NCBI GenBank assembly: GCA_014323865.1
Contig: JACONG010000017.1
Span: 1-53,226 of the forward strand
Direction of reading: 5' to 3'
Origin: Rhodospirillales bacterium
GTDB lineage: Bacteria > Pseudomonadota > Alphaproteobacteria > SP197
DNA length: 53,226 nt
Shown piece by piece: positions 1 to 53,226 of this stretch; position 1 is the first letter of the stretch; every line of letters starts with the position of its first letter. The notes under the pieces were generated by a model. It ran no database searches and was not told the DNA's origin. It saw nothing but the letters and a program-made list of their open reading frames with translations. The position numbers and the translations under genes are program-made.

Positions 1-794
1 ATCAGGTCGAGCAGCACATCGCGCGAGAAGACCGCCTTGCCGTCGGGCGGATCGCTGTAGAGCCAGGCAACCCGGTTCTCGCCGGGGATATCGGGGTTTC
101 CGGCCCCGCCATCGCGCCCGCGGTTGAAGGGCAGGAAGCGCGTCTTGCCGTTTCTCAGACGGGTTGTCACGGACAGGTTGTCCTGATCCACCGCAAAATG
201 TGCGATGGCACCGCGTTTGAAGGTCAGCAGCGGTTCGCCGGCGGGGGAGCGGTCTTCCCGATACTGCTTCTCGGCGTGACTGACGTTCTGGTTCGTCAGC
301 AGGTTCTTCACTTCGAGGGTGGCAACCGGAATGCCGTTGACGAAGATCACGAGATCGATGGTGTTCCCGTTCCTCGCCGAATAGCTCACCTGCCGCATGA
401 CGGAGAGGATGTTCGCCTCGTAGCGACGGGTCAGGTCGGGGTTCAGGTTCGACGCGGGTTTGAAGAAGCAGAGCCCGAGCTCGATATTCGGCACCAGTCT
501 GAGGCCCTCGCGCAGCACGACATGGGTCGGATTCCGCTTCCACGCCTTTTCGAGACGTTTCAGAACCTCGGCCTCTGCCTGCGCGGGATAGTGCGCTTCC
601 AGCGCCTTCCATGCGTCGGGTTGCGTGGCCTTCAGAAAGCGAAACAGCAAGCCGGTATCGAGGGCACGGGCGACGTCATAATGGGACGGAGCGCGTTCGA
701 TATATCCCTGATCGGCGGTCAGGCGGGCGACGATATGTTCCTCGAAGACCGCCTCGCGATGAATGTCGGCGGTGGTGTGGGGTTTCTCCGTCAT
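1..794 (-). CDS. hsdR: Type I restriction enzyme R subunit (HsdR), N-terminal part, cut by window edge
   Basis: The visible 264 residues are the N-terminal nuclease domain of a type I restriction motor subunit, which cleaves DNA after ATP-driven translocation. The core PD-(D/E)xK nuclease pattern is readable: an aspartate in NTIDLVIFVNG followed by LEVKN, where the E-x-K pair binds metal. The reading frame runs open to base 1, so the helicase motor and C-terminus lie outside the window. The start ATG at 794 overlaps the stop codon of hsdS (ATGA), as is usual in translationally coupled hsd operons. No disruption is seen in this part. The call is secure for the family; whether the enzyme works depends on the broken hsdM upstream. 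Confidence 0.88.
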   Translation of the reverse strand, partial: MTEKPHTTADIHREAVFEEHIVARLTADQGYIERAPSHYDVARALDTGLLFRFLKATQPDAWKALEAHYPAQAEAEVLKRLEKAWKRNPTHVVLREGLRLVPNIELGLCFFKPASNLNPDLTRRYEANILSVMRQVSYSARNGNTIDLVIFVNGIPVATLEVKNLLTNQNVSHAEKQYREDRSPAGEPLLTFKRGAIAHFAVDQDNLSVTTRLRNGKTRFLPFNRGRDGGAGNPDIPGENRVAWLYSDPPDGKAVFSRDVLLDL

Positions 795-2101
795 GCGCTC
801 GTCTCCTCCTGAGGGGCGTTCATGGGGTCCGTCGGGGGGTGGTCGGGGGTGCCGGGGGTGTCGGATTTGGCAGAGGTCGGCACGTCGATCTGCCCCGTGA
901 CTGCGGCGGTGATCAGGGCGGCGCGACGTTCCCTGAGAAGGTCGATGGAAGCGTCGATCTTCGCCATCAGAAGGTCCAGCCTTGCGGTCTCCCGGTCCAG
1001 AAACCCGGCAATCCGACGCTGGGTCGCGAGGTCGGGGATGAAGAAACGCTTCCGAAGAGTTTCGGAGACCTTCACATATGGTTGCGCCGATCCGCCTTTC
1101 TCCCAGAAGTCTTTCTGGTTTGTCATATAGTGCAGGAACTTCGGCGATGCCTTACTCGTGTCGATGCCGAATGCGGTGGTATTGGCAACCGTGCCCCACT
1201 TGCCGTCAGCGAGGAACGTCTTACCGCACTGCGCGCCGACTGCACTCAACACAATCGCAGGTCCATCATAGTCGTAGTAGGGCAACCAAACGTCCTGTCC
1301 TGATGCGCTGTAACCCGGAAACAAGTCATCTGCCTGTTCCAGTTCGACTGTGTTTTTGATTGTCGAACTCGTCGCGAGAGGGCGTATGAGATAACCGACT
1401 TTCGGGAACGTCACCCGACCCCCTCCCGCAGCAGAGGGGCGGGCGGCGGTTTTGGCGACGACGGGTTGACCCGATGCAGGATCGAGACCGCCTGTGACCG
1501 CTGCGGCGATCAGCGCGGATCGTTTCTCCCCCAGAAGCTCCAGCATCCCCCGCTTTTTCCCGATCAGCAGGTCCAGTCTTGCAGTCTCCCGGTCCAGAAA
1601 CCCGGCAATCCGGCGCTGGGTCGCGAGGGCGGGGCAATACACCCAGTCATTCGGGAAGTCAGCAAACTTCACAGACTGACGAACGCCGCCGCCGAGTGAG
1701 TAGTAGTGCTTTGCCAGATCAAGTGCGAGCAGTGAGTAGAACCAGAAACGAGGATCGTTATCGCGCTGAACCTCGACCGCATCATATGCCGAAGTGATAA
1801 TACCGCGCTGGGTCACGAGACCTTGCCGCAAACTCCGCTTGTCGTTTTGAAGATCGGTCAGTCGCAGAACGATGTTGCCGGGTTCGACGATCTGATACCC
1901 CTCGAAGTTCTCGGGCAGTAGACCGTCGGCGGTTTCAATACTCTTCTGAATGATCCGACCGTAACTCAGCGACAGAAGGTTGTCTTCCTTCATGCCCTTG
2001 TTCTTGTTGCCGCGACGGACACGGAACACCTGATGCAGTTTGTCCAACTGCCAGTCTTCAGGTCTCGCTGCAGCGTGGACGCGTTGTTGGAGTGTGATCA
2101 C
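791..2101 (-). CDS. hsdS: Type I restriction-modification specificity subunit (HsdS)
   Basis: This 436-residue DNA-recognition subunit selects the target sequence for the methylase and restriction complexes. It has the expected two-fold design: two variable target-recognition regions, each followed by a conserved helical spacer. The two spacers are near copies (ATQRRIAGFLDRETARLDLL at about residues 160 and 365, each followed by a helix ending ALIxAAVTG), which is the internal repeat typical of complete HsdS proteins. The start codon overlaps the hsdM stop by 4 bp and the stop codon overlaps the hsdR start, so the order is hsdM-hsdS-hsdR in one transcript. The tail after the second spacer is proline and threonine rich. 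Length is normal for the family. Confidence 0.9.
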   Translation of the reverse strand: MITLQQRVHAAARPEDWQLDKLHQVFRVRRGNKNKGMKEDNLLSLSYGRIIQKSIETADGLLPENFEGYQIVEPGNIVLRLTDLQNDKRSLRQGLVTQRGIITSAYDAVEVQRDNDPRFWFYSLLALDLAKHYYSLGGGVRQSVKFADFPNDWVYCPALATQRRIAGFLDRETARLDLLIGKKRGMLELLGEKRSALIAAAVTGGLDPASGQPVVAKTAARPSAAGGGRVTFPKVGYLIRPLATSSTIKNTVELEQADDLFPGYSASGQDVWLPYYDYDGPAIVLSAVGAQCGKTFLADGKWGTVANTTAFGIDTSKASPKFLHYMTNQKDFWEKGGSAQPYVKVSETLRKRFFIPDLATQRRIAGFLDRETARLDLLMAKIDASIDLLRERRAALITAAVTGQIDVPTSAKSDTPGTPDHPPTDPMNAPQEETSA

Positions 2102-4176
2102 CCGACCCCCTCCCCCAGAAGCCCGGCAATCTCGGCTTCCAGTGCCTTCAATGCGGCGTCGATCTCCTCAAGCGGGCGGGGCGGGGTGTATCTGTAGAAG
2201 TAGCGGTTAAAGTTGATCTCATAGCCGACACGCCCGACGCCGCCGTCCTTCGGGTCGGTGTGGGTCTCATCGACCCAGGCATCGGGGACGAAGGGCAGAA
2301 CCTCGCGCTGCATATAGTCGCGCCAGTCCTCGTTCAGGGGCACCCGCTCATGATCGCGCAGGTCGGGGTCGGGTTCGGGATTGCCGTTCCTGTCGGTGCA
2401 GGGCGGGGCGTCGTCGTCGGGTTCGGACAGGGCGGCGAGGATTGCTTTCCTGAGCGGCGCGCCGATCTTCTGCAAACCTGCGCCACGGAGGGCGGCGGAA
2501 AGCGCCTTGTCGAAGGCGTTGCGGTCGCGCCAGCGCTCGCCGGCGGGCAGGCCATGTTGCAAGGCCTCCAGAATGCGGGCCCGGTCGGCGTCGTCGCGGG
2601 CCTGGAAGGGTTTGGCCTCGCGCAGGGTCGCCAACGCCTCAGGCGTGACGGCGAAGGCGCGTTTGAGCGGGCGTTCGACGCGGATTTCGCGATAGCCGAA
2701 GTCGGTCGTGGCGACGATCCTGGACAGGTCGCGCAGGTCGTCAGAGCCCTGGGCGTCATCGTCCCGGACGTCGTCGCGCAGGGCGTCAGAGCCCAGCATG
2801 TCCCTGTAGATGCGGAGGATGTCGGCGCAGGCTTCGAGCGGGATTTCGCGGCGTTTGGAGCCGAGGGACTTGCGCAGGGGCTTCCAGAACCGTTCGCCGC
2901 TGGCGTCGATCAGCTGCACCCTGTCGCGCCGGGCGGGGGCCTTGCGGTTGGTGAGCAGCCAGACAAAGGTCTGGATGCCGGTGTTGTAGAAGAGATCGGT
3001 GGGCAGGGCGACGATTGCCTCGACCCAGTCGTTTTCGAGCATCCAGCGGCGGATCTCGCTCTCGCCCGATCCGGCAGCGCCGGTGAAGAGCGGCGATCCG
3101 TTCATGACGATGCCGATGCGCGAGCCCTGTTCGTCGTCGCGCATTCTGGCAATCATGTGCTGGAGGAAGAGCAACTGGCCATCGGAGATGCGCGGCAGGC
3201 CTGCGCCGAAGCGGCCGGACATGCCGTCGTTCTCGGCCTCGGCCCTGATCGGGTCGGCGTATTTCTTCCAGTCCACGCCGTAGGGCGGGTTGGACAGCAT
3301 GTAGTGGAAGCGTCCGGTCGGGTGGGCGTCGCGGGTCAGGGTGTTGCCGAAGGCGATGTTCTCCGGGTCGTGGCCGGTCACCAGCATGTCGGATTTGCAG
3401 ATCGCGAAGGATTCGGGGTTGAGTTCCTGGCCGAAGAGTTCGACGCGGATGTCGGGGTTCTGCGCCTTCATCTCCATCTCGGCGATGGACAACATGCCGC
3501 CGGTGCCGGCGGCGGGATCGTATATCCGGCGAATGACGCCCGATCCTCTGAGCGCGTCCGTGTCGTTGGCCAGCAGCAGCGCGACGATGAGGCGGATGAC
3601 CTCGCGCGGGGTGTAGTGTTCGCCCGCCGTCTCGTTCGAGATTTCCGAGAAGCGGCGGATGAGGTCCTCGAACAGATGGCCCATCGCAAGGTTCGGGACG
3701 GTATCGGGGTTGAGGTCGATGCGGCTGAAGGCGTCGAAGACCTGCCAGAGCAGGCCGGCGTCGTCGAGGCGCTTGAGCTGGGTGGGGAACTGGAACTTCT
3801 CGTGGAAGATATCGCGGATGTTGTCGGAGAATCCGGCGATGTAATCGGTCAGGTTGTCGTGGATGTTCTCCGCGTCCTGCTGCCTGAGCGTGGCGAAGGT
3901 GAAGCGGGACAGGTTGTAGAGACCGATGCCCTACCCGGCGGCCTGCCCGGCGGCCTGAAGAAGCGCGATGTCGCGTGCCCGGTCGTCCAGGTGGGCGGGA
4001 AGGGTTTTCGCCATCGCCAGAACGGCGGGTTTGGTCGGCTCAAGGAGGACGTCGAGACGACGCAGCACGACGAACGGCAGGATGACCTTGCCATACTCGG
4101 ACTGCTTGAAGTCGCCGCGAAGACGCTCGGCGATGGACCAGACGAACGCGCCGAGCGATTTGATGTCTGTGCTCAT
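2098..4176 (-). pseudogene. hsdM: Type I DNA methyltransferase subunit HsdM with an in-frame amber codon
   Basis: Read as one frame from the ATG at 4176, this is a 692-codon adenine methyltransferase of a type I system, interrupted by TAG at 3933-3931 (about codon 82). The first part (MSTDIKSLGAFVWSIAERLR...) is the HsdM N-terminal helical domain. After the stop the same frame continues with LYNLSRFTFATL, the SAM-binding motif DPAAGTGGM (near 3510) and the catalytic NPPYG (near 3290). No frameshift is needed, so a single nonsense codon separates the halves. Just upstream of it is a 12-bp tandem duplication. A shorter protein from an internal ATG at 3684 would keep the catalytic core but lose about 164 residues. 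The methylase is probably off or truncated unless the amber codon is read through or is an assembly error. Confidence 0.8.
3934..3957. repeat. 12-bp tandem duplication inside hsdM next to the amber codon
   Basis: CCCGGCGGCCTG occurs twice head to tail and ends directly against the CTA (TAG on the minus strand) at 3931-3933. In the protein it reads AAGQAAG followed by stop, where HsdM relatives usually have a shorter AAGQ-x-FYN stretch. The in-frame duplication looks like slipped-strand mispairing and marks this spot as locally unstable. Confidence 0.75.
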
Positions 4177-4502
4177 GTCGATGTCGGTGCCTGTTGCCTG
4201 TGGGTGTCGGGGATTGAGGTCGAGGGGGATGGGCGGCGGCGGTGGGCGCTGGCGGCGGTGGGGCGGTGGGGCGGTGGGGCGGTGGGGATGCGCACGAGGC
4301 CGCGCGCATGATACCGCCTGTTCGGGCAAAAGAAAGCGGCGGGCATGGTGCGGCGGGTATGGTGGGCTGGGCACCGTCAGTAAAGCCGGGCTTGACGGGA
4401 TGGGGGAGGTGGACATAATGGCGTGTCAACCAACCTGTAGCGCCTCCACGTCGAAAGCGGGCCTGGCGGGCGTTTCGGGAACCAACCATAGACGGGATTG
4501 CA

Positions 4503-4823
4503 ATGGCCGATGAAACCCGGTTACCGCCTGAGCAAGTCAGCACCACCAAGGACGCAACAGGACATCAAGCGGTTCAGATGCTGGCGATTCCGACATTCTA
4601 CTTCAACGGGATCGAGATCGGATCTTCGCTGTCTGATATCAGCGTACTTCTGATGACTGACGGGCAACCCCTGGCCAAGTTGCACATGTCGTTCACAACG
4701 GCAAAAACCATGGCTGAGAACCTCGGCGCGGGCATGGCCGAGTTCGAAAAGGTCACCGGTCATTCGATCATGACGATGGGGGAGGTGGAAACCAGGTTGA
4801 AGGCTGCCCAGGAGACGTCATGA
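4503..4823 (+). CDS. Small protein, DUF3467-like in appearance
   Basis: This 106-residue soluble protein has no signal peptide or membrane segment. Its middle (FYFNGIEIGSSLSDISVLL, then LAKLHMSFTTAKTMAENL) resembles the short DUF3467-type beta-rich proteins, which have no defined molecular role; the match is from memory and tentative. The stop codon overlaps the next start by 4 bp (ATGA at 4820), so it is coupled to the following gene. Both lie divergently from the hsd operon, between the real hsdM promoter region and its duplicated 5' end. It is probably a real gene because the overlap and codon pattern are coherent. Confidence 0.6.
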   Translation: MADETRLPPEQVSTTKDATGHQAVQMLAIPTFYFNGIEIGSSLSDISVLLMTDGQPLAKLHMSFTTAKTMAENLGAGMAEFEKVTGHSIMTMGEVETRLKAAQETS

Positions 4824-5494
4824 ACTGGACACGTTACGTCTCGCCGTCCGGGCAGATCGTCAAGATCACCCATGCGAACGACCCTGTTGCGAGCCGCATA
4901 CTCTCTTTCAGAGAGTTGCCCGAAGGATGGCACTATGGTGTTGGGCGGGGCGCTGTTGCCCTCGCCGTTGACAATGCGCTTGCCGTCAACTCCCTCATCA
5001 GGACAATGGGCGCGACAGACGTTGAAGTGTTCCCGGAGACTGAAGGCGGCATACTTGTTGCCGGTTACAATGGTGAAGAGTGTGTCGAGGTTCTTTGTCG
5101 TGCGGACGGAAGACTTGAGTTCGTCTACGACATTGCCGACGAGGTTGTCAGCGAGAACCCTGACATCCTGTTCGATGATCTGGTCAAATTTCTGCGGGGG
5201 ACGGCGTGGCGGTCGAAGAGGTCATCCGGTTACTTCATCCGCTGCATTACAGCAGGCGCGAGCACCGGTTCACAAGTGTCGCATTCAGGAATTCCTCCAA
5301 TAACGGGGGAATTTCTGTCTTCGAATCTGCCTGTGCGATCGCCAGGAGTGGCAACGAATGCAATCATGTTCGACAGTATTACGCCAACGTGGCAGGGGAG
5401 CCTCCTGTTCTCTGGCGAATTGACCCCAGGGACCTGCCGGGCCAATGCGAATTGGAGAAACAACGTTCCGCCACCGGAGACGATTGCCACATGA
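4820..5494 (+). CDS. Unknown protein, C-terminus doubtful (likely frameshift near 5195)
   Basis: The frame opens at an ATG coupled to the gene before it and runs 224 codons. The first 125 or so residues (to LVKFLRGT) look like a normal folded protein with balanced composition. The last 95 residues have the irregular composition of an out-of-frame translation, and they overlap the next gene for 289 bp, which is far too much for two real genes. Adding one G to the run of five at about 5196-5200 would join the good N-terminal part directly to the following frame (LRGDGVAVEEVIRLL). So either the true gene ends close to 5200 or the two frames are one gene broken by a 1-base deletion. I do not recognise the family. 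Confidence 0.5.
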   Translation: MNWTRYVSPSGQIVKITHANDPVASRILSFRELPEGWHYGVGRGAVALAVDNALAVNSLIRTMGATDVEVFPETEGGILVAGYNGEECVEVLCRADGRLEFVYDIADEVVSENPDILFDDLVKFLRGTAWRSKRSSGYFIRCITAGASTGSQVSHSGIPPITGEFLSSNLPVRSPGVATNAIMFDSITPTWQGSLLFSGELTPGTCRANANWRNNVPPPETIAT

Positions 5495-5634
5495 ACATCT
5501 TCGGCCTTCCCGACCGGGAATGCCGAAGGATGATCATGGCCAAAGGCGTAGATGGTCTGGAAACGTGTGACGGTGGCGCTTTGCGCCCGTTGACGCCCGA
5601 GGATATCTCCCGCTTCCCAGACAACACTGCCTGA
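5206..5634 (+). CDS. Unknown protein of about 142 residues, possibly the C-terminal half of the preceding gene
   Basis: It is read from GTG at 5206 and gives a protein with several cysteine and arginine residues (HYSRREHRF, CHMNIFGLPDRECRRM) and no membrane segment. Its composition is protein-like, unlike the overlapping frame. No good ribosome binding site precedes the GTG, which favours the idea that this is the downstream half of a frameshifted gene starting at 4820. No family was recognised. It ends about 110 bp before the duplicated hsdM fragment. Confidence 0.5.
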   Translation: MAVEEVIRLLHPLHYSRREHRFTSVAFRNSSNNGGISVFESACAIARSGNECNHVRQYYANVAGEPPVLWRIDPRDLPGQCELEKQRSATGDDCHMNIFGLPDRECRRMIMAKGVDGLETCDGGALRPLTPEDISRFPDNTA

Positions 5635-5747
5635 CGCCAGGCACACCACCTCGCCAACGGGCGGTTCTGCGGGGCGGTTCTGCGGAGCCGTCCCTTTTTC
5701 ATTTGTGGCCGTCTACACGGACAAATGATTGCAACGGGAGGCGGCGC

Positions 5748-5945
5748 TTGGGTGGGCGGGAAGGGTTTCGCCATCTCCCGAACGGCGGGTCTGGTCGGCT
5801 CAAGGATGCCGTCGAGACGACGCAGCACGACGAACGGCAGGATGACCTTGCCATACCCGGGCTGCTTGAAGTCGCCGCGAAGACGTTCGGCGATGGACCA
5901 GACGAACGCGCCGAGCGATTTGATGTCTGTGCTCATGTCGATGTC
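5748..5945 (-). pseudogene. Duplicated 5' end of hsdM (about 60 codons)
   Basis: Bases 5748-5945 repeat 3988-4185 (the hsdM start) with a modest number of substitutions. Read from ATG 5936 the copy begins MSTDIKSLGAFVWSIAERLR and continues to AKPFPPTQ, then leaves the HsdM sequence and runs into unrelated DNA. It carries its own start codon and part of the upstream DNA, but no catalytic domain. It lacks the amber codon region, because the similarity stops just short of it. It is a remnant either of an older hsdM copy or of a duplication made when the cargo at 4.4-5.7 kb was inserted. Confidence 0.8.
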
Positions 5946-6032
5946 TGTGGCGGTTGCCTGTGGATGTCGGGGATTGAGGTCGAGGGGGATGGGTGGCGGG
6001 GCGGTGGCGTGTTGGCGGTGGGGCGGCGGCCG

Positions 6033-6242
6033 TCAGGCCTCGTCGTCACGCGGCGGTTCGAGACCGAACCAGCCCACGATGTCGGCACCGAGAAGCAGGA
6101 GCACCGTGGCAAGGGCCATCGCGACAACAGCCCAGAGAAGCGTTCGCTCGGTCCTCACAAGGCCGGACTCGTTCCGGCAAAGATCGGAGATCGCAGAGAT
6201 CGCACGGGTGGCGCAGGTGGCGCGCTTCGCGAGGGAAAACAT
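6033..6242 (-). CDS. Small single-pass membrane protein
   Basis: This 69-residue protein starts at ATG 6242 behind a GGAGA ribosome binding site seven bases upstream. A hydrophobic segment (LLWAVVAMALATVLLLLG, about residues 36-55) predicts one transmembrane helix with a short acidic tail. The cysteines before it (CATRA, DLCRN) are unusual. It lies inside DNA that splits the two parts of the duplicated hsdM upstream region (4283-4338 is matched at 6311-6366), so it looks like inserted material. Function unknown. Confidence 0.5.
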   Translation of the reverse strand: MFSLAKRATCATRAISAISDLCRNESGLVRTERTLLWAVVAMALATVLLLLGADIVGWFGLEPPRDDEA

Positions 6243-6310
6243 GAACGTCTCCGTCTGGTCGGCAACCAAGGGATTCAGTAAGACCGGGGGCAAGACCGGG
6301 GCGGCAGCGC

Positions 6311-6366
6311 ACCGCGGATGCGCACGAGGCCGTGCCCATGATACCGCCTGTTCGGGCAAAAGAAAG
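6311..6366. repeat. Direct repeat of the DNA upstream of hsdM
   Basis: About 56 bp here (ggatgcgcacgaggc through gcaaaagaaagcggcg) match 4283-4338 upstream of hsdM with only a few differences. In the hsdM copy this block lies about 100 bp from the start codon; here it lies about 375 bp from the duplicated start, separated by the small membrane gene. On the minus strand the block contains TATCAT, a fair -10 box, so it may be the hsd promoter. Confidence 0.65.
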
Positions 6367-6526
6367 CGGCGCGTCCCCGGCGCGCGGACGACGGGTTCAG
6401 CCGGAAGCGGGCATGGCGCGCCGGAGGTGTGCATTTTTTTCTTGACATCTGTAATCCTGACTGACAAGGTGACTGTCGGGGCCTGCGACAGAGGCGTTGA
6501 AAACGGGTCCCGGCAGGGAGATTGAG

Positions 6527-6937
6527 ATGCGCAAATTGACTCTGGTCCCTCGTGTTCTTCGTGTGTTGGGCTTCACCAGGCGAGGTCGTGGCGGGTTGCG
6601 TGCCGAACTGTCGGTTGTCGGGCACGGAGGAGCAGGCACAAGCGCTTCTCGGCGCGTCTTTGCCGCATCCCTGGCCATGGCTTTGGGTTTGGCGTTCTCT
6701 TTCGCGGCGCTTGCGCAAGAGGCCATGCCCAACGGGCAAGAGCACGATACCACCGGGATTGAGCCGCCTATGGATCAAGAAGAGAATCAAGAGATAACTG
6801 ACTTCGACCACCTGCTAAATGACGTCCCGATGATAAGTGATGTCCCGGCGCAAGGCGATTCATGGATGTGGGAACAACTATCGCCTGACCATCCGTGCCA
6901 TTGGGACCCCCCTCCCCCCCATTGCACCTACGAATAG
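6527..6937 (+). CDS. Small exported protein, unknown function
   Basis: The ATG at 6527 has GGGAG six bases upstream. The 136-residue product has a basic N-terminal stretch and then a hydrophobic export segment (ASLAMALGLAFSFAALAQ, ending near residue 62) that reads like a Sec signal peptide cleaved at ALA-Q. The mature part is about 75 residues, acidic, with tryptophan and histidine near the end (HPCHWDPPPPHC). The N-terminal extension before the signal is longer than usual, so the real start may lie further in. No family was recognised. Confidence 0.5.
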   Translation: MRKLTLVPRVLRVLGFTRRGRGGLRAELSVVGHGGAGTSASRRVFAASLAMALGLAFSFAALAQEAMPNGQEHDTTGIEPPMDQEENQEITDFDHLLNDVPMISDVPAQGDSWMWEQLSPDHPCHWDPPPPHCTYE

Positions 6938-6971
6938 CGGATTTCCGCAAAACTGACATGGCGGTCATCGA

Positions 6972-7580
6972 ATGAGCGAACCAACTTGGAAATCAGTATC
7001 CGACACATTGAGGGGCTGGCTCACCTTCATCGGTTTCGCGTTCGTCAGCATCCTCGGGTATTGGGAATACCAGACGAAAGTCGATCAGTGGAAGATTGAA
7101 CAAGCGCTTTCCTTCGCTGAGCGGTCCGGTCCCCCCAATGTTATAGAAGCGCGGAGGTACATCTCAAACGTCTGGCGCTATGAGAAAAGCGATTTAAGGA
7201 GAATCAACGAGGAGATTGGTGGCCGTGGTTACGGCAATCGTCTTCACGAGATCGTCGAGGGTGACATCAACTTGGAGTTGGACCTTTTCGTTGTGTTTAG
7301 CTTCTATAATGAGGTCATCATCTGCGTGGCCAACGACATTTGCTCAGGTGACATTGCGACCGCGTTGCTGGGTGAGCAAATCCAGGTCTTTTGGTACAGA
7401 TGGGAACCCTTTTTTGATGAATACGCAGAAAAAATAGAGGATGAACGCTTCTTGTGCGGGATTCGCCATTTTGTCCGGTTTTTCAGTGATTATCAGAAAC
7501 AAACCGATGCCGAAAAACGAATGATTCTGCTGGAAACCTGGCAAACTGAGGCGGCAACCAACCAGACTTGCCCGGTTTGA
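6972..7580 (+). CDS. Membrane-anchored protein, DUF4760-like
   Basis: The 202-residue protein has one N-terminal hydrophobic segment (WLTFIGFAFVSILGYWEY, about residues 16-34) followed by a soluble helical domain. Motifs include NVIEARRYISNVWR, a hydrophobic LDLFVVFSFYNEVIICV stretch and FWYRWEPFF. These features resemble the DUF4760 type of small membrane-tethered helical proteins common among mobile and defence-linked genes. That similarity is from memory, not a search. It is probably an independent gene lying just after the small exported protein on the same strand. Confidence 0.55.
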   Translation: MSEPTWKSVSDTLRGWLTFIGFAFVSILGYWEYQTKVDQWKIEQALSFAERSGPPNVIEARRYISNVWRYEKSDLRRINEEIGGRGYGNRLHEIVEGDINLELDLFVVFSFYNEVIICVANDICSGDIATALLGEQIQVFWYRWEPFFDEYAEKIEDERFLCGIRHFVRFFSDYQKQTDAEKRMILLETWQTEAATNQTCPV

Positions 7581-8490
7581 ACGACGCCGATAGTCTCTGC
7601 GCCGAAGGCGGAGTGATCGTCATTCCTGATGTTGCGGGCCTTTTCAACGAAGGCCGATGATCAGGCCTATAACGTCTCGCGCCAAGGCAAGCATAGACCG
7701 GCAGCCTGCTGCCTCGCTCCGCCAGTGACTCCCTCTCCCGGTTCGGGACGGTCCACCGCCCCAGCGCCGTGCTCTCGGGGCTGGGGCTCGTGTCGCTGCA
7801 TTCCCGACCGGGTGCTGCTGCCCGCGGGCGGAAGCGAGGCGCGCGGCGGCCAGGTCGGGCGGGACCTCGCGGGGGCCGGGGCGATGTGCGGCTTTGGGGG
7901 CTGGAGGCTCGCGTTCAACAGGCGCTCGACGTGGGCGGGGTTATCGGGAATGAGCAGGTGCATCCCCCGGAAACATTGATCCCGACGACGATCCGGAGAC
8001 GGCCAACCCACTCCTTGCGCCGGGCAGCCATGTCGTTCAGCGTATGATCCGGGACGAACGCGACGCTTTCGGGATCCAAGGCAACCGGCCGCCTGGGAAC
8101 ATCGCTGCCATCGGGAAGCGGGGCGGGGCAAGACGTGACCCCGCTCACGTTTCGCCATGGAGGGCCCTGAACGACCTGCCCGCACCTGTGGGGTGGGGTT
8201 GTGCGGCGGTCGCGTCGCATGGCCCCCGTCGAATGGTTCACCCCCTGTTCCATTCAATCGCAATCGTCAATCTCAATCGCAGTCCCGGGCGTGTTCGCGG
8301 TCAGGCCGTGTCTCGTGCAGGTGGCAGGGGCTGCCGGGGCCGGGGACCATGCGGCTTGGGATATCCGGCGGGGGGCATTCGGCGGGGGACGATGGTGCCT
8401 GCCGGGCAGCAGTGGGATATGCTGGACGGTCAGGAGGGCGGGATGGCAAAGAGTGCGGGATAATGATGACAACCGGGGGAGGGCAGAGCG
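7581..8490. other. Gene-poor stretch, possibly holding a decayed minus-strand gene
   Basis: No convincing complete gene is present in these 910 bases. On the minus strand around 8160-7880, two overlapping frames can be joined by one frameshift near 7975 to give protein-like sequence: LDPESVAFVPDHTLNDMAAR, then RLRIVVGINVSGG, continuing with MHLLIPDNPAHVERLLNA. That suggests a broken gene, but I do not recognise it. The rest is GC-rich low-information sequence. Confidence 0.35.
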
Positions 8491-9483
8491 ATGCCGGGTT
8501 CACGGATTTTGACAGGGGCGGTTCTGGCAGTGGCAGCTCTGGCAATGGCGGTTCTGGCGGCAGTCCCGGCCATCACGGCACCGGTGCGGGCCGCCGATCC
8601 CCTGGCGATCGTGACCTGGAACGCAAGACAGTTCGATGGAACGAACCATTCCGGCGAGGCGTTCAGGGCGTTCATAGGCGAGGCCGATGTTGTGGTGTTG
8701 CAAGAGGTTCCCGGCGAGGCCGATCTGAGGGCTTTCATGGGCGAGGCCGGGATTGGCGCGTGGAGCTTTGCCATCTCGGATTTTTCCAGAGACGACCTCG
8801 ATGAGTGGTCTTCAAAACTGGAGGTTGCCATCCTCTCCCCCCATCGGATCGGCAGCGTGATCGAGGTCGATCCCTGGCCGTATAATGACACGGAGGCCAT
8901 GGCGGCGCAGGACAGCGATCTTCCCATACCCGATTTCATGCCCCCGGATCAGCGTGAGACGATCGACGGGCGCGGCTGGCTCTGGGCGGAGCTTCCCGAT
9001 CTCGATCTTGCGGTTGCCGCCGTGCACCTCAAATCCTCACGAGGCCAAACGGGCAGAGACGACGAGGAGAACGCCTTCAAGCGGGAGGCCGTGGCCTCGG
9101 CTCTTGCCGTGACAATCCGCGACGACGCGCTTGAGCGCGCGGGCTGGTCCTATGTCGTGGCGGGCGATTTCAACGTCGCTCCGGGCGACACAGGCAAGGT
9201 CGGCGTGGACCTGGCGCTTCGGTGCCCCTGCAACGGTGCGTGCACCCGATACGACCAGACCCATGCCCTGCTTGGCGGCGGCCTGGTAAGCGGCTTGGCC
9301 ATGCGCAACCTGACATTGGGCCTGTCATCGAGTTATGCACCGGGCGGTTTTGTTTCCAGCCCCATCGACAACATCTACGCGATGGGCCCGGCTTTCGACA
9401 GGACAAGAAAGCTGACGGTCGAGCTGGGAGACCATTTCGGTTCCGACCATTTCAGCATTCGCGCTGTCGTTGTCTCCGAATAG
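8491..9483 (+). CDS. Secreted endonuclease/exonuclease/phosphatase-family protein
   Basis: This 330-residue member of the EEP (DNase I-like) metal-dependent phosphoesterase superfamily is expected outside the cytoplasm. Residues 1-34 form a signal peptide (long Ala/Val/Leu core, cut near VRA-AD). The family landmarks appear in order: WNARQF (Asn), VVLQEV (the metal-binding Glu), HLKSSRG (His), AGDFNVAP (Asp and Asn) and the final GSDHF (Asp-His). A GGGGGAGGG stretch gives a strong ribosome binding site. Substrate cannot be told from sequence: nucleases, sphingomyelinases and phosphoinositide phosphatases share this fold. A cysteine pair region (CPCNGAC) suggests disulfides. It stands alone, convergent to the TIR gene. 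Confidence 0.8.
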   Translation: MPGSRILTGAVLAVAALAMAVLAAVPAITAPVRAADPLAIVTWNARQFDGTNHSGEAFRAFIGEADVVVLQEVPGEADLRAFMGEAGIGAWSFAISDFSRDDLDEWSSKLEVAILSPHRIGSVIEVDPWPYNDTEAMAAQDSDLPIPDFMPPDQRETIDGRGWLWAELPDLDLAVAAVHLKSSRGQTGRDDEENAFKREAVASALAVTIRDDALERAGWSYVVAGDFNVAPGDTGKVGVDLALRCPCNGACTRYDQTHALLGGGLVSGLAMRNLTLGLSSSYAPGGFVSSPIDNIYAMGPAFDRTRKLTVELGDHFGSDHFSIRAVVVSE

Positions 9484-9515
9484 GCAAATGGGGGCGGACG
9501 AGCGGTTCGAGCCTA

Positions 9516-10013
9516 TTACTCCATGCCCACTATGCGCGACCAATAAGCCTCTTGAGCTGCCTTTTCGATCCAGTCGCCCATGTTCTCGTAGCCTTTGTCC
9601 TTGTCCCAACAATAGAACGAGTAGCCGGCCGGGATTCGACCGCACCGGTTTGTGGTGTTTCCCTTCAGGTCTTCGATCTTGCTCACGTCGATACCGAGCA
9701 AACCGTTGCCGACCTCCCTGCTCTTTTCGATTTCGTACTTGACCCACTTGCTATCGCAGGTGTTCTTTCCGACGAGAACGACCGTTACCGAGGTGCCTTT
9801 GAGCTGTTTGTCGATCCAGTCCCTGACTGCCTTGTCGCCCTTTTGCTTGACCTTCTCGAAGTCTGCAGCGTCAACAAACCCTGCGGCCTCGCCGCGTTTC
9901 TGAGCTGACCCTTCCTGAGTTGTCTTTTCCTGAGTTACCCAGCTGTTTCGAACAACCATCGCGCGCGACACGTCCAAACCATACTCGAAGCTAAAGAAGA
10001 CTCTTCGTACCAT
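9516..10013 (-). CDS. TIR-like (ThsB/MTH538-type) protein, predicted NAD-consuming immune effector or sensor
   Basis: The 165-residue protein, read from ATG 10013, is a compact TIR-like domain of the MTH538/DUF1863 type, the group that includes ThsB of the Thoeris defence system. Recognisable pieces are the first strand RRVFFSFEYG, the alpha region RAMVVRNSWVT, the segment DKAVRDWIDKQLKGTSVTVV and the highly typical WVKYEIEKSREVGNGLLGI, which contains the glutamate used for NAD cleavage in TIR enzymes. It has no membrane segment. The gene before it in the same direction (10514-10083) encodes a small membrane protein. Together they form a two-gene cassette whose left end is the EEP gene and right end is tRNA-Phe. 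I infer antiphage function; the companion ThsA is not in the window. Confidence 0.8.
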   Translation of the reverse strand: MVRRVFFSFEYGLDVSRAMVVRNSWVTQEKTTQEGSAQKRGEAAGFVDAADFEKVKQKGDKAVRDWIDKQLKGTSVTVVLVGKNTCDSKWVKYEIEKSREVGNGLLGIDVSKIEDLKGNTTNRCGRIPAGYSFYCWDKDKGYENMGDWIEKAAQEAYWSRIVGME

Positions 10014-10015
10014 CG

Positions 10016-10116
10016 CTATCCACTCCATTAGCGACCACGCTGCGAGCATACGTCCAAAGCGACATAGAGGTCAAGATGATCGCTATTCCTCCATTATCGA
10101 CCATGCCGCGAGCATG
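10016..10116. repeat. Imperfect direct repeat between membrane gene and TIR gene
   Basis: The last about 34 bases of the membrane-protein gene (10083-10116, ending MLAAWSIMEE and stop on the minus strand) are repeated with a few changes at 10016-10050, where they would read MLAAWSLMEW just before the TIR start. A roughly 67-bp segment has thus been duplicated in tandem and the second copy now forms the intergenic spacer. Confidence 0.7.
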
Positions 10117-10514
10117 GTTGAGAGGCAGACTAACAGGAACAGAACACCATGGAAGAGCACCAACGTCGTTGACCTCATGGCTGCGCACCACCTTCGCTTC
10201 TCTCGATCCTTGAACCGAGCTGCATCCATCGAAAAGTCGATCGAACCATCGTCTCGCTGACGAACGTGATCGTAGAGCGCTCGATAGAGCCTCTCTTGCA
10301 GCAAGAAATAGCCGTCGAGCACCCAGAACATGAGAACCGGAATCGGAATGAATGCCAGCAGGACAAACGAAGGGTGCCCGTCAGCTGCTGCCAGGGCGAA
10401 CAATGCGGAAAGCAGAGTGACACTCCATCCCTTGAGAAGGAACGAGTTCATCGCCATCCGGTTGATGACACTCTGGATCATCTCCAAGTGTCTGACTTTT
10501 CGATCTTCCGTCAA
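10083..10514 (-). CDS. Small membrane protein paired with the TIR protein
   Basis: 143 residues. An N-terminal amphipathic helix (DRKVRHLEMIQSVINRMA) is followed by two close hydrophobic segments (about residues 28-48 and 50-70: LLSALFALAAA, then VLLAFIPIPVLMFWVL), a polar cytoplasmic loop rich in Arg and Asp, and a third hydrophobic segment near the end (LVLFHGVLFLLVCLSTML). This architecture resembles the SLATT-like or related small membrane effectors that accompany TIR proteins in conflict systems. That is inference from topology, not homology I can prove. It lies 69 bp upstream of the TIR gene on the same strand, so co-expression is likely. Confidence 0.7.
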   Translation of the reverse strand: MTEDRKVRHLEMIQSVINRMAMNSFLLKGWSVTLLSALFALAAADGHPSFVLLAFIPIPVLMFWVLDGYFLLQERLYRALYDHVRQRDDGSIDFSMDAARFKDREKRRWCAAMRSTTLVLFHGVLFLLVCLSTMLAAWSIMEE

Positions 10515-10777
10515 ATCTCAACCTGCCCACAGAGCATACAACTATAGAAGGAGCAAGCCAGCCTTCAACGACAATCAGAATGTGCCGATGGTCCAGTCAC
10601 AAGCTACAATACCCCTCTGCTGAGATTGGCGGCAAACCGTCGATGGGAAGGAGCTGCAAAATGTACAAGAGAGAAGAGGTCGAGCTTGAGTATGACGGCG
10701 TGGTGCGCCGTGTGTTCTGTAAGCACACTCGGCGCCAATGCCTCGGCGACAGAGATCGTCACGCCGGGAGGGGAAAA

Positions 10778-10853
<76 letters not shown>

Positions 10854-10951
10854 CCCCTGACTCTCATGCAGAACTCTGATGCAGAACTCTCATGCAGAGG
10901 GCGCATGTTCAGGCAAGGTGTGCGGCATTCTGCAGCATCGGGCGGGGCCGA

Positions 10952-11251
10952 TCAAGCCTCGTCGTTGTCGCGCCGCCTGCGCGCGCGGAAATCGGCCCGG
11001 ATGACGTTGCCGGCGTCGGTGCCGGTGCTGCCCTCAGCCATGGCCTCCTGCAAAAGCGCCTGGTCCTCTTCGGTCAGGGTTGCACCGGTCGGTGCCAGAG
11101 GCGGCCCCGGAATGACATAGGGTTCGTCGCCGCCGACCCAATGGGCAAGATCGCGCATCCGGCAGCGGTCCGAGCAGAACGGCCTGAACGCCGGTTGCGC
11201 GGGCGTCCCGCAGATCGGGCATGGGCCGGCGTGCGGCGGATCGTCGGGCAT
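10952..11251 (-). CDS. yacG: DNA gyrase inhibitor / zinc-finger protein YacG
   Basis: This 99-residue protein with the YacG zinc finger binds gyrase and blocks its DNA binding in the characterised relatives. The metal site is clear: CPICG, then [11 protein letters not shown], giving the C-x2-C...C-x3-C set, followed by the conserved DLAHWV. The C-terminal tail is basic ([10 protein letters not shown]). I chose ATG 11251 because upstream codons read through repetitive DNA. It lies downstream of the RNase G gene on the same strand with about 385 bp between them, and next to tRNA-Phe, the usual alphaproteobacterial order. Confidence 0.9.
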
Positions 11252-11636
11252 GGCGCTCCTTATCGAGGCACGGAGGGGGTCGAGGCACGAAGGGGCGCAG
11301 GCTAGAGCGGTTCGTCGCGCGATGGAACCCGTGACCGTGCCGCAGCCATGGTTCCGGTACGCGATGCCCACCCCTTCGGCACATTGCGGGCGATTTGCGC
11401 GCGATTTGCGCATTGTCTGTGATTTGCGCGCATTTGCGCATTGTCTATGATTTGCGCGCATTTGCGCGCGGGGCCGAGCGACATTCCCTGCCCCTTTGCC
11501 GTGCGGGACGGCGATCCCGGAAGACGGCGGCCTTGCAGCGTCACAGCGTCCGCCCGGCGTCGCCCGGCGCTCCGGTATCCTGCCCTGCTATCCTGCTCTG
11601 GCCTTCTGCCCTGCCCTCCTGTTCTGCCATCCTGTC
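11252..11636. repeat. Spacer with short tandem repeats between RNase G and yacG
   Basis: No gene is seen in these 385 bases. From 11391 to 11470 the heptamer TTTGCGC occurs six times within a roughly 28-bp unit (GATTTGCGCGCATTTGCGCA then TTGTCTRT) that is present almost three times. From about 11575 to 11640 the sequence is low-complexity with repeated CCTGC and CTGTCC words. The unit contains partly palindromic GCGCGC and could form stem structures in the transcript between the two genes. Confidence 0.7.
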
Positions 11637-12866
11637 CTATAGGGTCGACCTCGCGCTGCGGCTCCCGCCCGGGCCCTGGAACAGCGGCGCGACCTCGGTG
11701 TCGTGGTGGGGGCGGCCGGGATCGGATACCAGTTCGAGGCGGCGGCCGATCCAGTGCGCGATGTCCTGACCGCGATGGGCACCCCGGAAGGCGCTGGCGA
11801 CCTCCGGCGAGGCACGGATTCGAAGCGCCGCACCACCCTCTATGTGCGCTTCCCGCCGCACCCGGCGCACCAGGGCCTCGGCGGCGGCCTCGACCGGTGA
11901 GCCCATGGCTTCGGCCAGGGTGGGTCCCAGCCGCTGGCGGGCGAGCTCGACCAGGCCGAACCGGGAGGGGCCGTCGAGCGCGGTCCGGGCGGGATCGTCC
12001 CGCAGGGCCCGGGCGAGGGCGGCCACAAGCCGCTTGCCGTCGGCCCTGTTGTCCATGTTGAGGAAATCGACGATCACGAGACCGCCAAGGTTGCGCAGGC
12101 GAAGCTGATGGGCCAGCACCGGCACCGCGTCGAGATTGAGCGCGGCCGGCGGCGCTCCGGCCTCGCTCGCAGCCGCGCTGTCGACATCGACCGCCGTCAG
12201 CGCACGCGTCCGGTCGAAGCGCAGGACGGCGCCTGAGGAAAGGGCCACGTCGGGGCCAAGGGCACGTTCGATCTGCTCCTCGATGCCGGCCCCCTCGAAC
12301 AGGGGTTCGGTGCCCCGATGCAGCCGGATCCCGCCGGGCAGCTCCGCGCGGCGCAGCGCGGCGGCATCGGCCGGGCTGTCGGCGACGACCTGCGCCTCCG
12401 GATAGACCCGACAGAGGCGGAGCAGCAGCGGCTCGCGGCGGCTCAGCAGTGCGGGCGGGTCGGCGCGCATGGCAGCCGCGGCAACAGCGCCGTCGGGATC
12501 GGCGAAACGCCGGGTCAGCACGGGGCCCTTCCCGTCCCGCGCATCGGTCCCGATCGCCACGGCAACGCATCCGCCTTCCTGCACCAGGGTCTCGATCCTC
12601 GCCCCGGAACCCTCGCGGTCCGCATCCCTGGCCCGCAGGAATCCGGTGACACCCTGACCGATATCGACAAACGCGGCCTTCAGACCCGGCACGACACGGG
12701 TGACCCGACCGGCGACGACATCGCCGGCACGGTGGCCGGGCGTGTGCGGGTCGATGTGCCGGTCGGGGGGCCGGTCGATGTGAAGCTCGGCAAGGCTGTC
12801 GCCGGCCATCAATGCGATGCGCATGGCCCGCGGCGTGGTCTCGGCAAGGATGGTGTCGATCGTCAC
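11637..12866 (-). CDS. Ribonuclease E/G family protein
   Basis: The 409-residue RNase G-type endoribonuclease processes ribosomal and messenger RNA. An S1-like RNA-binding domain (about residues 35-110: GDVVAGRVTRVVPGLKAAFV) is followed by the nuclease domain. The family has two catalytic aspartates: here LTAVDVDS supplies one and IVDFLNM the other. It is shorter than E. coli RNase G (489) and several family positions are degenerate (SGAVLRFDRTRALTAVDVDS where most have SGGYLVIDQTEAL), so it belongs to a divergent alphaproteobacterial branch. Its ATG overlaps the maf stop by 4 bp, so the two are coupled. Confidence 0.85.
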   Translation of the reverse strand: MTIDTILAETTPRAMRIALMAGDSLAELHIDRPPDRHIDPHTPGHRAGDVVAGRVTRVVPGLKAAFVDIGQGVTGFLRARDADREGSGARIETLVQEGGCVAVAIGTDARDGKGPVLTRRFADPDGAVAAAAMRADPPALLSRREPLLLRLCRVYPEAQVVADSPADAAALRRAELPGGIRLHRGTEPLFEGAGIEEQIERALGPDVALSSGAVLRFDRTRALTAVDVDSAAASEAGAPPAALNLDAVPVLAHQLRLRNLGGLVIVDFLNMDNRADGKRLVAALARALRDDPARTALDGPSRFGLVELARQRLGPTLAEAMGSPVEAAAEALVRRVRREAHIEGGAALRIRASPEVASAFRGAHRGQDIAHWIGRRLELVSDPGRPHHDTEVAPLFQGPGGSRSARSTL

Positions 12867-13438
12867 CGGCGGAGCAGGCCCCGGCCATCGAGCAGCGTCG
12901 CGGTCTCATGGAGCGGCAGGCCGACGACATTGCTGAAGGAACCGTTCACGAGAGCGACAAAGACTGCGGCCCGGCCCTGAATGGCGTAACCGCCGGCCTT
13001 GCCGTCCCACTCGCCGCTCGCGAGATACCAGTCGATTTCGGCATCCGACAGGCGCTTGAACCGGACACGGGTGGCGACATGACGAACATACGCCCTGCCG
13101 TCGGACACGAGGCAGACCCCGCCGTGGACGAGGTGCCGGCGACCGGACAGCAGGCGAAGACAGCGCCGCGCCACCTCGACATTCCCGGCCTTCGGCAGGA
13201 TGCGTCGGCCACAGGCGACCACCGTGTCGGCAGCGAGAACGGCATCGCCATGGCGTCCCTCTGCAACCTGTTCGGCCTTGGCCTGCGCCAGTCGCCTGGC
13301 GAGCTCGCGCGGCATTTCGTTGCCGAGCGGCGTCTCGTCGAGATCGGCCGGGACGACAGCGTCGGGAACGATGCCGATCTGCGCCAGAAGATCGAGGCGC
13401 CGAGGCGACCGGGAGGCAAGGATCAGACGGGAGGACAT
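12863..13438 (-). CDS. maf: Maf-like nucleotide pyrophosphatase
   Basis: This 191-residue house-cleaning enzyme hydrolyses non-canonical or modified nucleoside triphosphates to monophosphates. It shows the Maf signature ILASRSPRRLDLL at the N-terminus, VLAADTVVACGRRILPK (with the catalytic Asp) in the middle and the C-terminal GGYAIQGRAAVFV. Length is standard. It is translationally coupled to the RNase G gene downstream, an arrangement common in this class of bacteria. Maf paralogues differ in base preference and the sequence read here does not settle which one this is. Confidence 0.92.
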   Translation of the reverse strand: MSSRLILASRSPRRLDLLAQIGIVPDAVVPADLDETPLGNEMPRELARRLAQAKAEQVAEGRHGDAVLAADTVVACGRRILPKAGNVEVARRCLRLLSGRRHLVHGGVCLVSDGRAYVRHVATRVRFKRLSDAEIDWYLASGEWDGKAGGYAIQGRAAVFVALVNGSFSNVVGLPLHETATLLDGRGLLRR

Positions 13439-13521
13439 GGGCGCGAAGGGGGTATCACGGCAGCGAGGGGCGTGTCAGTGCATCCTGCCACATTCGCAGG
13501 ACATGATTTGCAGGATTATCG

Positions 13522-13977
13522 TCAGATCGCCGGCAGGGCCGCCGCCGCGGGAAACTTCCGGTCGATCCGCCGGCGCAGGTGATCGCGCACCTGACGATAG
13601 GCGTCGAGGACGACCTCGCGGCTGCCTTCGATCGACGTGGGATCGAAGGTGTTCCAGTACTCGACCTCGATGGCGGCCCAGCGGGTCAGCTCGATGGCGC
13701 GGTGATGCGCCTCGGGCGAGAGCGTGATCACGACATCGTAGCTTTCGGCCTCGTCCTCGACATCCTCGAAGGTCTTGGGCCGGTGGCGTGCCATGTCGAT
13801 CGCGATCTCGTCCATCGCCGAGACCATGAACGGGTCGGGGGCGTCGGCGTGGCGCACGCCGGCGGAATCGACGAAGACCCGGCTGCCGCAGAGGTGCTTC
13901 ATGAGGCCTTCGGCCATGGGCGAGCGTACCGCGTTGAAGTTGCAGACGAAGAGCACCGCGCCGGGCAGGGTCGCCAT
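13522..13977 (-). CDS. Low-molecular-weight protein tyrosine phosphatase family protein
   Basis: 151 residues with the phosphate-binding loop CNFNAVRSPMAEG (C-x5-R-S) near the N-terminus and the general-acid region FDPTSIEG near the C-terminus. This fits a cytoplasmic LMW phosphotyrosine phosphatase or the related arsenate reductase fold. No arsenic genes are nearby. In alphaproteobacteria this gene usually lies in this same core cluster, so a housekeeping role is more likely than arsenate reduction. It starts 4 bp after the UPF0262 stop, so the two are probably one transcript. Confidence 0.88.
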   Translation of the reverse strand: MATLPGAVLFVCNFNAVRSPMAEGLMKHLCGSRVFVDSAGVRHADAPDPFMVSAMDEIAIDMARHRPKTFEDVEDEAESYDVVITLSPEAHHRAIELTRWAAIEVEYWNTFDPTSIEGSREVVLDAYRQVRDHLRRRIDRKFPAAAALPAI

Positions 13978-13981
13978 CGGC

Positions 13982-14470
13982 TCAGCCCCGGATGTGCAGC
14001 ACGCAGATCAGCGTGAACAGGCGGCGCGCGGTCTCCCCGTCGATCCGGATGCGCCCGGCGAGAGTGTCGCGCAGCAGGTCCGCACCTTCGTTGTGGAGGC
14101 CGCGGCGGCCCATGTCGAGCGCCTCGATGCGGGATGCCGGTGCATGTTTGATCGCCTCGAAGTAACTCTCGCAGACCGTGAAATAGTCCTTCACGATGCG
14201 TCGGAAGAGCTTGAGCGACAGCGTGACGTCGGGCACCGGCTGGCCGGAACCGTCCGTGATCCCGAACACCAGGGATCGACCGTCGCGAATGGTGAGCCGC
14301 ACGCGGTAGGGTCCGGGTGCGGCAGCGGTCGGCTCGAAGAGGTTTTCCTCAAGCAGATCGAAGATGGCGACAGCCATCTCGTGCTCGACCTCGGGGCTGC
14401 GGCGCACGACAAGGCGGTCGTCGAGCTCGATGTCGGCAATGCGGAAAGCGCTGGCACCGTCCCCGGTCAT
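13982..14470 (-). CDS. UPF0262 family protein
   Basis: This 162-residue cytoplasmic protein belongs to a family confined to alphaproteobacteria, with no known biochemical activity. Recognisable stretches are IADIELDDRLVVRRSPEVEH, VPDVTLSLKLFRRIVKDYF and the helical IEALDMGRRGLHNEGADLL. ATG 14470 is preferred over 14488 because it has GGAG eight bases upstream. In relatives the gene follows hisD. Here hisD is not found and the PIN cassette occupies the upstream DNA. Confidence 0.9.
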   Translation of the reverse strand: MTGDGASAFRIADIELDDRLVVRRSPEVEHEMAVAIFDLLEENLFEPTAAAPGPYRVRLTIRDGRSLVFGITDGSGQPVPDVTLSLKLFRRIVKDYFTVCESYFEAIKHAPASRIEALDMGRRGLHNEGADLLRDTLAGRIRIDGETARRLFTLICVLHIRG

Positions 14471-14792
14471 GGTCTCCGTCCGGAACATTCCGCAAGATAT
14501 GCCCCCACCGGGTGCCCGTGTCGAATGGCGCGGTGCATCCGGCGTGGACGATCGCGATGTTCAGACTGCCGGATCGAGCAGAACCCGGGCGGCGGTCGGG
14601 GCGGTGGCACTGGAGCCGAGCGCAGTGGCGCGGCGGGGGCGGGAACTGCTGGTCACAGGGGGCGGTGAAACGCCCCGGACCGGGAGAGGGCGTCACCGAC
14701 CTTCGTTGAAAGGGGCCTTCGTTGAAAGGGGCAATTGTATATTTGACAAAGCAGCCCTCCTGAGCGATCTCGCAAGAGCGTAACAGGCTGGG
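14471..14792. other. Intergenic DNA between UPF0262 and the PIN cassette
   Basis: No gene is visible. The right part carries a short tandem repeat (CTTCGTTGAAAGGGGC twice, about 14700-14733) and then AT-richer sequence (CAATTGTATATTTGACA), clearly different in composition from the core genes around it. This looks like one junction of inserted DNA. Confidence 0.5.
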
Positions 14793-15311
14793 TCAGTCAT
14801 CATCCTCGCCCTTTTCGAAGAGTGGCATTGGAGAATTGTCGGACCCGGGCTTTACAATCTTCAGCGGCTTGCCGTCCCTTCCAGGAATGGTTCCATCCAG
14901 CTTCAATATCTCAGTGTCGAAGGTGTTTATCTGGTCAACTTGCGCGCGAAGAGCCGAGGCCAGATGGATTGCGTCTGGCGGCTTGAGCGCGACCAGTCCA
15001 CTCGCCTGCATGCTCTGCGCGTGGCGCCCCAAAGCCAGATCAACAGGGACAGTCAGAATATAGGTATGCTCAAAAAACGCGGGCAGATTACCGACGGGGC
15101 TACTCTTTACCTGGCAGCTCTTGCAAACCTCAGCGAGTGTAAAACACGACGTTACTATTTCGTACCTACCTTTCCTGGCGCTTTTCAGAACCGTCTCGCA
15201 CATAGCAAAGCGATTTTCCGTTCCCCCATCCTTTAGCGAAATGGATTTCTCCATGGCTATGTACGCAATCCACGTACAAGCATCCCAGTATATGCGCTTC
15301 GGCTTAGCCAT
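14793..15311 (-). CDS. PIN-domain protein (probable RNase, toxin-like)
   Basis: 172 residues. The pattern of acidic residues fits a PIN nuclease: YWDACTWIAYI (first Asp), SCFTLAEVCKSC (Glu), KPPDAIHLASALRA (Asp) and INTFDTEIL (last Asp). PIN nucleases cut RNA and are commonly toxins of type II toxin-antitoxin pairs. It overlaps the preceding gene (15304-16164) by 8 bp, so the two are translated together, but that partner is much larger than a classic VapB-type antitoxin. The AT content is higher than in the flanking core genes, consistent with transfer. Confidence 0.8.
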   Translation of the reverse strand: MAKPKRIYWDACTWIAYIAMEKSISLKDGGTENRFAMCETVLKSARKGRYEIVTSCFTLAEVCKSCQVKSSPVGNLPAFFEHTYILTVPVDLALGRHAQSMQASGLVALKPPDAIHLASALRAQVDQINTFDTEILKLDGTIPGRDGKPLKIVKPGSDNSPMPLFEKGEDDD

Positions 15312-16164
15312 CCTCGCGAAGTCGCATCAAATACTCGACCGCCTCTACACCATCAGTAAACCCCGGTGCCATAATGTCCTCCATATCAGGAAGATCATTA
15401 TCCTCCCCAAAAACATGCACATCATGGGTTTCGATGGACTTGATCTTTTCAAGACCCTTGTAGCTTATCAGTCCAAAAACCTGAACGCGAAGGCCCTTCA
15501 GGACTTCCGCAACCTCATAGTGACCTATACGGTCCAGCCCCTTATCATTCAAAACGCATTTCACCGTTTGATCATCTATGCGATGCCGGAGCCAGACAAT
15601 CGGCCTTTGATGTCCATCACGCTCAACCTTCGTGATAAATCCTTCCACAGAACCAAGCTCGCGATAACGGATCGGCTCAGGGCTTATAAATTGGCGCAGA
15701 TTGTTCAGGGCAGCTGGAGCAGACGCCCTTGTGACCTTTACCTCAGGAGCGTCACGATAGGCGGACAAATCAATAATGGTCTCTGCCAATCCGTTCGCAA
15801 TCCTATCGACAACTTTTTCAACCTTTTGGATTGTTGGGTCAGAAAAATATAATGGGTGCCCCTCTCCCTGCGTCAGGGAGTTAATCCCTTTAGAGGTTGC
15901 GGCGACAACATCTTGCGCTCGGTTGTCTACGTTCATTGCGTATCGTTTGGAGAATGGCGTTACCTCGAAAGTGAGCGGGGAGTTCTTGGTAACGTCCGTT
16001 ATTCTCCATTCAATCTCTCGGTCCTTTCCATCAGCGACAGCTTCCTCGACATCGTGAAGAACATCGACAATGTCTTTGACCTGAGAAAGCAGATCTCCTA
16101 CAGTCGGCGCGTCAACGCCGCGGGCGGTCTTTCCCTGGATTGTGATTTTTATAGGGCTTGCCAA
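15304..16164 (-). CDS. Unknown 286-residue partner of the PIN protein
   Basis: It is coupled to and upstream of the PIN gene. It has no signal peptide, membrane helix or obvious helix-turn-helix. The N-terminal half (GKTARGVDAPTVGDLLSQV, then DVLHDVEEAVAD and KNSPLTFEVTPF) looks like an alpha/beta domain. The C-terminal half contains beta-rich sequence (YRELGSVEGFITKVERDG, RIDDQTVKCVLND, LRVQVFGLISYKGL) that could be an OB-like or nucleic-acid-binding fold. By position it may act as antitoxin, guide or regulator of the nuclease. That is inference only. Codon use is AT-richer than in neighbours. I do not recognise the family with confidence. Confidence 0.65.
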   Translation of the reverse strand: MASPIKITIQGKTARGVDAPTVGDLLSQVKDIVDVLHDVEEAVADGKDREIEWRITDVTKNSPLTFEVTPFSKRYAMNVDNRAQDVVAATSKGINSLTQGEGHPLYFSDPTIQKVEKVVDRIANGLAETIIDLSAYRDAPEVKVTRASAPAALNNLRQFISPEPIRYRELGSVEGFITKVERDGHQRPIVWLRHRIDDQTVKCVLNDKGLDRIGHYEVAEVLKGLRVQVFGLISYKGLEKIKSIETHDVHVFGEDNDLPDMEDIMAPGFTDGVEAVEYLMRLREDG

Positions 16165-16355
16165 TTTTCACGCTCCGGAGCGGATTTTACGCGCCCAACG
16201 AGTCCCGGTAAAGAAATCTCTTCCCACGCACACCAGAAGAGTGCGACGGAGGCCCTTTCCGTGTCCTCAACGCCATTCGCTGCACGACGGTTGTAGCGAT
16301 AAGTCGATCCGCCGCATATGATGGTCAGGCAGTCCCCGTCGTAGAGTCGGTTCAT
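16149..16355 (-). CDS. Small ORF, possibly the truncated start of a DNA methyltransferase
   Basis: The ORF begins MNRLYDGDCLTI, which is how many type III or orphan N6-adenine methyltransferases start (NRLYYGDCL...), but it then changes character and stops after 68 residues, overlapping the 286-residue gene by 16 bp. Either a methylase was cut off after its first dozen codons when the cassette formed, or this is an unrelated small protein read in the leader of the PIN operon. Confidence is low for both. Confidence 0.3.
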   Translation of the reverse strand: MNRLYDGDCLTIICGGSTYRYNRRAANGVEDTERASVALFWCAWEEISLPGLVGRVKSAPERENWQAL

Positions 16356-16364
16356 GCGAAGCAT

Positions 16365-16621
16365 TCCCGCATGAACGCACCCAAGGCGTCAGCGGCGCTC
16401 GGCCAAGGAAGAGCGTGCCACGCCGGATGGTCGCTGGCAAGCGGCCATTTGCTGCCGGCAGCGCGCGTTGCATCCCTGGCGACCGGGTCGTCGTTCGTTT
16501 CGCAGACATGCTCTGGCTCCTCTTCAACTTGCGCTGAACCGGTGTCGCTACGGCCCCGCCCCCGCCCCCGTTTCTCAGGGCATGATCGTCTCTGTCGACG
16601 CGGAGGCGGATGCGATCCGCT
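16365..16621. other. Intergenic DNA before DUF2948
   Basis: No gene or RNA was recognised. In relatives hisD would be expected in this general position; no HisD-like sequence is seen. Confidence 0.4.
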
Positions 16622-17092
16622 CTAGGTGTCGGGGACGGGTGAGTGGCGGGGGTGACGGTCGGCGGCTTGCGGGTCGCCGATGTCGGCCAGCCTGGCTTCG
16701 ATCCTGTCGGCCTCGATCCGGATCTGGCCGCCGCCATGGAAGACCAGTGTGACCGCAACGCCGCCCGAGGACATGTCCTCGCTGACGATCGTCATCAGTT
16801 CGGCGGTGCCGGGGCCGCCCAGGCCGCCGAGGTCGAGGGCCGCGGCGGACGAGACATGCTCGAACACCAGGGCGCAATCGACCTGCAGAAGGTCATGGGC
16901 GGTCTTGCCGATGTTCTCCCGCTCGTAACAGAAGCGATGGAACAGGGCTGCGAAGCGGCGCTCGTCCCCGAGATGGGTGACGTCCGACAACGGCATCGGC
17001 GCGTCCTGCAGAACGGTCGAAAAGACCTCGAGGTCGTCGTCGTCCGTGGCCCTGAGCCTGAGCGCCCGGTCCTGTCTCCGATCCCCCGGCAT
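16622..17092 (-). CDS. DUF2948 family protein
   Basis: A cytoplasmic protein of 156 residues matching the alphaproteobacterial DUF2948 pattern: LRLRATDDDDLEVFSTVLQD at the start, then the RRFAALFHRFCYERE motif and a C-terminal GGQIRIEADRIEARLADIG. No activity is known for the family. It begins 29 bp after murA on the same strand, the usual pairing. The last residues (AADRHPRHSPVPDT) run beyond the conserved end. Confidence 0.88.
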   Translation of the reverse strand: MPGDRRQDRALRLRATDDDDLEVFSTVLQDAPMPLSDVTHLGDERRFAALFHRFCYERENIGKTAHDLLQVDCALVFEHVSSAAALDLGGLGGPGTAELMTIVSEDMSSGGVAVTLVFHGGGQIRIEADRIEARLADIGDPQAADRHPRHSPVPDT

Positions 17093-17121
17093 CCGATCCC
17101 CCCGCGTCCGATCCGTCCGTT

Positions 17122-18414
<1,293 letters not shown>

Positions 18415-18573
18415 CGATCATGCTCCGTTCATCGCCCGTCCCGCCTTACACTGGGGGCCGAAATGGGCAAAAGAATGGCCCGCTGCCGGGTTTCGATGCC
18501 GGGTTTCGAGGTGGAGAGGTTTTCGCCCGGAGGGTTGTCCGCCCGGTCTGCATCATTCGGTCTGCGCCGGATT

Positions 18574-18858
18574 TCAGGTTTTGACGTCCGATTCAGGGGC
18601 GTCCCGCTCACGATCGGCGGACTCACGGTCGTTGCCCAAGCCCCGTTCGCGTGCCTGGTCCTTGCGTCTGCGCAGGTTGCGGCGCAGGGCTTCGGCGAGC
18701 CGCCCGGCCCGCTCGTCGCGGCCTTGCGGCCCCTGTCCCTGCTCGCGGATGCCCCTGCCCCCGGAATCGCCCAGGAATACCTCCCCGTTCTGGCCCACGT
18801 TCGGCGCTTGCCTCGATCCGGTCACTGTGGCAGGTTCCGCGCCGCTTTCCAATGCCAT
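18574..18858 (-). CDS. Small conserved alphaproteobacterial protein upstream of murA
   Basis: 94 residues from ATG 18858. The C-terminal half carries the sequence GRLAEALRRNLRRRKDQAR, which matches a short basic motif found in small proteins next to murA in many alphaproteobacteria. The N-terminal half is low complexity and poorly conserved. No membrane segment is present. The start lies 5 bp from the 5' end of tRNA-Thr on the opposite strand. Function unknown; the C-terminal helix could bind nucleic acid. Confidence 0.6.
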   Translation of the reverse strand: MALESGAEPATVTGSRQAPNVGQNGEVFLGDSGGRGIREQGQGPQGRDERAGRLAEALRRNLRRRKDQARERGLGNDRESADRERDAPESDVKT

Positions 18859-18863
18859 CCCGT

Positions 18864-18938
18864 GCCGCCGTAGCTCAGTGGTAGAGCGCACCCTTGGTAA
18901 GGGTGAGGTCCTCAGTTCAATCCTGAGCGGCGGCACCA
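18864..18938 (+). tRNA. tRNA-Thr (anticodon GGT)
   Basis: The sequence GCCGCCGTAGCTCAGTGGTA starts a cloverleaf whose anticodon loop is TTGGTAA (anticodon GGT). The T arm has AGTTCAATCC, the acceptor closes with CGGCGGC and CCA is encoded. The 3' end faces the second TIR cassette. Confidence 0.97.
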
Positions 18939-18949
18939 TTCCAGACTGC

Positions 18950-18968
18950 AGAAAACCGTCTGTTTTCT
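18950..18968 (+). terminator. Hairpin just after tRNA-Thr
   Basis: AGAAAAC (18950-18956) and GTTTTCT (18962-18968) form a 7-bp stem with a five-base loop, 11 bases after the tRNA. It lacks a long T run, so it may be a 3' processing or weak termination signal. Confidence 0.45.
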
Positions 18969-19180
18969 ACGGTTTCCGGTTACATCTTCGGTCGGTCAGA
19001 CTGTGGAGAGCGGCAGAACGTCGAGGGACTGCCCTCAGGGCAGCTTCCGAGGCGTTCGCCACGACGACGCGCAGGGCCAAACGCTCGCTGCTTCAACGAC
19101 ACGATCCCAGCTGATTGTTTGTTTCGTAACGACCCCTGCACAGAACCCACAGATTAAGTCGTCAAATGTTATAACAGCTA

Positions 19181-19210
19181 TTGACATCTCAGCCGACGGT
19201 GCTGTATACG
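19181..19210 (+). promoter_or_regulatory. Candidate promoter of the TIR cassette
   Basis: TTGACA at 19181-19186 and TATACG at 19205-19210 are separated by 18 bases, close to a sigma-70 consensus and far better than most sites in this window. The start codon of the TIR gene follows 30 bases after the -10 box. Confidence 0.55.
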
Positions 19211-19240
19211 GCCAACAGGGAACAAACAGAGGTCCAAGGC

Positions 19241-19672
19241 ATGAGCACCCATCAGATTCACGTCTTCATCAGCCACTCATGGTCTTATTCGGAGCACTAC
19301 GACACTCTGTCGGGCTGGATCTTCGATAAAAACTGGAAAGTCGGCCAAGCATCGCTCGACCTTCGCGACTTCTCCGTGCCGAAGGATGATCCGATTCACA
19401 ATGCACCTACCACTGAGGCGCTTCGCGATGCAATCTATCGGAAGATCGCTTTGTCCCATGTAATCGTGATCCCCACGGGCATGTACGCTAGCTACAGCGA
19501 CTGGATTCAGAAGGAAATCGACGGTGCTAACGAGAAGAACAAGCCTATTCTTGCAGTCAATCCGTGGGGCCAGAAAAGGACGTCCTCAACGGTGAGCGAC
19601 GCCGCAGCCGAGACCGTTGGCTGGAACAAGAAATCCGTTATCGAAGGAATCTGGAGGCTCTATAGACCGTGA
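19241..19672 (+). CDS. TIR-like (MTH538/DUF1863-type) protein, second cassette
   Basis: 143 residues from ATG 19241. The domain opens with IHVFISHSWSYSEHYDTLSG, the classic MTH538-type first strand and loop, continues through DLRDFSVPKDDPIHN (the family's SVP-x-DDPI element) and ALRDAIYRKIALSHVIVIP, and has SDWIQKEIDGA, where the glutamate corresponds to the TIR catalytic position. There is no membrane segment. The stop overlaps the GTG of the next gene (GTGA), so the two proteins are made together. It lies 300 bp beyond tRNA-Thr. It is only distantly similar to the TIR protein at 9.5-10 kb, so the two cassettes are not recent duplicates. Antiviral function is inferred from the family. Confidence 0.85.
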   Translation: MSTHQIHVFISHSWSYSEHYDTLSGWIFDKNWKVGQASLDLRDFSVPKDDPIHNAPTTEALRDAIYRKIALSHVIVIPTGMYASYSDWIQKEIDGANEKNKPILAVNPWGQKRTSSTVSDAAAETVGWNKKSVIEGIWRLYRP

Positions 19673-20091
19673 GCGAACGCATCGAAATATACAAGATTGT
19701 CGTCGACACGATCACGGCGAGCGAAGCTCGGCGACAACAGGCCGGTTCCGCCTACATCGGAATGATCGCGGCTATCGTGACAGCCACGGGTGCGTTCTCA
19801 TCTCTGACCGCAATCACTGCTGCTGTGCAGGTGTTTGTGATCGCGTTGGTATGGTCCGCCACGGTTTGCTACTTCCGTCGTCTGGCGACCGCCAAATTCG
19901 ACGTCATTGCAGAGATGGAAAAGGATCTCGAGATTGCCGCATTTGATATGGAGTGGAAGCGCTTCAAGGAAGGCAAGAAGGCCTTCTCGCTAACGCGTAT
20001 CGAGATGATCATTCCCGTTGGTCTGTTGATCATCAGTGGCGTCTACGTCGTGCTTTGGATTGCTTGTTATATTTGGCAGCGCCTTATCTAG
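19669..20091 (+). CDS. Small membrane protein coupled to the second TIR protein
   Basis: 140 residues, starting at GTG 19669 inside the TIR stop codon. An N-terminal helix (ERIEIYKIVVDTITASEARR) leads into a pair of close hydrophobic segments (about residues 28-45 and 47-66), followed by a charged amphipathic helix (KFDVIAEMEKDLEIAAFDME) and a last hydrophobic segment (IIPVGLLIISGVYVVLWIAC). Helix, two membrane spans and a helix is the layout of SLATT-like membrane effectors predicted to form pores when a partner enzyme is activated. The assignment is from topology and context, not from a search. Confidence 0.7.
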   Translation: MSERIEIYKIVVDTITASEARRQQAGSAYIGMIAAIVTATGAFSSLTAITAAVQVFVIALVWSATVCYFRRLATAKFDVIAEMEKDLEIAAFDMEWKRFKEGKKAFSLTRIEMIIPVGLLIISGVYVVLWIACYIWQRLI

Positions 20092-20204
20092 AAGGCACTG
20101 GCTATCCGAGAATAGTACTCCTTCGGGAGAGGGTTAGTTTCTGCTCAGTGACTGTAATGGAAGACTGAGCCGGAAGGTCAACCGATCGCGGAAACTGAGC
20201 CTTG

Positions 20205-20393
20205 TCAGTCGGCAACGATGGACTCCCGGTCATCTTCGTTCTCACCGGAAATGGTCCTGCGCATTGCCTCATAATCCGGTTGAGGCGCGCTACGCTCCTG
20301 AATCAAATGGGAGTTCACAGGAACTTCGTCCCGGCCCTTCGGGCGAAGAACGTCGGAGACCTTGATCGCAGCAATATCATCCTTGACCGTCAT
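20205..20393 (-). CDS. Small hypothetical protein
   Basis: 62 residues, read from ATG 20393 with AAGGGAG ten bases upstream, a convincing ribosome binding site. The product is polar and acidic (VKDDIAAIKVSDVLRPKG, ending in SGENEDDRESIVAD) with no signal or membrane segment. It stands alone after the TIR cassette, on the opposite strand. Function unknown. Confidence 0.5.
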   Translation of the reverse strand: MTVKDDIAAIKVSDVLRPKGRDEVPVNSHLIQERSAPQPDYEAMRRTISGENEDDRESIVAD

Positions 20394-20588
20394 ATTCGTG
20401 CTCCCTTGCGTGTGAGAATCCCAACCCAAACCCTTTAGAATCCGGTGACGAACGTCTGTCAAGCGCCGCGCTCGACTTCAAGCGGCAGGGCGACAATCGA
20501 CGGTCTTCCGATACGGTCTTCCGACAATGGACGATGGGCGTGGCCGGGGTATCTGGAATGGCATGGCGGTCCGGGTTATGACATCGCC

Positions 20589-20810
20589 ATGCGTGAGGAA
20601 CTCGATGTCAGGGGGCTGGTCTGCCCGCTGCCTGTGCTGAAGGCCAGGAAGCGGCTCAAGGGCATGGCCGCCGGGGATATTCTGGTGGTCCATGCCACCG
20701 ATCCGGGCTCGGTGAAGGATTTCGACGCCTTTGCCGACCTGACGGGGCACAGGCTGCTGGCCTCGACCGAAGCCGACGGTGTCTTCAGCTTCGTGCTGGA
20801 ACGGGCCTGA
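20589..20810 (+). CDS. TusA-family sulfur carrier protein
   Basis: 73 residues. The N-terminal LDVRGLVCPLPVLKARKRL carries the CPxP motif whose cysteine transports sulfane sulfur, and the C-terminal half has the usual DFDAFADLTGHRLL. Members deliver sulfur to tRNA modification, molybdenum cofactor or thiamine-related pathways. It stands just upstream of the thiamine riboswitch and importer, on the same strand, but 150 bp separates it from the riboswitch, so it is probably a separate unit. The short length and single domain are typical. Confidence 0.88.
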   Translation: MREELDVRGLVCPLPVLKARKRLKGMAAGDILVVHATDPGSVKDFDAFADLTGHRLLASTEADGVFSFVLERA

Positions 20811-20960
20811 GCCGCGCCGGCCCCTGCCCTCCCGGGCACTGCCATCCCGGGCAAGGCGCGCCGCGCCGGCGGCCCCGGATGCCGAAAGACACACAGGCAG
20901 GCACACGGGCACAAGACACACACTTGTCATCGCCATGCCGAGGCTCTATCGTTGCGGCGT

Positions 20961-21050
20961 CACTCACGGGGAGCCCCGGGCGGGGCTGAGAGGCGCGGAA
21001 TGCGCCGACCCGTCGAACCTGATCCGGATCATGCCGGCGTAGGGATTGAG
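20961..21050 (+). promoter_or_regulatory. TPP riboswitch (THI element)
   Basis: All conserved parts are present in order: ACGGGGAGCCC, GGGCTGAGAGG, then GACCCGTCGAACCTGATCC and GGATCATGCCGGCGTAGGGA, closed by CTCA/TGAG pairing. The aptamer binds thiamine pyrophosphate and lowers expression of thiB-thiP-thiQ. It ends 72 bases before the thiB start. A transcriptional terminator with T run is not obvious, which favours control at translation. Confidence 0.95.
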
Positions 21051-21122
21051 ACGACGGATCTGCCCGGCAAGCAGGTCCCCGCCCCCTCCTCCGGCCACAG
21101 GTCCGGGCATGAGGAGGAAGCG

Positions 21123-22118
21123 ATGCTGCGTCTTGCCGTCCCGATTCTCGTTGCCGCCCTCGGCATCCTGCCCGCCCGGGCCGAGGTGCTGACGATCTAC
21201 ACCTATGATTCCTTCATCGGCGACTGGGGCCCCGGCCCGGCGATCGAGGAGGCCTTCGAGGCGCGCTGCGGCTGCAGCATCGCATGGACCGCGGTGGAGG
21301 ATGCCGCCGTCCTGCTGTCCCGCCTGCGTCTCGAAGGGACGGCGACCCGCGCCGATGTCGTGCTCGGGCTCGATACCAATCTTCAGGCCGAAGCGCAGGC
21401 CGAGGGCCTCGTCCAGGCGCACGGCCTCGACCTCGACGGGCTCGCATTGCCGTTCGACTGGTCCGACCCCGTCTTCGTGCCGTTCGACTACGGCTATTTC
21501 GCCATCGTCTACGACAGCGAACGCGTGCCTGCTCCGCCCGCGAGCCTCGATGCCCTGACCTCGGGCGAGGCCGAACCCAAGCTCATCATCCAGGACCCGC
21601 GCACCAGCACGCCGGGCCTCGGCCTGATGCTGTGGCTCAAGGCGGTCTACGGCGAGGATGCGGGCGCGGCCTGGAAGGGGCTCGCCCGGCGCACGCTCAC
21701 GGTCACCCCGGGCTGGGGCGAGGCCTATGGCCTGTTCCTCGAAGGCGAGGCGCCGATGGTGCTGAGCTACACGACCTCGCCCGCCTATCACCGGATGGTC
21801 GAGGGGACCGACCGCTACCGGGCCATCATATTCCCGGAAGGCCACTACATGCAGGTCGAGGTGGCGGCGATGTCGGCGCATACCGAGCGGGCAGAGCTGG
21901 CGCGCGACTTCCTCGCCTTCATCGGGGAGCCCGGCTTCCAGGCGACGATCCCCACGGGCAACTGGATGTATCCGGCGATCGAGCTCGGCGACGCCCTGCC
22001 CGAGGCCTTCCGCACCCTGCCCCGGCCCGACAGGGCGATCCTGCTGCCGCCCGAGGAGGTGCGCCGCAACCGTTCGGCCTGGACCCGGGAATGGCTCGAC
22101 GCGATGAGCGCGCCATGA
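21123..22118 (+). CDS. thiB: Thiamine ABC transporter, periplasmic binding protein
   Basis: 331 residues. The first 20 (MLRLAVPILVAALGILPARA) are a Sec signal peptide, and the mature protein opens with EVLTIYTYDSFIGDWGPGPA, the typical ThiB start. Later family segments include DVVLGLDTNLQAEA, FVPFDYGYFAIVYDS and VLSYTTSPAYH. It binds thiamine in the periplasm and hands it to ThiP. ATG 21123 is chosen because a strong GAGGAGGAAG precedes it and the signal peptide begins there. It is first in the operon after the TPP riboswitch. Confidence 0.95.
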   Translation: MLRLAVPILVAALGILPARAEVLTIYTYDSFIGDWGPGPAIEEAFEARCGCSIAWTAVEDAAVLLSRLRLEGTATRADVVLGLDTNLQAEAQAEGLVQAHGLDLDGLALPFDWSDPVFVPFDYGYFAIVYDSERVPAPPASLDALTSGEAEPKLIIQDPRTSTPGLGLMLWLKAVYGEDAGAAWKGLARRTLTVTPGWGEAYGLFLEGEAPMVLSYTTSPAYHRMVEGTDRYRAIIFPEGHYMQVEVAAMSAHTERAELARDFLAFIGEPGFQATIPTGNWMYPAIELGDALPEAFRTLPRPDRAILLPPEEVRRNRSAWTREWLDAMSAP

Positions 22119-22123
22119 TGACG

Positions 22124-22178
22124 ATGGGCGCACCATGATGGGCGCGCTATGATGGGCGCGCTATGATGGGCGCGCCAT
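22124..22178 (+). repeat. Tandem 13-14 bp repeats between thiB and thiP
   Basis: Four units of GATGGGCGCGCTAT (lengths 14, 13, 14, 14, with small changes) follow the thiB stop and lead into the thiP start; a related word lies inside the thiB end. Each unit holds an ATG, so copy number could move the thiP start or its spacing. There is no clear ribosome binding site other than this repeat. Confidence 0.8.
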
Positions 22179-23805
22179 GATGGTCGGGCACAGGCCGCTT
22201 CTGTGGCCGGGCCTGGTGGCGCTCTGCGCTCTCCTGGGCCTGGCCGCGGCGGCCCTGGCCGCGCTCCTTGCACGCGCGCCGGCGCTCGACCCGGCAAGCG
22301 TGTTCGATCACTACACCCTGCGGGTCCTGCGCTTCACGCTGATGCAGGCCGGACTCTCGACCCTGATATCCGTTGCCTTCGCCCTGCCGGTCGCCCGCGC
22401 CCTGGCGCGCCGGCAGCGGTTTCGGGGGCGCACCCTGCTGCTGCGGCTGATGGGCCTGCCGCTCGTCCTGCCCGTCATCGTGGCGGTGTTCGGCATCGCG
22501 GCAGTCTGGGGCCGGAACGGCGCGCTCAACCACGGCCTGCAAGCGCTGGGCCTGGAGTCCCTGGGGCTCACGGGGATCGGCCCGCTCTACGGGCTCACGG
22601 GGATTCTGATCGCCCATATCTTCTTCAACATGCCGCTTGCGGTGCGCCTGCTGCTGCCGGTGTGGGAGGCGATCCCCGGCGAGACCTGGCGGCTGGCGAG
22701 CCAGCTCGGTATGGGGTCCGGCGCGATCCTGCGCCTGATCGAACTGCCGCGTCTGCTGCCCGCCCTGCCCGGTGCCGCGATCCTGATCTTCCTGCTCTGC
22801 TTCACCAGCTTCGCGGTCGTGCTGACCTTGGGCGGCGGCCCCGCCGCGACCACGCTGGAGGTCGCCATCTATCGGGCCATGCGGCTGGAGTTCGATATCC
22901 CGCGCGCCGTCACGCTCGGCCTGCTGCAGGTCGCCATCTGCGCCGGGGTCGCCCTGCTGCTGCTCCGCCTTGCCCCCACAGTGCCGGGCGCGGCGACCGG
23001 GAGCGCCGCCGAGAGCAGGATGTCGGCCCGGCCCGACACGACAGGGCCGATGGGCCGCCTCGCCGATTGCCTCTGGATCGCTACCGGGAGTCTCTGGGTG
23101 CTCGGCCCCCTGGTCGCCATCGTCGTTGCCGGCCTCACGGGTCCCCTGGTCGCGGTCCTGGCACGCGCCGAGGTCTGGCAGGCGGCCCTGCGCAGCGTGA
23201 CGATCGGGCTCGGGGCCGGCCTGCTGGCGGTCACGCTGGGCACTCTCCTGCTGTTCACAACGCACGACCTGGCGGTCCGGTCGCGACGCCCGCGCCTCGC
23301 CGACCGGCTGGAGCTTGCGGGCAGCCTGACGCTCGTGATCCCGCCTGTCGTGCTCGGCGCGGGCCTCTTCGTCCTGCTGCTGCCGCTGGTTCCGGTGTTC
23401 GACTGGGCCCTGCCGCTCGCCGCGACGGTCAACGGCCTTGTCGCCACGCCCTATGTCCTGCGCCTTCTCGGGCCCGTGCTGCGGCGCAGTGCCGAACGTC
23501 ACGACCGGCTCTGCGCCAGCCTCGGTCTCGCGGGGCTGAACCGCCTGCGTCATCTCGAATGGCCCGGCGCGCGGCCTATGCTGGGTTCGGCGCTGGCGCT
23601 CACCAGTGCGCTTGCGACCGGCGATCTTGCCGCGATCGCGCTGTTCGGCACCGAACGCGACGCCACGCTGGCCCTGCTGATCTTCCGCGCGCTGGGCAGC
23701 TATCGCATGGACGAGGCCGCCGTGCTCAGCCTGCTGCTCGTCGGGCTTTGCCTCGTTGTCTTCATCGTCATCGAGGGAGCCGCCCGTGGCCGCGCCCGGA
23801 CTTGA
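22177..23805 (+). CDS. thiP: Thiamine ABC transporter permease
   Basis: 542 residues with about twelve hydrophobic helices in two homologous halves, as in ThiP fused permeases. Each half carries an ABC-docking loop: LRLIELPRLLPALPGA near residue 190 and LNRLRHLEWPGARPMLGSA near 455. It forms the membrane channel for thiamine with ThiB and ThiQ. The start is uncertain because ATG 22177 and 22180 lie in the last unit of a tandem repeat; no Shine-Dalgarno element is evident. It overlaps thiQ by 20 bp. Confidence 0.93.
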   Translation: MMVGHRPLLWPGLVALCALLGLAAAALAALLARAPALDPASVFDHYTLRVLRFTLMQAGLSTLISVAFALPVARALARRQRFRGRTLLLRLMGLPLVLPVIVAVFGIAAVWGRNGALNHGLQALGLESLGLTGIGPLYGLTGILIAHIFFNMPLAVRLLLPVWEAIPGETWRLASQLGMGSGAILRLIELPRLLPALPGAAILIFLLCFTSFAVVLTLGGGPAATTLEVAIYRAMRLEFDIPRAVTLGLLQVAICAGVALLLLRLAPTVPGAATGSAAESRMSARPDTTGPMGRLADCLWIATGSLWVLGPLVAIVVAGLTGPLVAVLARAEVWQAALRSVTIGLGAGLLAVTLGTLLLFTTHDLAVRSRRPRLADRLELAGSLTLVIPPVVLGAGLFVLLLPLVPVFDWALPLAATVNGLVATPYVLRLLGPVLRRSAERHDRLCASLGLAGLNRLRHLEWPGARPMLGSALALTSALATGDLAAIALFGTERDATLALLIFRALGSYRMDEAAVLSLLLVGLCLVVFIVIEGAARGRART

Positions 23806-24523
23806 GCTGCGCAACCTGCGCTTCGGTTATGGCGACGGGTGTGGCGACTGGCAGGTCGCCTGCGATCTTGCCGTACCGCGCGGGGCGTCCGCGGCGCTGC
23901 TGGGCCCCAGCGGTGCGGGGAAGAGCACATTGCTGGCGCTCGCGGCCGGGTTCGAGACGCCGCATTCGGGCGCGGTGCTGGTGGATGGCCGGGACATCTC
24001 CGCACGCCCTCCGGCACAGCGGCCCATCACGACGCTCTTCCAGGAGCACAATCTGTTTGGCCATCTCGACGCCTTCCGCAACACCGCGCTGGGGATCGAC
24101 CCCGGTCTCAGGATCGACGCCGCGCAACGCCGTGACGTCGCCGCGGCGCTGGACCGGGTCGGGCTCGCGGGCAAGCACGACCGCCTGCCGGGCGCCCTGT
24201 CGGGAGGCGAACGCCAGCGGGTCGCCATCGCCCGCGCGCTGGTGATGCGCCGTCCGCTGCTCCTGCTCGACGAACCCTTCGCCGCGCTCGGTCCCGCCCT
24301 GCGCCGCGACATGCTCAACCTGGTCGACGCCCTGCGCCGCGAGACCGGCATGACCGTGCTGATGGTCAGCCACGAGCCGGCCGACGCCAGACGCGTCGCC
24401 GATCTGACCGCGTTCGTCCATGGCGGCGGCATCGCGCTCTGCGGGCCGACCGATGCGGTGCTCAACGATCCCGCGGATCCGGACATGCGCGCATACCTCG
24501 GTCTGGACCCCGTGGAGGCCTGA
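23786..24523 (+). CDS. thiQ: Thiamine ABC transporter ATP-binding protein
   Basis: 245 residues from GTG 23786. All ABC motifs are intact: Walker A GPSGAGKST, Q-loop LFQEHNLF, signature LSGGERQRVAIARAL, Walker B LLLLDEPFAAL and the switch histidine in MVSHEP. It powers thiamine import. A GAGGGA sequence lies about eight bases before the GTG, inside thiP. An upstream TTG in the same frame at 23756 has no such site. Last gene of the riboswitch operon. Confidence 0.95.
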   Translation: MAAPGLELRNLRFGYGDGCGDWQVACDLAVPRGASAALLGPSGAGKSTLLALAAGFETPHSGAVLVDGRDISARPPAQRPITTLFQEHNLFGHLDAFRNTALGIDPGLRIDAAQRRDVAAALDRVGLAGKHDRLPGALSGGERQRVAIARALVMRRPLLLLDEPFAALGPALRRDMLNLVDALRRETGMTVLMVSHEPADARRVADLTAFVHGGGIALCGPTDAVLNDPADPDMRAYLGLDPVEA

Positions 24524-24677
24524 GACCGGGAGAGGCGCGCGCGTGGGGCGGGTGCGAACCGGCATCGTGCCCGCGAGGACGGCTGACGCAAGCCAACGTC
24601 CGGTCGTGTCGGATCTCAAGGTTGCGTTTGGGAATTGTATACGAACAGCGCCCGAATACATCCGGGCTGAGCTTCGG

Positions 24678-25295
24678 TTATTGTGGCGCTTGCGCTGCAT
24701 TCACTTGCTGCTGAAGCAACCCGGACAAAAAATCAACGAGGGGCCGCAAGTCCAAATCCCCATCACTTTCGGATTTATCTATGCCTTTCAATATGGCAAC
24801 ATACCGGGTCCTGTTTTCGCGAATGAGTTCAGGCAGAATTGGGCTGTATGGCATCCATCCACCGAGCTTCAGACACAATACAAACAAACATGCGGCGCGG
24901 GCAGTGCGTCCATTTCCGTTGATAAATGGATGAATCCTGTTCAATCGCCAAAGCACAAATGCCGCCAATGACAAAGGATTGGATTCCATCCAGTGGCGAT
25001 TGACCAGATTAACAAAATCATCCATCAAATCCGGAAGTTGCCATGGTTCCGGGAAGTTTTCATTTTCACCAACTGAAACGATGCACGGACGATACATCCC
25101 TGCGTTTGAGTGAAGGCAGGCAATAGCATGGAAGTTCAGCGCTTTAAGTACAGTCTGCGACAAAAGCGGCCTGTCCATCTCCAATGCAGCCTCAACGATG
25201 GAACGAAGAAAATCGTAATGACGCTGTTCGTTGGACGCTTCAAGTTTTCGATAGCTGCCATGGGTTTCCCCATGCGTAAGGTCGTGAACAATCAC
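24678..25295 (-). CDS. Fic-domain protein (AMP-transferase-type toxin)
   Basis: 205 residues. The Fic core motif is IHPFINGNGRTARA (about residues 120-133), giving the catalytic histidine and the ATP-phosphate-binding NGNGR; the usual acidic residue of HxFx(D/E)GN is asparagine here, as in a common Fic subgroup. Such enzymes attach AMP or other nucleotide parts to target proteins. The start codon overlaps the stop of a small upstream gene by 4 bp, which is the arrangement of class I Fic toxin-antitoxin pairs. AT content is higher than in the neighbours, consistent with transfer. Confidence 0.88.
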   Translation of the reverse strand: MIVHDLTHGETHGSYRKLEASNEQRHYDFLRSIVEAALEMDRPLLSQTVLKALNFHAIACLHSNAGMYRPCIVSVGENENFPEPWQLPDLMDDFVNLVNRHWMESNPLSLAAFVLWRLNRIHPFINGNGRTARAACLFVLCLKLGGWMPYSPILPELIRENRTRYVAILKGIDKSESDGDLDLRPLVDFLSGLLQQQVNAAQAPQ

Positions 25296-25507
25296 GTGGC
25301 TTTGCCATTCTGTTTATCAATAAGCTGTGCCACTTGAGCCCGGGTCAGATCGTTGTGCTCGCCGATCATTCCCATGACAAATGAAATTTTCTGCTCGCGC
25401 ACCTCAGCTTGAGTCATTTCTCTTCCCGCAGCCTCTTCAAGGGCTTGCAATAACGCCGAGTTCGTCTTGTATTTCAGGTTCGTCTTGAGTTTCGTCATTC
25501 CCTGCAC
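25292..25507 (-). CDS. Small antitoxin-like partner of the Fic protein
   Basis: 71 residues (a second ATG four codons in gives 68). Helical, with REMTQAEVREQKISFVMGMI followed by LTRAQVAQLIDKQ. The stretch resembles the VbhA-type inhibitory helix that places a serine and a glutamate into the Fic active site, but here the S-x3-E spacing reads SFVMG, so the glutamate of (S/T)xxxE(G/N) is not seen at the expected place. It is coupled to fic by an ATGA overlap. Either it inhibits by a variant motif or the motif lies elsewhere. Confidence 0.7.
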   Translation of the reverse strand: MQGMTKLKTNLKYKTNSALLQALEEAAGREMTQAEVREQKISFVMGMIGEHNDLTRAQVAQLIDKQNGKAT

Positions 25508-25642
25508 TCCATTTCACCGCTACCGAATCAGGATATCGTCCACTCGTCAATCGTTATTTCGGCGCTATCCTAGAGAGGCCCGTGGTCCCGGGACGCCGGG
25601 GCTGCGGAAAGCGGCACTGCCACGTGCCGGCGGAACGCCCGA

Positions 25643-26089
25643 TCAATCTGCTTCCCTGGCTTCTTCCCTGGCTTCTTCCCTGGCCGCCTCCCGGGCCAGT
25701 GCCAGTCGCAGGGCGGTTTTCTCGGGTTGCGCGACGCGGTCGCTGGCGAACACGCGGGCGGGGTCCACGAAGCCAATCGCGATGGGCTCGCAGTCGGGCA
25801 CAGCGGGTTCGCCCTCGGCGTCGATCAGGAAGTAGACCGGCGTATAGGGCCGACCGGTGAGCGGGCTGATCATGGTGCCGGGATCGTGGAGCTCGGCAAG
25901 GATCCGGATGGCGAGGCCGGTCTCCTCCCTGTACTCGCGCACGACGGCCTCCGCGGCCGTTTCGCCCGGCTCGACGCCGCCGCCCGGATACTTCTCGACG
26001 GGCACACCGGCGATATGCTCGGCAGAGACCAGAACCTGACCGTTCCGGATGAGCACGCCATAGGCGCGGCAGTTCTGGGGATTGGCCAT
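25643..26089 (-). CDS. Nudix hydrolase
   Basis: 148 residues read from ATG 26089. The Nudix box is complete: GGGVEPGETAAEAVVREY followed by REETGL, with the metal-binding glutamates in place. Substrate could be a nucleotide or an oxidised nucleotide; the sequence does not decide. The C-terminal tail is a run of AREEAREEAREAD-type codons made by short tandem repeats of CTGGCTTCTTCC on the plus strand (25655-25685). It is divergent from the cystathionine beta-synthase gene. Confidence 0.88.
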   Translation of the reverse strand: MANPQNCRAYGVLIRNGQVLVSAEHIAGVPVEKYPGGGVEPGETAAEAVVREYREETGLAIRILAELHDPGTMISPLTGRPYTPVYFLIDAEGEPAVPDCEPIAIGFVDPARVFASDRVAQPEKTALRLALAREAAREEAREEAREAD

Positions 26090-26210
26090 GGTCGCCGGAG
26101 CCTCGCGGGGGTTTCGCCCGTGTGTCGTTGCCCTATGGTAACCGATCCGCCACGCCATGACATTCGACACATTCGACTCATGACGTTCCACCCTGGTGCC
26201 GGAGTATCCC

Positions 26211-27587
26211 ATGACCGTGAACAGCAATGTGCTCGACATGATCGGCAACACGCCGATGGTCGAGGTGACCAGGTTCGACACCGGGCCCTGCCGCCTGTTT
26301 CTCAAGCTCGAAAACCAGAACCCGGGCGGGTCGATCAAGGACCGGCCTGCGCTGTCGATGGTCGAGGCTGCGGAGAAATCGGGCGCGATCGGGCCCGGCG
26401 GCACGCTGATCGAGGCGACAGCCGGCAACACGGGCCTGGGCCTGGCGCTCGTCGCCCGCCAGAAGGGGTATCGCCTGCTGCTCGTGATCCCCGACAAGAT
26501 GAGCCGGGAGAAGATCTTCAATCTCCAGGCCATGGGCGCCGAGGTGCTGCTGACCCGCTCGGACGTCGGCAAGGGCCATCCCGAGTATTATCAGGACATG
26601 GCCCGGCGCATTCAGTCGGAGACCCCGAACAGCGTCTTCATCAACCAGTTCGGCAACGAGGCCAACCCGCTGGCCCACGAGACCGCGACGGGGCCGGAGA
26701 TCTGGGCCCAGATGGGTCACAGGCTCGACGCCATGGTGTGCGGCGTCGGCTCGGGCGGCACGATCACGGGGCTCGGGCGCTACTTCAGGAAGGTCAACCC
26801 GAGCCTTGAGATGATCCTGGCCGACCCCGAGGGCTCCGTCCTGGCCGACTACGTCAACAAGGGCGAGATGGGCACGCTCGGCTCCTGGCTGGTCGAAGGC
26901 ATCGGCGAGGACTTCATCCCCGACATCAGCGACCTCTCGCTCGTGACCAGGGCCTTCACGGTGACCGACAGGGAGGCCTTTCTGACCGTCCGCCAGGTGC
27001 TGCAGGACGAAGGCATCCTCGCGGGCTCGTCATCGGGCACGCTGATCGCCGCAGCACTTGCCTATTGCCGCGAGCAGACCGAAGCGAAAAACGTCTGCAC
27101 CTTCGTCTGCGACAGCGGCAACAAGTATCTCTCCAAGGTCTACAACGACTACTGGATGCTCGATCAGGGCTTCCTGGAGCGCGAGCGGCACGGCGACCTG
27201 CGCGATCTGATCGCCCGCAGCCACGCCGACAAGGCCGCCGTCACCGCCCGCCCCGACGACCTGCTGGCCACCGCACTGGCGCGGATGAAGCTCTACGACA
27301 TCAGCCAGCTTCCCGTCCTCGAGGGCGATCGTGCCATCGGCATCATCGACGAGTCGGATATCCTCTGGGCGATCCACCACGAGCACGAGAACTTCCAGGA
27401 CAACGTGGCCTCGGCCATGTCGACCAACCTCGAAACCGTCGACAGGTCCGCCGGCATCGAGGCGCTCATCCCCATCTTCCGCCGCGACCTCACCGCGATC
27501 GTGGTCGACGGCGACAGCTTCCTCGGCGTGATCACCCGCATCGACCTGCTGAACCACCTGCGGCGAGGGCTGCGGGAAACGTCGTAG
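26211..27587 (+). CDS. Cystathionine beta-synthase (PLP domain plus CBS pair)
   Basis: 458 residues. The PLP fold covers about residues 1-320, with the cofactor lysine in NPGGSIKDRPAL, the substrate loop EATAGNTGLGLAL and the phosphate-binding loop GVGSGGTITG. Two CBS domains follow (about residues 340-450: ISQLPVLEGDRAIGIIDESD, then RRDLTAIVVDGDSFLGVITR). It makes cystathionine from serine and homocysteine. GGAG seven bases before ATG 26211 fixes the start. The next gene performs the following step. The two-domain form resembles eukaryotic and some bacterial CBS enzymes rather than plain cysteine synthase. Confidence 0.92.
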   Translation: MTVNSNVLDMIGNTPMVEVTRFDTGPCRLFLKLENQNPGGSIKDRPALSMVEAAEKSGAIGPGGTLIEATAGNTGLGLALVARQKGYRLLLVIPDKMSREKIFNLQAMGAEVLLTRSDVGKGHPEYYQDMARRIQSETPNSVFINQFGNEANPLAHETATGPEIWAQMGHRLDAMVCGVGSGGTITGLGRYFRKVNPSLEMILADPEGSVLADYVNKGEMGTLGSWLVEGIGEDFIPDISDLSLVTRAFTVTDREAFLTVRQVLQDEGILAGSSSGTLIAAALAYCREQTEAKNVCTFVCDSGNKYLSKVYNDYWMLDQGFLERERHGDLRDLIARSHADKAAVTARPDDLLATALARMKLYDISQLPVLEGDRAIGIIDESDILWAIHHEHENFQDNVASAMSTNLETVDRSAGIEALIPIFRRDLTAIVVDGDSFLGVITRIDLLNHLRRGLRETS

Positions 27588-27665
27588 GACGCAGCGTCAC
27601 CCGCTCCCGGCTTGACGCCGCAGCGCAGTGCGGCCATGGAATGGTACCCCATCCGGAGGGTTCCC

Positions 27666-28862
27666 ATGCCCGACAGCCCACGCCCCAACCGTCCCGGCTT
27701 CGCGACCCGTGCCATCCACGCCGGCCAGGAGCCCGATCCCGCCACGGGTGCCGTCATGACGCCGATCTACGCGACCTCGACCTATGTCCAGGAGAGCCCC
27801 GGCATCCACAAGGGTTACGAGTATTCGCGCTCGCAGAACCCGACCCGCATGGCCTTCGAGGCCTGCGTCGCCGATCTCGAGGGCGGCACGAGGGGTTTTG
27901 CCTTCGCGTCCGGGCTGGCGGCGGCGGCGACGATTCTCGATCTCCTCGACACGGGCAGCCATGTGGTCGCGGGCAACGATCTCTACGGCGGCACCTATCG
28001 GCTCTTCGCCAATGTGCGCGCGCGGAGCGCCGGGCTGACGTTCCGCTTCACCGACATGACCGACGAGGCAGCGCTGCGCGCGGCCATGACGCCGGAGACC
28101 GGGATGGTCTGGATCGAGACGCCGACCAACCCGCTGCTTACGGTGGTCGATCTCGCGATGGTCGCGCGGGTCGCCCACGACCATGGCGCCATGGCGGTAT
28201 GCGACAACACCTTCGCCACACCCTGGGTGCAGCGGCCGCTGGAGCACGGCTTCGACATCGTCGTGCATTCCGTCACCAAGTATCTCAACGGCCATTCCGA
28301 CATGGTCGGCGGCATGGCGATCGTCGGCGACAACCCGGAGCTTGCCGACCGGCTGGCCTATCTGCAGAACGCTGTCGGAGGCGTCGCGGGTCCCTTCGAC
28401 AGCTTCCTTGCCATGCGCGGCCTCAAGACCCTGCACCTGCGCATGGAGCGCCACTGCGAGAACGCCCTGGCGATCGCGCAATTCCTCGAAGCCCATCCCG
28501 GGGTCGCCCGCGTTCACTACCCGGGCCTCGGGAGCCATCCGCAGCATGACGTGGCGCGCCGACAGATGACGGGTTTCGGCGGCATGGTGACCGCCACTCT
28601 CGACGCCGATCCCGACGGCGTCCGCCGCTTCCTCGAACAGTGCCGGCTCTTCGCCCTGGCCGAGAGCCTCGGCGGCGTGGAAAGCCTGATCGAGCATCCG
28701 GCGATCATGACCCATGCCTCGATCCCGAAGGCGATTCGCGAGGCGATCGGCATCTCGGACAGCCTCGTGCGCCTGTCGGTCGGCGTGGAGGACGGCGACG
28801 ACCTGATCCGCGAGCTGGAACAGGCCCTGGCGGCCATCCCGCACCTCACCCGTTCCGCTTGA
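27666..28862 (+). CDS. Cystathionine gamma-lyase / gamma-synthase family PLP enzyme
   Basis: 398 residues of the Cys/Met metabolism PLP family. Landmarks are YEYSRSQNPTR, the PLP-stacking tyrosine region DLYGGTYRLF, VWIETPTNPLL, VCDNTFATP and the cofactor lysine in HSVTKYLNGHSD. Following a beta-synthase, the expected reaction is cleavage of cystathionine to cysteine, 2-oxobutyrate and ammonia, completing reverse transsulfuration; gamma-synthase activity cannot be excluded from sequence. A GGAGGG site precedes ATG 27666. The two genes are 78 bp apart and probably one operon. Confidence 0.92.
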   Translation: MPDSPRPNRPGFATRAIHAGQEPDPATGAVMTPIYATSTYVQESPGIHKGYEYSRSQNPTRMAFEACVADLEGGTRGFAFASGLAAAATILDLLDTGSHVVAGNDLYGGTYRLFANVRARSAGLTFRFTDMTDEAALRAAMTPETGMVWIETPTNPLLTVVDLAMVARVAHDHGAMAVCDNTFATPWVQRPLEHGFDIVVHSVTKYLNGHSDMVGGMAIVGDNPELADRLAYLQNAVGGVAGPFDSFLAMRGLKTLHLRMERHCENALAIAQFLEAHPGVARVHYPGLGSHPQHDVARRQMTGFGGMVTATLDADPDGVRRFLEQCRLFALAESLGGVESLIEHPAIMTHASIPKAIREAIGISDSLVRLSVGVEDGDDLIRELEQALAAIPHLTRSA

Positions 28863-29085
28863 ATCCATCGCAACGGGTGAGGATGCTCCGGGTCTTGCCC
28901 AATGTGTCGGTGTCCGGTGCCAGTGTCTGGCGTGTCGGTGTCCGGTGTGTTATCGGGCGCTGTTCTTCCCGGCGAGGGGATCGGCCGGCGCGTGTCGAGC
29001 GCCCTGGCCCGCATCGCCTTTGCCATCGCGGTCGCGATGCGCGAGAAGACGAATCGAGGATCTGAGGGAACGACAGGACGAGTGC

Positions 29086-29331
29086 ATGACCAATGTTGAC
29101 GGTATCGCGGGCGAGAAACTCCTCTCGCTCATCCAGCGCATCGAGAACCTCGAAGAGGAACGCAGCAGCATCGCGACCGATATCCGCGAGGTCTACGGCG
29201 AGGCCAGGGCGCTCGGCTTCGATCCCGGGATCATGCGCCAGCTGGTCAGGCTCCGGAAGATGGAGAACGACGATCGCCAGGAGCAGGAAGCGCTGATCGA
29301 ATCCTACAAGGCCGCGATCGGCATGACCTGA
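29086..29331 (+). CDS. DUF2312 (UPF0335) family protein
   Basis: 81 residues, mostly helical. The core LLSLIQRIENLEEERSSIAT then DIREVYGEARALGFDPGIMR and the ending QLVRLRKMENDDRQEQEALI is the DUF2312 pattern of alphaproteobacteria and their phages. Members resemble GapR, the small DNA-binding protein that tracks overtwisted DNA in Caulobacter; I regard that role as possible, not shown. ATG 29086 is used because the conserved sequence begins there. The 220 bp before it hold only GTGTCGGTGTCCGG-type repeats. Confidence 0.9.
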   Translation: MTNVDGIAGEKLLSLIQRIENLEEERSSIATDIREVYGEARALGFDPGIMRQLVRLRKMENDDRQEQEALIESYKAAIGMT

Positions 29332-29485
29332 GTCCTGCGGCGGGGCATCGCCGCGCACCTCTCCGCAGGCCCGGTTTTCGCGGCAGCAGCCGCAGCACCC
29401 GATCGCGCGCAAACGCGCAACCACAGGGCTCCCCGGGTTCACAGAGCTCCCCGGGTTCACGCGAGGAGACAGGCATGATGGCGTC

Positions 29486-30154
29486 ATGAACGACACGCAG
29501 CTTGTTCGTGAACTCAAACGCCGCATGGCGCTGGGCCGACTGTCGCAGAAGCGGCTGGCCCTGATCGCGGGACTGAACGAAACGGCCGTGCGCGACATCG
29601 TCGCCGGCCGTTCGCGCCACCCGCGCCACGACACACTTGAGAAGCTTGCGAGCGCGCTTCAGTGCTCGGTCGCGGAGCTGATCGACGAACATCTCGGTCC
29701 GGCGGCCGGCCCGGCGGCCCGCACCGGCGACGCGCCCGACGCCTTCCTGCCGGTGGCACGTTACGACCCCGAACGGGACCCGCGCCGCGAGTCGCTTGCC
29801 GGTCCCGGCCATGCCACTGCCGAAATTGCCTTCCAGTCAGCCTGGCTTGCGCGCCTGACGCCGACACCGGTCAACCGGCTGGCCGTGATCACGATGAACG
29901 GCGATGCCATGGTGCCGACGATCGCGGCAGGCGACACCCTGCTGGTGGACCTGACCGAATGGTCGCCCGGCGCGGACGGCATCTACGTCCTGCGCAGCAG
30001 CGGGGGATTGCTGGTCAAGCGGCTCACGGTCGACCCTGTTCGGCAGCTTGTCGCCATCGGCAACGACAATCCGGACTACCCGCCGCTCAACCCTGTTCCG
30101 ATGGCCGATCCGGACCTGATCGGGCGCGTCATCTGGGTCGGGCACAAGGTCTGA
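29486..30154 (+). CDS. XRE-type HTH regulator with S24 peptidase-like domain
   Basis: 222 residues. The N-terminal helix-turn-helix (LSQKRLALIAGLNETAVRDI, about residues 19-38) binds DNA. The C-terminal half is an S24/LexA-like fold. In active relatives the catalytic serine lies in G-D-S-M-x-P-T; here the sequence is MNGDAMVPTIAAG, with alanine in place of serine, while the lysine region GLLVKRL remains. It should therefore dimerise but not cleave itself. Such proteins act as stress or prophage-type repressors, yet no phage genes are near. It lies alone between DUF2312 and an aminotransferase. Confidence 0.85.
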   Translation: MNDTQLVRELKRRMALGRLSQKRLALIAGLNETAVRDIVAGRSRHPRHDTLEKLASALQCSVAELIDEHLGPAAGPAARTGDAPDAFLPVARYDPERDPRRESLAGPGHATAEIAFQSAWLARLTPTPVNRLAVITMNGDAMVPTIAAGDTLLVDLTEWSPGADGIYVLRSSGGLLVKRLTVDPVRQLVAIGNDNPDYPPLNPVPMADPDLIGRVIWVGHKV

Positions 30155-30237
30155 TGCGGTCCCGTCGGCACTAGCCGCCCGCCGAGATCGGCGGGCGGTG
30201 CGGTCGGGCACAAGGTCTGATCCGGTCTCGTCGGCAC
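30138..30237 (+). terminator. Hairpin flanked by a 35-bp direct repeat after the XRE-S24 gene
   Basis: CCGCCCGCCG (30175-30184) pairs with CGGCGGGCGG (30189-30198) around AGAT, a strong stem 20 bases past the stop, with no T run. On either side lies GTCGGGCACAAGGTCTGAT followed by about 15 similar bases (about 30138-30171 and 30204-30237): the end of the gene is duplicated beyond the hairpin. Confidence 0.6.
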
Positions 30238-30369
30238 GGTTGCCAAGCCCGGCCAATGGACCTTAAATGACGCGCAAAGCAGGGCCGCGGCACCGCCGCC
30301 GGCGGCCTTTCCCTATCCCGGGACACATCCCCGGGACACACGCCCGAGACATATGAAGGACTTCAAGCC

Positions 30370-31758
30370 ATGACCGTGCTCCCGAATTCACCCCACGCGC
30401 GCGATATCAGGAACAATCTGCATCCCTATTCGAACCTGAAAAAGCATGAGGAAAGGGGTCCCCTGATCATCGAGAAGGGCGACGGCATTCACGTCGAGGA
30501 TCTTGAGGGCAACCGGTACATCGAGGGCCTCGCGGGCCTGTGGTGCACCTCGCTCGGGTTCAACAACGAGCGCCTGGTCGAGGCGGCCGCCAACCAGATG
30601 CGCAAGCTGCCCTTCTACCACGCCTTCTTCCATCGCGGCTCCATGCCGTCGATCGATCTCGCCGAGCGCCTGATCGACATGTCGCCGGTGCCGATGTCGA
30701 AGGTCTGGTTCGCGAATTCGGGCTCCGAAGCGAACGACCACATGGTCAAGTTCGTCTGGTATTACAACAATGCCCGCGGCAAGCCCGAGAAGAAGAAGAT
30801 CATCGCGCGGATCGGCGGCTACCACGGCATCGCGGTGTCGTCGGGCAGCCTGACCGGGATGCCGCTGATGCACGCCGGCTTCGACCTGCCGATCCACAAC
30901 ATCATGCACACCGGTTCGTGCCATCACTATCGCTTCGCCGAGGAGGGCGAGTCGGAAGAGGATTTCGCCACCCGTCGCGCCACCGAGCTCGACCGGATGA
31001 TCGTGGACGAGGGGCCTGAGACCGTGGCCGCCTTCGTCGCCGAGCCGATCATGGGTGCGGGTGGCGTGATCCTGCCGCCGGCCACCTACTTCGAGAAGAT
31101 CCAGGCCGTGCTCAGGAAGCACGACGTCCTGATGGTTGCCGACGAGGTGATCTGCGGCTTCCACCGCACCGGTGAGGTGTTCGGCTCAAACAGGTACGGT
31201 ATCGAGCCTGATATCATGGTCGTCGCCAAGCAGCTGAGCTCGGCCTATCTGCCGATCAGTGCGGTGATCATCAACGAGAAGGTCTACGGCCCGATCCGCG
31301 ACTTCTCCGACAGGAACGGCGTGCTTGCCACCGGCTTCACCTATTCCGGCCACCCCGTGCCGGCCGCGGTCGCCGTCGAGACGCTGAAGATCTACGAAGA
31401 GATGGATATCGCCAGCCACGTGAAGCGCGTTGCGCCGGTCATGCAGGAGCGTCTGCACGCCCTGGCCGACCACCCGATCGTGGGTGAAGCCCGCGGCACC
31501 GGCCTGATCGGCGCCTGCGAGCTGGTCAGGAACAAGGAAACGAAGGAGAACTTCGATCCTTCCGTTGCGGCCTATTGCGGCGAACGCTGCCTCGACCATG
31601 GCCTGATCCTGCGCGCCGCCGCCGGCACCTCGGTCGCCGCCTGCCCGCCGCTGATCATCAGGGAAGACGAAATCCATCAGCTCTTCGACCGCTTCAGGCT
31701 GGCGCTCGACGACACCTGGGACTACGTCAACAGGGAACAGCTTCTGGCCGCCGGGTGA
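30370..31758 (+). CDS. Class III (omega) aminotransferase
   Basis: 462 residues. PLP-dependent fold type I aminotransferase: WFANSGSEANDHMVKFVWYY, the aspartate region VADEVICGFHRTGEVFG and the cofactor lysine in VVAKQLSSAYLPISAV. These mark the beta-alanine/putrescine/taurine-pyruvate group that moves an amino group from an omega-amine to pyruvate or 2-oxoglutarate. The exact amine is not decidable by reading. An FAD oxidoreductase gene is convergent to it. The ribosome binding site GAAGGA lies ten bases upstream. Complete, with no sign of damage. Confidence 0.9.
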   Translation: MTVLPNSPHARDIRNNLHPYSNLKKHEERGPLIIEKGDGIHVEDLEGNRYIEGLAGLWCTSLGFNNERLVEAAANQMRKLPFYHAFFHRGSMPSIDLAERLIDMSPVPMSKVWFANSGSEANDHMVKFVWYYNNARGKPEKKKIIARIGGYHGIAVSSGSLTGMPLMHAGFDLPIHNIMHTGSCHHYRFAEEGESEEDFATRRATELDRMIVDEGPETVAAFVAEPIMGAGGVILPPATYFEKIQAVLRKHDVLMVADEVICGFHRTGEVFGSNRYGIEPDIMVVAKQLSSAYLPISAVIINEKVYGPIRDFSDRNGVLATGFTYSGHPVPAAVAVETLKIYEEMDIASHVKRVAPVMQERLHALADHPIVGEARGTGLIGACELVRNKETKENFDPSVAAYCGERCLDHGLILRAAAGTSVAACPPLIIREDEIHQLFDRFRLALDDTWDYVNREQLLAAG

Positions 31759-31780
31759 GGCAGGCCGGAGAGCCTCGCAG

Positions 31781-31820
31781 GCCGCCGGATCCGCAAAAGG
31801 TCCGGGAGGGGTCCGGCGGC
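31781..31820. terminator. Stem-loop between convergent genes
   Basis: GCCGCCGGA (31781-31789) pairs with TCCGGCGGC (31812-31820) with 22 bases between. It could stop transcripts from both sides, although no T run is present. Confidence 0.45.
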
Positions 31821-31836
31821 GGTCCTGTCCGGCCTC

Positions 31837-32964
31837 TCAGCCCGTGATCCGCGCGGGCGAGAACGTCTCCCCGGTCAGGCCCATCGCGGCGAGCCCGTCG
31901 GGCAGCTCCGTCCCGAGGATCACGGCCGCCGCATAGGCCGAGAGCCCTGCCGAGGTCTGGATCCCCGCGCCGCCCTGGCCGACGTTCCAGAAGAAACCCT
32001 CCAGCGCCGGATCGAAGCCGGTGACCGGCAGACGATCGGACACGAAGCTCCGGAGGCCCGCCCAGCGCGCCTCCATGCGGGCGAGCCTGAGCGTGGTCCA
32101 TGCCATGATGTTGTGCGCGGCCATGGCGAGGTCGATGTCCTCGGGCTGCGCGTCACACGGTTCCGATGGCGTCTCGTCGGCGAGCGAACCCATGATCAGT
32201 CCGGCATCGGGTTTGAAGTAGAAGCTCTCGCCGACGTCGGCCGTCAGCGGCCAGTCCGCATCGTCGACGCCGTCGGGCCCCCTGAAGCGGAAGGCCGTGC
32301 GACGCATCGGCTTGAGGCCGACCGGCCGCGCACCCGCCATGGTCCCCAGCACATCGCCCCAGGCCCCGCAGCAGTTGGCGACCATCGGCGCGGCAAAGGT
32401 TCCGGCGCGGGTCTCGACCCGCCAGACGCCGTCGTGCCGCTCCAGCCCCAGCACCTCCGCATTGCAGACAAGTTCGGCACCGGTCTGCCGCGCGCCACGC
32501 AGAAAACCGCCGTGGATGGCGTGGACGTCAATGTCGACCGCACCGGGCTCCCAAAGGCCGCCCCCGATCTTCTCGGGACGCAGGACCGGGCATCGTTCGA
32601 CACAGGTTGCGGCATCGATCGGATGCAGGATCGTGCCGATCACATGCGCCAGGCCGGACTCGTCGAAATGCGCCTCTTCGGTCTCCGTGCCGAACACAAT
32701 CAGCACCGGCCGAGGGTTCACCAGCGGCGTATCGGCGAAACCCCGGAGCGGGTTGTCGATGAACCGGCGGGTCTCCTCGCTGAGTGCCCGGATTTCGGTT
32801 CCGCCGATCGCGCCGGTGTAATGCGCCGCCGAGCGACCGGTGCTGTGGTAGCCGGGCTGCTCCTCCCGCTCGAGCATGAGGACGCGGCGATTGCGCGCGA
32901 GCCGGAAGGCAAGCGACGCGCCGACCGCGCCGGCGCCGATGATGATGACGTCATGGTCTGCCAT
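31837..32964 (-). CDS. FAD-dependent oxidoreductase (D-amino acid oxidase/glycine oxidase-like)
   Basis: 375 residues. An N-terminal dinucleotide-binding fold (HDVIIIGAGAVGASLAFRLA, ending in the acidic MLEREEQPG) and the DAO-type middle and end (GGFLRGARQTGAELVCN, then WNVGQGGAGIQTSAGL) identify a flavoprotein of the amine/amino acid oxidase family. The natural substrate is unknown; sarcosine, glycine, D-amino acids and hydroxyacids are all possible. ATG 32964 is chosen for its GGGAG site. It follows the RND pump gene by 33 bp on the same strand, so it may ride on that transcript. Confidence 0.85.
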   Translation of the reverse strand: MADHDVIIIGAGAVGASLAFRLARNRRVLMLEREEQPGYHSTGRSAAHYTGAIGGTEIRALSEETRRFIDNPLRGFADTPLVNPRPVLIVFGTETEEAHFDESGLAHVIGTILHPIDAATCVERCPVLRPEKIGGGLWEPGAVDIDVHAIHGGFLRGARQTGAELVCNAEVLGLERHDGVWRVETRAGTFAAPMVANCCGAWGDVLGTMAGARPVGLKPMRRTAFRFRGPDGVDDADWPLTADVGESFYFKPDAGLIMGSLADETPSEPCDAQPEDIDLAMAAHNIMAWTTLRLARMEARWAGLRSFVSDRLPVTGFDPALEGFFWNVGQGGAGIQTSAGLSAYAAAVILGTELPDGLAAMGLTGETFSPARITG

Positions 32965-32997
32965 GGACCACTCCCGACTCGGCGGGCCCATGCTGCC

Positions 32998-35900
32998 CTA
33001 TTCCGCAGGCTCCCGGCCAGCATCGACCGCGCTGCCGATATCGGGCAGCGACTCGGTCAGTCGCAGGACCAGGCCCAGCAGCGGCGGCACCAGGGTCAGG
33101 GTCAGGACGGCCGACAGCGACAGGCCGCCGACGACGACGGATCCGAGCCCCCGATAAAGCTCGGAGCCGGCGCCGGGGAACAGGACCAGCGGCACCATGC
33201 CGAACACGCTGGTCAGCGTGGACATGAAGATCGGCCGGATACGGTTGCGCACCGCCTCCCCGATCGCGGCGTCCGCCGCCATGCCGTCCTCTCGCATGTG
33301 ATGCCGAGTCTGGTGCACGAGCAGAATCGCATTGTTCACCACGATTCCGATCAGGATGACGAAGCCCAGCATGGTGAGCATGTCGAGCGGCTGGGTCTGG
33401 AAGATGTTGAGAACCAGAAGTCCGAGCACACCGCCGGCGGCCGCCACGGGCACGGCGATCATGACGATCAGGGGATGCAGGAAACTCTCGAACAGAACGG
33501 CCATGACGAGATAGACGATCACGAGCGCTATCAGCAGGTTGACGACCATCGCATCCCATGTGGCGGTCAGCTTGTCGGCGGTCCCGGCCAGCCTGAGCTG
33601 GACGCCCTGTGGCAGGCCCGCCTCGCGCATCGCGTCGATGACCCTGACCTGGATCATCTCGATACCGGTCTCGAGCGGGATTCCGGGAGGCAGATTGACG
33701 ACCAGCGTGACGGTGCGGTTCTGCTCCAGGCGGCGGATCTCGCCCGGACCGATTGTCACCATCACGTCCGCCAGCGACGAGACCGGAATGATGAGACCGT
33801 CATGGTTGACGATCGGCAGCTTGCCGATGCCCTGGGTCTCGACAATGTGGTTGTCGGGGCCCGTGAGCGTCAGGTCGATCTCCCGGCCCTCAAGCGAGAT
33901 TTCCTTCACGCGCAGGCCGGAGTTGAAGGCATCGATGCCCATCGACAGGTCCTGCGCGGTGATACCGTTGTCGGCGAGCCGCAGGCGATCCGGCACGACC
34001 CGGATCTCCGGCACACCGCTCGAGACGGACGGACGGTTGCGAATCTGGACACCTTCGAAGGCGCCGAACTCTTCAAGGATGCGCCCCCTGGCCTCGGAAG
34101 CGACCTCGGCAAGGACGCCCAGGTCCGGACCGGAGATGTCAAGGTCGACGGAACGGTTGCCGCCGAGACCCCGGCCGAAGATGCTGGGCTGGCGGAAGAA
34201 GGAATGGGTCCCGGGCTCGTCGGCCAGCGTGTCGCGCATGATCGGGATCAGCTCCCGGACCAGATCGCCGTCGACGGCCGCGCCGCCAATCCAGGTCCAG
34301 CCCGCGCCGGAGCCGAAGTAGAAGCGGTCGAAGATCGCCTGGCCGTCCGGATGCAAGGCGATCTCCTCGTCGTGCGATACCTTCCAGTAGGGGCGCGTGG
34401 CATCCTCAACGCGAGTCGCGATCTCGTCCATGATCGAGAGGTTGTAGCCCGACGGCGGCGATACCCAGCCGGAGATGAAGTTCCGGTTTCCGTCGGGCAG
34501 GTACTCCAGCTTCGGCAGGAACACGATGGTCATGGCCACGGCCGTGCCGATGATGGCGACGATGGTGGCCGCCGCAACGGCGCGATTGCGGGCGACGTTG
34601 CGGGCAAAACCGCGCAGTCCGGCCGAGATCACCGCCGCAAAGCGGTCGAGCGGCGGCACCCGAAGCCGGTTGCGGTCCTCGATCCGGGCAAACAGGCGCG
34701 AACACAAGGCAGGGATCAGTGTCACGGCGACCAGCAGCGACAGAATGACGGAGACCGAGATCGCCACGGCGATGTCGCGGAAGACCTGGCCCGCTTCCAT
34801 CTGCATGACGAGGATCGGCACGAAGACCATCACCGTGGTGAGTGCCGAGACCATGATGGCGCCCCACACCTGGCGTGCGCCCTCGAACGCGGCCTTGCGC
34901 GCCGGCATACCCTGCTCGCGCAGCCGGTAGATGTTCTCCAGCACGACGATGGCGGCATCGACAACCATGCCGACGGCAAACGCAAGGCCGGCAAGCGAGA
35001 TCACATTGATCGAGCGGCCGAGCGCGGCCATGGCGACGAAGCTGCCGATCACCGAGACCGGAATCGCGATCGAGATGATCAGCGTGGCGCGCGGCGACCG
35101 CAGGAAGGCGAGCAGGACGATCGCGGCGAGAAGACCGCCGACCCAGATGTTGTTGGTGACGAGATCGATCGAGTCCTCGATGTAGACGGTCTCGTCGTAG
35201 ACCTGGACCAGTTCGAGACCGGCGTTCGGCAGATCGAAGGCGTTGAGCTCGTCCACCGCCGCGCGGATGCCGTCCATCGTCGCGATCACGTTGGCGCCTG
35301 ACTCGCGATTGGCCCGCATGCTGATCGCCGGTTCACCGTTGAACCGGAAGAACGTGGTGATGTCCTTGTAGGCAAACGAGACGTCCGCGATGTCGCCAAC
35401 CGTGACACGCGCCAGACGCCCGCTGTCATCGTCTTCGGAACTCAGGACCACGACATCGCGTATGTCGTCGAGCGACTGGAACTCTCCCTCGGCCCGCACG
35501 GTATAGCGGCGCTTGCCCTCGTCGACGTAGCCGGCGGTGGCGGTGCTGTCGGCCTCACGCAGGGCCGAGACCACATCGGGCACCGTGAGCCCGTAGCGCG
35601 AGAGGTTCCCGGGACTGACTTCGACCCGGACCTCACGCTCGGCGCCGCCCCAGCGGACGGCATCGGCCACCCCCGGAACGCGCTTGAGGCGGTCGGCAAC
35701 GACATCGTCGATGAAGTCCGCATACTCGTACATCGGACGTTCGTTGCCGGGCAGCCTGATCAGGTTGAACCAGGCGATCGGCGTGTCCTCGCTCGAGGCC
35801 GTGTCGAGCACCGGCTCGTAGACCTCCTCGGGATAACCGGAGACCCGATCGAGGCGGTTGGAGACAAGCAGAAACGCCTTGTCCATGTCGGTGCCAACCT

Positions 35901-36189
35901 GGAACTCCAGCGTGATTTCGCCCTCGTTCTGCCTGGCGCGCGCCAGAAGCCGCGTCATGCCCTCAATGCCGGCGAGCACCTCTTCCTGCGGCAGGATGAT
36001 CTCGCGCTCGACCTCGGCCGGTGCCGCACCCGGCCAGTTCGTCCCGATCGTGATGACGGGTCGGTCGACGTCGGGCACGAGCTGGATCGGGATGGTGTGG
36101 AGAGCAACGGCACCGAACAGCAGCACCATCAGAACCGCCGCGATGACGGCGACCGGCCGTTCGATCGCGAGCCGGATCAGCTCCTTCAC
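32998..36189 (-). CDS. RND-family efflux transporter, HAE1/AcrB type
   Basis: 1063 residues from GTG 36189. It opens with IERPVAVIAAVLMVLLFGAVA, the first membrane helix, and has two large periplasmic loops and about twelve helices. Characteristic stretches include PDVDRPVITIGTNWPGAAPA, helix 4 with GLAFAVGMVVDAAIVVLENI (the aspartate region for proton relay) and the late LGFVILIGIVVNNAILLVHQ. It exports hydrophobic toxic compounds across the envelope with an adaptor and an outer-membrane channel. The adaptor stop and this start overlap by 4 bp. No outer-membrane factor is in the window. Confidence 0.95.
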   Translation of the reverse strand: MKELIRLAIERPVAVIAAVLMVLLFGAVALHTIPIQLVPDVDRPVITIGTNWPGAAPAEVEREIILPQEEVLAGIEGMTRLLARARQNEGEITLEFQVGTDMDKAFLLVSNRLDRVSGYPEEVYEPVLDTASSEDTPIAWFNLIRLPGNERPMYEYADFIDDVVADRLKRVPGVADAVRWGGAEREVRVEVSPGNLSRYGLTVPDVVSALREADSTATAGYVDEGKRRYTVRAEGEFQSLDDIRDVVVLSSEDDDSGRLARVTVGDIADVSFAYKDITTFFRFNGEPAISMRANRESGANVIATMDGIRAAVDELNAFDLPNAGLELVQVYDETVYIEDSIDLVTNNIWVGGLLAAIVLLAFLRSPRATLIISIAIPVSVIGSFVAMAALGRSINVISLAGLAFAVGMVVDAAIVVLENIYRLREQGMPARKAAFEGARQVWGAIMVSALTTVMVFVPILVMQMEAGQVFRDIAVAISVSVILSLLVAVTLIPALCSRLFARIEDRNRLRVPPLDRFAAVISAGLRGFARNVARNRAVAAATIVAIIGTAVAMTIVFLPKLEYLPDGNRNFISGWVSPPSGYNLSIMDEIATRVEDATRPYWKVSHDEEIALHPDGQAIFDRFYFGSGAGWTWIGGAAVDGDLVRELIPIMRDTLADEPGTHSFFRQPSIFGRGLGGNRSVDLDISGPDLGVLAEVASEARGRILEEFGAFEGVQIRNRPSVSSGVPEIRVVPDRLRLADNGITAQDLSMGIDAFNSGLRVKEISLEGREIDLTLTGPDNHIVETQGIGKLPIVNHDGLIIPVSSLADVMVTIGPGEIRRLEQNRTVTLVVNLPPGIPLETGIEMIQVRVIDAMREAGLPQGVQLRLAGTADKLTATWDAMVVNLLIALVIVYLVMAVLFESFLHPLIVMIAVPVAAAGGVLGLLVLNIFQTQPLDMLTMLGFVILIGIVVNNAILLVHQTRHHMREDGMAADAAIGEAVRNRIRPIFMSTLTSVFGMVPLVLFPGAGSELYRGLGSVVVGGLSLSAVLTLTLVPPLLGLVLRLTESLPDIGSAVDAGREPAE

Positions 36190-37328
36190 TGCGAAACCTC
36201 GACCACGGCACCGTCCCACAGGTATTCGTTGCCGCGCACCACGGCCAGATCGCCGGCATCAAGGCCATCCAGGACAACAAACCTGTTTCCGAGTCCAGCC
36301 CCGAGGGCGACCGTGCGATCGACCACCTTCCACTCCTGCGTTTCCGCGTCCTGCCGGGCGACGAACACCGTCGTCAGCCGCGCGGATCGTATCACGGCAT
36401 CCTTGTGGACCGTGATCACGTCCGCTTGTGGGCCGGCAGGCACATGGAGGCTGACGGACTGGCCCTCGGCCAGCGTGCCTTCGATGACGTCCCAGGCCGG
36501 GGTGAAGCGAACCAGACGGGTCCGCGCCTGCGGGTCTTCCGACACACCGACGGCACGCACGAAGGCTTCCGCATGGGAACCATTGTCGAGCACGATCCGG
36601 ATGACCGTGCCCGGCACCAACCCATCGATCCGGTTGGACGGCACATCGGCCTCGATCTCGATCCATCCGTCGTTGAGCAGAGTCACCGCGGCCTCACCCA
36701 CATCGATGTAGGCGCCCACCTCGGTGTGCCGCCGGATAACGACGGCATCATAGGGTGCCACGATCGTGGCGTCGGCCAGCTCGTCCTCCATCAGTGCGAG
36801 ATTGGCCTCGGCACTGAACAGGTCGGCCCGGGCCTGGGCGACGCCGGCTTCACCAATCGCCACATTCTGCAGACTGTCCTCGTAGCGTGCCTGGGAAAAC
36901 GCTGCCGATTCCGTCAGGCTCTCCAGCCGTTCAAGCTCCTGCCTGGCAAGCGCCAGTTCCGCACGGGCCACACCCACCTGGGCTTCGGCACTGGCGACTT
37001 CGGCAAGCCGTAGATCGCGCGACAGCGTCAGACGATCGGTTTCGAGCTGGACAAGGGTTTCGCCGGCGGCGACCCGGTCGCCGATCTCGACAAACACCTC
37101 GCCCACGGCCCCTTCGGACTGCGCTGCCACGACACCGGACTGGCGCGAAACAAACCGCCCGATGACAGTTGCCGTTTCGACAATCGCATCCCGGGACACC
37201 GCATCGACCACCACGGCAACCGCATCCTGGCCGCGCGCGTCGGTCGGAAGGGCGGCGGCCAGGGCCGTGAGAGCGGCGCAAAGGGTCAGACCCCTTAGAT
37301 CCATGATGCTCGATGTGTACGCCTGCAT
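36186..37328 (-). CDS. RND efflux periplasmic adaptor (membrane fusion protein)
   Basis: 380 residues. After a signal-like segment (LTLCAALTALAAALPTDARG), the lipoyl halves (SEGAVGEVFVEIGDRVAAGE and ADATIVAPYDAVVIRRHTEV) flank a coiled-coil hairpin rich in Ala/Glu/Arg, followed by the beta-barrel and membrane-proximal domains. This is the HlyD/AcrA design. It joins the RND pump to an outer-membrane channel. Start M at 37328 is chosen as the first Met before the signal; 37304 is an alternative. It is translationally coupled to the pump gene. Confidence 0.92.
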   Translation of the reverse strand: MQAYTSSIMDLRGLTLCAALTALAAALPTDARGQDAVAVVVDAVSRDAIVETATVIGRFVSRQSGVVAAQSEGAVGEVFVEIGDRVAAGETLVQLETDRLTLSRDLRLAEVASAEAQVGVARAELALARQELERLESLTESAAFSQARYEDSLQNVAIGEAGVAQARADLFSAEANLALMEDELADATIVAPYDAVVIRRHTEVGAYIDVGEAAVTLLNDGWIEIEADVPSNRIDGLVPGTVIRIVLDNGSHAEAFVRAVGVSEDPQARTRLVRFTPAWDVIEGTLAEGQSVSLHVPAGPQADVITVHKDAVIRSARLTTVFVARQDAETQEWKVVDRTVALGAGLGNRFVVLDGLDAGDLAVVRGNEYLWDGAVVEVSQ

Positions 37329-37426
37329 GAGGTTCTCACGACCCGAACGAAACCCGGGCGTTAATGTTATACGCAAGAACAGATCAATCCCTACGCTTCG
37401 TCAGCAAGTTTTTCAGGAGTTCGCAC

Positions 37427-38371
37427 ATGACGACTTACTTTTACACGCATGAAGCGTGTTTACGTCACGATACCGGACCGCATCATCCGGAACGGATCGA
37501 CCGGCTGCATTCCGTGCTGAGCAGGCTGGAGGACCATGACTTCGATCCCCTCGTGCGACACGAGGCACCGGAGGCGCCGCGCGACCGCATCGCCCTGGCG
37601 CATCCGCGCGCCTATGTCGATGCCGTGCTCGACGCCATTCCCGCCGAGGGTCACCGCCACCTCGATCCCGACACGGTCATCTCGCCCGGCTCCGGGGAGG
37701 CGGCGCTGCGGGCCACCGGCGCCCTCGTTGCGGCGGTCGACGCCGTGATCGGCGGCAAGGCGGACAACGCCTTCTGCGCCGTCCGCCCGCCCGGCCATCA
37801 TGCCGAACCGCAGCGGCCCATGGGCTTCTGTCTGTTCAATTCCGTGGCCGTCGGCGCCGAACATGCGCGCGACCGACACGATCTAGCGCGTGCAGCGGTG
37901 ATCGACTTCGACGTCCATCACGGCAACGGCACCCAAGCCATGTTCTGGAGCGACGAGGGCCTCCTTTACGCCTCGACGCATCAGTTCCCGCACTATCCGG
38001 GCACCGGCGCGGCCGACGAGACCGGCGCCCACGGCAATATCGCCAATGCACCCCTGGCACCGGGATCGGGCAGCGATGCCTTCCGCAAGGCCTTCGAACG
38101 GACAGTCATTCCCGCTCTCGATGCCTTCCGCCCCGAAATCGTCTTCATTTCAGCGGGATTTGACGCCCATGAGCGTGATCCCCTCGCCGACATCAACCTC
38201 AACGAGGAAGATTATGCCTGGGCGACCGATCAACTCCTTGCGGTGGCCGATACCCACGCCGCCGGACGCGTTGTTTCCGTGCTCGAAGGGGGGTATGACC
38301 TGCAGGCACTAGGGGCAAGCGCGGCCGCACATGTGTCGCGCCTGATGGCGGCAGGCAACGGGGACGGATGA
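37427..38371 (+). CDS. Histone deacetylase-like amidohydrolase
   Basis: 314 residues. The class II HDAC/acetylpolyamine amidohydrolase core is intact: HHPERIDRLHSVL, VRPPGHHAEP (the catalytic His pair), GFCLFNSVAVGAEHAR, the zinc site IDFDVHHGNGTQ and ISAGFDAHERDPLA, and the final EGGYDLQALG. Bacterial members remove acetyl groups from polyamines, acetoin-type compounds or proteins; the true substrate is not known. AGGAG eight bases before ATG 37427 supports the start. It overlaps xseB by a few bases and heads the isoprenoid gene set. Confidence 0.92.
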   Translation: MTTYFYTHEACLRHDTGPHHPERIDRLHSVLSRLEDHDFDPLVRHEAPEAPRDRIALAHPRAYVDAVLDAIPAEGHRHLDPDTVISPGSGEAALRATGALVAAVDAVIGGKADNAFCAVRPPGHHAEPQRPMGFCLFNSVAVGAEHARDRHDLARAAVIDFDVHHGNGTQAMFWSDEGLLYASTHQFPHYPGTGAADETGAHGNIANAPLAPGSGSDAFRKAFERTVIPALDAFRPEIVFISAGFDAHERDPLADINLNEEDYAWATDQLLAVADTHAAGRVVSVLEGGYDLQALGASAAAHVSRLMAAGNGDG

Positions 38372-38622
38372 TGGCGAAGGCGGACACGCACGACGACATC
38401 AAGAAGATGAGCTTCGAGAAGGCCATGGCCGAGCTCGAGGCTATTGTCGAACGGCTCGAGAGCGGCGATGCCAAGCTCGATGATGCGATCGGCGCCTATG
38501 AGCGCGGCGCGGCGCTGAAGCAGCATTGCGAAGCCAGGCTGCGCGAGGCCCAGGACAAGGTGGAAAAGATTCGGCTTGCCGCCGACGGCACCGTCAGCGC
38601 CGAACCGACGGAGATCGAATGA
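38371..38622 (+). CDS. xseB: Exodeoxyribonuclease VII small subunit
   Basis: 83 residues (ATG 38371; 38368 also possible). The helical XseB pattern is clear: MSFEKAMAELEAIVERLESG then KLDDAIGAYERGAALKQHCE and ARLREAQDKVEKI. It pairs with XseA, encoded elsewhere, to trim single-stranded DNA. It is coupled on both sides: it overlaps the HDAC-like stop and its own stop overlaps the ispA start (ATGA). Length is normal. Confidence 0.95.
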   Translation: MAKADTHDDIKKMSFEKAMAELEAIVERLESGDAKLDDAIGAYERGAALKQHCEARLREAQDKVEKIRLAADGTVSAEPTEIE

Positions 38623-39533
38623 GCGTCACCGCCGTCATGGACCGACCTGTCGACATCGGCGACGTGCTCGTTGCAAACGCCGACCGAGTCGAGGCCATGC
38701 TCGACCGCTTGTTGCCCGCTGGCGAAGGCCCCGAACGCCCGCTGCTTGAGGCCATGCGTTACGCCTGCCTGAACGGTGGAAAGCGCCTGAGGCCCTATCT
38801 GGTGACGGCGACGGCGGCGCTCTTCGATGTCGCGGATGAACATGCCCTGCGCACCGCGGCGGCCGTCGAGATGCTGCACTGCTATTCGCTGGTCCACGAC
38901 GACCTGCCGGCGATGGACGACGACGAGCTCCGGCGCGGTCGACCGACCTGTCATATCGCCTTCGACGAGGCGACGGCGATTCTTGCCGGTGACGCACTGT
39001 TGACGCTGGCCTTCGGCATCCTGGCCGATCCCGCAACGCATCCCGATGCGAGTGTCAGGATCGAGCTGGTGCGCGGGCTGACCGACGCCGCCGGCGCTCA
39101 TGGCATGGTGGTCGGCCAGATGATCGATCTGGTGGTCGAACACCGTGCGGTCGATGCCGCCACGGTGGAACGGCTCCAGGCGCTCAAAACAGGCGCCCTG
39201 ATCATGTTTTCCGCCGAAGCCGGTGCTCTGCTCGGCAAGGCGGACCCGGACGCCCATGAGGCGATCCTCTCCTATGGCCGCGATCTCGGCTTTTCCTTTC
39301 AGATCATCGACGACCTGCTCGATGAGGAGGGCGATCAGGAGGCCATGGGCAAGGCGGTCGGCAAGGACGCTGCGGCGGGCAAGGCCACCCTTGTCGCCGT
39401 TCTGGGCAAGGACGAGGCGCGTACGCGGGCCGAGACTCTCGCAGCCCGCGCTGTTGAATCTCTCGAACCGTTCGGCGAGTCTGCCGAAACCCTGCGTGAC
39501 CTGGCGCGTTTTATCGTCACGCGCCGAACCTGA
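38619..39533 (+). CDS. ispA: Polyprenyl (farnesyl) diphosphate synthase
   Basis: 304 residues. The first aspartate-rich motif DDLPAMDDDELRRGRPT and the second FQIIDDLLDEEGD bind magnesium-diphosphate, and GGKRLRPYLV binds isopentenyl diphosphate. These match IspA-type geranyl/farnesyl diphosphate synthases, which build the C15 precursor for quinones, hopanoids and undecaprenyl phosphate. It lies between xseB and dxs as in many proteobacteria. Start ATG 38619 overlaps the xseB stop. Confidence 0.94.
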   Translation: MSVTAVMDRPVDIGDVLVANADRVEAMLDRLLPAGEGPERPLLEAMRYACLNGGKRLRPYLVTATAALFDVADEHALRTAAAVEMLHCYSLVHDDLPAMDDDELRRGRPTCHIAFDEATAILAGDALLTLAFGILADPATHPDASVRIELVRGLTDAAGAHGMVVGQMIDLVVEHRAVDAATVERLQALKTGALIMFSAEAGALLGKADPDAHEAILSYGRDLGFSFQIIDDLLDEEGDQEAMGKAVGKDAAAGKATLVAVLGKDEARTRAETLAARAVESLEPFGESAETLRDLARFIVTRRT

Positions 39534-39551
39534 CTTGAGAGCACGTCTGAC

Positions 39552-41471
39552 GTGACCATCTCCAATTCGACCCCATTGCTCGACCGCATCAAGATTCCGG
39601 CAGACATGCGCGACCTTTCGATCGAGGAGCTCAAGCAGCTTGCCGACGAATTGCGGCGCGAGACGATCGATGCGGTCTCGACCACCGGCGGCCACCTCGG
39701 TGCGGGCCTCGGCGTTGTCGAACTGACCGTCGCCATCCATCACGTCTTTGATACGCCGCATGACCGTCTGATCTGGGACGTTGGGCACCAGTGTTACCCC
39801 CACAAGATTCTGACCGGCCGACGCGACCGCATTCGCACCCTGCGCCAGGGCGGCGGCCTCTCGGGCTTCACGAAACGGGCCGAGAGCGAGTACGACCCCT
39901 TCGGCGCGGCGCACAGCTCGACATCGATTTCGGCGGGGCTCGGCATGGCGGTGGCGCGCGACCTGCAGGGCGACAGTCGTGAAGTGATCGCTGTCATCGG
40001 CGATGGCGCCATGTCGGCCGGTATGGCCTATGAGGCGATGAACAATGCCGGTGCCCGTGATTCGCGCCTGATCGTCATTCTCAACGACAACGAGATGTCG
40101 ATCGCTCCGCCGATCGGTGCGATGAGCGCCTACCTGGCCAAGATTCTTTCATCGCAGACTTACCGCTCGGCCCGTCATGTCGCCAAGGAGATCGCCGCAC
40201 GCTTCCCGAAGACCGTCGAGACCACGGCGCGCCGCTTCGAGGAGTATGCAAAGGGTATGGTAACCGGCGGCACGCTGTTCGAGGAGCTGGGCTTCTACTA
40301 CATCGGCCCGGTCGACGGGCACGATATCGAGCAGCTCGTGCCGATCCTGAAGAACCTGCGCGATACCGACGAGGACACACCAGTCCTGATCCACTGTATC
40401 ACGCAGAAGGGCAAGGGTTACGAGCCTGCCGAACAGGCCGACGACAAGTACCATGGCGTTTCCAAGTTCGACGTTATCACCGGAGCGCAGGCCAAGCCGA
40501 CACCCAAGGCGCCAAGCTACACCGGTGTCTTCGCCGAAGCGCTGATTGCCGAAGCCGAAGCCGACGAGCGCGTCTGCGCCATCACTGCGGCCATGCCGTC
40601 GGGCACCGGCCTCGACAAGTTCGCCAAGGCCTTCCCCGATCGAGCCTTCGACGTGGGCATTGCGGAACAGCACGGCGTCACGTTCGCGGCGGGTCTTGCG
40701 TCCGAGGGCTGCAAGCCCTTCGCCGCGATTTACTCGACCTTCCTCCAGCGCGCCTACGACCAGGTCATCCACGATGTGGCAATCCAGCGCCTGCCCGTGC
40801 GTTTCGCCATCGACCGCGCCGGGCTGGTCGGCGCCGACGGCCCGACCCATGCTGGCGCGTTTGATGTCGCTTATCTCGGCACCCTGCCCCATTTCGTCGT
40901 CATGGCCGCCGCCGACGAGTGCGAACTGATGCACATGGTGGCCACCGCGGCCGCTATCGACGACGCGCCGTCTGCCGTGCGTTATCCCCGCGGCGAAGGC
41001 GTAGGACTTGAGCTCCCCGAGCGTGGAACCCCCATCGAGATCGGACGGGGGAGGATCATGCGCGAGGGAACCACCATCGCCATCCTGTCGTTCGGCGCAC
41101 GCCTTCAGGAATGCCTCAGCGCCGCCGCCGAGCTGGCCACACGCGGGTTGTCGACCACGGTCGCCGACGCGCGTTTCTGCACACCGCTCGACACCGACCT
41201 GGTCGGCCGTCTCGCGCGCGAGCACGAGGTTCTGATAACGATCGAGGAAGGCTCGATCGGTGGCTTTTCGGCCCATGTTCTGAATCATCTGGCCAGGAAC
41301 GACCTGCTCGACGGCCTCAAGGTCAGGCCGATGATGCTGCCCGCGGCGTTCATCGACCAGGCCAAGCCGCGGGAGATGTACGACGAAGCGGGTCTTAATG
41401 CCCCGCAGATCGTCGAAACCGCGCTGATGGCGCTTGGCCACGACCTCTCGGAAACGCCCGCCAGGGCCTGA
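39552..41471 (+). CDS. dxs: 1-deoxy-D-xylulose-5-phosphate synthase
   Basis: 639 residues, full length. It condenses pyruvate and glyceraldehyde 3-phosphate with thiamine diphosphate, the first step of the non-mevalonate isoprenoid route. Key parts are [36 protein letters not shown], the ThDP site [18 protein letters not shown] to NDNEMSI, the glutamate in [14 protein letters not shown] and [15 protein letters not shown]. The start codon is GTG 39552, 18 bases after ispA. No disruption was seen. Its need for thiamine links it loosely to the riboswitch importer. Confidence 0.97.
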
Positions 41472-41482
41472 CAACCACACCG

Positions 41483-41963
41483 ATGAGGATCGTAACGCAA
41501 CGAGGCGGCGCGGGTCCTGGTTCTGCTTGTCGGACACCAGACCGAAGCCCGCGCCGAGGATGGCATCTTCAACCTCTCCGAAGTCGATTGCCTGACGCTC
41601 GACACGTACTGGGAAGCCCGCGGCGAAGGCGAGATCGGCCTGCGCACGGTGGCCCATGTCACGATCAATCGGGTCAAGAGTCGGCTCTTCCCCGGCTCGA
41701 TCTGCGATGTCGTGGCCCAAGGCGGTCAGAACGCCCAAGGCGGTGCTTGTCAGTTCAGCTGGTGGTGCAAGGGGCTTGATGACTGACCCGGCAACATTCG
41801 CATATGGCGTGCGGCGCATTCGGTTGCCCGCCGGGTGATGCTGGGCCGCGATACCGATTCCACCGGCGGCGCACTGTGGTACAACACCGATCACGTTTCG
41901 CCCTACCGGGACGACGACGACCAACAGACCGTTCAGATCGGGCCCCACATCTTCTATCGTTGA
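41483..41963 (+). pseudogene. SleB-type cell wall hydrolase, broken by a nonsense codon
   Basis: A frame from about 41498 gives VDCLTLDTYWEARGEGEIGL then RTVAHVTINRVKSRLFPGSI and CQFSWWCKGLDD, the spore-cortex-lytic-enzyme-like (SleB/hydrolase 2) fold. It meets TGA at 41784-41786 and continues in the same frame as RVMLGRDTDSTGGALWYNTD to GPHIFYR and a stop at 41961. Relatives have an arginine near the break (DRP), so CGA to TGA is a likely cause. No start codon lies in this frame after an upstream stop; the ATG at 41483 is one base out of frame, so a 5' frameshift is also probable. Both lesions suggest a dead gene. Confidence 0.8.
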
Positions 41964-41967
41964 GGCC

Positions 41968-42717
41968 ATGGCGGCTTCCAAACGCATGCGGATCGACCAG
42001 CTGCTCGTCCAGCGCGGCCTGGCCGAGAGCCGCACCCGTGCGCAAGCGCTCGTCATGGCCGGCGTGGTCTTCTCCGGCGAGAGCCGGATCGACAAGCCGG
42101 GACAGCAGATTTCGCCCGATGCTGCCATCAACATGCGCGGGCGCGACCATCCCTGGGTCAGTCGCGGCGGCCTCAAGCTCGATCACGCCCTGCAGCACTT
42201 CGAGATCGACGTCTCGGACAAGATTGCCCTCGACCTCGGCGCCTCCACGGGCGGCTTCACCGATGTGTTGCTGAGCCGTAGCGCGGCGCGCGTCTACGCG
42301 GTCGATGTCGGCCACGGACAGCTCGCCTGGTCGCTTCGGCAGGACGAGCGTGTCGTGGTGCTGGAAAAGACCAACGTGCGCACCCTTGATGCCGCTCTCG
42401 TCCCCGACCCGCCGGAGGTCATCGTCGGCGATCTCAGCTTCATCTCGCTGACGGTTGGCCTGCCTGCCGCACTCGCGCTGGCCGCACCAGGCGCCGTGCT
42501 TGTCGTCTTGATCAAGCCGCAGTTCGAGGCCGGCGCCGATCAGGTCGGCAAGGCCGGCGTCGTACGTGACCGCGCCGTTCACGATCAGGTCTGCGAGAGC
42601 ATCCGGTCCTGGCTGTCAGACGAGAGCGGCTGGACCGTTCTGGGCATCACCGACAGCCCCGTCACCGGTGCCGCCGGCAACCGCGAGTTCCTGATCGCAG
42701 CCAGCAAGCCTGCCTGA
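41968..42717 (+). CDS. tlyA: TlyA-family rRNA 2'-O-methyltransferase (hemolysin A family)
   Basis: 249 residues. An S4 RNA-binding domain (MRIDQLLVQRGLAESRTRAQ, to about residue 65) precedes an FtsJ-like Rossmann methyltransferase. SAM binding is through ALDLGASTGGFTDVLL, and the catalytic K-D-K-E set includes the lysine in VVLIKPQFEAG. TlyA methylates ribosomal RNA cytidines and affects capreomycin sensitivity; the haemolysin name is historical. The start follows the broken sleB gene by four bases. It normally ends this isoprenoid block in relatives. Confidence 0.93.
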   Translation: MAASKRMRIDQLLVQRGLAESRTRAQALVMAGVVFSGESRIDKPGQQISPDAAINMRGRDHPWVSRGGLKLDHALQHFEIDVSDKIALDLGASTGGFTDVLLSRSAARVYAVDVGHGQLAWSLRQDERVVVLEKTNVRTLDAALVPDPPEVIVGDLSFISLTVGLPAALALAAPGAVLVVLIKPQFEAGADQVGKAGVVRDRAVHDQVCESIRSWLSDESGWTVLGITDSPVTGAAGNREFLIAASKPA

Positions 42718-42945
42718 AGCCATGGCTTCGTTGCACAACCGCCAGAACGACACGTTCTCGAAGAACTGTCGCAGTGTCTCGGCGGCAGGCGCGACAAGAT
42801 CAACAGGCTTGTCGTACTCGATGCATCAGCAGGCCTCGCGCGAGGCTTCCAGAAGACCGCGCATAACATCGTGCTCGTTGTACATCCTGGCCTCGGACAT
42901 CTCCTGTCCGCGCGCCGCTACCCCGCCGATGCCGTCGCCGGTCAT
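42718..42945 (-). pseudogene. Decayed gene coupled to the dioxygenase gene
   Basis: An ATG at 42945 overlaps the dioxygenase stop (ATGA) and reads MYNEHDVMRGLLEASREAC after 20 codons, then meets TGA at 42828-42826. The frame continues with YDKPVDLVAPAAETLRQFFE and then NVSFWRLCNEA before running into the tlyA gene on the other strand. It looks like the start of a once longer operon member that lost its end. Family not recognised. Confidence 0.5.
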
Positions 42946-43811
42946 AAGGCCGCCTTCAGATAATCGTCGATCCAGGCGCTGCGACGACCGTCTTCGGTCC
43001 ACAGGATCGGGAAATGGTTCTCGTCCATCAGGCGTACGCCGTCACGGCGCATGTAGCGGCCGTAGACCGGGCCGATCCCGACATTGATGTGTTCCGGTAC
43101 ATACTCGGTTTCCGACGAGATGCAGTGCACCACCAGCGAGCGCCGCGGGTTGCCGCTCCGGTTGGGACCGGAGCCGTGCCAGGTCAGGCCATGGTGGAAC
43201 GAGCCCGATCCCCTCTTCACGACGATCGGCACGATTTCAGGGTCTTCGATCCCCTCCGCATCTGCGGCCTTGCGCATGAACTCCTGATAGTCCTCCGGGC
43301 CGTGGAACTCACCCTCGGGCGGTGACACCGCCCATTTGTGCGAGCCCGAGACCACTTCCATCGTGCCGCCGTCGGCAGCCGTATCGTCCAGCGCGATCCA
43401 GCAAGAGAGTATCTCCTGAGGATTCATCCACGGCAGATAGGCCGCATCCTGATGCATGCCCAGGGAGCGGGTACCGGCCGGCTTCCACAAGACATTGTCG
43501 ACGAACACGCGCGCGCCGGGCCAACCGGCAAGCTGGGCGCAGGCGCGTCCGATGTCCTCGCGCAGGACGGTGCGCGCCACCGTCAGGTTGCCTTTCCATC
43601 CGCAGCAGATCTGGCGCGTCAGGCTGGGATCGCTCTTGCCCTCCTGCCAGTTCACCTCGTCGGGGAACACGCCGGTCTCGAAGTTACCCCTGAACATCTG
43701 TTCGTAACTCTCGCGGGTCGCGTCGATGGTCGCATCGTCCACGAAGTTCTCACCAAACACGAAACCGTCGTTTCGGAAGCTGTCAATCTGGTCCCGGGTC
43801 AATGTGAACAT
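42942..43811 (-). CDS. Phytanoyl-CoA dioxygenase-like Fe(II)/2-oxoglutarate oxygenase
   Basis: 289 residues. It starts FTLTRDQIDSFRNDGFVFGE, typical of the PhyH family. Iron ligands are the HQD pair in GMHQDAAYLPWM and a histidine near HHGLTWHGSGPN, with the 2-oxoglutarate arginine in NPRRSLVVHCIS. Substrates range from fatty acyl-CoA to ectoine and small metabolites. The neighbours cannot settle this because they are broken. GGAGGA before ATG 43811 is a strong start. This gene is intact although the genes on either side in the same direction have decayed. Confidence 0.9.
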   Translation of the reverse strand: MFTLTRDQIDSFRNDGFVFGENFVDDATIDATRESYEQMFRGNFETGVFPDEVNWQEGKSDPSLTRQICCGWKGNLTVARTVLREDIGRACAQLAGWPGARVFVDNVLWKPAGTRSLGMHQDAAYLPWMNPQEILSCWIALDDTAADGGTMEVVSGSHKWAVSPPEGEFHGPEDYQEFMRKAADAEGIEDPEIVPIVVKRGSGSFHHGLTWHGSGPNRSGNPRRSLVVHCISSETEYVPEHINVGIGPVYGRYMRRDGVRLMDENHFPILWTEDGRRSAWIDDYLKAAL

Positions 43812-43821
43812 GGCGTCCTCC

Positions 43822-43926
43822 TCAGGGCAGGCAGTCGATGCAACTCTCGAGGTCCCAGTTGCTGACCTCGGCGTTGAAGCGGTCCCATTCGTCGCGCTTG
43901 TATTCGCCATGGATTTCGTAGAGCTC
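43822..43926 (-). pseudogene. C-terminal remnant of a glutamine synthetase-like gene
   Basis: About 34 codons read ELYEIHGEYKRDEWDRFNAE then VSNWDLESCIDCLP and stop. The end of glutamine synthetase-fold enzymes (including type III and gamma-glutamylmethylamide synthetase) has this shape: a charged helix, then a V-S/T-x-W-(E/D) segment. All the rest of the gene is missing. It is in frame with, and immediately after, the stop of the GMC remnant upstream. Confidence 0.6.
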
Positions 43927-44431
43927 TCAGGTGCAATACTTATCCTCGACGCAAAGCTTCAGAACGCGGGCGCCTGTCACCACGGTGATGTTACGACGAC
44001 GCCGTGCCGGCATGAGATAGGCGTTCGACGCCGAATGGCGCAGCGGGAAGCTGTGGTCATGGGTGTATTGCGACAGCCCGAAGCCTTGCTGCCGCGTTCC
44101 GTTGCAGTCGTTGGTGACGAGGTTGCCGAGCTCGCGGCCTGCCTTGATGAGGGCGATGTAGAGCGGGTTGTCGTCGCGCCCCGGCACCGTGCCCAGCGGA
44201 CCGCCGGTCCCGCGCCGCACGTTTCCCGGCCCCTTCCAGTTCCCCGACTTGCGGAAACAAGGCAGCACATCGTCGAACGACCCGCCGCGGCAGCCGATCT
44301 GGGTCCACTCGTCGTAGTCACGCCCGTGACCCCGGACACAAAGCTGCCCGTTGATCAACGCGGTCGGCCAGAACACATCCGGCGGAGCCGGCACCGACGA
44401 TGATCACGTCGTTGTCGCGCGCGAGGTTCAT
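43927..44431 (-). pseudogene. Remnant of a GMC (choline dehydrogenase-type) oxidoreductase with an internal deletion
   Basis: From ATG 44431 the frame gives NDVIIVGAGSAGCVLADR, the FAD-binding start of GMC flavoproteins. A second frame then gives INGQLCVRGHGRDYDEWTQ, FDDVLPCFRKSGNW, GTGGPLG and NAYLMPARRRRNITVVTGAR, the next conserved GMC segments. In an intact gene some 70 residues separate these two parts; here they abut out of frame. The sequence ends at a stop (43927) with the C-terminal two thirds missing. It starts two bases after the HIT gene stop, so it was once an operon member. Confidence 0.8.
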
Positions 44432-44433
44432 GA

Positions 44434-44844
44434 TCAGGCGGCGTCGAGACGCCCGAGGACATCGGCGATCAGCCCAGCGGCCACATTGTCACCATAAGGT
44501 TCGGCCTGGCCGGCTCCCCAGACCGGCCCAGGCCAGGCCAGATCGCCCTCGTGCCGCGCAATGACGTGGATGTGGAGCTGGCGCACGCTGTTGCCGAGCG
44601 CGGCGACATTCATCTTGTCGGCAGCAGCGACTTCCCGCAGGACCCGCGTGGCACGATCGATCTCCTCGGTCAGCAGGCGGCGTTCGTCGCCCTCAAGATC
44701 GATCAGTTCCACGAGCCCCTCACGCTTCGGCACCAGAATCAGCCAAGGGAAACGGCTGTCGTTCATCAGCCGCACGGTGCAGAGGTCAAGATCGCAGACG
44801 GCATGGGTGTCTGTATCAAGCTTGGGGTCGAGCGCGAAGGCCAT
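44434..44844 (-). CDS. HIT-family protein
   Basis: 136 residues from ATG 44844. The histidine triad is QLHIHVIARHEGD, the nucleotide-binding catalytic motif of HIT hydrolases/transferases. An N-terminal stretch (CTVRLMNDSRFPWLILVPKR) matches the family's first strand pair. It probably acts on nucleotide conjugates such as AMP-lysine or dinucleoside polyphosphates. The frame is open further upstream, but that part reads the decayed aldehyde dehydrogenase fragment. The gene is intact amid decayed neighbours. Confidence 0.9.
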   Translation of the reverse strand: MAFALDPKLDTDTHAVCDLDLCTVRLMNDSRFPWLILVPKREGLVELIDLEGDERRLLTEEIDRATRVLREVAAADKMNVAALGNSVRQLHIHVIARHEGDLAWPGPVWGAGQAEPYGDNVAAGLIADVLGRLDAA

Positions 44845-44854
44845 GGCTGATTGT

Positions 44855-45030
44855 TGCTCCAGATCGCAAAACCACCAAGCGTGGCTTCGAGATACTCGTC
44901 GATGCACTCGCGCACCCTCGCGACCGAGACCGCTGTCCTTCATGCCCCCGAACGGTGCGGCTGCCAAGGTCAGGTTAGGTCAGGTTGATGTCATTGATCC
45001 CGATGATACCGAAATCCAGCGCCTCGAAGA
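44855..45030 (-). pseudogene. C-terminal remnant of an aldehyde dehydrogenase gene
   Basis: Pieces in three frames read ALDFGIIGINDINLT, then AAAPFGGMKDSGLGREGA, then IDEYLEATLGGFAI. This is the familiar end of aldehyde (succinate-semialdehyde type) dehydrogenases, where APFGG-K-SG-GREG is almost invariant. At least two frameshifts and a stop separate them. The catalytic part is absent. Confidence 0.8.
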
Positions 45031-45120
45031 CCAGAGGACGCTTCGCTCGACGGATCGCAGCGCCGTGTTTCAACCCGACCGCAGGAATTGTTTCAGTCGG
45101 GCGACAAACCCGCGGAAGAC

Positions 45121-47649
45121 CTAGTGCTTGCCGGCCAGGACGATATCCGTGGCCTCGGCCGTCGCCAGCGTGAGCGCGCGCATGTCTTCGGGCTCGAGGT
45201 TGTGGAGATTGGTCTTTCCGGTACAGCGCGCCATCATCGACGCTTCGCCCAAGGCCGACTTCAGGATGTTGGCCACGGCATGGCCGCGCTCATCCTCGCT
45301 CAGGTCCGGAGCAAAGACGAGAGCATGATCGCCGATGATCTCACCACCGGCCACGAAGGCCACGGTCATGCCGAACACCAGCGATTTCGAGCCCATGCCA
45401 ATCAGCTTGGCCGCGTCGGTGCCCGACCGAATCCCGCCGAACCACAGGAGGTCGATCTCCTCCTCCTTGTTCAGGCGGCGAAGGATGCGGATGGCATCGC
45501 GCATGAGCGAAAGATCGGGCGGGCCGGCAAGCTCCGGCCAGTCGCGACCGACCGCCGCACTACCGTTGAGCAGCAGAACGTCGAAGCCGTTGTCAAGGCC
45601 GAACACGATGGCCTTTTCGAGCGCCTCGGCATGGGACACCGAGAGGCCAAGAAGCTGGTCGTCGTGATGGCGCCTGATATCGCCGGGTGCCGCGAAACGC
45701 GGCCCGACAACATGGATCAGGCCGGCCGCCTCGGCGTCGGACGCGATCTGACCGGGGATGACAAGCTGCAGCCAGGGTACGTTGTCGCCGATCGGCTGGA
45801 CGCCGATGTAGCCGGCCGCACCGGCCTCCAGACCCTTCGCGATCCCGGCCTTCACATCTGCCGGCGCGTTGTCGAAACCGGTGGCGAAGAAGGGTTGGGC
45901 GATCTCCATGCGGCCGAATCCGAGATCGGTCGCCACCTTGCAGGCTTCGCGATAGGGATCAATCACCAGACGCGACAGGTTGGCCGGCAGAAAGACCAGA
46001 TCATCGACCGTAGCCGGGCGTTGCTCCGGGAAGGGATTCTCGCGCGGACGCAACCTTTTGGCGAGCATCTTTGCCTGACGGGCCACATCGGTCCTGTCCA
46101 TCCGCGCCATCAGGAAGATGTCCTCGCGGTTCTTCACCGAGTAGTCGGCGGAACCGGTTTCGGCATCGCAACGGTAGCAGCGGGCGGCCTCGTTGCGCGC
46201 CTCCTCCCAAGTGTAGGTCGACTCGATCTCCGGGAACTCGATGGGGTTCTCGCCGACACCATGGAACGGCGGGTGGTGCAGCCCGAACTTCTCCCAGTTG
46301 AGGTCCTGCGCCACCGGCACCCGGCGCGTGCGCCACGGCGTGCGGTAGGACACCGGCACCTCGTTACCCTCAAGGAACGACTTCACGTAGTAGGCTAGGC
46401 GCTGGCCGTGGCTCATGGCCATGACGATCGTGGAGCCGCCGAACGCACCGTCTCCGGCCGCAAAGACCTTGGGATCGTCCGTCCGCATTGTCTCCCAGGA
46501 CGTGTTGACGCGGTCCGAACCCATCAGGGTACCGGTTTCGACGTCGTCGCAGGCGCTAAACTGGCCAACCGCCGCGATCACCATGCCGCAATCGATATCA
46601 TGCACCGACCCGGCAATCGGCTCGGGCCGGCGGCGGCCTTCCTCGTCGGGCTCGCCCAGTCCGGTCTTCACGCAGCGCAGCTTCAGGCTGTCGTCACCCG
46701 CATCAATGATCTCGACCTGTTGGGTGTTGTAGACGAACTCAATGCCTTCCTCGATCGCGCCCTCAAGCTCGATCTTGCGCGCCGGGATCTCGTCGGGACC
46801 GCGACGGTACACAACCTTGACGTGTTCACAGCCCGGCAGGCGAAGGGCAGCGCGGCAAGCGTCCATGGCGACGTCACCGCCGCCGATCACAACGACCTCG
46901 CGCGGCATCTGCGGGCGTTCGCCGTCGTTCACACGGCGCAGGAACTCGACGCCGTCGATCACGCGCGCGTCGTCCTCGCCGGGGATGCCCATTTTCTTGC
47001 CCCACCAGGAGCCGATGGTCAGGCAGACCGCGTCGTGCCGCTCCTTCAGCTGCTGCAGGGTGACATCGCGACCGAGTGCGGTGTTGGTGTGGATCGTGAG
47101 ACCCGGACAGCGAGCGACGAGCCGGCCCATATCCTCGTTGATGATGCCGGGCGGCAGACGGAAAGCCGGAATGCCCCAGATCATCATGCCGCCGGCCTTG
47201 TCGGTCATCTCGTAGACGTCGATCTTGAAACCCGCGACAGCAAGATCGTGGGCGGCGACGAGGCCGGCGGGGCCAGCACCGACAATGCCGACGCTCTGCT
47301 CGCGCGTGACCGGTGCCACTTCAGGCTTCCAGCTGACGCCGAGCTTGTCCATGACGAACCGCTTGAGATTGCGGATCTGGAGCGGACCGTCGCTTGCCGC
47401 ACGGCGGCAGGCCGGCTCGCAAGGCGCATCACAGACACGGCCGCAGATCGAGCTGAACGGGTTGGTCGCCGTGATCGCCTCGAAGGCTTCGTCGAACTTG
47501 CCTTCCCATATGTAGCCGATATAGCTCGGCGCATCGGTGCCGACCGGGCAGGCAATCTGGCATGGCGCTGCCACATAGTGCTTGTCATTGGTGTCGTCGG
47601 CGAGTTCGGGCGGCAGAAGGTTCGCGCCGCTATCGGTGCTCATGGCCAT
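45121..47649 (-). CDS. Glutamate synthase-like FAD/Fe-S oxidoreductase with C-terminal FMN-type domain
   Basis: 842 residues. Residues 1-110 hold two Fe-S cysteine sets (CQIACPVGTDAPSY and CGRVCDAPCEPACRR), as in the GltD/DPYD family. The FAD site is VGIVGAGPAGLVAAHDLA and the NAD(P) site VVVIGGGDVAMDACRAALRL. After about residue 540 comes a second region with GGIRSGTDAAKLIGMGSKSL and MMARCTGKTNLHNLEPEDMR, which resembles the second half of a glutamate synthase FMN barrel. It probably feeds electrons to the partner protein encoded 10 bp upstream. The fusion makes it much longer than GltD (about 470). Confidence 0.85.
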   Translation of the reverse strand: MAMSTDSGANLLPPELADDTNDKHYVAAPCQIACPVGTDAPSYIGYIWEGKFDEAFEAITATNPFSSICGRVCDAPCEPACRRAASDGPLQIRNLKRFVMDKLGVSWKPEVAPVTREQSVGIVGAGPAGLVAAHDLAVAGFKIDVYEMTDKAGGMMIWGIPAFRLPPGIINEDMGRLVARCPGLTIHTNTALGRDVTLQQLKERHDAVCLTIGSWWGKKMGIPGEDDARVIDGVEFLRRVNDGERPQMPREVVVIGGGDVAMDACRAALRLPGCEHVKVVYRRGPDEIPARKIELEGAIEEGIEFVYNTQQVEIIDAGDDSLKLRCVKTGLGEPDEEGRRRPEPIAGSVHDIDCGMVIAAVGQFSACDDVETGTLMGSDRVNTSWETMRTDDPKVFAAGDGAFGGSTIVMAMSHGQRLAYYVKSFLEGNEVPVSYRTPWRTRRVPVAQDLNWEKFGLHHPPFHGVGENPIEFPEIESTYTWEEARNEAARCYRCDAETGSADYSVKNREDIFLMARMDRTDVARQAKMLAKRLRPRENPFPEQRPATVDDLVFLPANLSRLVIDPYREACKVATDLGFGRMEIAQPFFATGFDNAPADVKAGIAKGLEAGAAGYIGVQPIGDNVPWLQLVIPGQIASDAEAAGLIHVVGPRFAAPGDIRRHHDDQLLGLSVSHAEALEKAIVFGLDNGFDVLLLNGSAAVGRDWPELAGPPDLSLMRDAIRILRRLNKEEEIDLLWFGGIRSGTDAAKLIGMGSKSLVFGMTVAFVAGGEIIGDHALVFAPDLSEDERGHAVANILKSALGEASMMARCTGKTNLHNLEPEDMRALTLATAEATDIVLAGKH

Positions 47650-47659
47650 GGTTGTCTTC

Positions 47660-49612
47660 CTAACCAGCAGCCTGGAACAGCTCTTCGTTCCGGCGTTCCG
47701 GTTCGTAGGGCAGGCCGGTGATTTCGGCCGCCTCGGGGGTCAGTGCCACGAGGTCGTCGCGGCCAAGCTGACGGACATCATTGTGTCCGAGCGCCTTGGT
47801 AATCGCAGCAATCTGCCAACGAACACTTTCGAGGAAGGTGTAGATGTGTTGGGCTTCAACCTTCGACTTGTAGCGCGCCTCGTGTTCGGGATCCTGGGTG
47901 GCGATACCCGTGACGCATTGCCCGACATGGCACTGCATGCAGGCGATGCAGCCGCCGGCAATGATCGCCGCGGTGCCCAGCGCGATGGCATCGGCACCCA
48001 GGCACATGCCCTTCACCGCATCAATGCCGTCGCGCAGGCCGCCCATCAGGACAAGTTCGATGTCGTCACGGCGGCCGATCGACGCCAACGCGGTTTCAGC
48101 CTCGCAGATCGCCGAGATCGTCGGGATACCGACATACTCCATGACTTCCGCGCCACCGGCGCCGGTCGAGCCCTGCATGCCGTCGAGTTCGACAAAGTCG
48201 AAGCCGTCCTTCACAGCGATCCTGATGTCGTCGTGGATACGACCCGCGCCCAGCTTCACGCTGACCGGCAGGCGATAGCCGGTGGCCTCGCGCAGCTCCT
48301 CCACCTTGATGACGAGGTCATCGGCACCGAGGATGTCGGGATGGCGGGAGGGTGAGCGCAGGTCAATGCCCGCGGGAATTCCGCGGATTTCGGCCAGATC
48401 CTTGGTCACCTTCTTGGCCATGAGCTGGCCGCCGAAGCCCGGCTTCGCACCTTGGGAGATGTAAATCTCAAGCCCGTCGGCGCGGTTCATGTCGTGGATG
48501 TTCCAGCCCAGGCGGCCGCCCAGCATCTGGAAGATCAATTGGCCGGCAGCATCACGCTGGGCGTCGCTCATGCCGCCCTCACCCGTATTCTCGGCAATGC
48601 CCGCCATACCCGAGGCGATCGCAATGGCCTGCTTGGCAGAGCGCGACAGTGCGCCATAGCTCATGGGCGCGATCAGCACCGGCATGGTGAGATCGAGCGG
48701 GTTGGCACCGTTCTTGCCACCTATCCTGGTGTGCATTTTGACATCGCTGACGGGATCGTCGCCGATCGCCGCCATGGTGATGTCCTTGCGGAAAGCCAGA
48801 TCGGAAAGATGCGGCAGCTCGCGGGCGCCACCGTAGCCGCGCACACGGTACCGACCGATCTGCGACTTGATGTAGACGTCTTCCTGGATCTTGTGATTCC
48901 AGTAGTCGCTCTCGCCGGAGAAATTGAAGTACGGGATCGAGCGGACCTGGCGCTCGGCGGTGCCGTAGCGCAGCTTCTTGCCCGCATTCACGACCTTGCG
49001 GAACGTGTTCCTGAAGGGAATCTCGTAGCGATCAAGAAACTCCATGACCTCGTCGATCTCGGCGGAGTCGGTATCGACGACTTCGGCGTCCGAACCCAGG
49101 GACTGGAGCTCACCGCCAAGGAAGATCTCGCCGCCGGTCATATCCTCACCGAGACGCTCGCCCGACTGGCCGAGAATGATTATGCGGCCGCCGTACATCA
49201 TGTAACCCGCCATGAAGTTGGCGTTGCCACAGCACAGCAGCGTGCCCTTCTTCATGACCTGACCGGCCCGGGAGCCCATGTTGCCCTTGATAACCAGGTC
49301 GGCGCCACGGATGGCGACACCGGCGATCGCACCGGCGTTGCCACCGACCACGACGGAGCCGCGGTACATGTTGTCGGCCACGCCCCAACCCACGTTGCTC
49401 TCGACGTGGAAGCGTGGTGTGTCGGTGAGACCCGCACAAAAATATCCGGCCGAGCCACGGATGTGGATGTCGACCGGATGGATGACACCGACGCCGATAT
49501 GGTGGCGTGCGTCGGGGTTCAGGACCTCAATGCTCTCGCCGTCGGCGGCAGCTTTGCGTATCTCCTCGTTGACGTCGCGGGTTTCGCGACCGCTCAGATC
49601 GATCGTGACCAT
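47660..49612 (-). CDS. Glutamate synthase-like protein: GXGXG domain fused to FMN-binding domain (MgsB-MgsC-like)
   Basis: 650 residues. The N-terminal about 215 residues form the GXGXG beta-helix (HIRGSAGYFCAGLT, then VVGGNAGAIAGVAI and LIQ-type turns). From about 240 to 640 lies the glutamate synthase FMN barrel with LIAPMSYGALSRSAKQAIAI, ENTGEGGMS, DGMQGSTGAGG and a cysteine cluster CIACMQCHVGQCVTGIATQD, the 3Fe-4S site. In GltB both are in one chain with the amidotransferase; in N-methylglutamate synthase (mgsABC) and the rhizobial glx genes they are separate. Here two parts are fused and the amidotransferase is separate. The product could be glutamate, N-methylglutamate or another amino-transfer product. 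Confidence 0.85.
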   Translation of the reverse strand: MVTIDLSGRETRDVNEEIRKAAADGESIEVLNPDARHHIGVGVIHPVDIHIRGSAGYFCAGLTDTPRFHVESNVGWGVADNMYRGSVVVGGNAGAIAGVAIRGADLVIKGNMGSRAGQVMKKGTLLCCGNANFMAGYMMYGGRIIILGQSGERLGEDMTGGEIFLGGELQSLGSDAEVVDTDSAEIDEVMEFLDRYEIPFRNTFRKVVNAGKKLRYGTAERQVRSIPYFNFSGESDYWNHKIQEDVYIKSQIGRYRVRGYGGARELPHLSDLAFRKDITMAAIGDDPVSDVKMHTRIGGKNGANPLDLTMPVLIAPMSYGALSRSAKQAIAIASGMAGIAENTGEGGMSDAQRDAAGQLIFQMLGGRLGWNIHDMNRADGLEIYISQGAKPGFGGQLMAKKVTKDLAEIRGIPAGIDLRSPSRHPDILGADDLVIKVEELREATGYRLPVSVKLGAGRIHDDIRIAVKDGFDFVELDGMQGSTGAGGAEVMEYVGIPTISAICEAETALASIGRRDDIELVLMGGLRDGIDAVKGMCLGADAIALGTAAIIAGGCIACMQCHVGQCVTGIATQDPEHEARYKSKVEAQHIYTFLESVRWQIAAITKALGHNDVRQLGRDDLVALTPEAAEITGLPYEPERRNEELFQAAG

Positions 49613-50505
49613 GTGTTGTAACTTCCCGGCGGGGGTTCACGGGTGTCAAGCGCACGGCCGGGGAACAGCCGATTGAGCGACACCTCTTCGGAGGCGATGG
49701 CAATCAGGTCGTCGTTTTCGAACATGATCATCGGTTTGGCGGCCAGCTGGTCCTTGGCATAGCCAATCTCGTCCCTGGTCGAGACCAGGAACGAGAAGGT
49801 GCCATCCATGTCGCCGATCGAGCTGGCGAGCGCATCGTTGAGGGCGACGCCCTGGCTCATCTTGTCGGCGAGATAGACCGCGATCAGTTCGCTGTCGTTG
49901 TCGGTGACGAACTCGAAGCCACGGCGCTCCAGGCGGCGACGCATCTTCCAGTAGTTCGTGATCTGGCCGTTGTGAACGATCGCCACGTCCGAAAAGCCGG
50001 TTGCCCAGAAGGGGTGCGAAGCCTCGGGCTCGACGTCGGACTCCGTGGCAAGCCGAACATGTCCCAGGCCATGGCTGCCCTTGAAGACGTGGACGTCATA
50101 GACGTCGTCGACATCGTGGGCGCCACCGACATCCTTGACGATCTCGAGGCTCTCGCCGATCGAGAGCACCTTGGCGGCATGTTCGATGGCGTAGGAGAAC
50201 TTCTGCAGATCGCCGCCGAAACGCACGATCGTGCGATAGCTGCCGCCGATCCGCTCGTCCTCGACGATCTCCGCACCGTGCTGGGCGAAGACCTCCCTGA
50301 GCCGAGCGATGGCGTCGCCGGCCTCGTTGTCGGTGCCGACATAGAAGCGCAGCTTGAGCTGGCCCTGGGTGTCGTCACCGTAGAGCGCGAAGCCCGTGGA
50401 GTCGGGACCACGATGCTGACACCCGTCCAGCATGTCGACCAGAGCGCGACCGGTGTCGATCTCGACGCCGTCGCGCTTCAGCAAAATGCCTGCGATTCCG
50501 CACAT
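49594..50505 (-). CDS. Class II glutamine amidotransferase (GltB/MgsA-like)
   Basis: 303 residues, starting MCGIAGILLKRDGVEI, so Cys2 becomes the N-terminal nucleophile after Met removal. Other Ntn-type motifs are CQHRGPDSTGFALYG, GHVRLATES, AIVHNGQITNYWKMR and TDNDSELIAVYLAD. It releases ammonia from glutamine. ATG 50505 is chosen so that cysteine is residue 2. The gene overlaps the GXGXG-FMN gene by 19 bp and is first in the three-gene operon, which suggests the three products assemble to carry ammonia to the FMN site. Confidence 0.9.
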   Translation of the reverse strand: MCGIAGILLKRDGVEIDTGRALVDMLDGCQHRGPDSTGFALYGDDTQGQLKLRFYVGTDNEAGDAIARLREVFAQHGAEIVEDERIGGSYRTIVRFGGDLQKFSYAIEHAAKVLSIGESLEIVKDVGGAHDVDDVYDVHVFKGSHGLGHVRLATESDVEPEASHPFWATGFSDVAIVHNGQITNYWKMRRRLERRGFEFVTDNDSELIAVYLADKMSQGVALNDALASSIGDMDGTFSFLVSTRDEIGYAKDQLAAKPMIMFENDDLIAIASEEVSLNRLFPGRALDTREPPPGSYNTWSRSI

Positions 50506-50603
50506 GACTTGATTCCTCCGATGAAACGAAGTTTCCTGGACGTACATTGGTTATATAGCGAGCCAACCCGCCCGTTGCAACGGAAAGCGGCGGATACCGA
50601 ATG

Positions 50604-50641
50604 CGAGACGGCCCGGTCATTCCTGTGACCGGGCCGTCTCG
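50604..50641. terminator. Perfect 16-bp inverted repeat
   Basis: CGAGACGGCCCGGTCA (50604-50619) and TGACCGGGCCGTCTCG (50626-50641) are exact complements around TTCCTG. This very stable hairpin lies between the methyltransferase gene and the glutamate-synthase-like operon, both on the minus strand. It may be a terminator without a T run or a protein-binding palindrome. Confidence 0.6.
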
Positions 50642-50921
50642 AAACGCTTCAGGAGTCACACCGGGATCAGGGCGGTCCGAAGAGGACGTCGTCCGCGACG
50701 AGATCGTTGTTCACCACACCGACGATCCGCCGACCTCTGTGAGGTGGTCAGCCACGCGAGATTATGCGGGATGCGGGATGTGTGATGTTTCCGGCCTGTC
50801 TGACGCAGGACATCACGCCGACGAACTACGCCGGCACCGGGGGGTTTCATGGCGCTTTCTTCGATCGTTTCGGCGGCTTCGGTCACAAAATCCCCGGTCG
50901 GCCGGGATGACATCACCTGTT
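50642..50921. other. Intergenic DNA without recognised features
   Basis: No gene is supported in either strand. Short direct words (GCGGGATGCGGGATG) occur near 50770. Confidence 0.4.
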
Positions 50922-51545
50922 TCAGAGAACCCTGAACAGCCAGACCCTGTGGCGCAGCTCGGGCTCGCCGCCGGGCATGCCCTGGAAGGGTTCGCTGACA
51001 TCGATCTGTTCCCAGGTGCCGTCATCGGCCAGCCGCTCGAACGTGCCGATGAAGCCATCCGGCGTCCGGTCGTGGCGCATGGTGAAGCCGATGTAACCGC
51101 CCGGCTTCACGATCCGGCAGAGTTCATCGAACGAGCCCGGCGGGGCATGGCCCGGGGTGAAGACACCCGCGCTGAGGACGGCATCGTAGCTGTCGGTGCC
51201 GTAGTCGAGCGCCTCGCCCAGCATGCCGGCCCGGATGTTGCGGTAGACGCCGTGCTCGCGCGCGATCTCCAGCATCTCGAGCGAGAGGTCCATGGCATCC
51301 AGCGTTGTGAAACCGGCCTGCCTGGCCGCCAGCCCGACCGCACCGGTCCCGGCGCCGGCATCCATGATCGCGGCCTCGTCGGCGAGCAGAGGCCGCACCC
51401 GCTCGATCAGGAGGCGCGGACCGGACCATCCGTAGTCGACCATGATCTGCCGGTCGTAGGTCTTCGCCCAGGCGTCATAGGCCTCGCGCAGCTCGTCGAG
51501 GTTGGTGGCGTTGTAGAGCCTGTGAAGATTGACGTGATCGCTCAT
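50922..51545 (-). CDS. Class I SAM-dependent methyltransferase
   Basis: 207 residues. The SAM-binding motif is IMDAGAGTGAVGLAARQ, followed by DAMDLSLEMLEIAREHG (acidic end of strand 2) and YDAVLSAGVFTPGHAPPG (motif post I). The start MSDHVNLHRLYNATNLDELR is helical and resembles Williams-Beuren/WBSCR27-like small-molecule methyltransferases. The substrate is unknown. It stands alone, oriented like the amidotransferase operon but separated by about 415 bp including the strong palindrome. Confidence 0.85.
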   Translation of the reverse strand: MSDHVNLHRLYNATNLDELREAYDAWAKTYDRQIMVDYGWSGPRLLIERVRPLLADEAAIMDAGAGTGAVGLAARQAGFTTLDAMDLSLEMLEIAREHGVYRNIRAGMLGEALDYGTDSYDAVLSAGVFTPGHAPPGSFDELCRIVKPGGYIGFTMRHDRTPDGFIGTFERLADDGTWEQIDVSEPFQGMPGGEPELRHRVWLFRVL

Positions 51546-51705
51546 GGCGTAACTCCCTTAATCATCGTGACTATGGCCGCGACTATGGTGCCATCGCTGC
51601 GTGGAGGCCACGACCGGACACAGGAAAGCGTGGAGCGACGTCACGTGGTGCGCTATGATTAAGCTAACGTGAAACGATAGCCATTCTTCCAGGGAAGAAA
51701 CCGAT

Positions 51706-53226
51706 ATGGACACGCGGAAATCCGGGGCGCGGGACGAAAATGGATCGACACCGCTGCACTTGGCGGCGCGTTACGGCACAGCAGAGACCATGCAGGCTCT
51801 GATCGACGCAGGGGCCAACATCGGGGCGCGGGACGAGCTCGGAAATACACCGCTGCACAGGGCGGCGCGGTGGGGCAAAGCGGAGACCGTGCAGGCCCTG
51901 ATCGACGCTGGGGCCGACATCGGAGCGCGGAACAGCATCGGATGGACACCGCTGCACAGGGCGGCGATTGGCGACACAGCGGAGACCGTGAAGGCTCTGA
52001 TCGACGCTGGGGCAGGTATCGAGGCGCGGGCCGGAAACGGATGGACACCGCTGCTCTTGGCGGCGCGTTACGGCACAGCAGAGACCGTGCAGGCCCTGAT
52101 CGACGCAGGGGCCAACATCGAGGCGCGGATCGTAGACGAATGGACACCGCTGCTCTTGGCGGCGCGTTACGGCACAGCAGAGACCGTGCAGGCCCTGATC
52201 GACGCAGGGGCAGATATCAAGGCGCGGGACAAAGGCGGATCGACACCGCTGCTCTTGGCGGCGCGTTACGGCACAGCAGAGACCGTGAAGGCCCTGATCG
52301 ACGCCGGGGCCGACATCGAGGCGCAGGACGAAGACGGATTGACACCGCTGCAGTTGGCGGCGGGTCTCGGCAAAGCGGAAACCGTGAAGGCACTGATCGA
52401 CGCTGGGGCCAACATCGGGGCACGGCACATAGGCGGACAGACACCGCTGCACTGGGCGGCGGATGGCGGCAAAGCGGAGACCGTGAAGGCACTGATCGAT
52501 GCCGGGGCTGACATCGAAGCGCGGGACGAAGGCGGAGGGACACCGCTGCACGGGGCGGCGCGTCACGGCACAGCGGAGACCGTGAAGGCACTGATCGACG
52601 CTGGGGCCAACATCGAGGCGGGGGCCGAAAGCGGATGGACACCGCTGCACGCGGCGGCGGGTCTCGGCACAGCGGAGAGCGTGCAGGCCCTGATCGACGC
52701 AGGGGCTGACACCGAGGCGCGGACCGACAACGGAGCGACGCCGCTGCACGTGGCGGCGGGTCACGGCACGGCAGAGACCGTGAAGGCCCTGATCGACGCA
52801 GGGGCCGATATCGAGGCGCGGGACGAAGGCGGAGGGACACCGCTGCACGTGGCGGCGGGTCACGGCACAGCGGAGACCGTGAAGGCCCTGATCGACGCAG
52901 GGGCTGACACCGAGGCGCGGACCGACAGCGGAGCGACGCCGCTGCACGTGGCGGCGGGTCACGGCACGGCAGAGACCGTGCAGGCCCTGATCGACGCCGG
53001 GGCCGATATCAAGGCGCGGGCCGAAGGCGGAGAGACACCGCTGCACGTGGCGGCGCTTGGCGTTACAGAGGAGACCGTGAAGGCCCTGATCGACGCCGGG
53101 GCCAACATCGGGGCGCGGGACGAACTCGGAAATACACCGCTGCACTGGGCGGCGCGTTTCGGCACAGCGGAGACCGTGGAGACCCTGATCGCTACCGGGG
53201 CCAACATCGGGGCCCGGGCCGGAGAC
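51706..53226 (+). CDS. Ankyrin-repeat protein with near-identical repeats, cut by window edge
   Basis: The frame opens at ATG 51706 and runs to the window end for 507 codons without a stop. It consists of about fifteen 33-residue ankyrin repeats of the form TPLHxAAxxGTAETVxALID followed by AGADIEARD-G. At DNA level the 99-bp units are strikingly alike (gagaccgtgaaggccctgat and gacgc(a/c)ggggccgacatc recur almost unchanged). There is no signal peptide or membrane segment in the visible part; the N-terminus goes straight into the repeats. Ankyrin proteins bind other proteins; in bacteria many are secreted or host-directed, but nothing here shows that. The high identity points to recent expansion or homogenisation. 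Confidence 0.93.
   Translation, partial: MDTRKSGARDENGSTPLHLAARYGTAETMQALIDAGANIGARDELGNTPLHRAARWGKAETVQALIDAGADIGARNSIGWTPLHRAAIGDTAETVKALIDAGAGIEARAGNGWTPLLLAARYGTAETVQALIDAGANIEARIVDEWTPLLLAARYGTAETVQALIDAGADIKARDKGGSTPLLLAARYGTAETVKALIDAGADIEAQDEDGLTPLQLAAGLGKAETVKALIDAGANIGARHIGGQTPLHWAADGGKAETVKALIDAGADIEARDEGGGTPLHGAARHGTAETVKALIDAGANIEAGAESGWTPLHAAAGLGTAESVQALIDAGADTEARTDNGATPLHVAAGHGTAETVKALIDAGADIEARDEGGGTPLHVAAGHGTAETVKALIDAGADTEARTDSGATPLHVAAGHGTAETVQALIDAGADIKARAEGGETPLHVAALGVTEETVKALIDAGANIGARDELGNTPLHWAARFGTAETVETLIATGANIGARAGD

Follow-up and report, generated by a model that had tools for sequence, protein, structure and literature searches.

N-Methylglutamate synthase, glutamate synthase and dihydropyrimidine dehydrogenase (DPD) are the described systems with which the present locus can be compared. 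MgsABC/GlxBCD, as found in R. etli p42e, M. extorquens and M. universalis, comprise a class-II amidotransferase, a GXGXG part and an FMN part, encoded together as three separate subunits. Which redox cofactors N-methylglutamate synthase uses is given as unknown in PMC6237917. Glutamate synthase, GltBD, has the same catalytic parts, but GltB holds them in one chain in the order amidotransferase-FMN-GXGXG, with Fe-S cysteines on the FMN barrel, and is served by GltD, an NAD(P)H reductase with FAD and a Cys-rich Fe-S domain. DPD is one chain in which a GltD-like module is followed by an FMN-type barrel.

The window, the whole stretch of 53,226 nucleotides that was analysed, contains a three-gene operon (50505–45121, minus strand) that appears to encode a second form of N-methylglutamate synthase, one not described before. 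Its products are an amidotransferase of 303 aa, a fusion of GXGXG and FMN domains (650 aa) and a protein of 842 aa, and its features are as follows.

49594–50505, minus strand: class-II glutamine amidotransferase subunit, MgsA/GlxB-like, 303 aa, with HRGPDS and HNGQITNY motifs
47660–49612, minus strand: GXGXG-FMN1 fusion, MgsB+MgsC-like, 650 aa
49507–49100, minus strand: GXGXG domain of the 650-aa protein, residues 36–171 (Pfam GXGXG, E 2.4e-13)
47915–47950, minus strand: Fe-S motif CIACMQCHVGQC of FMN1, residues 555–566, with four Cys kept in 42/42 relatives
45121–47649, minus strand: 842-aa protein, a GltD-like reductase joined to a second Glu_synthase barrel (FMN2) whose catalytic residues have eroded
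47407–47562, minus strand: Fer4_20 Cys-rich region (Pfam), residues 30–81, for GltD-type [4Fe-4S] clusters
46369–47298, minus strand: FAD/NAD(P)H module, residues 118–427 of the 842-aa protein (Pyr_redox_2 120–415; GltD-like models)
46138–46185, minus strand: linker motif ARCYRCDAETGSADYS, residues 489–504 of the 842-aa protein
45124–46029, minus strand: FMN2 barrel, residues 541–842, with no Fe-S Cys and no catalytic Gln/Lys/Glu
45415–45438, minus strand: FMN-phosphate loop GGIRSGTD, retained in FMN2
45178–45225, minus strand: FMN2 tail CTGKTNLHNLEPEDMR, the usual end of GlxD-type FMN domains
43825–43926, minus strand: C-terminal remnant of a GS-like protein, 34 residues, a neighbour only and not part of the enzyme

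The operon had been read in the preliminary description as a reshuffled glutamate synthase, with a separate amidotransferase and GXGXG placed before FMN, and both the coordinates and the Pfam anatomy bear this out. The start of the amidotransferase is best placed at ATG 50505, which gives MCGIAGI, with Cys directly after the initiator Met, and has GGAGG upstream; the gene ends at 49594 and overlaps the GXGXG-FMN gene by 19 nt. The subunit is 46% identical to Thermincola GlxB, 43% to Glx2B of its own genome and 35% to R. etli MgsA. In the 650-aa protein, the catalytic FMN barrel (FMN1) occupies residues 216–650, with a Pfam Glu_synthase match at 303–611 (E 1.9e-91). In the 842-aa protein, Fer4_20 matches residues 28–102, and the Fer4_20/FAD module is the same as that in GltD, NfnB and DPD. 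Thus, compared with MgsABC, the counterparts of MgsB and MgsC are fused, and a GltD-like reductase joined to an eroded second barrel is added. Compared with GltBD, the three catalytic domains do not form a single alpha subunit, and the GltD part bears a second barrel.

The set is kept in 14/16 genomes of the family, which rejects the notion of an isolated oddity, and it is also present in Gammaproteobacteria and Desulfobacterota. Certain Desulfobacterota (L026–L037) carry the same FMN1 and FMN2 with an adjoining amidotransferase and GS-III downstream, but there FMN2 lies directly behind FMN1 in single-chain GXGXG-FMN1-FMN2 fusions (about 1020 aa) without the GltD part. The ETG part of linker ARCYRCDAETGSADYS is invariant, including in these fusions. 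A plasmid collection searched with the 842-aa protein gave no record covering 80% of its length. In the open-licence literature we found no paper on the architecture of the set, an absence that is weak given the limited scope of that search.

FMN1 keeps the catalytic motifs in addition to the Fe-S cysteines, whereas both the Fe-S cysteines and the catalytic residues are gone from FMN2 in 41/41 sequences. Pfam finds only a single weak Glu_synthase match in the C-terminus of the 842-aa protein (residues 703–768, E 0.013). FMN2 is a true second barrel of the Glu_synthase type, as the preliminary description had suspected. Specifically, FMN2 aligns blockwise over its length with GlxD/MgsC-type proteins, the counterpart of its tail in Thermincola GlxD is CGKTDVHNLEPEDMRALS, and it is 41–82% identical across about 300 residues in 30 other loci. 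In addition, its AlphaFold model resembles the FMN-dependent TIM barrels of mandelate oxidase, flavocytochrome b2 and type-2 IPP isomerase (VIA Z about 18, rmsd 3.4–4.8 Å, 218–241 residues aligned), with Azospirillum GltS at Foldseek rank 38. A first tree joins FMN2 to GlxD, but the FMN2 branch is long, so the join is no proof of origin. The dN/dS of FMN2 is 0.11–0.14, similar to that of the GltD part and indicative of purifying selection; together with invariant positions across phyla, this rejects the interpretation of FMN2 as an artefact or a decaying passenger. FMN2 is a clear example of a catalytic barrel under continued selection despite the loss of its catalytic residues. The set resembles DPD in placing a GltD-like module before an FMN-type barrel in one chain, but the DPD barrel, which is active and of the dihydroorotate-dehydrogenase type, precedes a ferredoxin domain, whereas FMN2 is related to GlxD and has neither catalytic residues nor a terminal ferredoxin domain.

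In a tree that took in one GltB only, which is long-branched, FMN1 forms its own clade (99/100), separate from the canonical MgsC clade (100/100) and from GltB of its own genome, and thus does not fall inside ordinary glutamate synthases. The set could still be an additional NAD(P)H-dependent glutamate synthase with rearranged domains, converting glutamine and 2-oxoglutarate to two glutamates, and every part is in place for this: an amidotransferase, GXGXG, an FMN barrel with Fe-S cysteines (four, against three in GltB of the same genome) and a GltD-like reductase with FAD and a Cys-rich Fe-S domain. Amt transporters, moreover, flank the set in several Desulfobacterota and family loci. We regard this as unlikely. 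The window genome already holds GltB (1512 aa) and GltD, and FMN1, besides forming its own clade, is closer to GlxD/MgsC types (39–46% identity; 39% to R. etli MgsC) than to GltB (32%). An additional glutamate synthase also leaves unexplained the co-occurrence with gmaS and the reciprocity with mgsABC.

Among 142 Alphaproteobacteria, that co-occurrence is found in 6/6 set-carrying genomes, against a background of 20/142 genomes with gmaS (p 3.8e-6, genome kinship ignored), and gmaS is present in all 16 family genomes. Among genomes with gmaS, the set occurs in 5/6 of those without canonical mgsC and in 1/14 of those with it (p 0.002, kinship ignored). In one family member (G012), there is a canonical mgsABC-gmaS operon, and only a broken C-terminal (FMN2) scrap of the 842-aa gene is left. 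As counter-evidence, one genome (G031) has gmaS with neither synthase, and two (G015 and G093) have both.

Synteny points in the same direction. The set adjoins gmaS in seven loci or genomes (L010, L011, L012, L038, G093, G134 and G136), and in Desulfobacterota L019, L021, L023, L024, L032 and L033 it is grouped with GS-III and soxBA(G)/mgd-like genes, of the N-methylglutamate dehydrogenase type. L021 belongs to Desulfatitalea alkaliphila, a species in culture. The best PDB match of the L024 GS is a 'glutamate--methylamine ligase' (9qur, 9e-115), and Trp occupies the Glu-flap position in every partner GS, a difference of GmaS from GS according to PMC7948447. The R. etli p42e reference operon has the same companion genes, but with mgsABC; both systems are associated with gmaS and soxBDAG/mgd-like genes, and many loci have an XRE-cupin-type regulator. 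Another genome (G095) has a gmaS-soxBDAG operon without mgsABC and carries the set on a different contig. The soxBDAG/mgd-like genes could alternatively encode sarcosine oxidase.

The genome of the window itself contains gmaS (C16:38870–40252; 62% to R. etli glnT, 6.8e-181 to the solved RhGmaS) and two soxBDAG/mgd-like sets, on C10 and C16, with SoxD twice and adjacent SoxB homologues. This gmaS sits on a separate contig, outside the operon, which is counter-evidence. It might instead serve another glxBCD set (C16:357–361k), leaving the dual-barrel set as a side pathway; that other set likewise comprises the three parts, with the Fe-S cysteines, and its FMN protein, at 52% identity to R. etli MgsC, is closer to MgsC than FMN1 is. 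We consider this very improbable, because the C16 set adjoins its own non-gmaS GS (63–72% within its clade, 31% to R. etli gmaS), sets of its type occur without gmaS in 5/14 genomes, and they show no compensation for missing canonical mgsC (p 0.34, versus p 0.002 for the dual-barrel set). Moreover, almost every family member has one, the member with the mgsABC-gmaS operon (G012) among them.

The lead toward methylamine and N-methylglutamate is thus well supported, through gmaS co-occurrence, mgsABC reciprocity and, in other genomes, synteny of the set with gmaS and with soxBA(G)/mgd-like genes, although not through the nearby GS-like remnant in which the preliminary description had seen a possible gamma-glutamylmethylamide synthetase. 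The remnant exists, as the final 33–34 residues of a GS-like protein with 79–85% identity to intact relatives. It was detected only with the GS of those relatives as the query; a search of the window with gmaS-type queries came back empty. It was rejected as gmaS, since the intact relatives are about 30% identical to gmaS and 63% to the GS beside the glxBCD set; they belong to a separate ALDH-HIT-GMC-GS-GS-PhyH cluster. An aldehyde dehydrogenase (45045–44862) and a GMC oxidoreductase (44431–43903) have decayed alongside it. The accompanying suggestion of a chemistry now partly lost is not supported: gmaS is intact elsewhere in the genome, which also has the two soxBDAG/mgd-like sets.

An alternative is that a different amine (ethylamine, isopropylamine or an amino alcohol) is converted by the set to an N-substituted glutamate, possibly together with the GS-like pair, the GMC oxidoreductase and the aldehyde dehydrogenase that some relatives have downstream. 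Two GS-like genes do lie downstream in G005 and G008, with ALDH and GMC genes in G005/L014, and the characterised RhGmaS takes ethylamine and propylamine (PMC7948447). However, the downstream cluster is decayed in the window, yet the set is still under selection; most other loci that carry the set showed no such cluster, and the GS that was lost is not gmaS. We accordingly hold this to be improbable.

The set is probably an alternative N-methylglutamate synthase that partners GmaS, and we infer its substrate, its electron route and the role of FMN2 as follows. GmaS would join methylamine and glutamate to gamma-glutamylmethylamide, which the amidotransferase subunit would hydrolyse to glutamate and methylamine. 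The methylamine would be handed to the FMN1 site of the GXGXG-FMN subunit for condensation with 2-oxoglutarate, and reduction of the imine at FMN1 would give N-methylglutamate. Electrons may pass from NAD(P)H to the GltD-like FAD, to the [4Fe-4S] clusters of the 842-aa subunit and on to the Fe-S cluster beside FMN1, unlike in canonical MgsABC. FMN2 would be an eroded copy of a GlxD-type barrel, retained as a docking scaffold or possibly as an FMN-binding relay. The Fe-S motif retained by FMN1 is missing from almost every MgsC with 75% or more identity to that of R. etli; since canonical MgsC mostly lacks these cysteines, the electron supply of the two synthases probably differs. Against this reading, FMN1 has only 39% identity to R. 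etli MgsC, and not every set possesses the NAD(P)H arm, since the GltD part is missing from the Desulfobacterales fusions.

More tentatively, the sets of Alphaproteobacteria, Gammaproteobacteria and sulfate-reducing Desulfobacterota may together form a second class of N-methylglutamate synthase that is driven by NAD(P)H and depends on Fe-S, and in which the duplicated barrel has become an FMN-binding relay or a docking platform for the reductase. If so, the N-methylglutamate route of methylamine use would be reductive and distinct from the canonical enzyme, anaerobes included. If our reading holds, two enzymes of one step differ precisely in electron supply, and comparing both would make the cofactor question testable. 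Furthermore, on this reading, Alphaproteobacteria without mgsABC would be expected to use methylamine, as would sulfate reducers, where annotation would register only glutamate-synthase-like proteins.

The minus strand of the window carries three head-to-tail genes, a dual-barrel set whose two FMN-type barrels are termed FMN1 and FMN2, and a GS-like scrap lies nearby:

50505–49594, minus strand: class-II amidotransferase, 303 aa from an MCGIAGI start, with GGAGG upstream
49612–47660, minus strand: GXGXG-FMN1 fusion, 650 aa, overlapping the amidotransferase gene by 19 nt
47649–45121, minus strand: GltD-FMN2 protein, 842 aa, after a 10-nt gap
43926–43825, minus strand: GS-like tail, 34 aa

Pfam assigns GATase_6/7 to the amidotransferase, GXGXG followed by Glu_synthase to the 650-aa protein, and Fer4_20, Pyr_redox_2 and a weak Glu_synthase tail to the 842-aa protein. 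Residues 27–500 of the latter group with GltD-like proteins (NCBIfam), and among solved structures this part best matches NfnABC/StnABC subunits, NfnB, GltD and DPD. The gene coordinates, Pfam domains and FMN2 alignment thus confirm the preliminary description of a reshuffled glutamate-synthase set with an extra FMN-like domain. Elsewhere in the window (51726–53218, plus strand), a 99-bp unit that encodes the 33-residue ankyrin-like repeat ARDESGWTPLHLAARYGTAETVKALIDAGADIE is repeated in tandem about 15 times, up to the contig end.

FMN2 (residues 541–842) aligns block-wise to GlxD/MgsC-type FMN domains, with much of the middle absent. Among 41 FMN2 sequences, essentially none retains the Gln and Lys of QGAKPG, the Glu of the catalytic loop, the His of RSPxRHxD, the Lys of VSVK or any Fe-S cysteine, while the phosphate-loop glycines of GGxRSG are kept in 41/41. 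Practically all FMN1 domains (n = 42) keep the catalytic positions, and the Arg of their own GGxRxG loop is variable. An AlphaFold model of FMN2 plus linker (pTM 0.70; mean pLDDT 74, exceeding 85 in most of the barrel core) resembles FMN TIM barrels (Z about 18), and dN/dS between genus members is 0.11–0.14 for FMN2 and 0.10–0.13 for the GltD part. On the basis of motif loss and retention, the model match and dN/dS, FMN2 is a maintained barrel, non-catalytic as judged by its motifs, that may bind FMN. In one genome (G022), which also has canonical mgsC and gmaS (the gamma-glutamylmethylamide synthetase gene), the FMN2 tail occurs alone in three separate copies within 3 kb (contig C402, 206–361, 1932–2090 and 2940–3131), 75–85% identical to the window.

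The 842-aa protein is present in 14/16 genomes of the window's family, with relatives 60–84% identical, in 6/142 sampled Alphaproteobacteria, and also in Gammaproteobacteria and Desulfobacterota. Desulfobacterota have either the window-like form, GXGXG-FMN1 with a separate GltD-FMN2, or GXGXG, FMN1 and FMN2 joined in one chain of about 1020 aa that lacks GltD. On contigs long enough to tell, FMN1 and FMN2 always occur together and GltD is sometimes missing, indicating that FMN2 is tied to the synthase, not the reductase. In Thermincola, GlxB, GlxC and GlxD are unfused and accompanied by another FMN protein, and FMN2 proper is absent; this arrangement possibly pictures the ancestral state.

A tree without FMN2 separates three clades: the FMN1 domains (16 sampled; 99/100), canonical MgsC of N-methylglutamate synthase (100/100) and the second GlxD type; the single GltB included lies far from these, on a long branch of unsure placement. 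FMN1 shares 46% identity with Thermincola GlxD, 40% with the GlxD of the genome's own second set, 39% with R. etli MgsC and 32% with GltB. Because both its subunit structure and its clade differ from those of MgsABC, we do not file the dual-barrel set as MgsABC.

The redox cofactors of N-methylglutamate synthase have been stated to be unknown (PMC6237917). The Fe-S cysteine motif is missing in nearly all MgsC at least 75% identical to R. etli MgsC, found in a few at 71–75% identity, and present in the other GlxD type; 42/42 FMN1 have it with four Cys. By analogy with GltS (PMC8097209), the retained cysteines and the fused GltD-like module suggest that electrons could pass from NAD(P)H through FAD, [4Fe-4S] and the FMN1 cluster to FMN1.

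Downstream of the set, relative G005 (L111) has ALDH, HIT, GMC, two GS-like genes and PhyH in order; at window positions 45055–43825, the ALDH tail, a GMC fragment and one GS tail remain as scraps, with HIT and PhyH intact. The proposed GS-like remnant thus exists, but is not gmaS: the lost GS is of the type accompanying the other glxBCD set (63% identity), so its loss is uninformative on a methylamine route. Nor does the suggestion that methylamine chemistry is partly lost hold, as the genome has its own gmaS-type GS (C16:38870–40252), which shares 62% identity with R. etli glnT and matches RhGmaS at 6.8e-181. In the GS partners of the set, Trp replaces the ammonia-binding Glu of GS, as described for GmaS (PMC7948447); other GS-like paralogues of the genome share this Trp, which therefore separates them from GlnA, not from each other. 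The other glxBCD set (C16:357–361k) lies in a region (C16:355.4–361.6k; L107:10383–16561) with a DAO-type oxidoreductase and a non-gmaS GS. It is near-universal across the family, and the same GS-glxBCD pairing adjoins the canonical set on a Pelagibacter contig (L076). The ten GS-domain matches (nine genes) and 18 GCV_T-domain matches in this 2.8-Mb genome suggest that methylated amines and gamma-glutamyl intermediates are heavily used.

GS-III and soxBA(G)-like genes accompany the set in six Desulfobacterota loci; in others its neighbours are Amt, XRE-cupin regulators or MttB-like/corrinoid/MeTr genes (GS, SoxA and SoxB named by NCBIfam scan, others from reading sequences). The GS of L024 has its best match in a glutamate-methylamine ligase of solved structure. 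In L015, L018, L025 and L035 (Desulfobacterota and one contig labelled Spirochaetes), the set adjoins genes for an MttB-like methyltransferase, a corrinoid protein and/or MeTr. A gene labelled by eye as YbaK-like (aminoacyl-tRNA deacylase-like), perhaps editing mischarged tRNA, recurs beside the set in Desulfobacterota (L019, L024, L026, L027, L029, L032, L033, L034) and also in a family member, where it lies on the opposite strand (L115:6318–6863).

The reference R. etli p42e operon comprises soxA/D/B (mgd-like), amidotransferase, GXGXG, FMN protein, glnT (gmaS), purU, folD and a dmmA-family gene. Among 142 Alphaproteobacteria, 20 have gmaS of the R. etli glnT type, 15 canonical mgsC (at least 70% identity) and six the dual-barrel set. 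By statistics that ignore relatedness, gmaS accompanies the set in 6/6 carriers (p = 3.8e-6), and the set occurs in 5/6 gmaS genomes without canonical mgsC versus 1/14 with it (p = 0.002), while the other glxBCD type, also present in the window's genome, has no such complementarity (p = 0.34). Close kin show the same pattern: gmaS is present in 16/16 family genomes; G012 carries a canonical mgsABC-gmaS operon and, of the 842-aa gene, just a broken C-terminal scrap; both systems are present in G015 and neither in G009, a fragmented assembly. In addition, gmaS directly adjoins the set in L010, L011, L012, L038, G093, G134 and G136; G095 has a gmaS-soxBDAG operon without mgsABC. The proposed link to methylamine and N-methylglutamate chemistry is thus well supported by co-occurrence, complementarity and synteny, with the neighbouring GS remnant irrelevant to it, and an N-methylglutamate synthase-like activity is the most likely role of the dual-barrel set.
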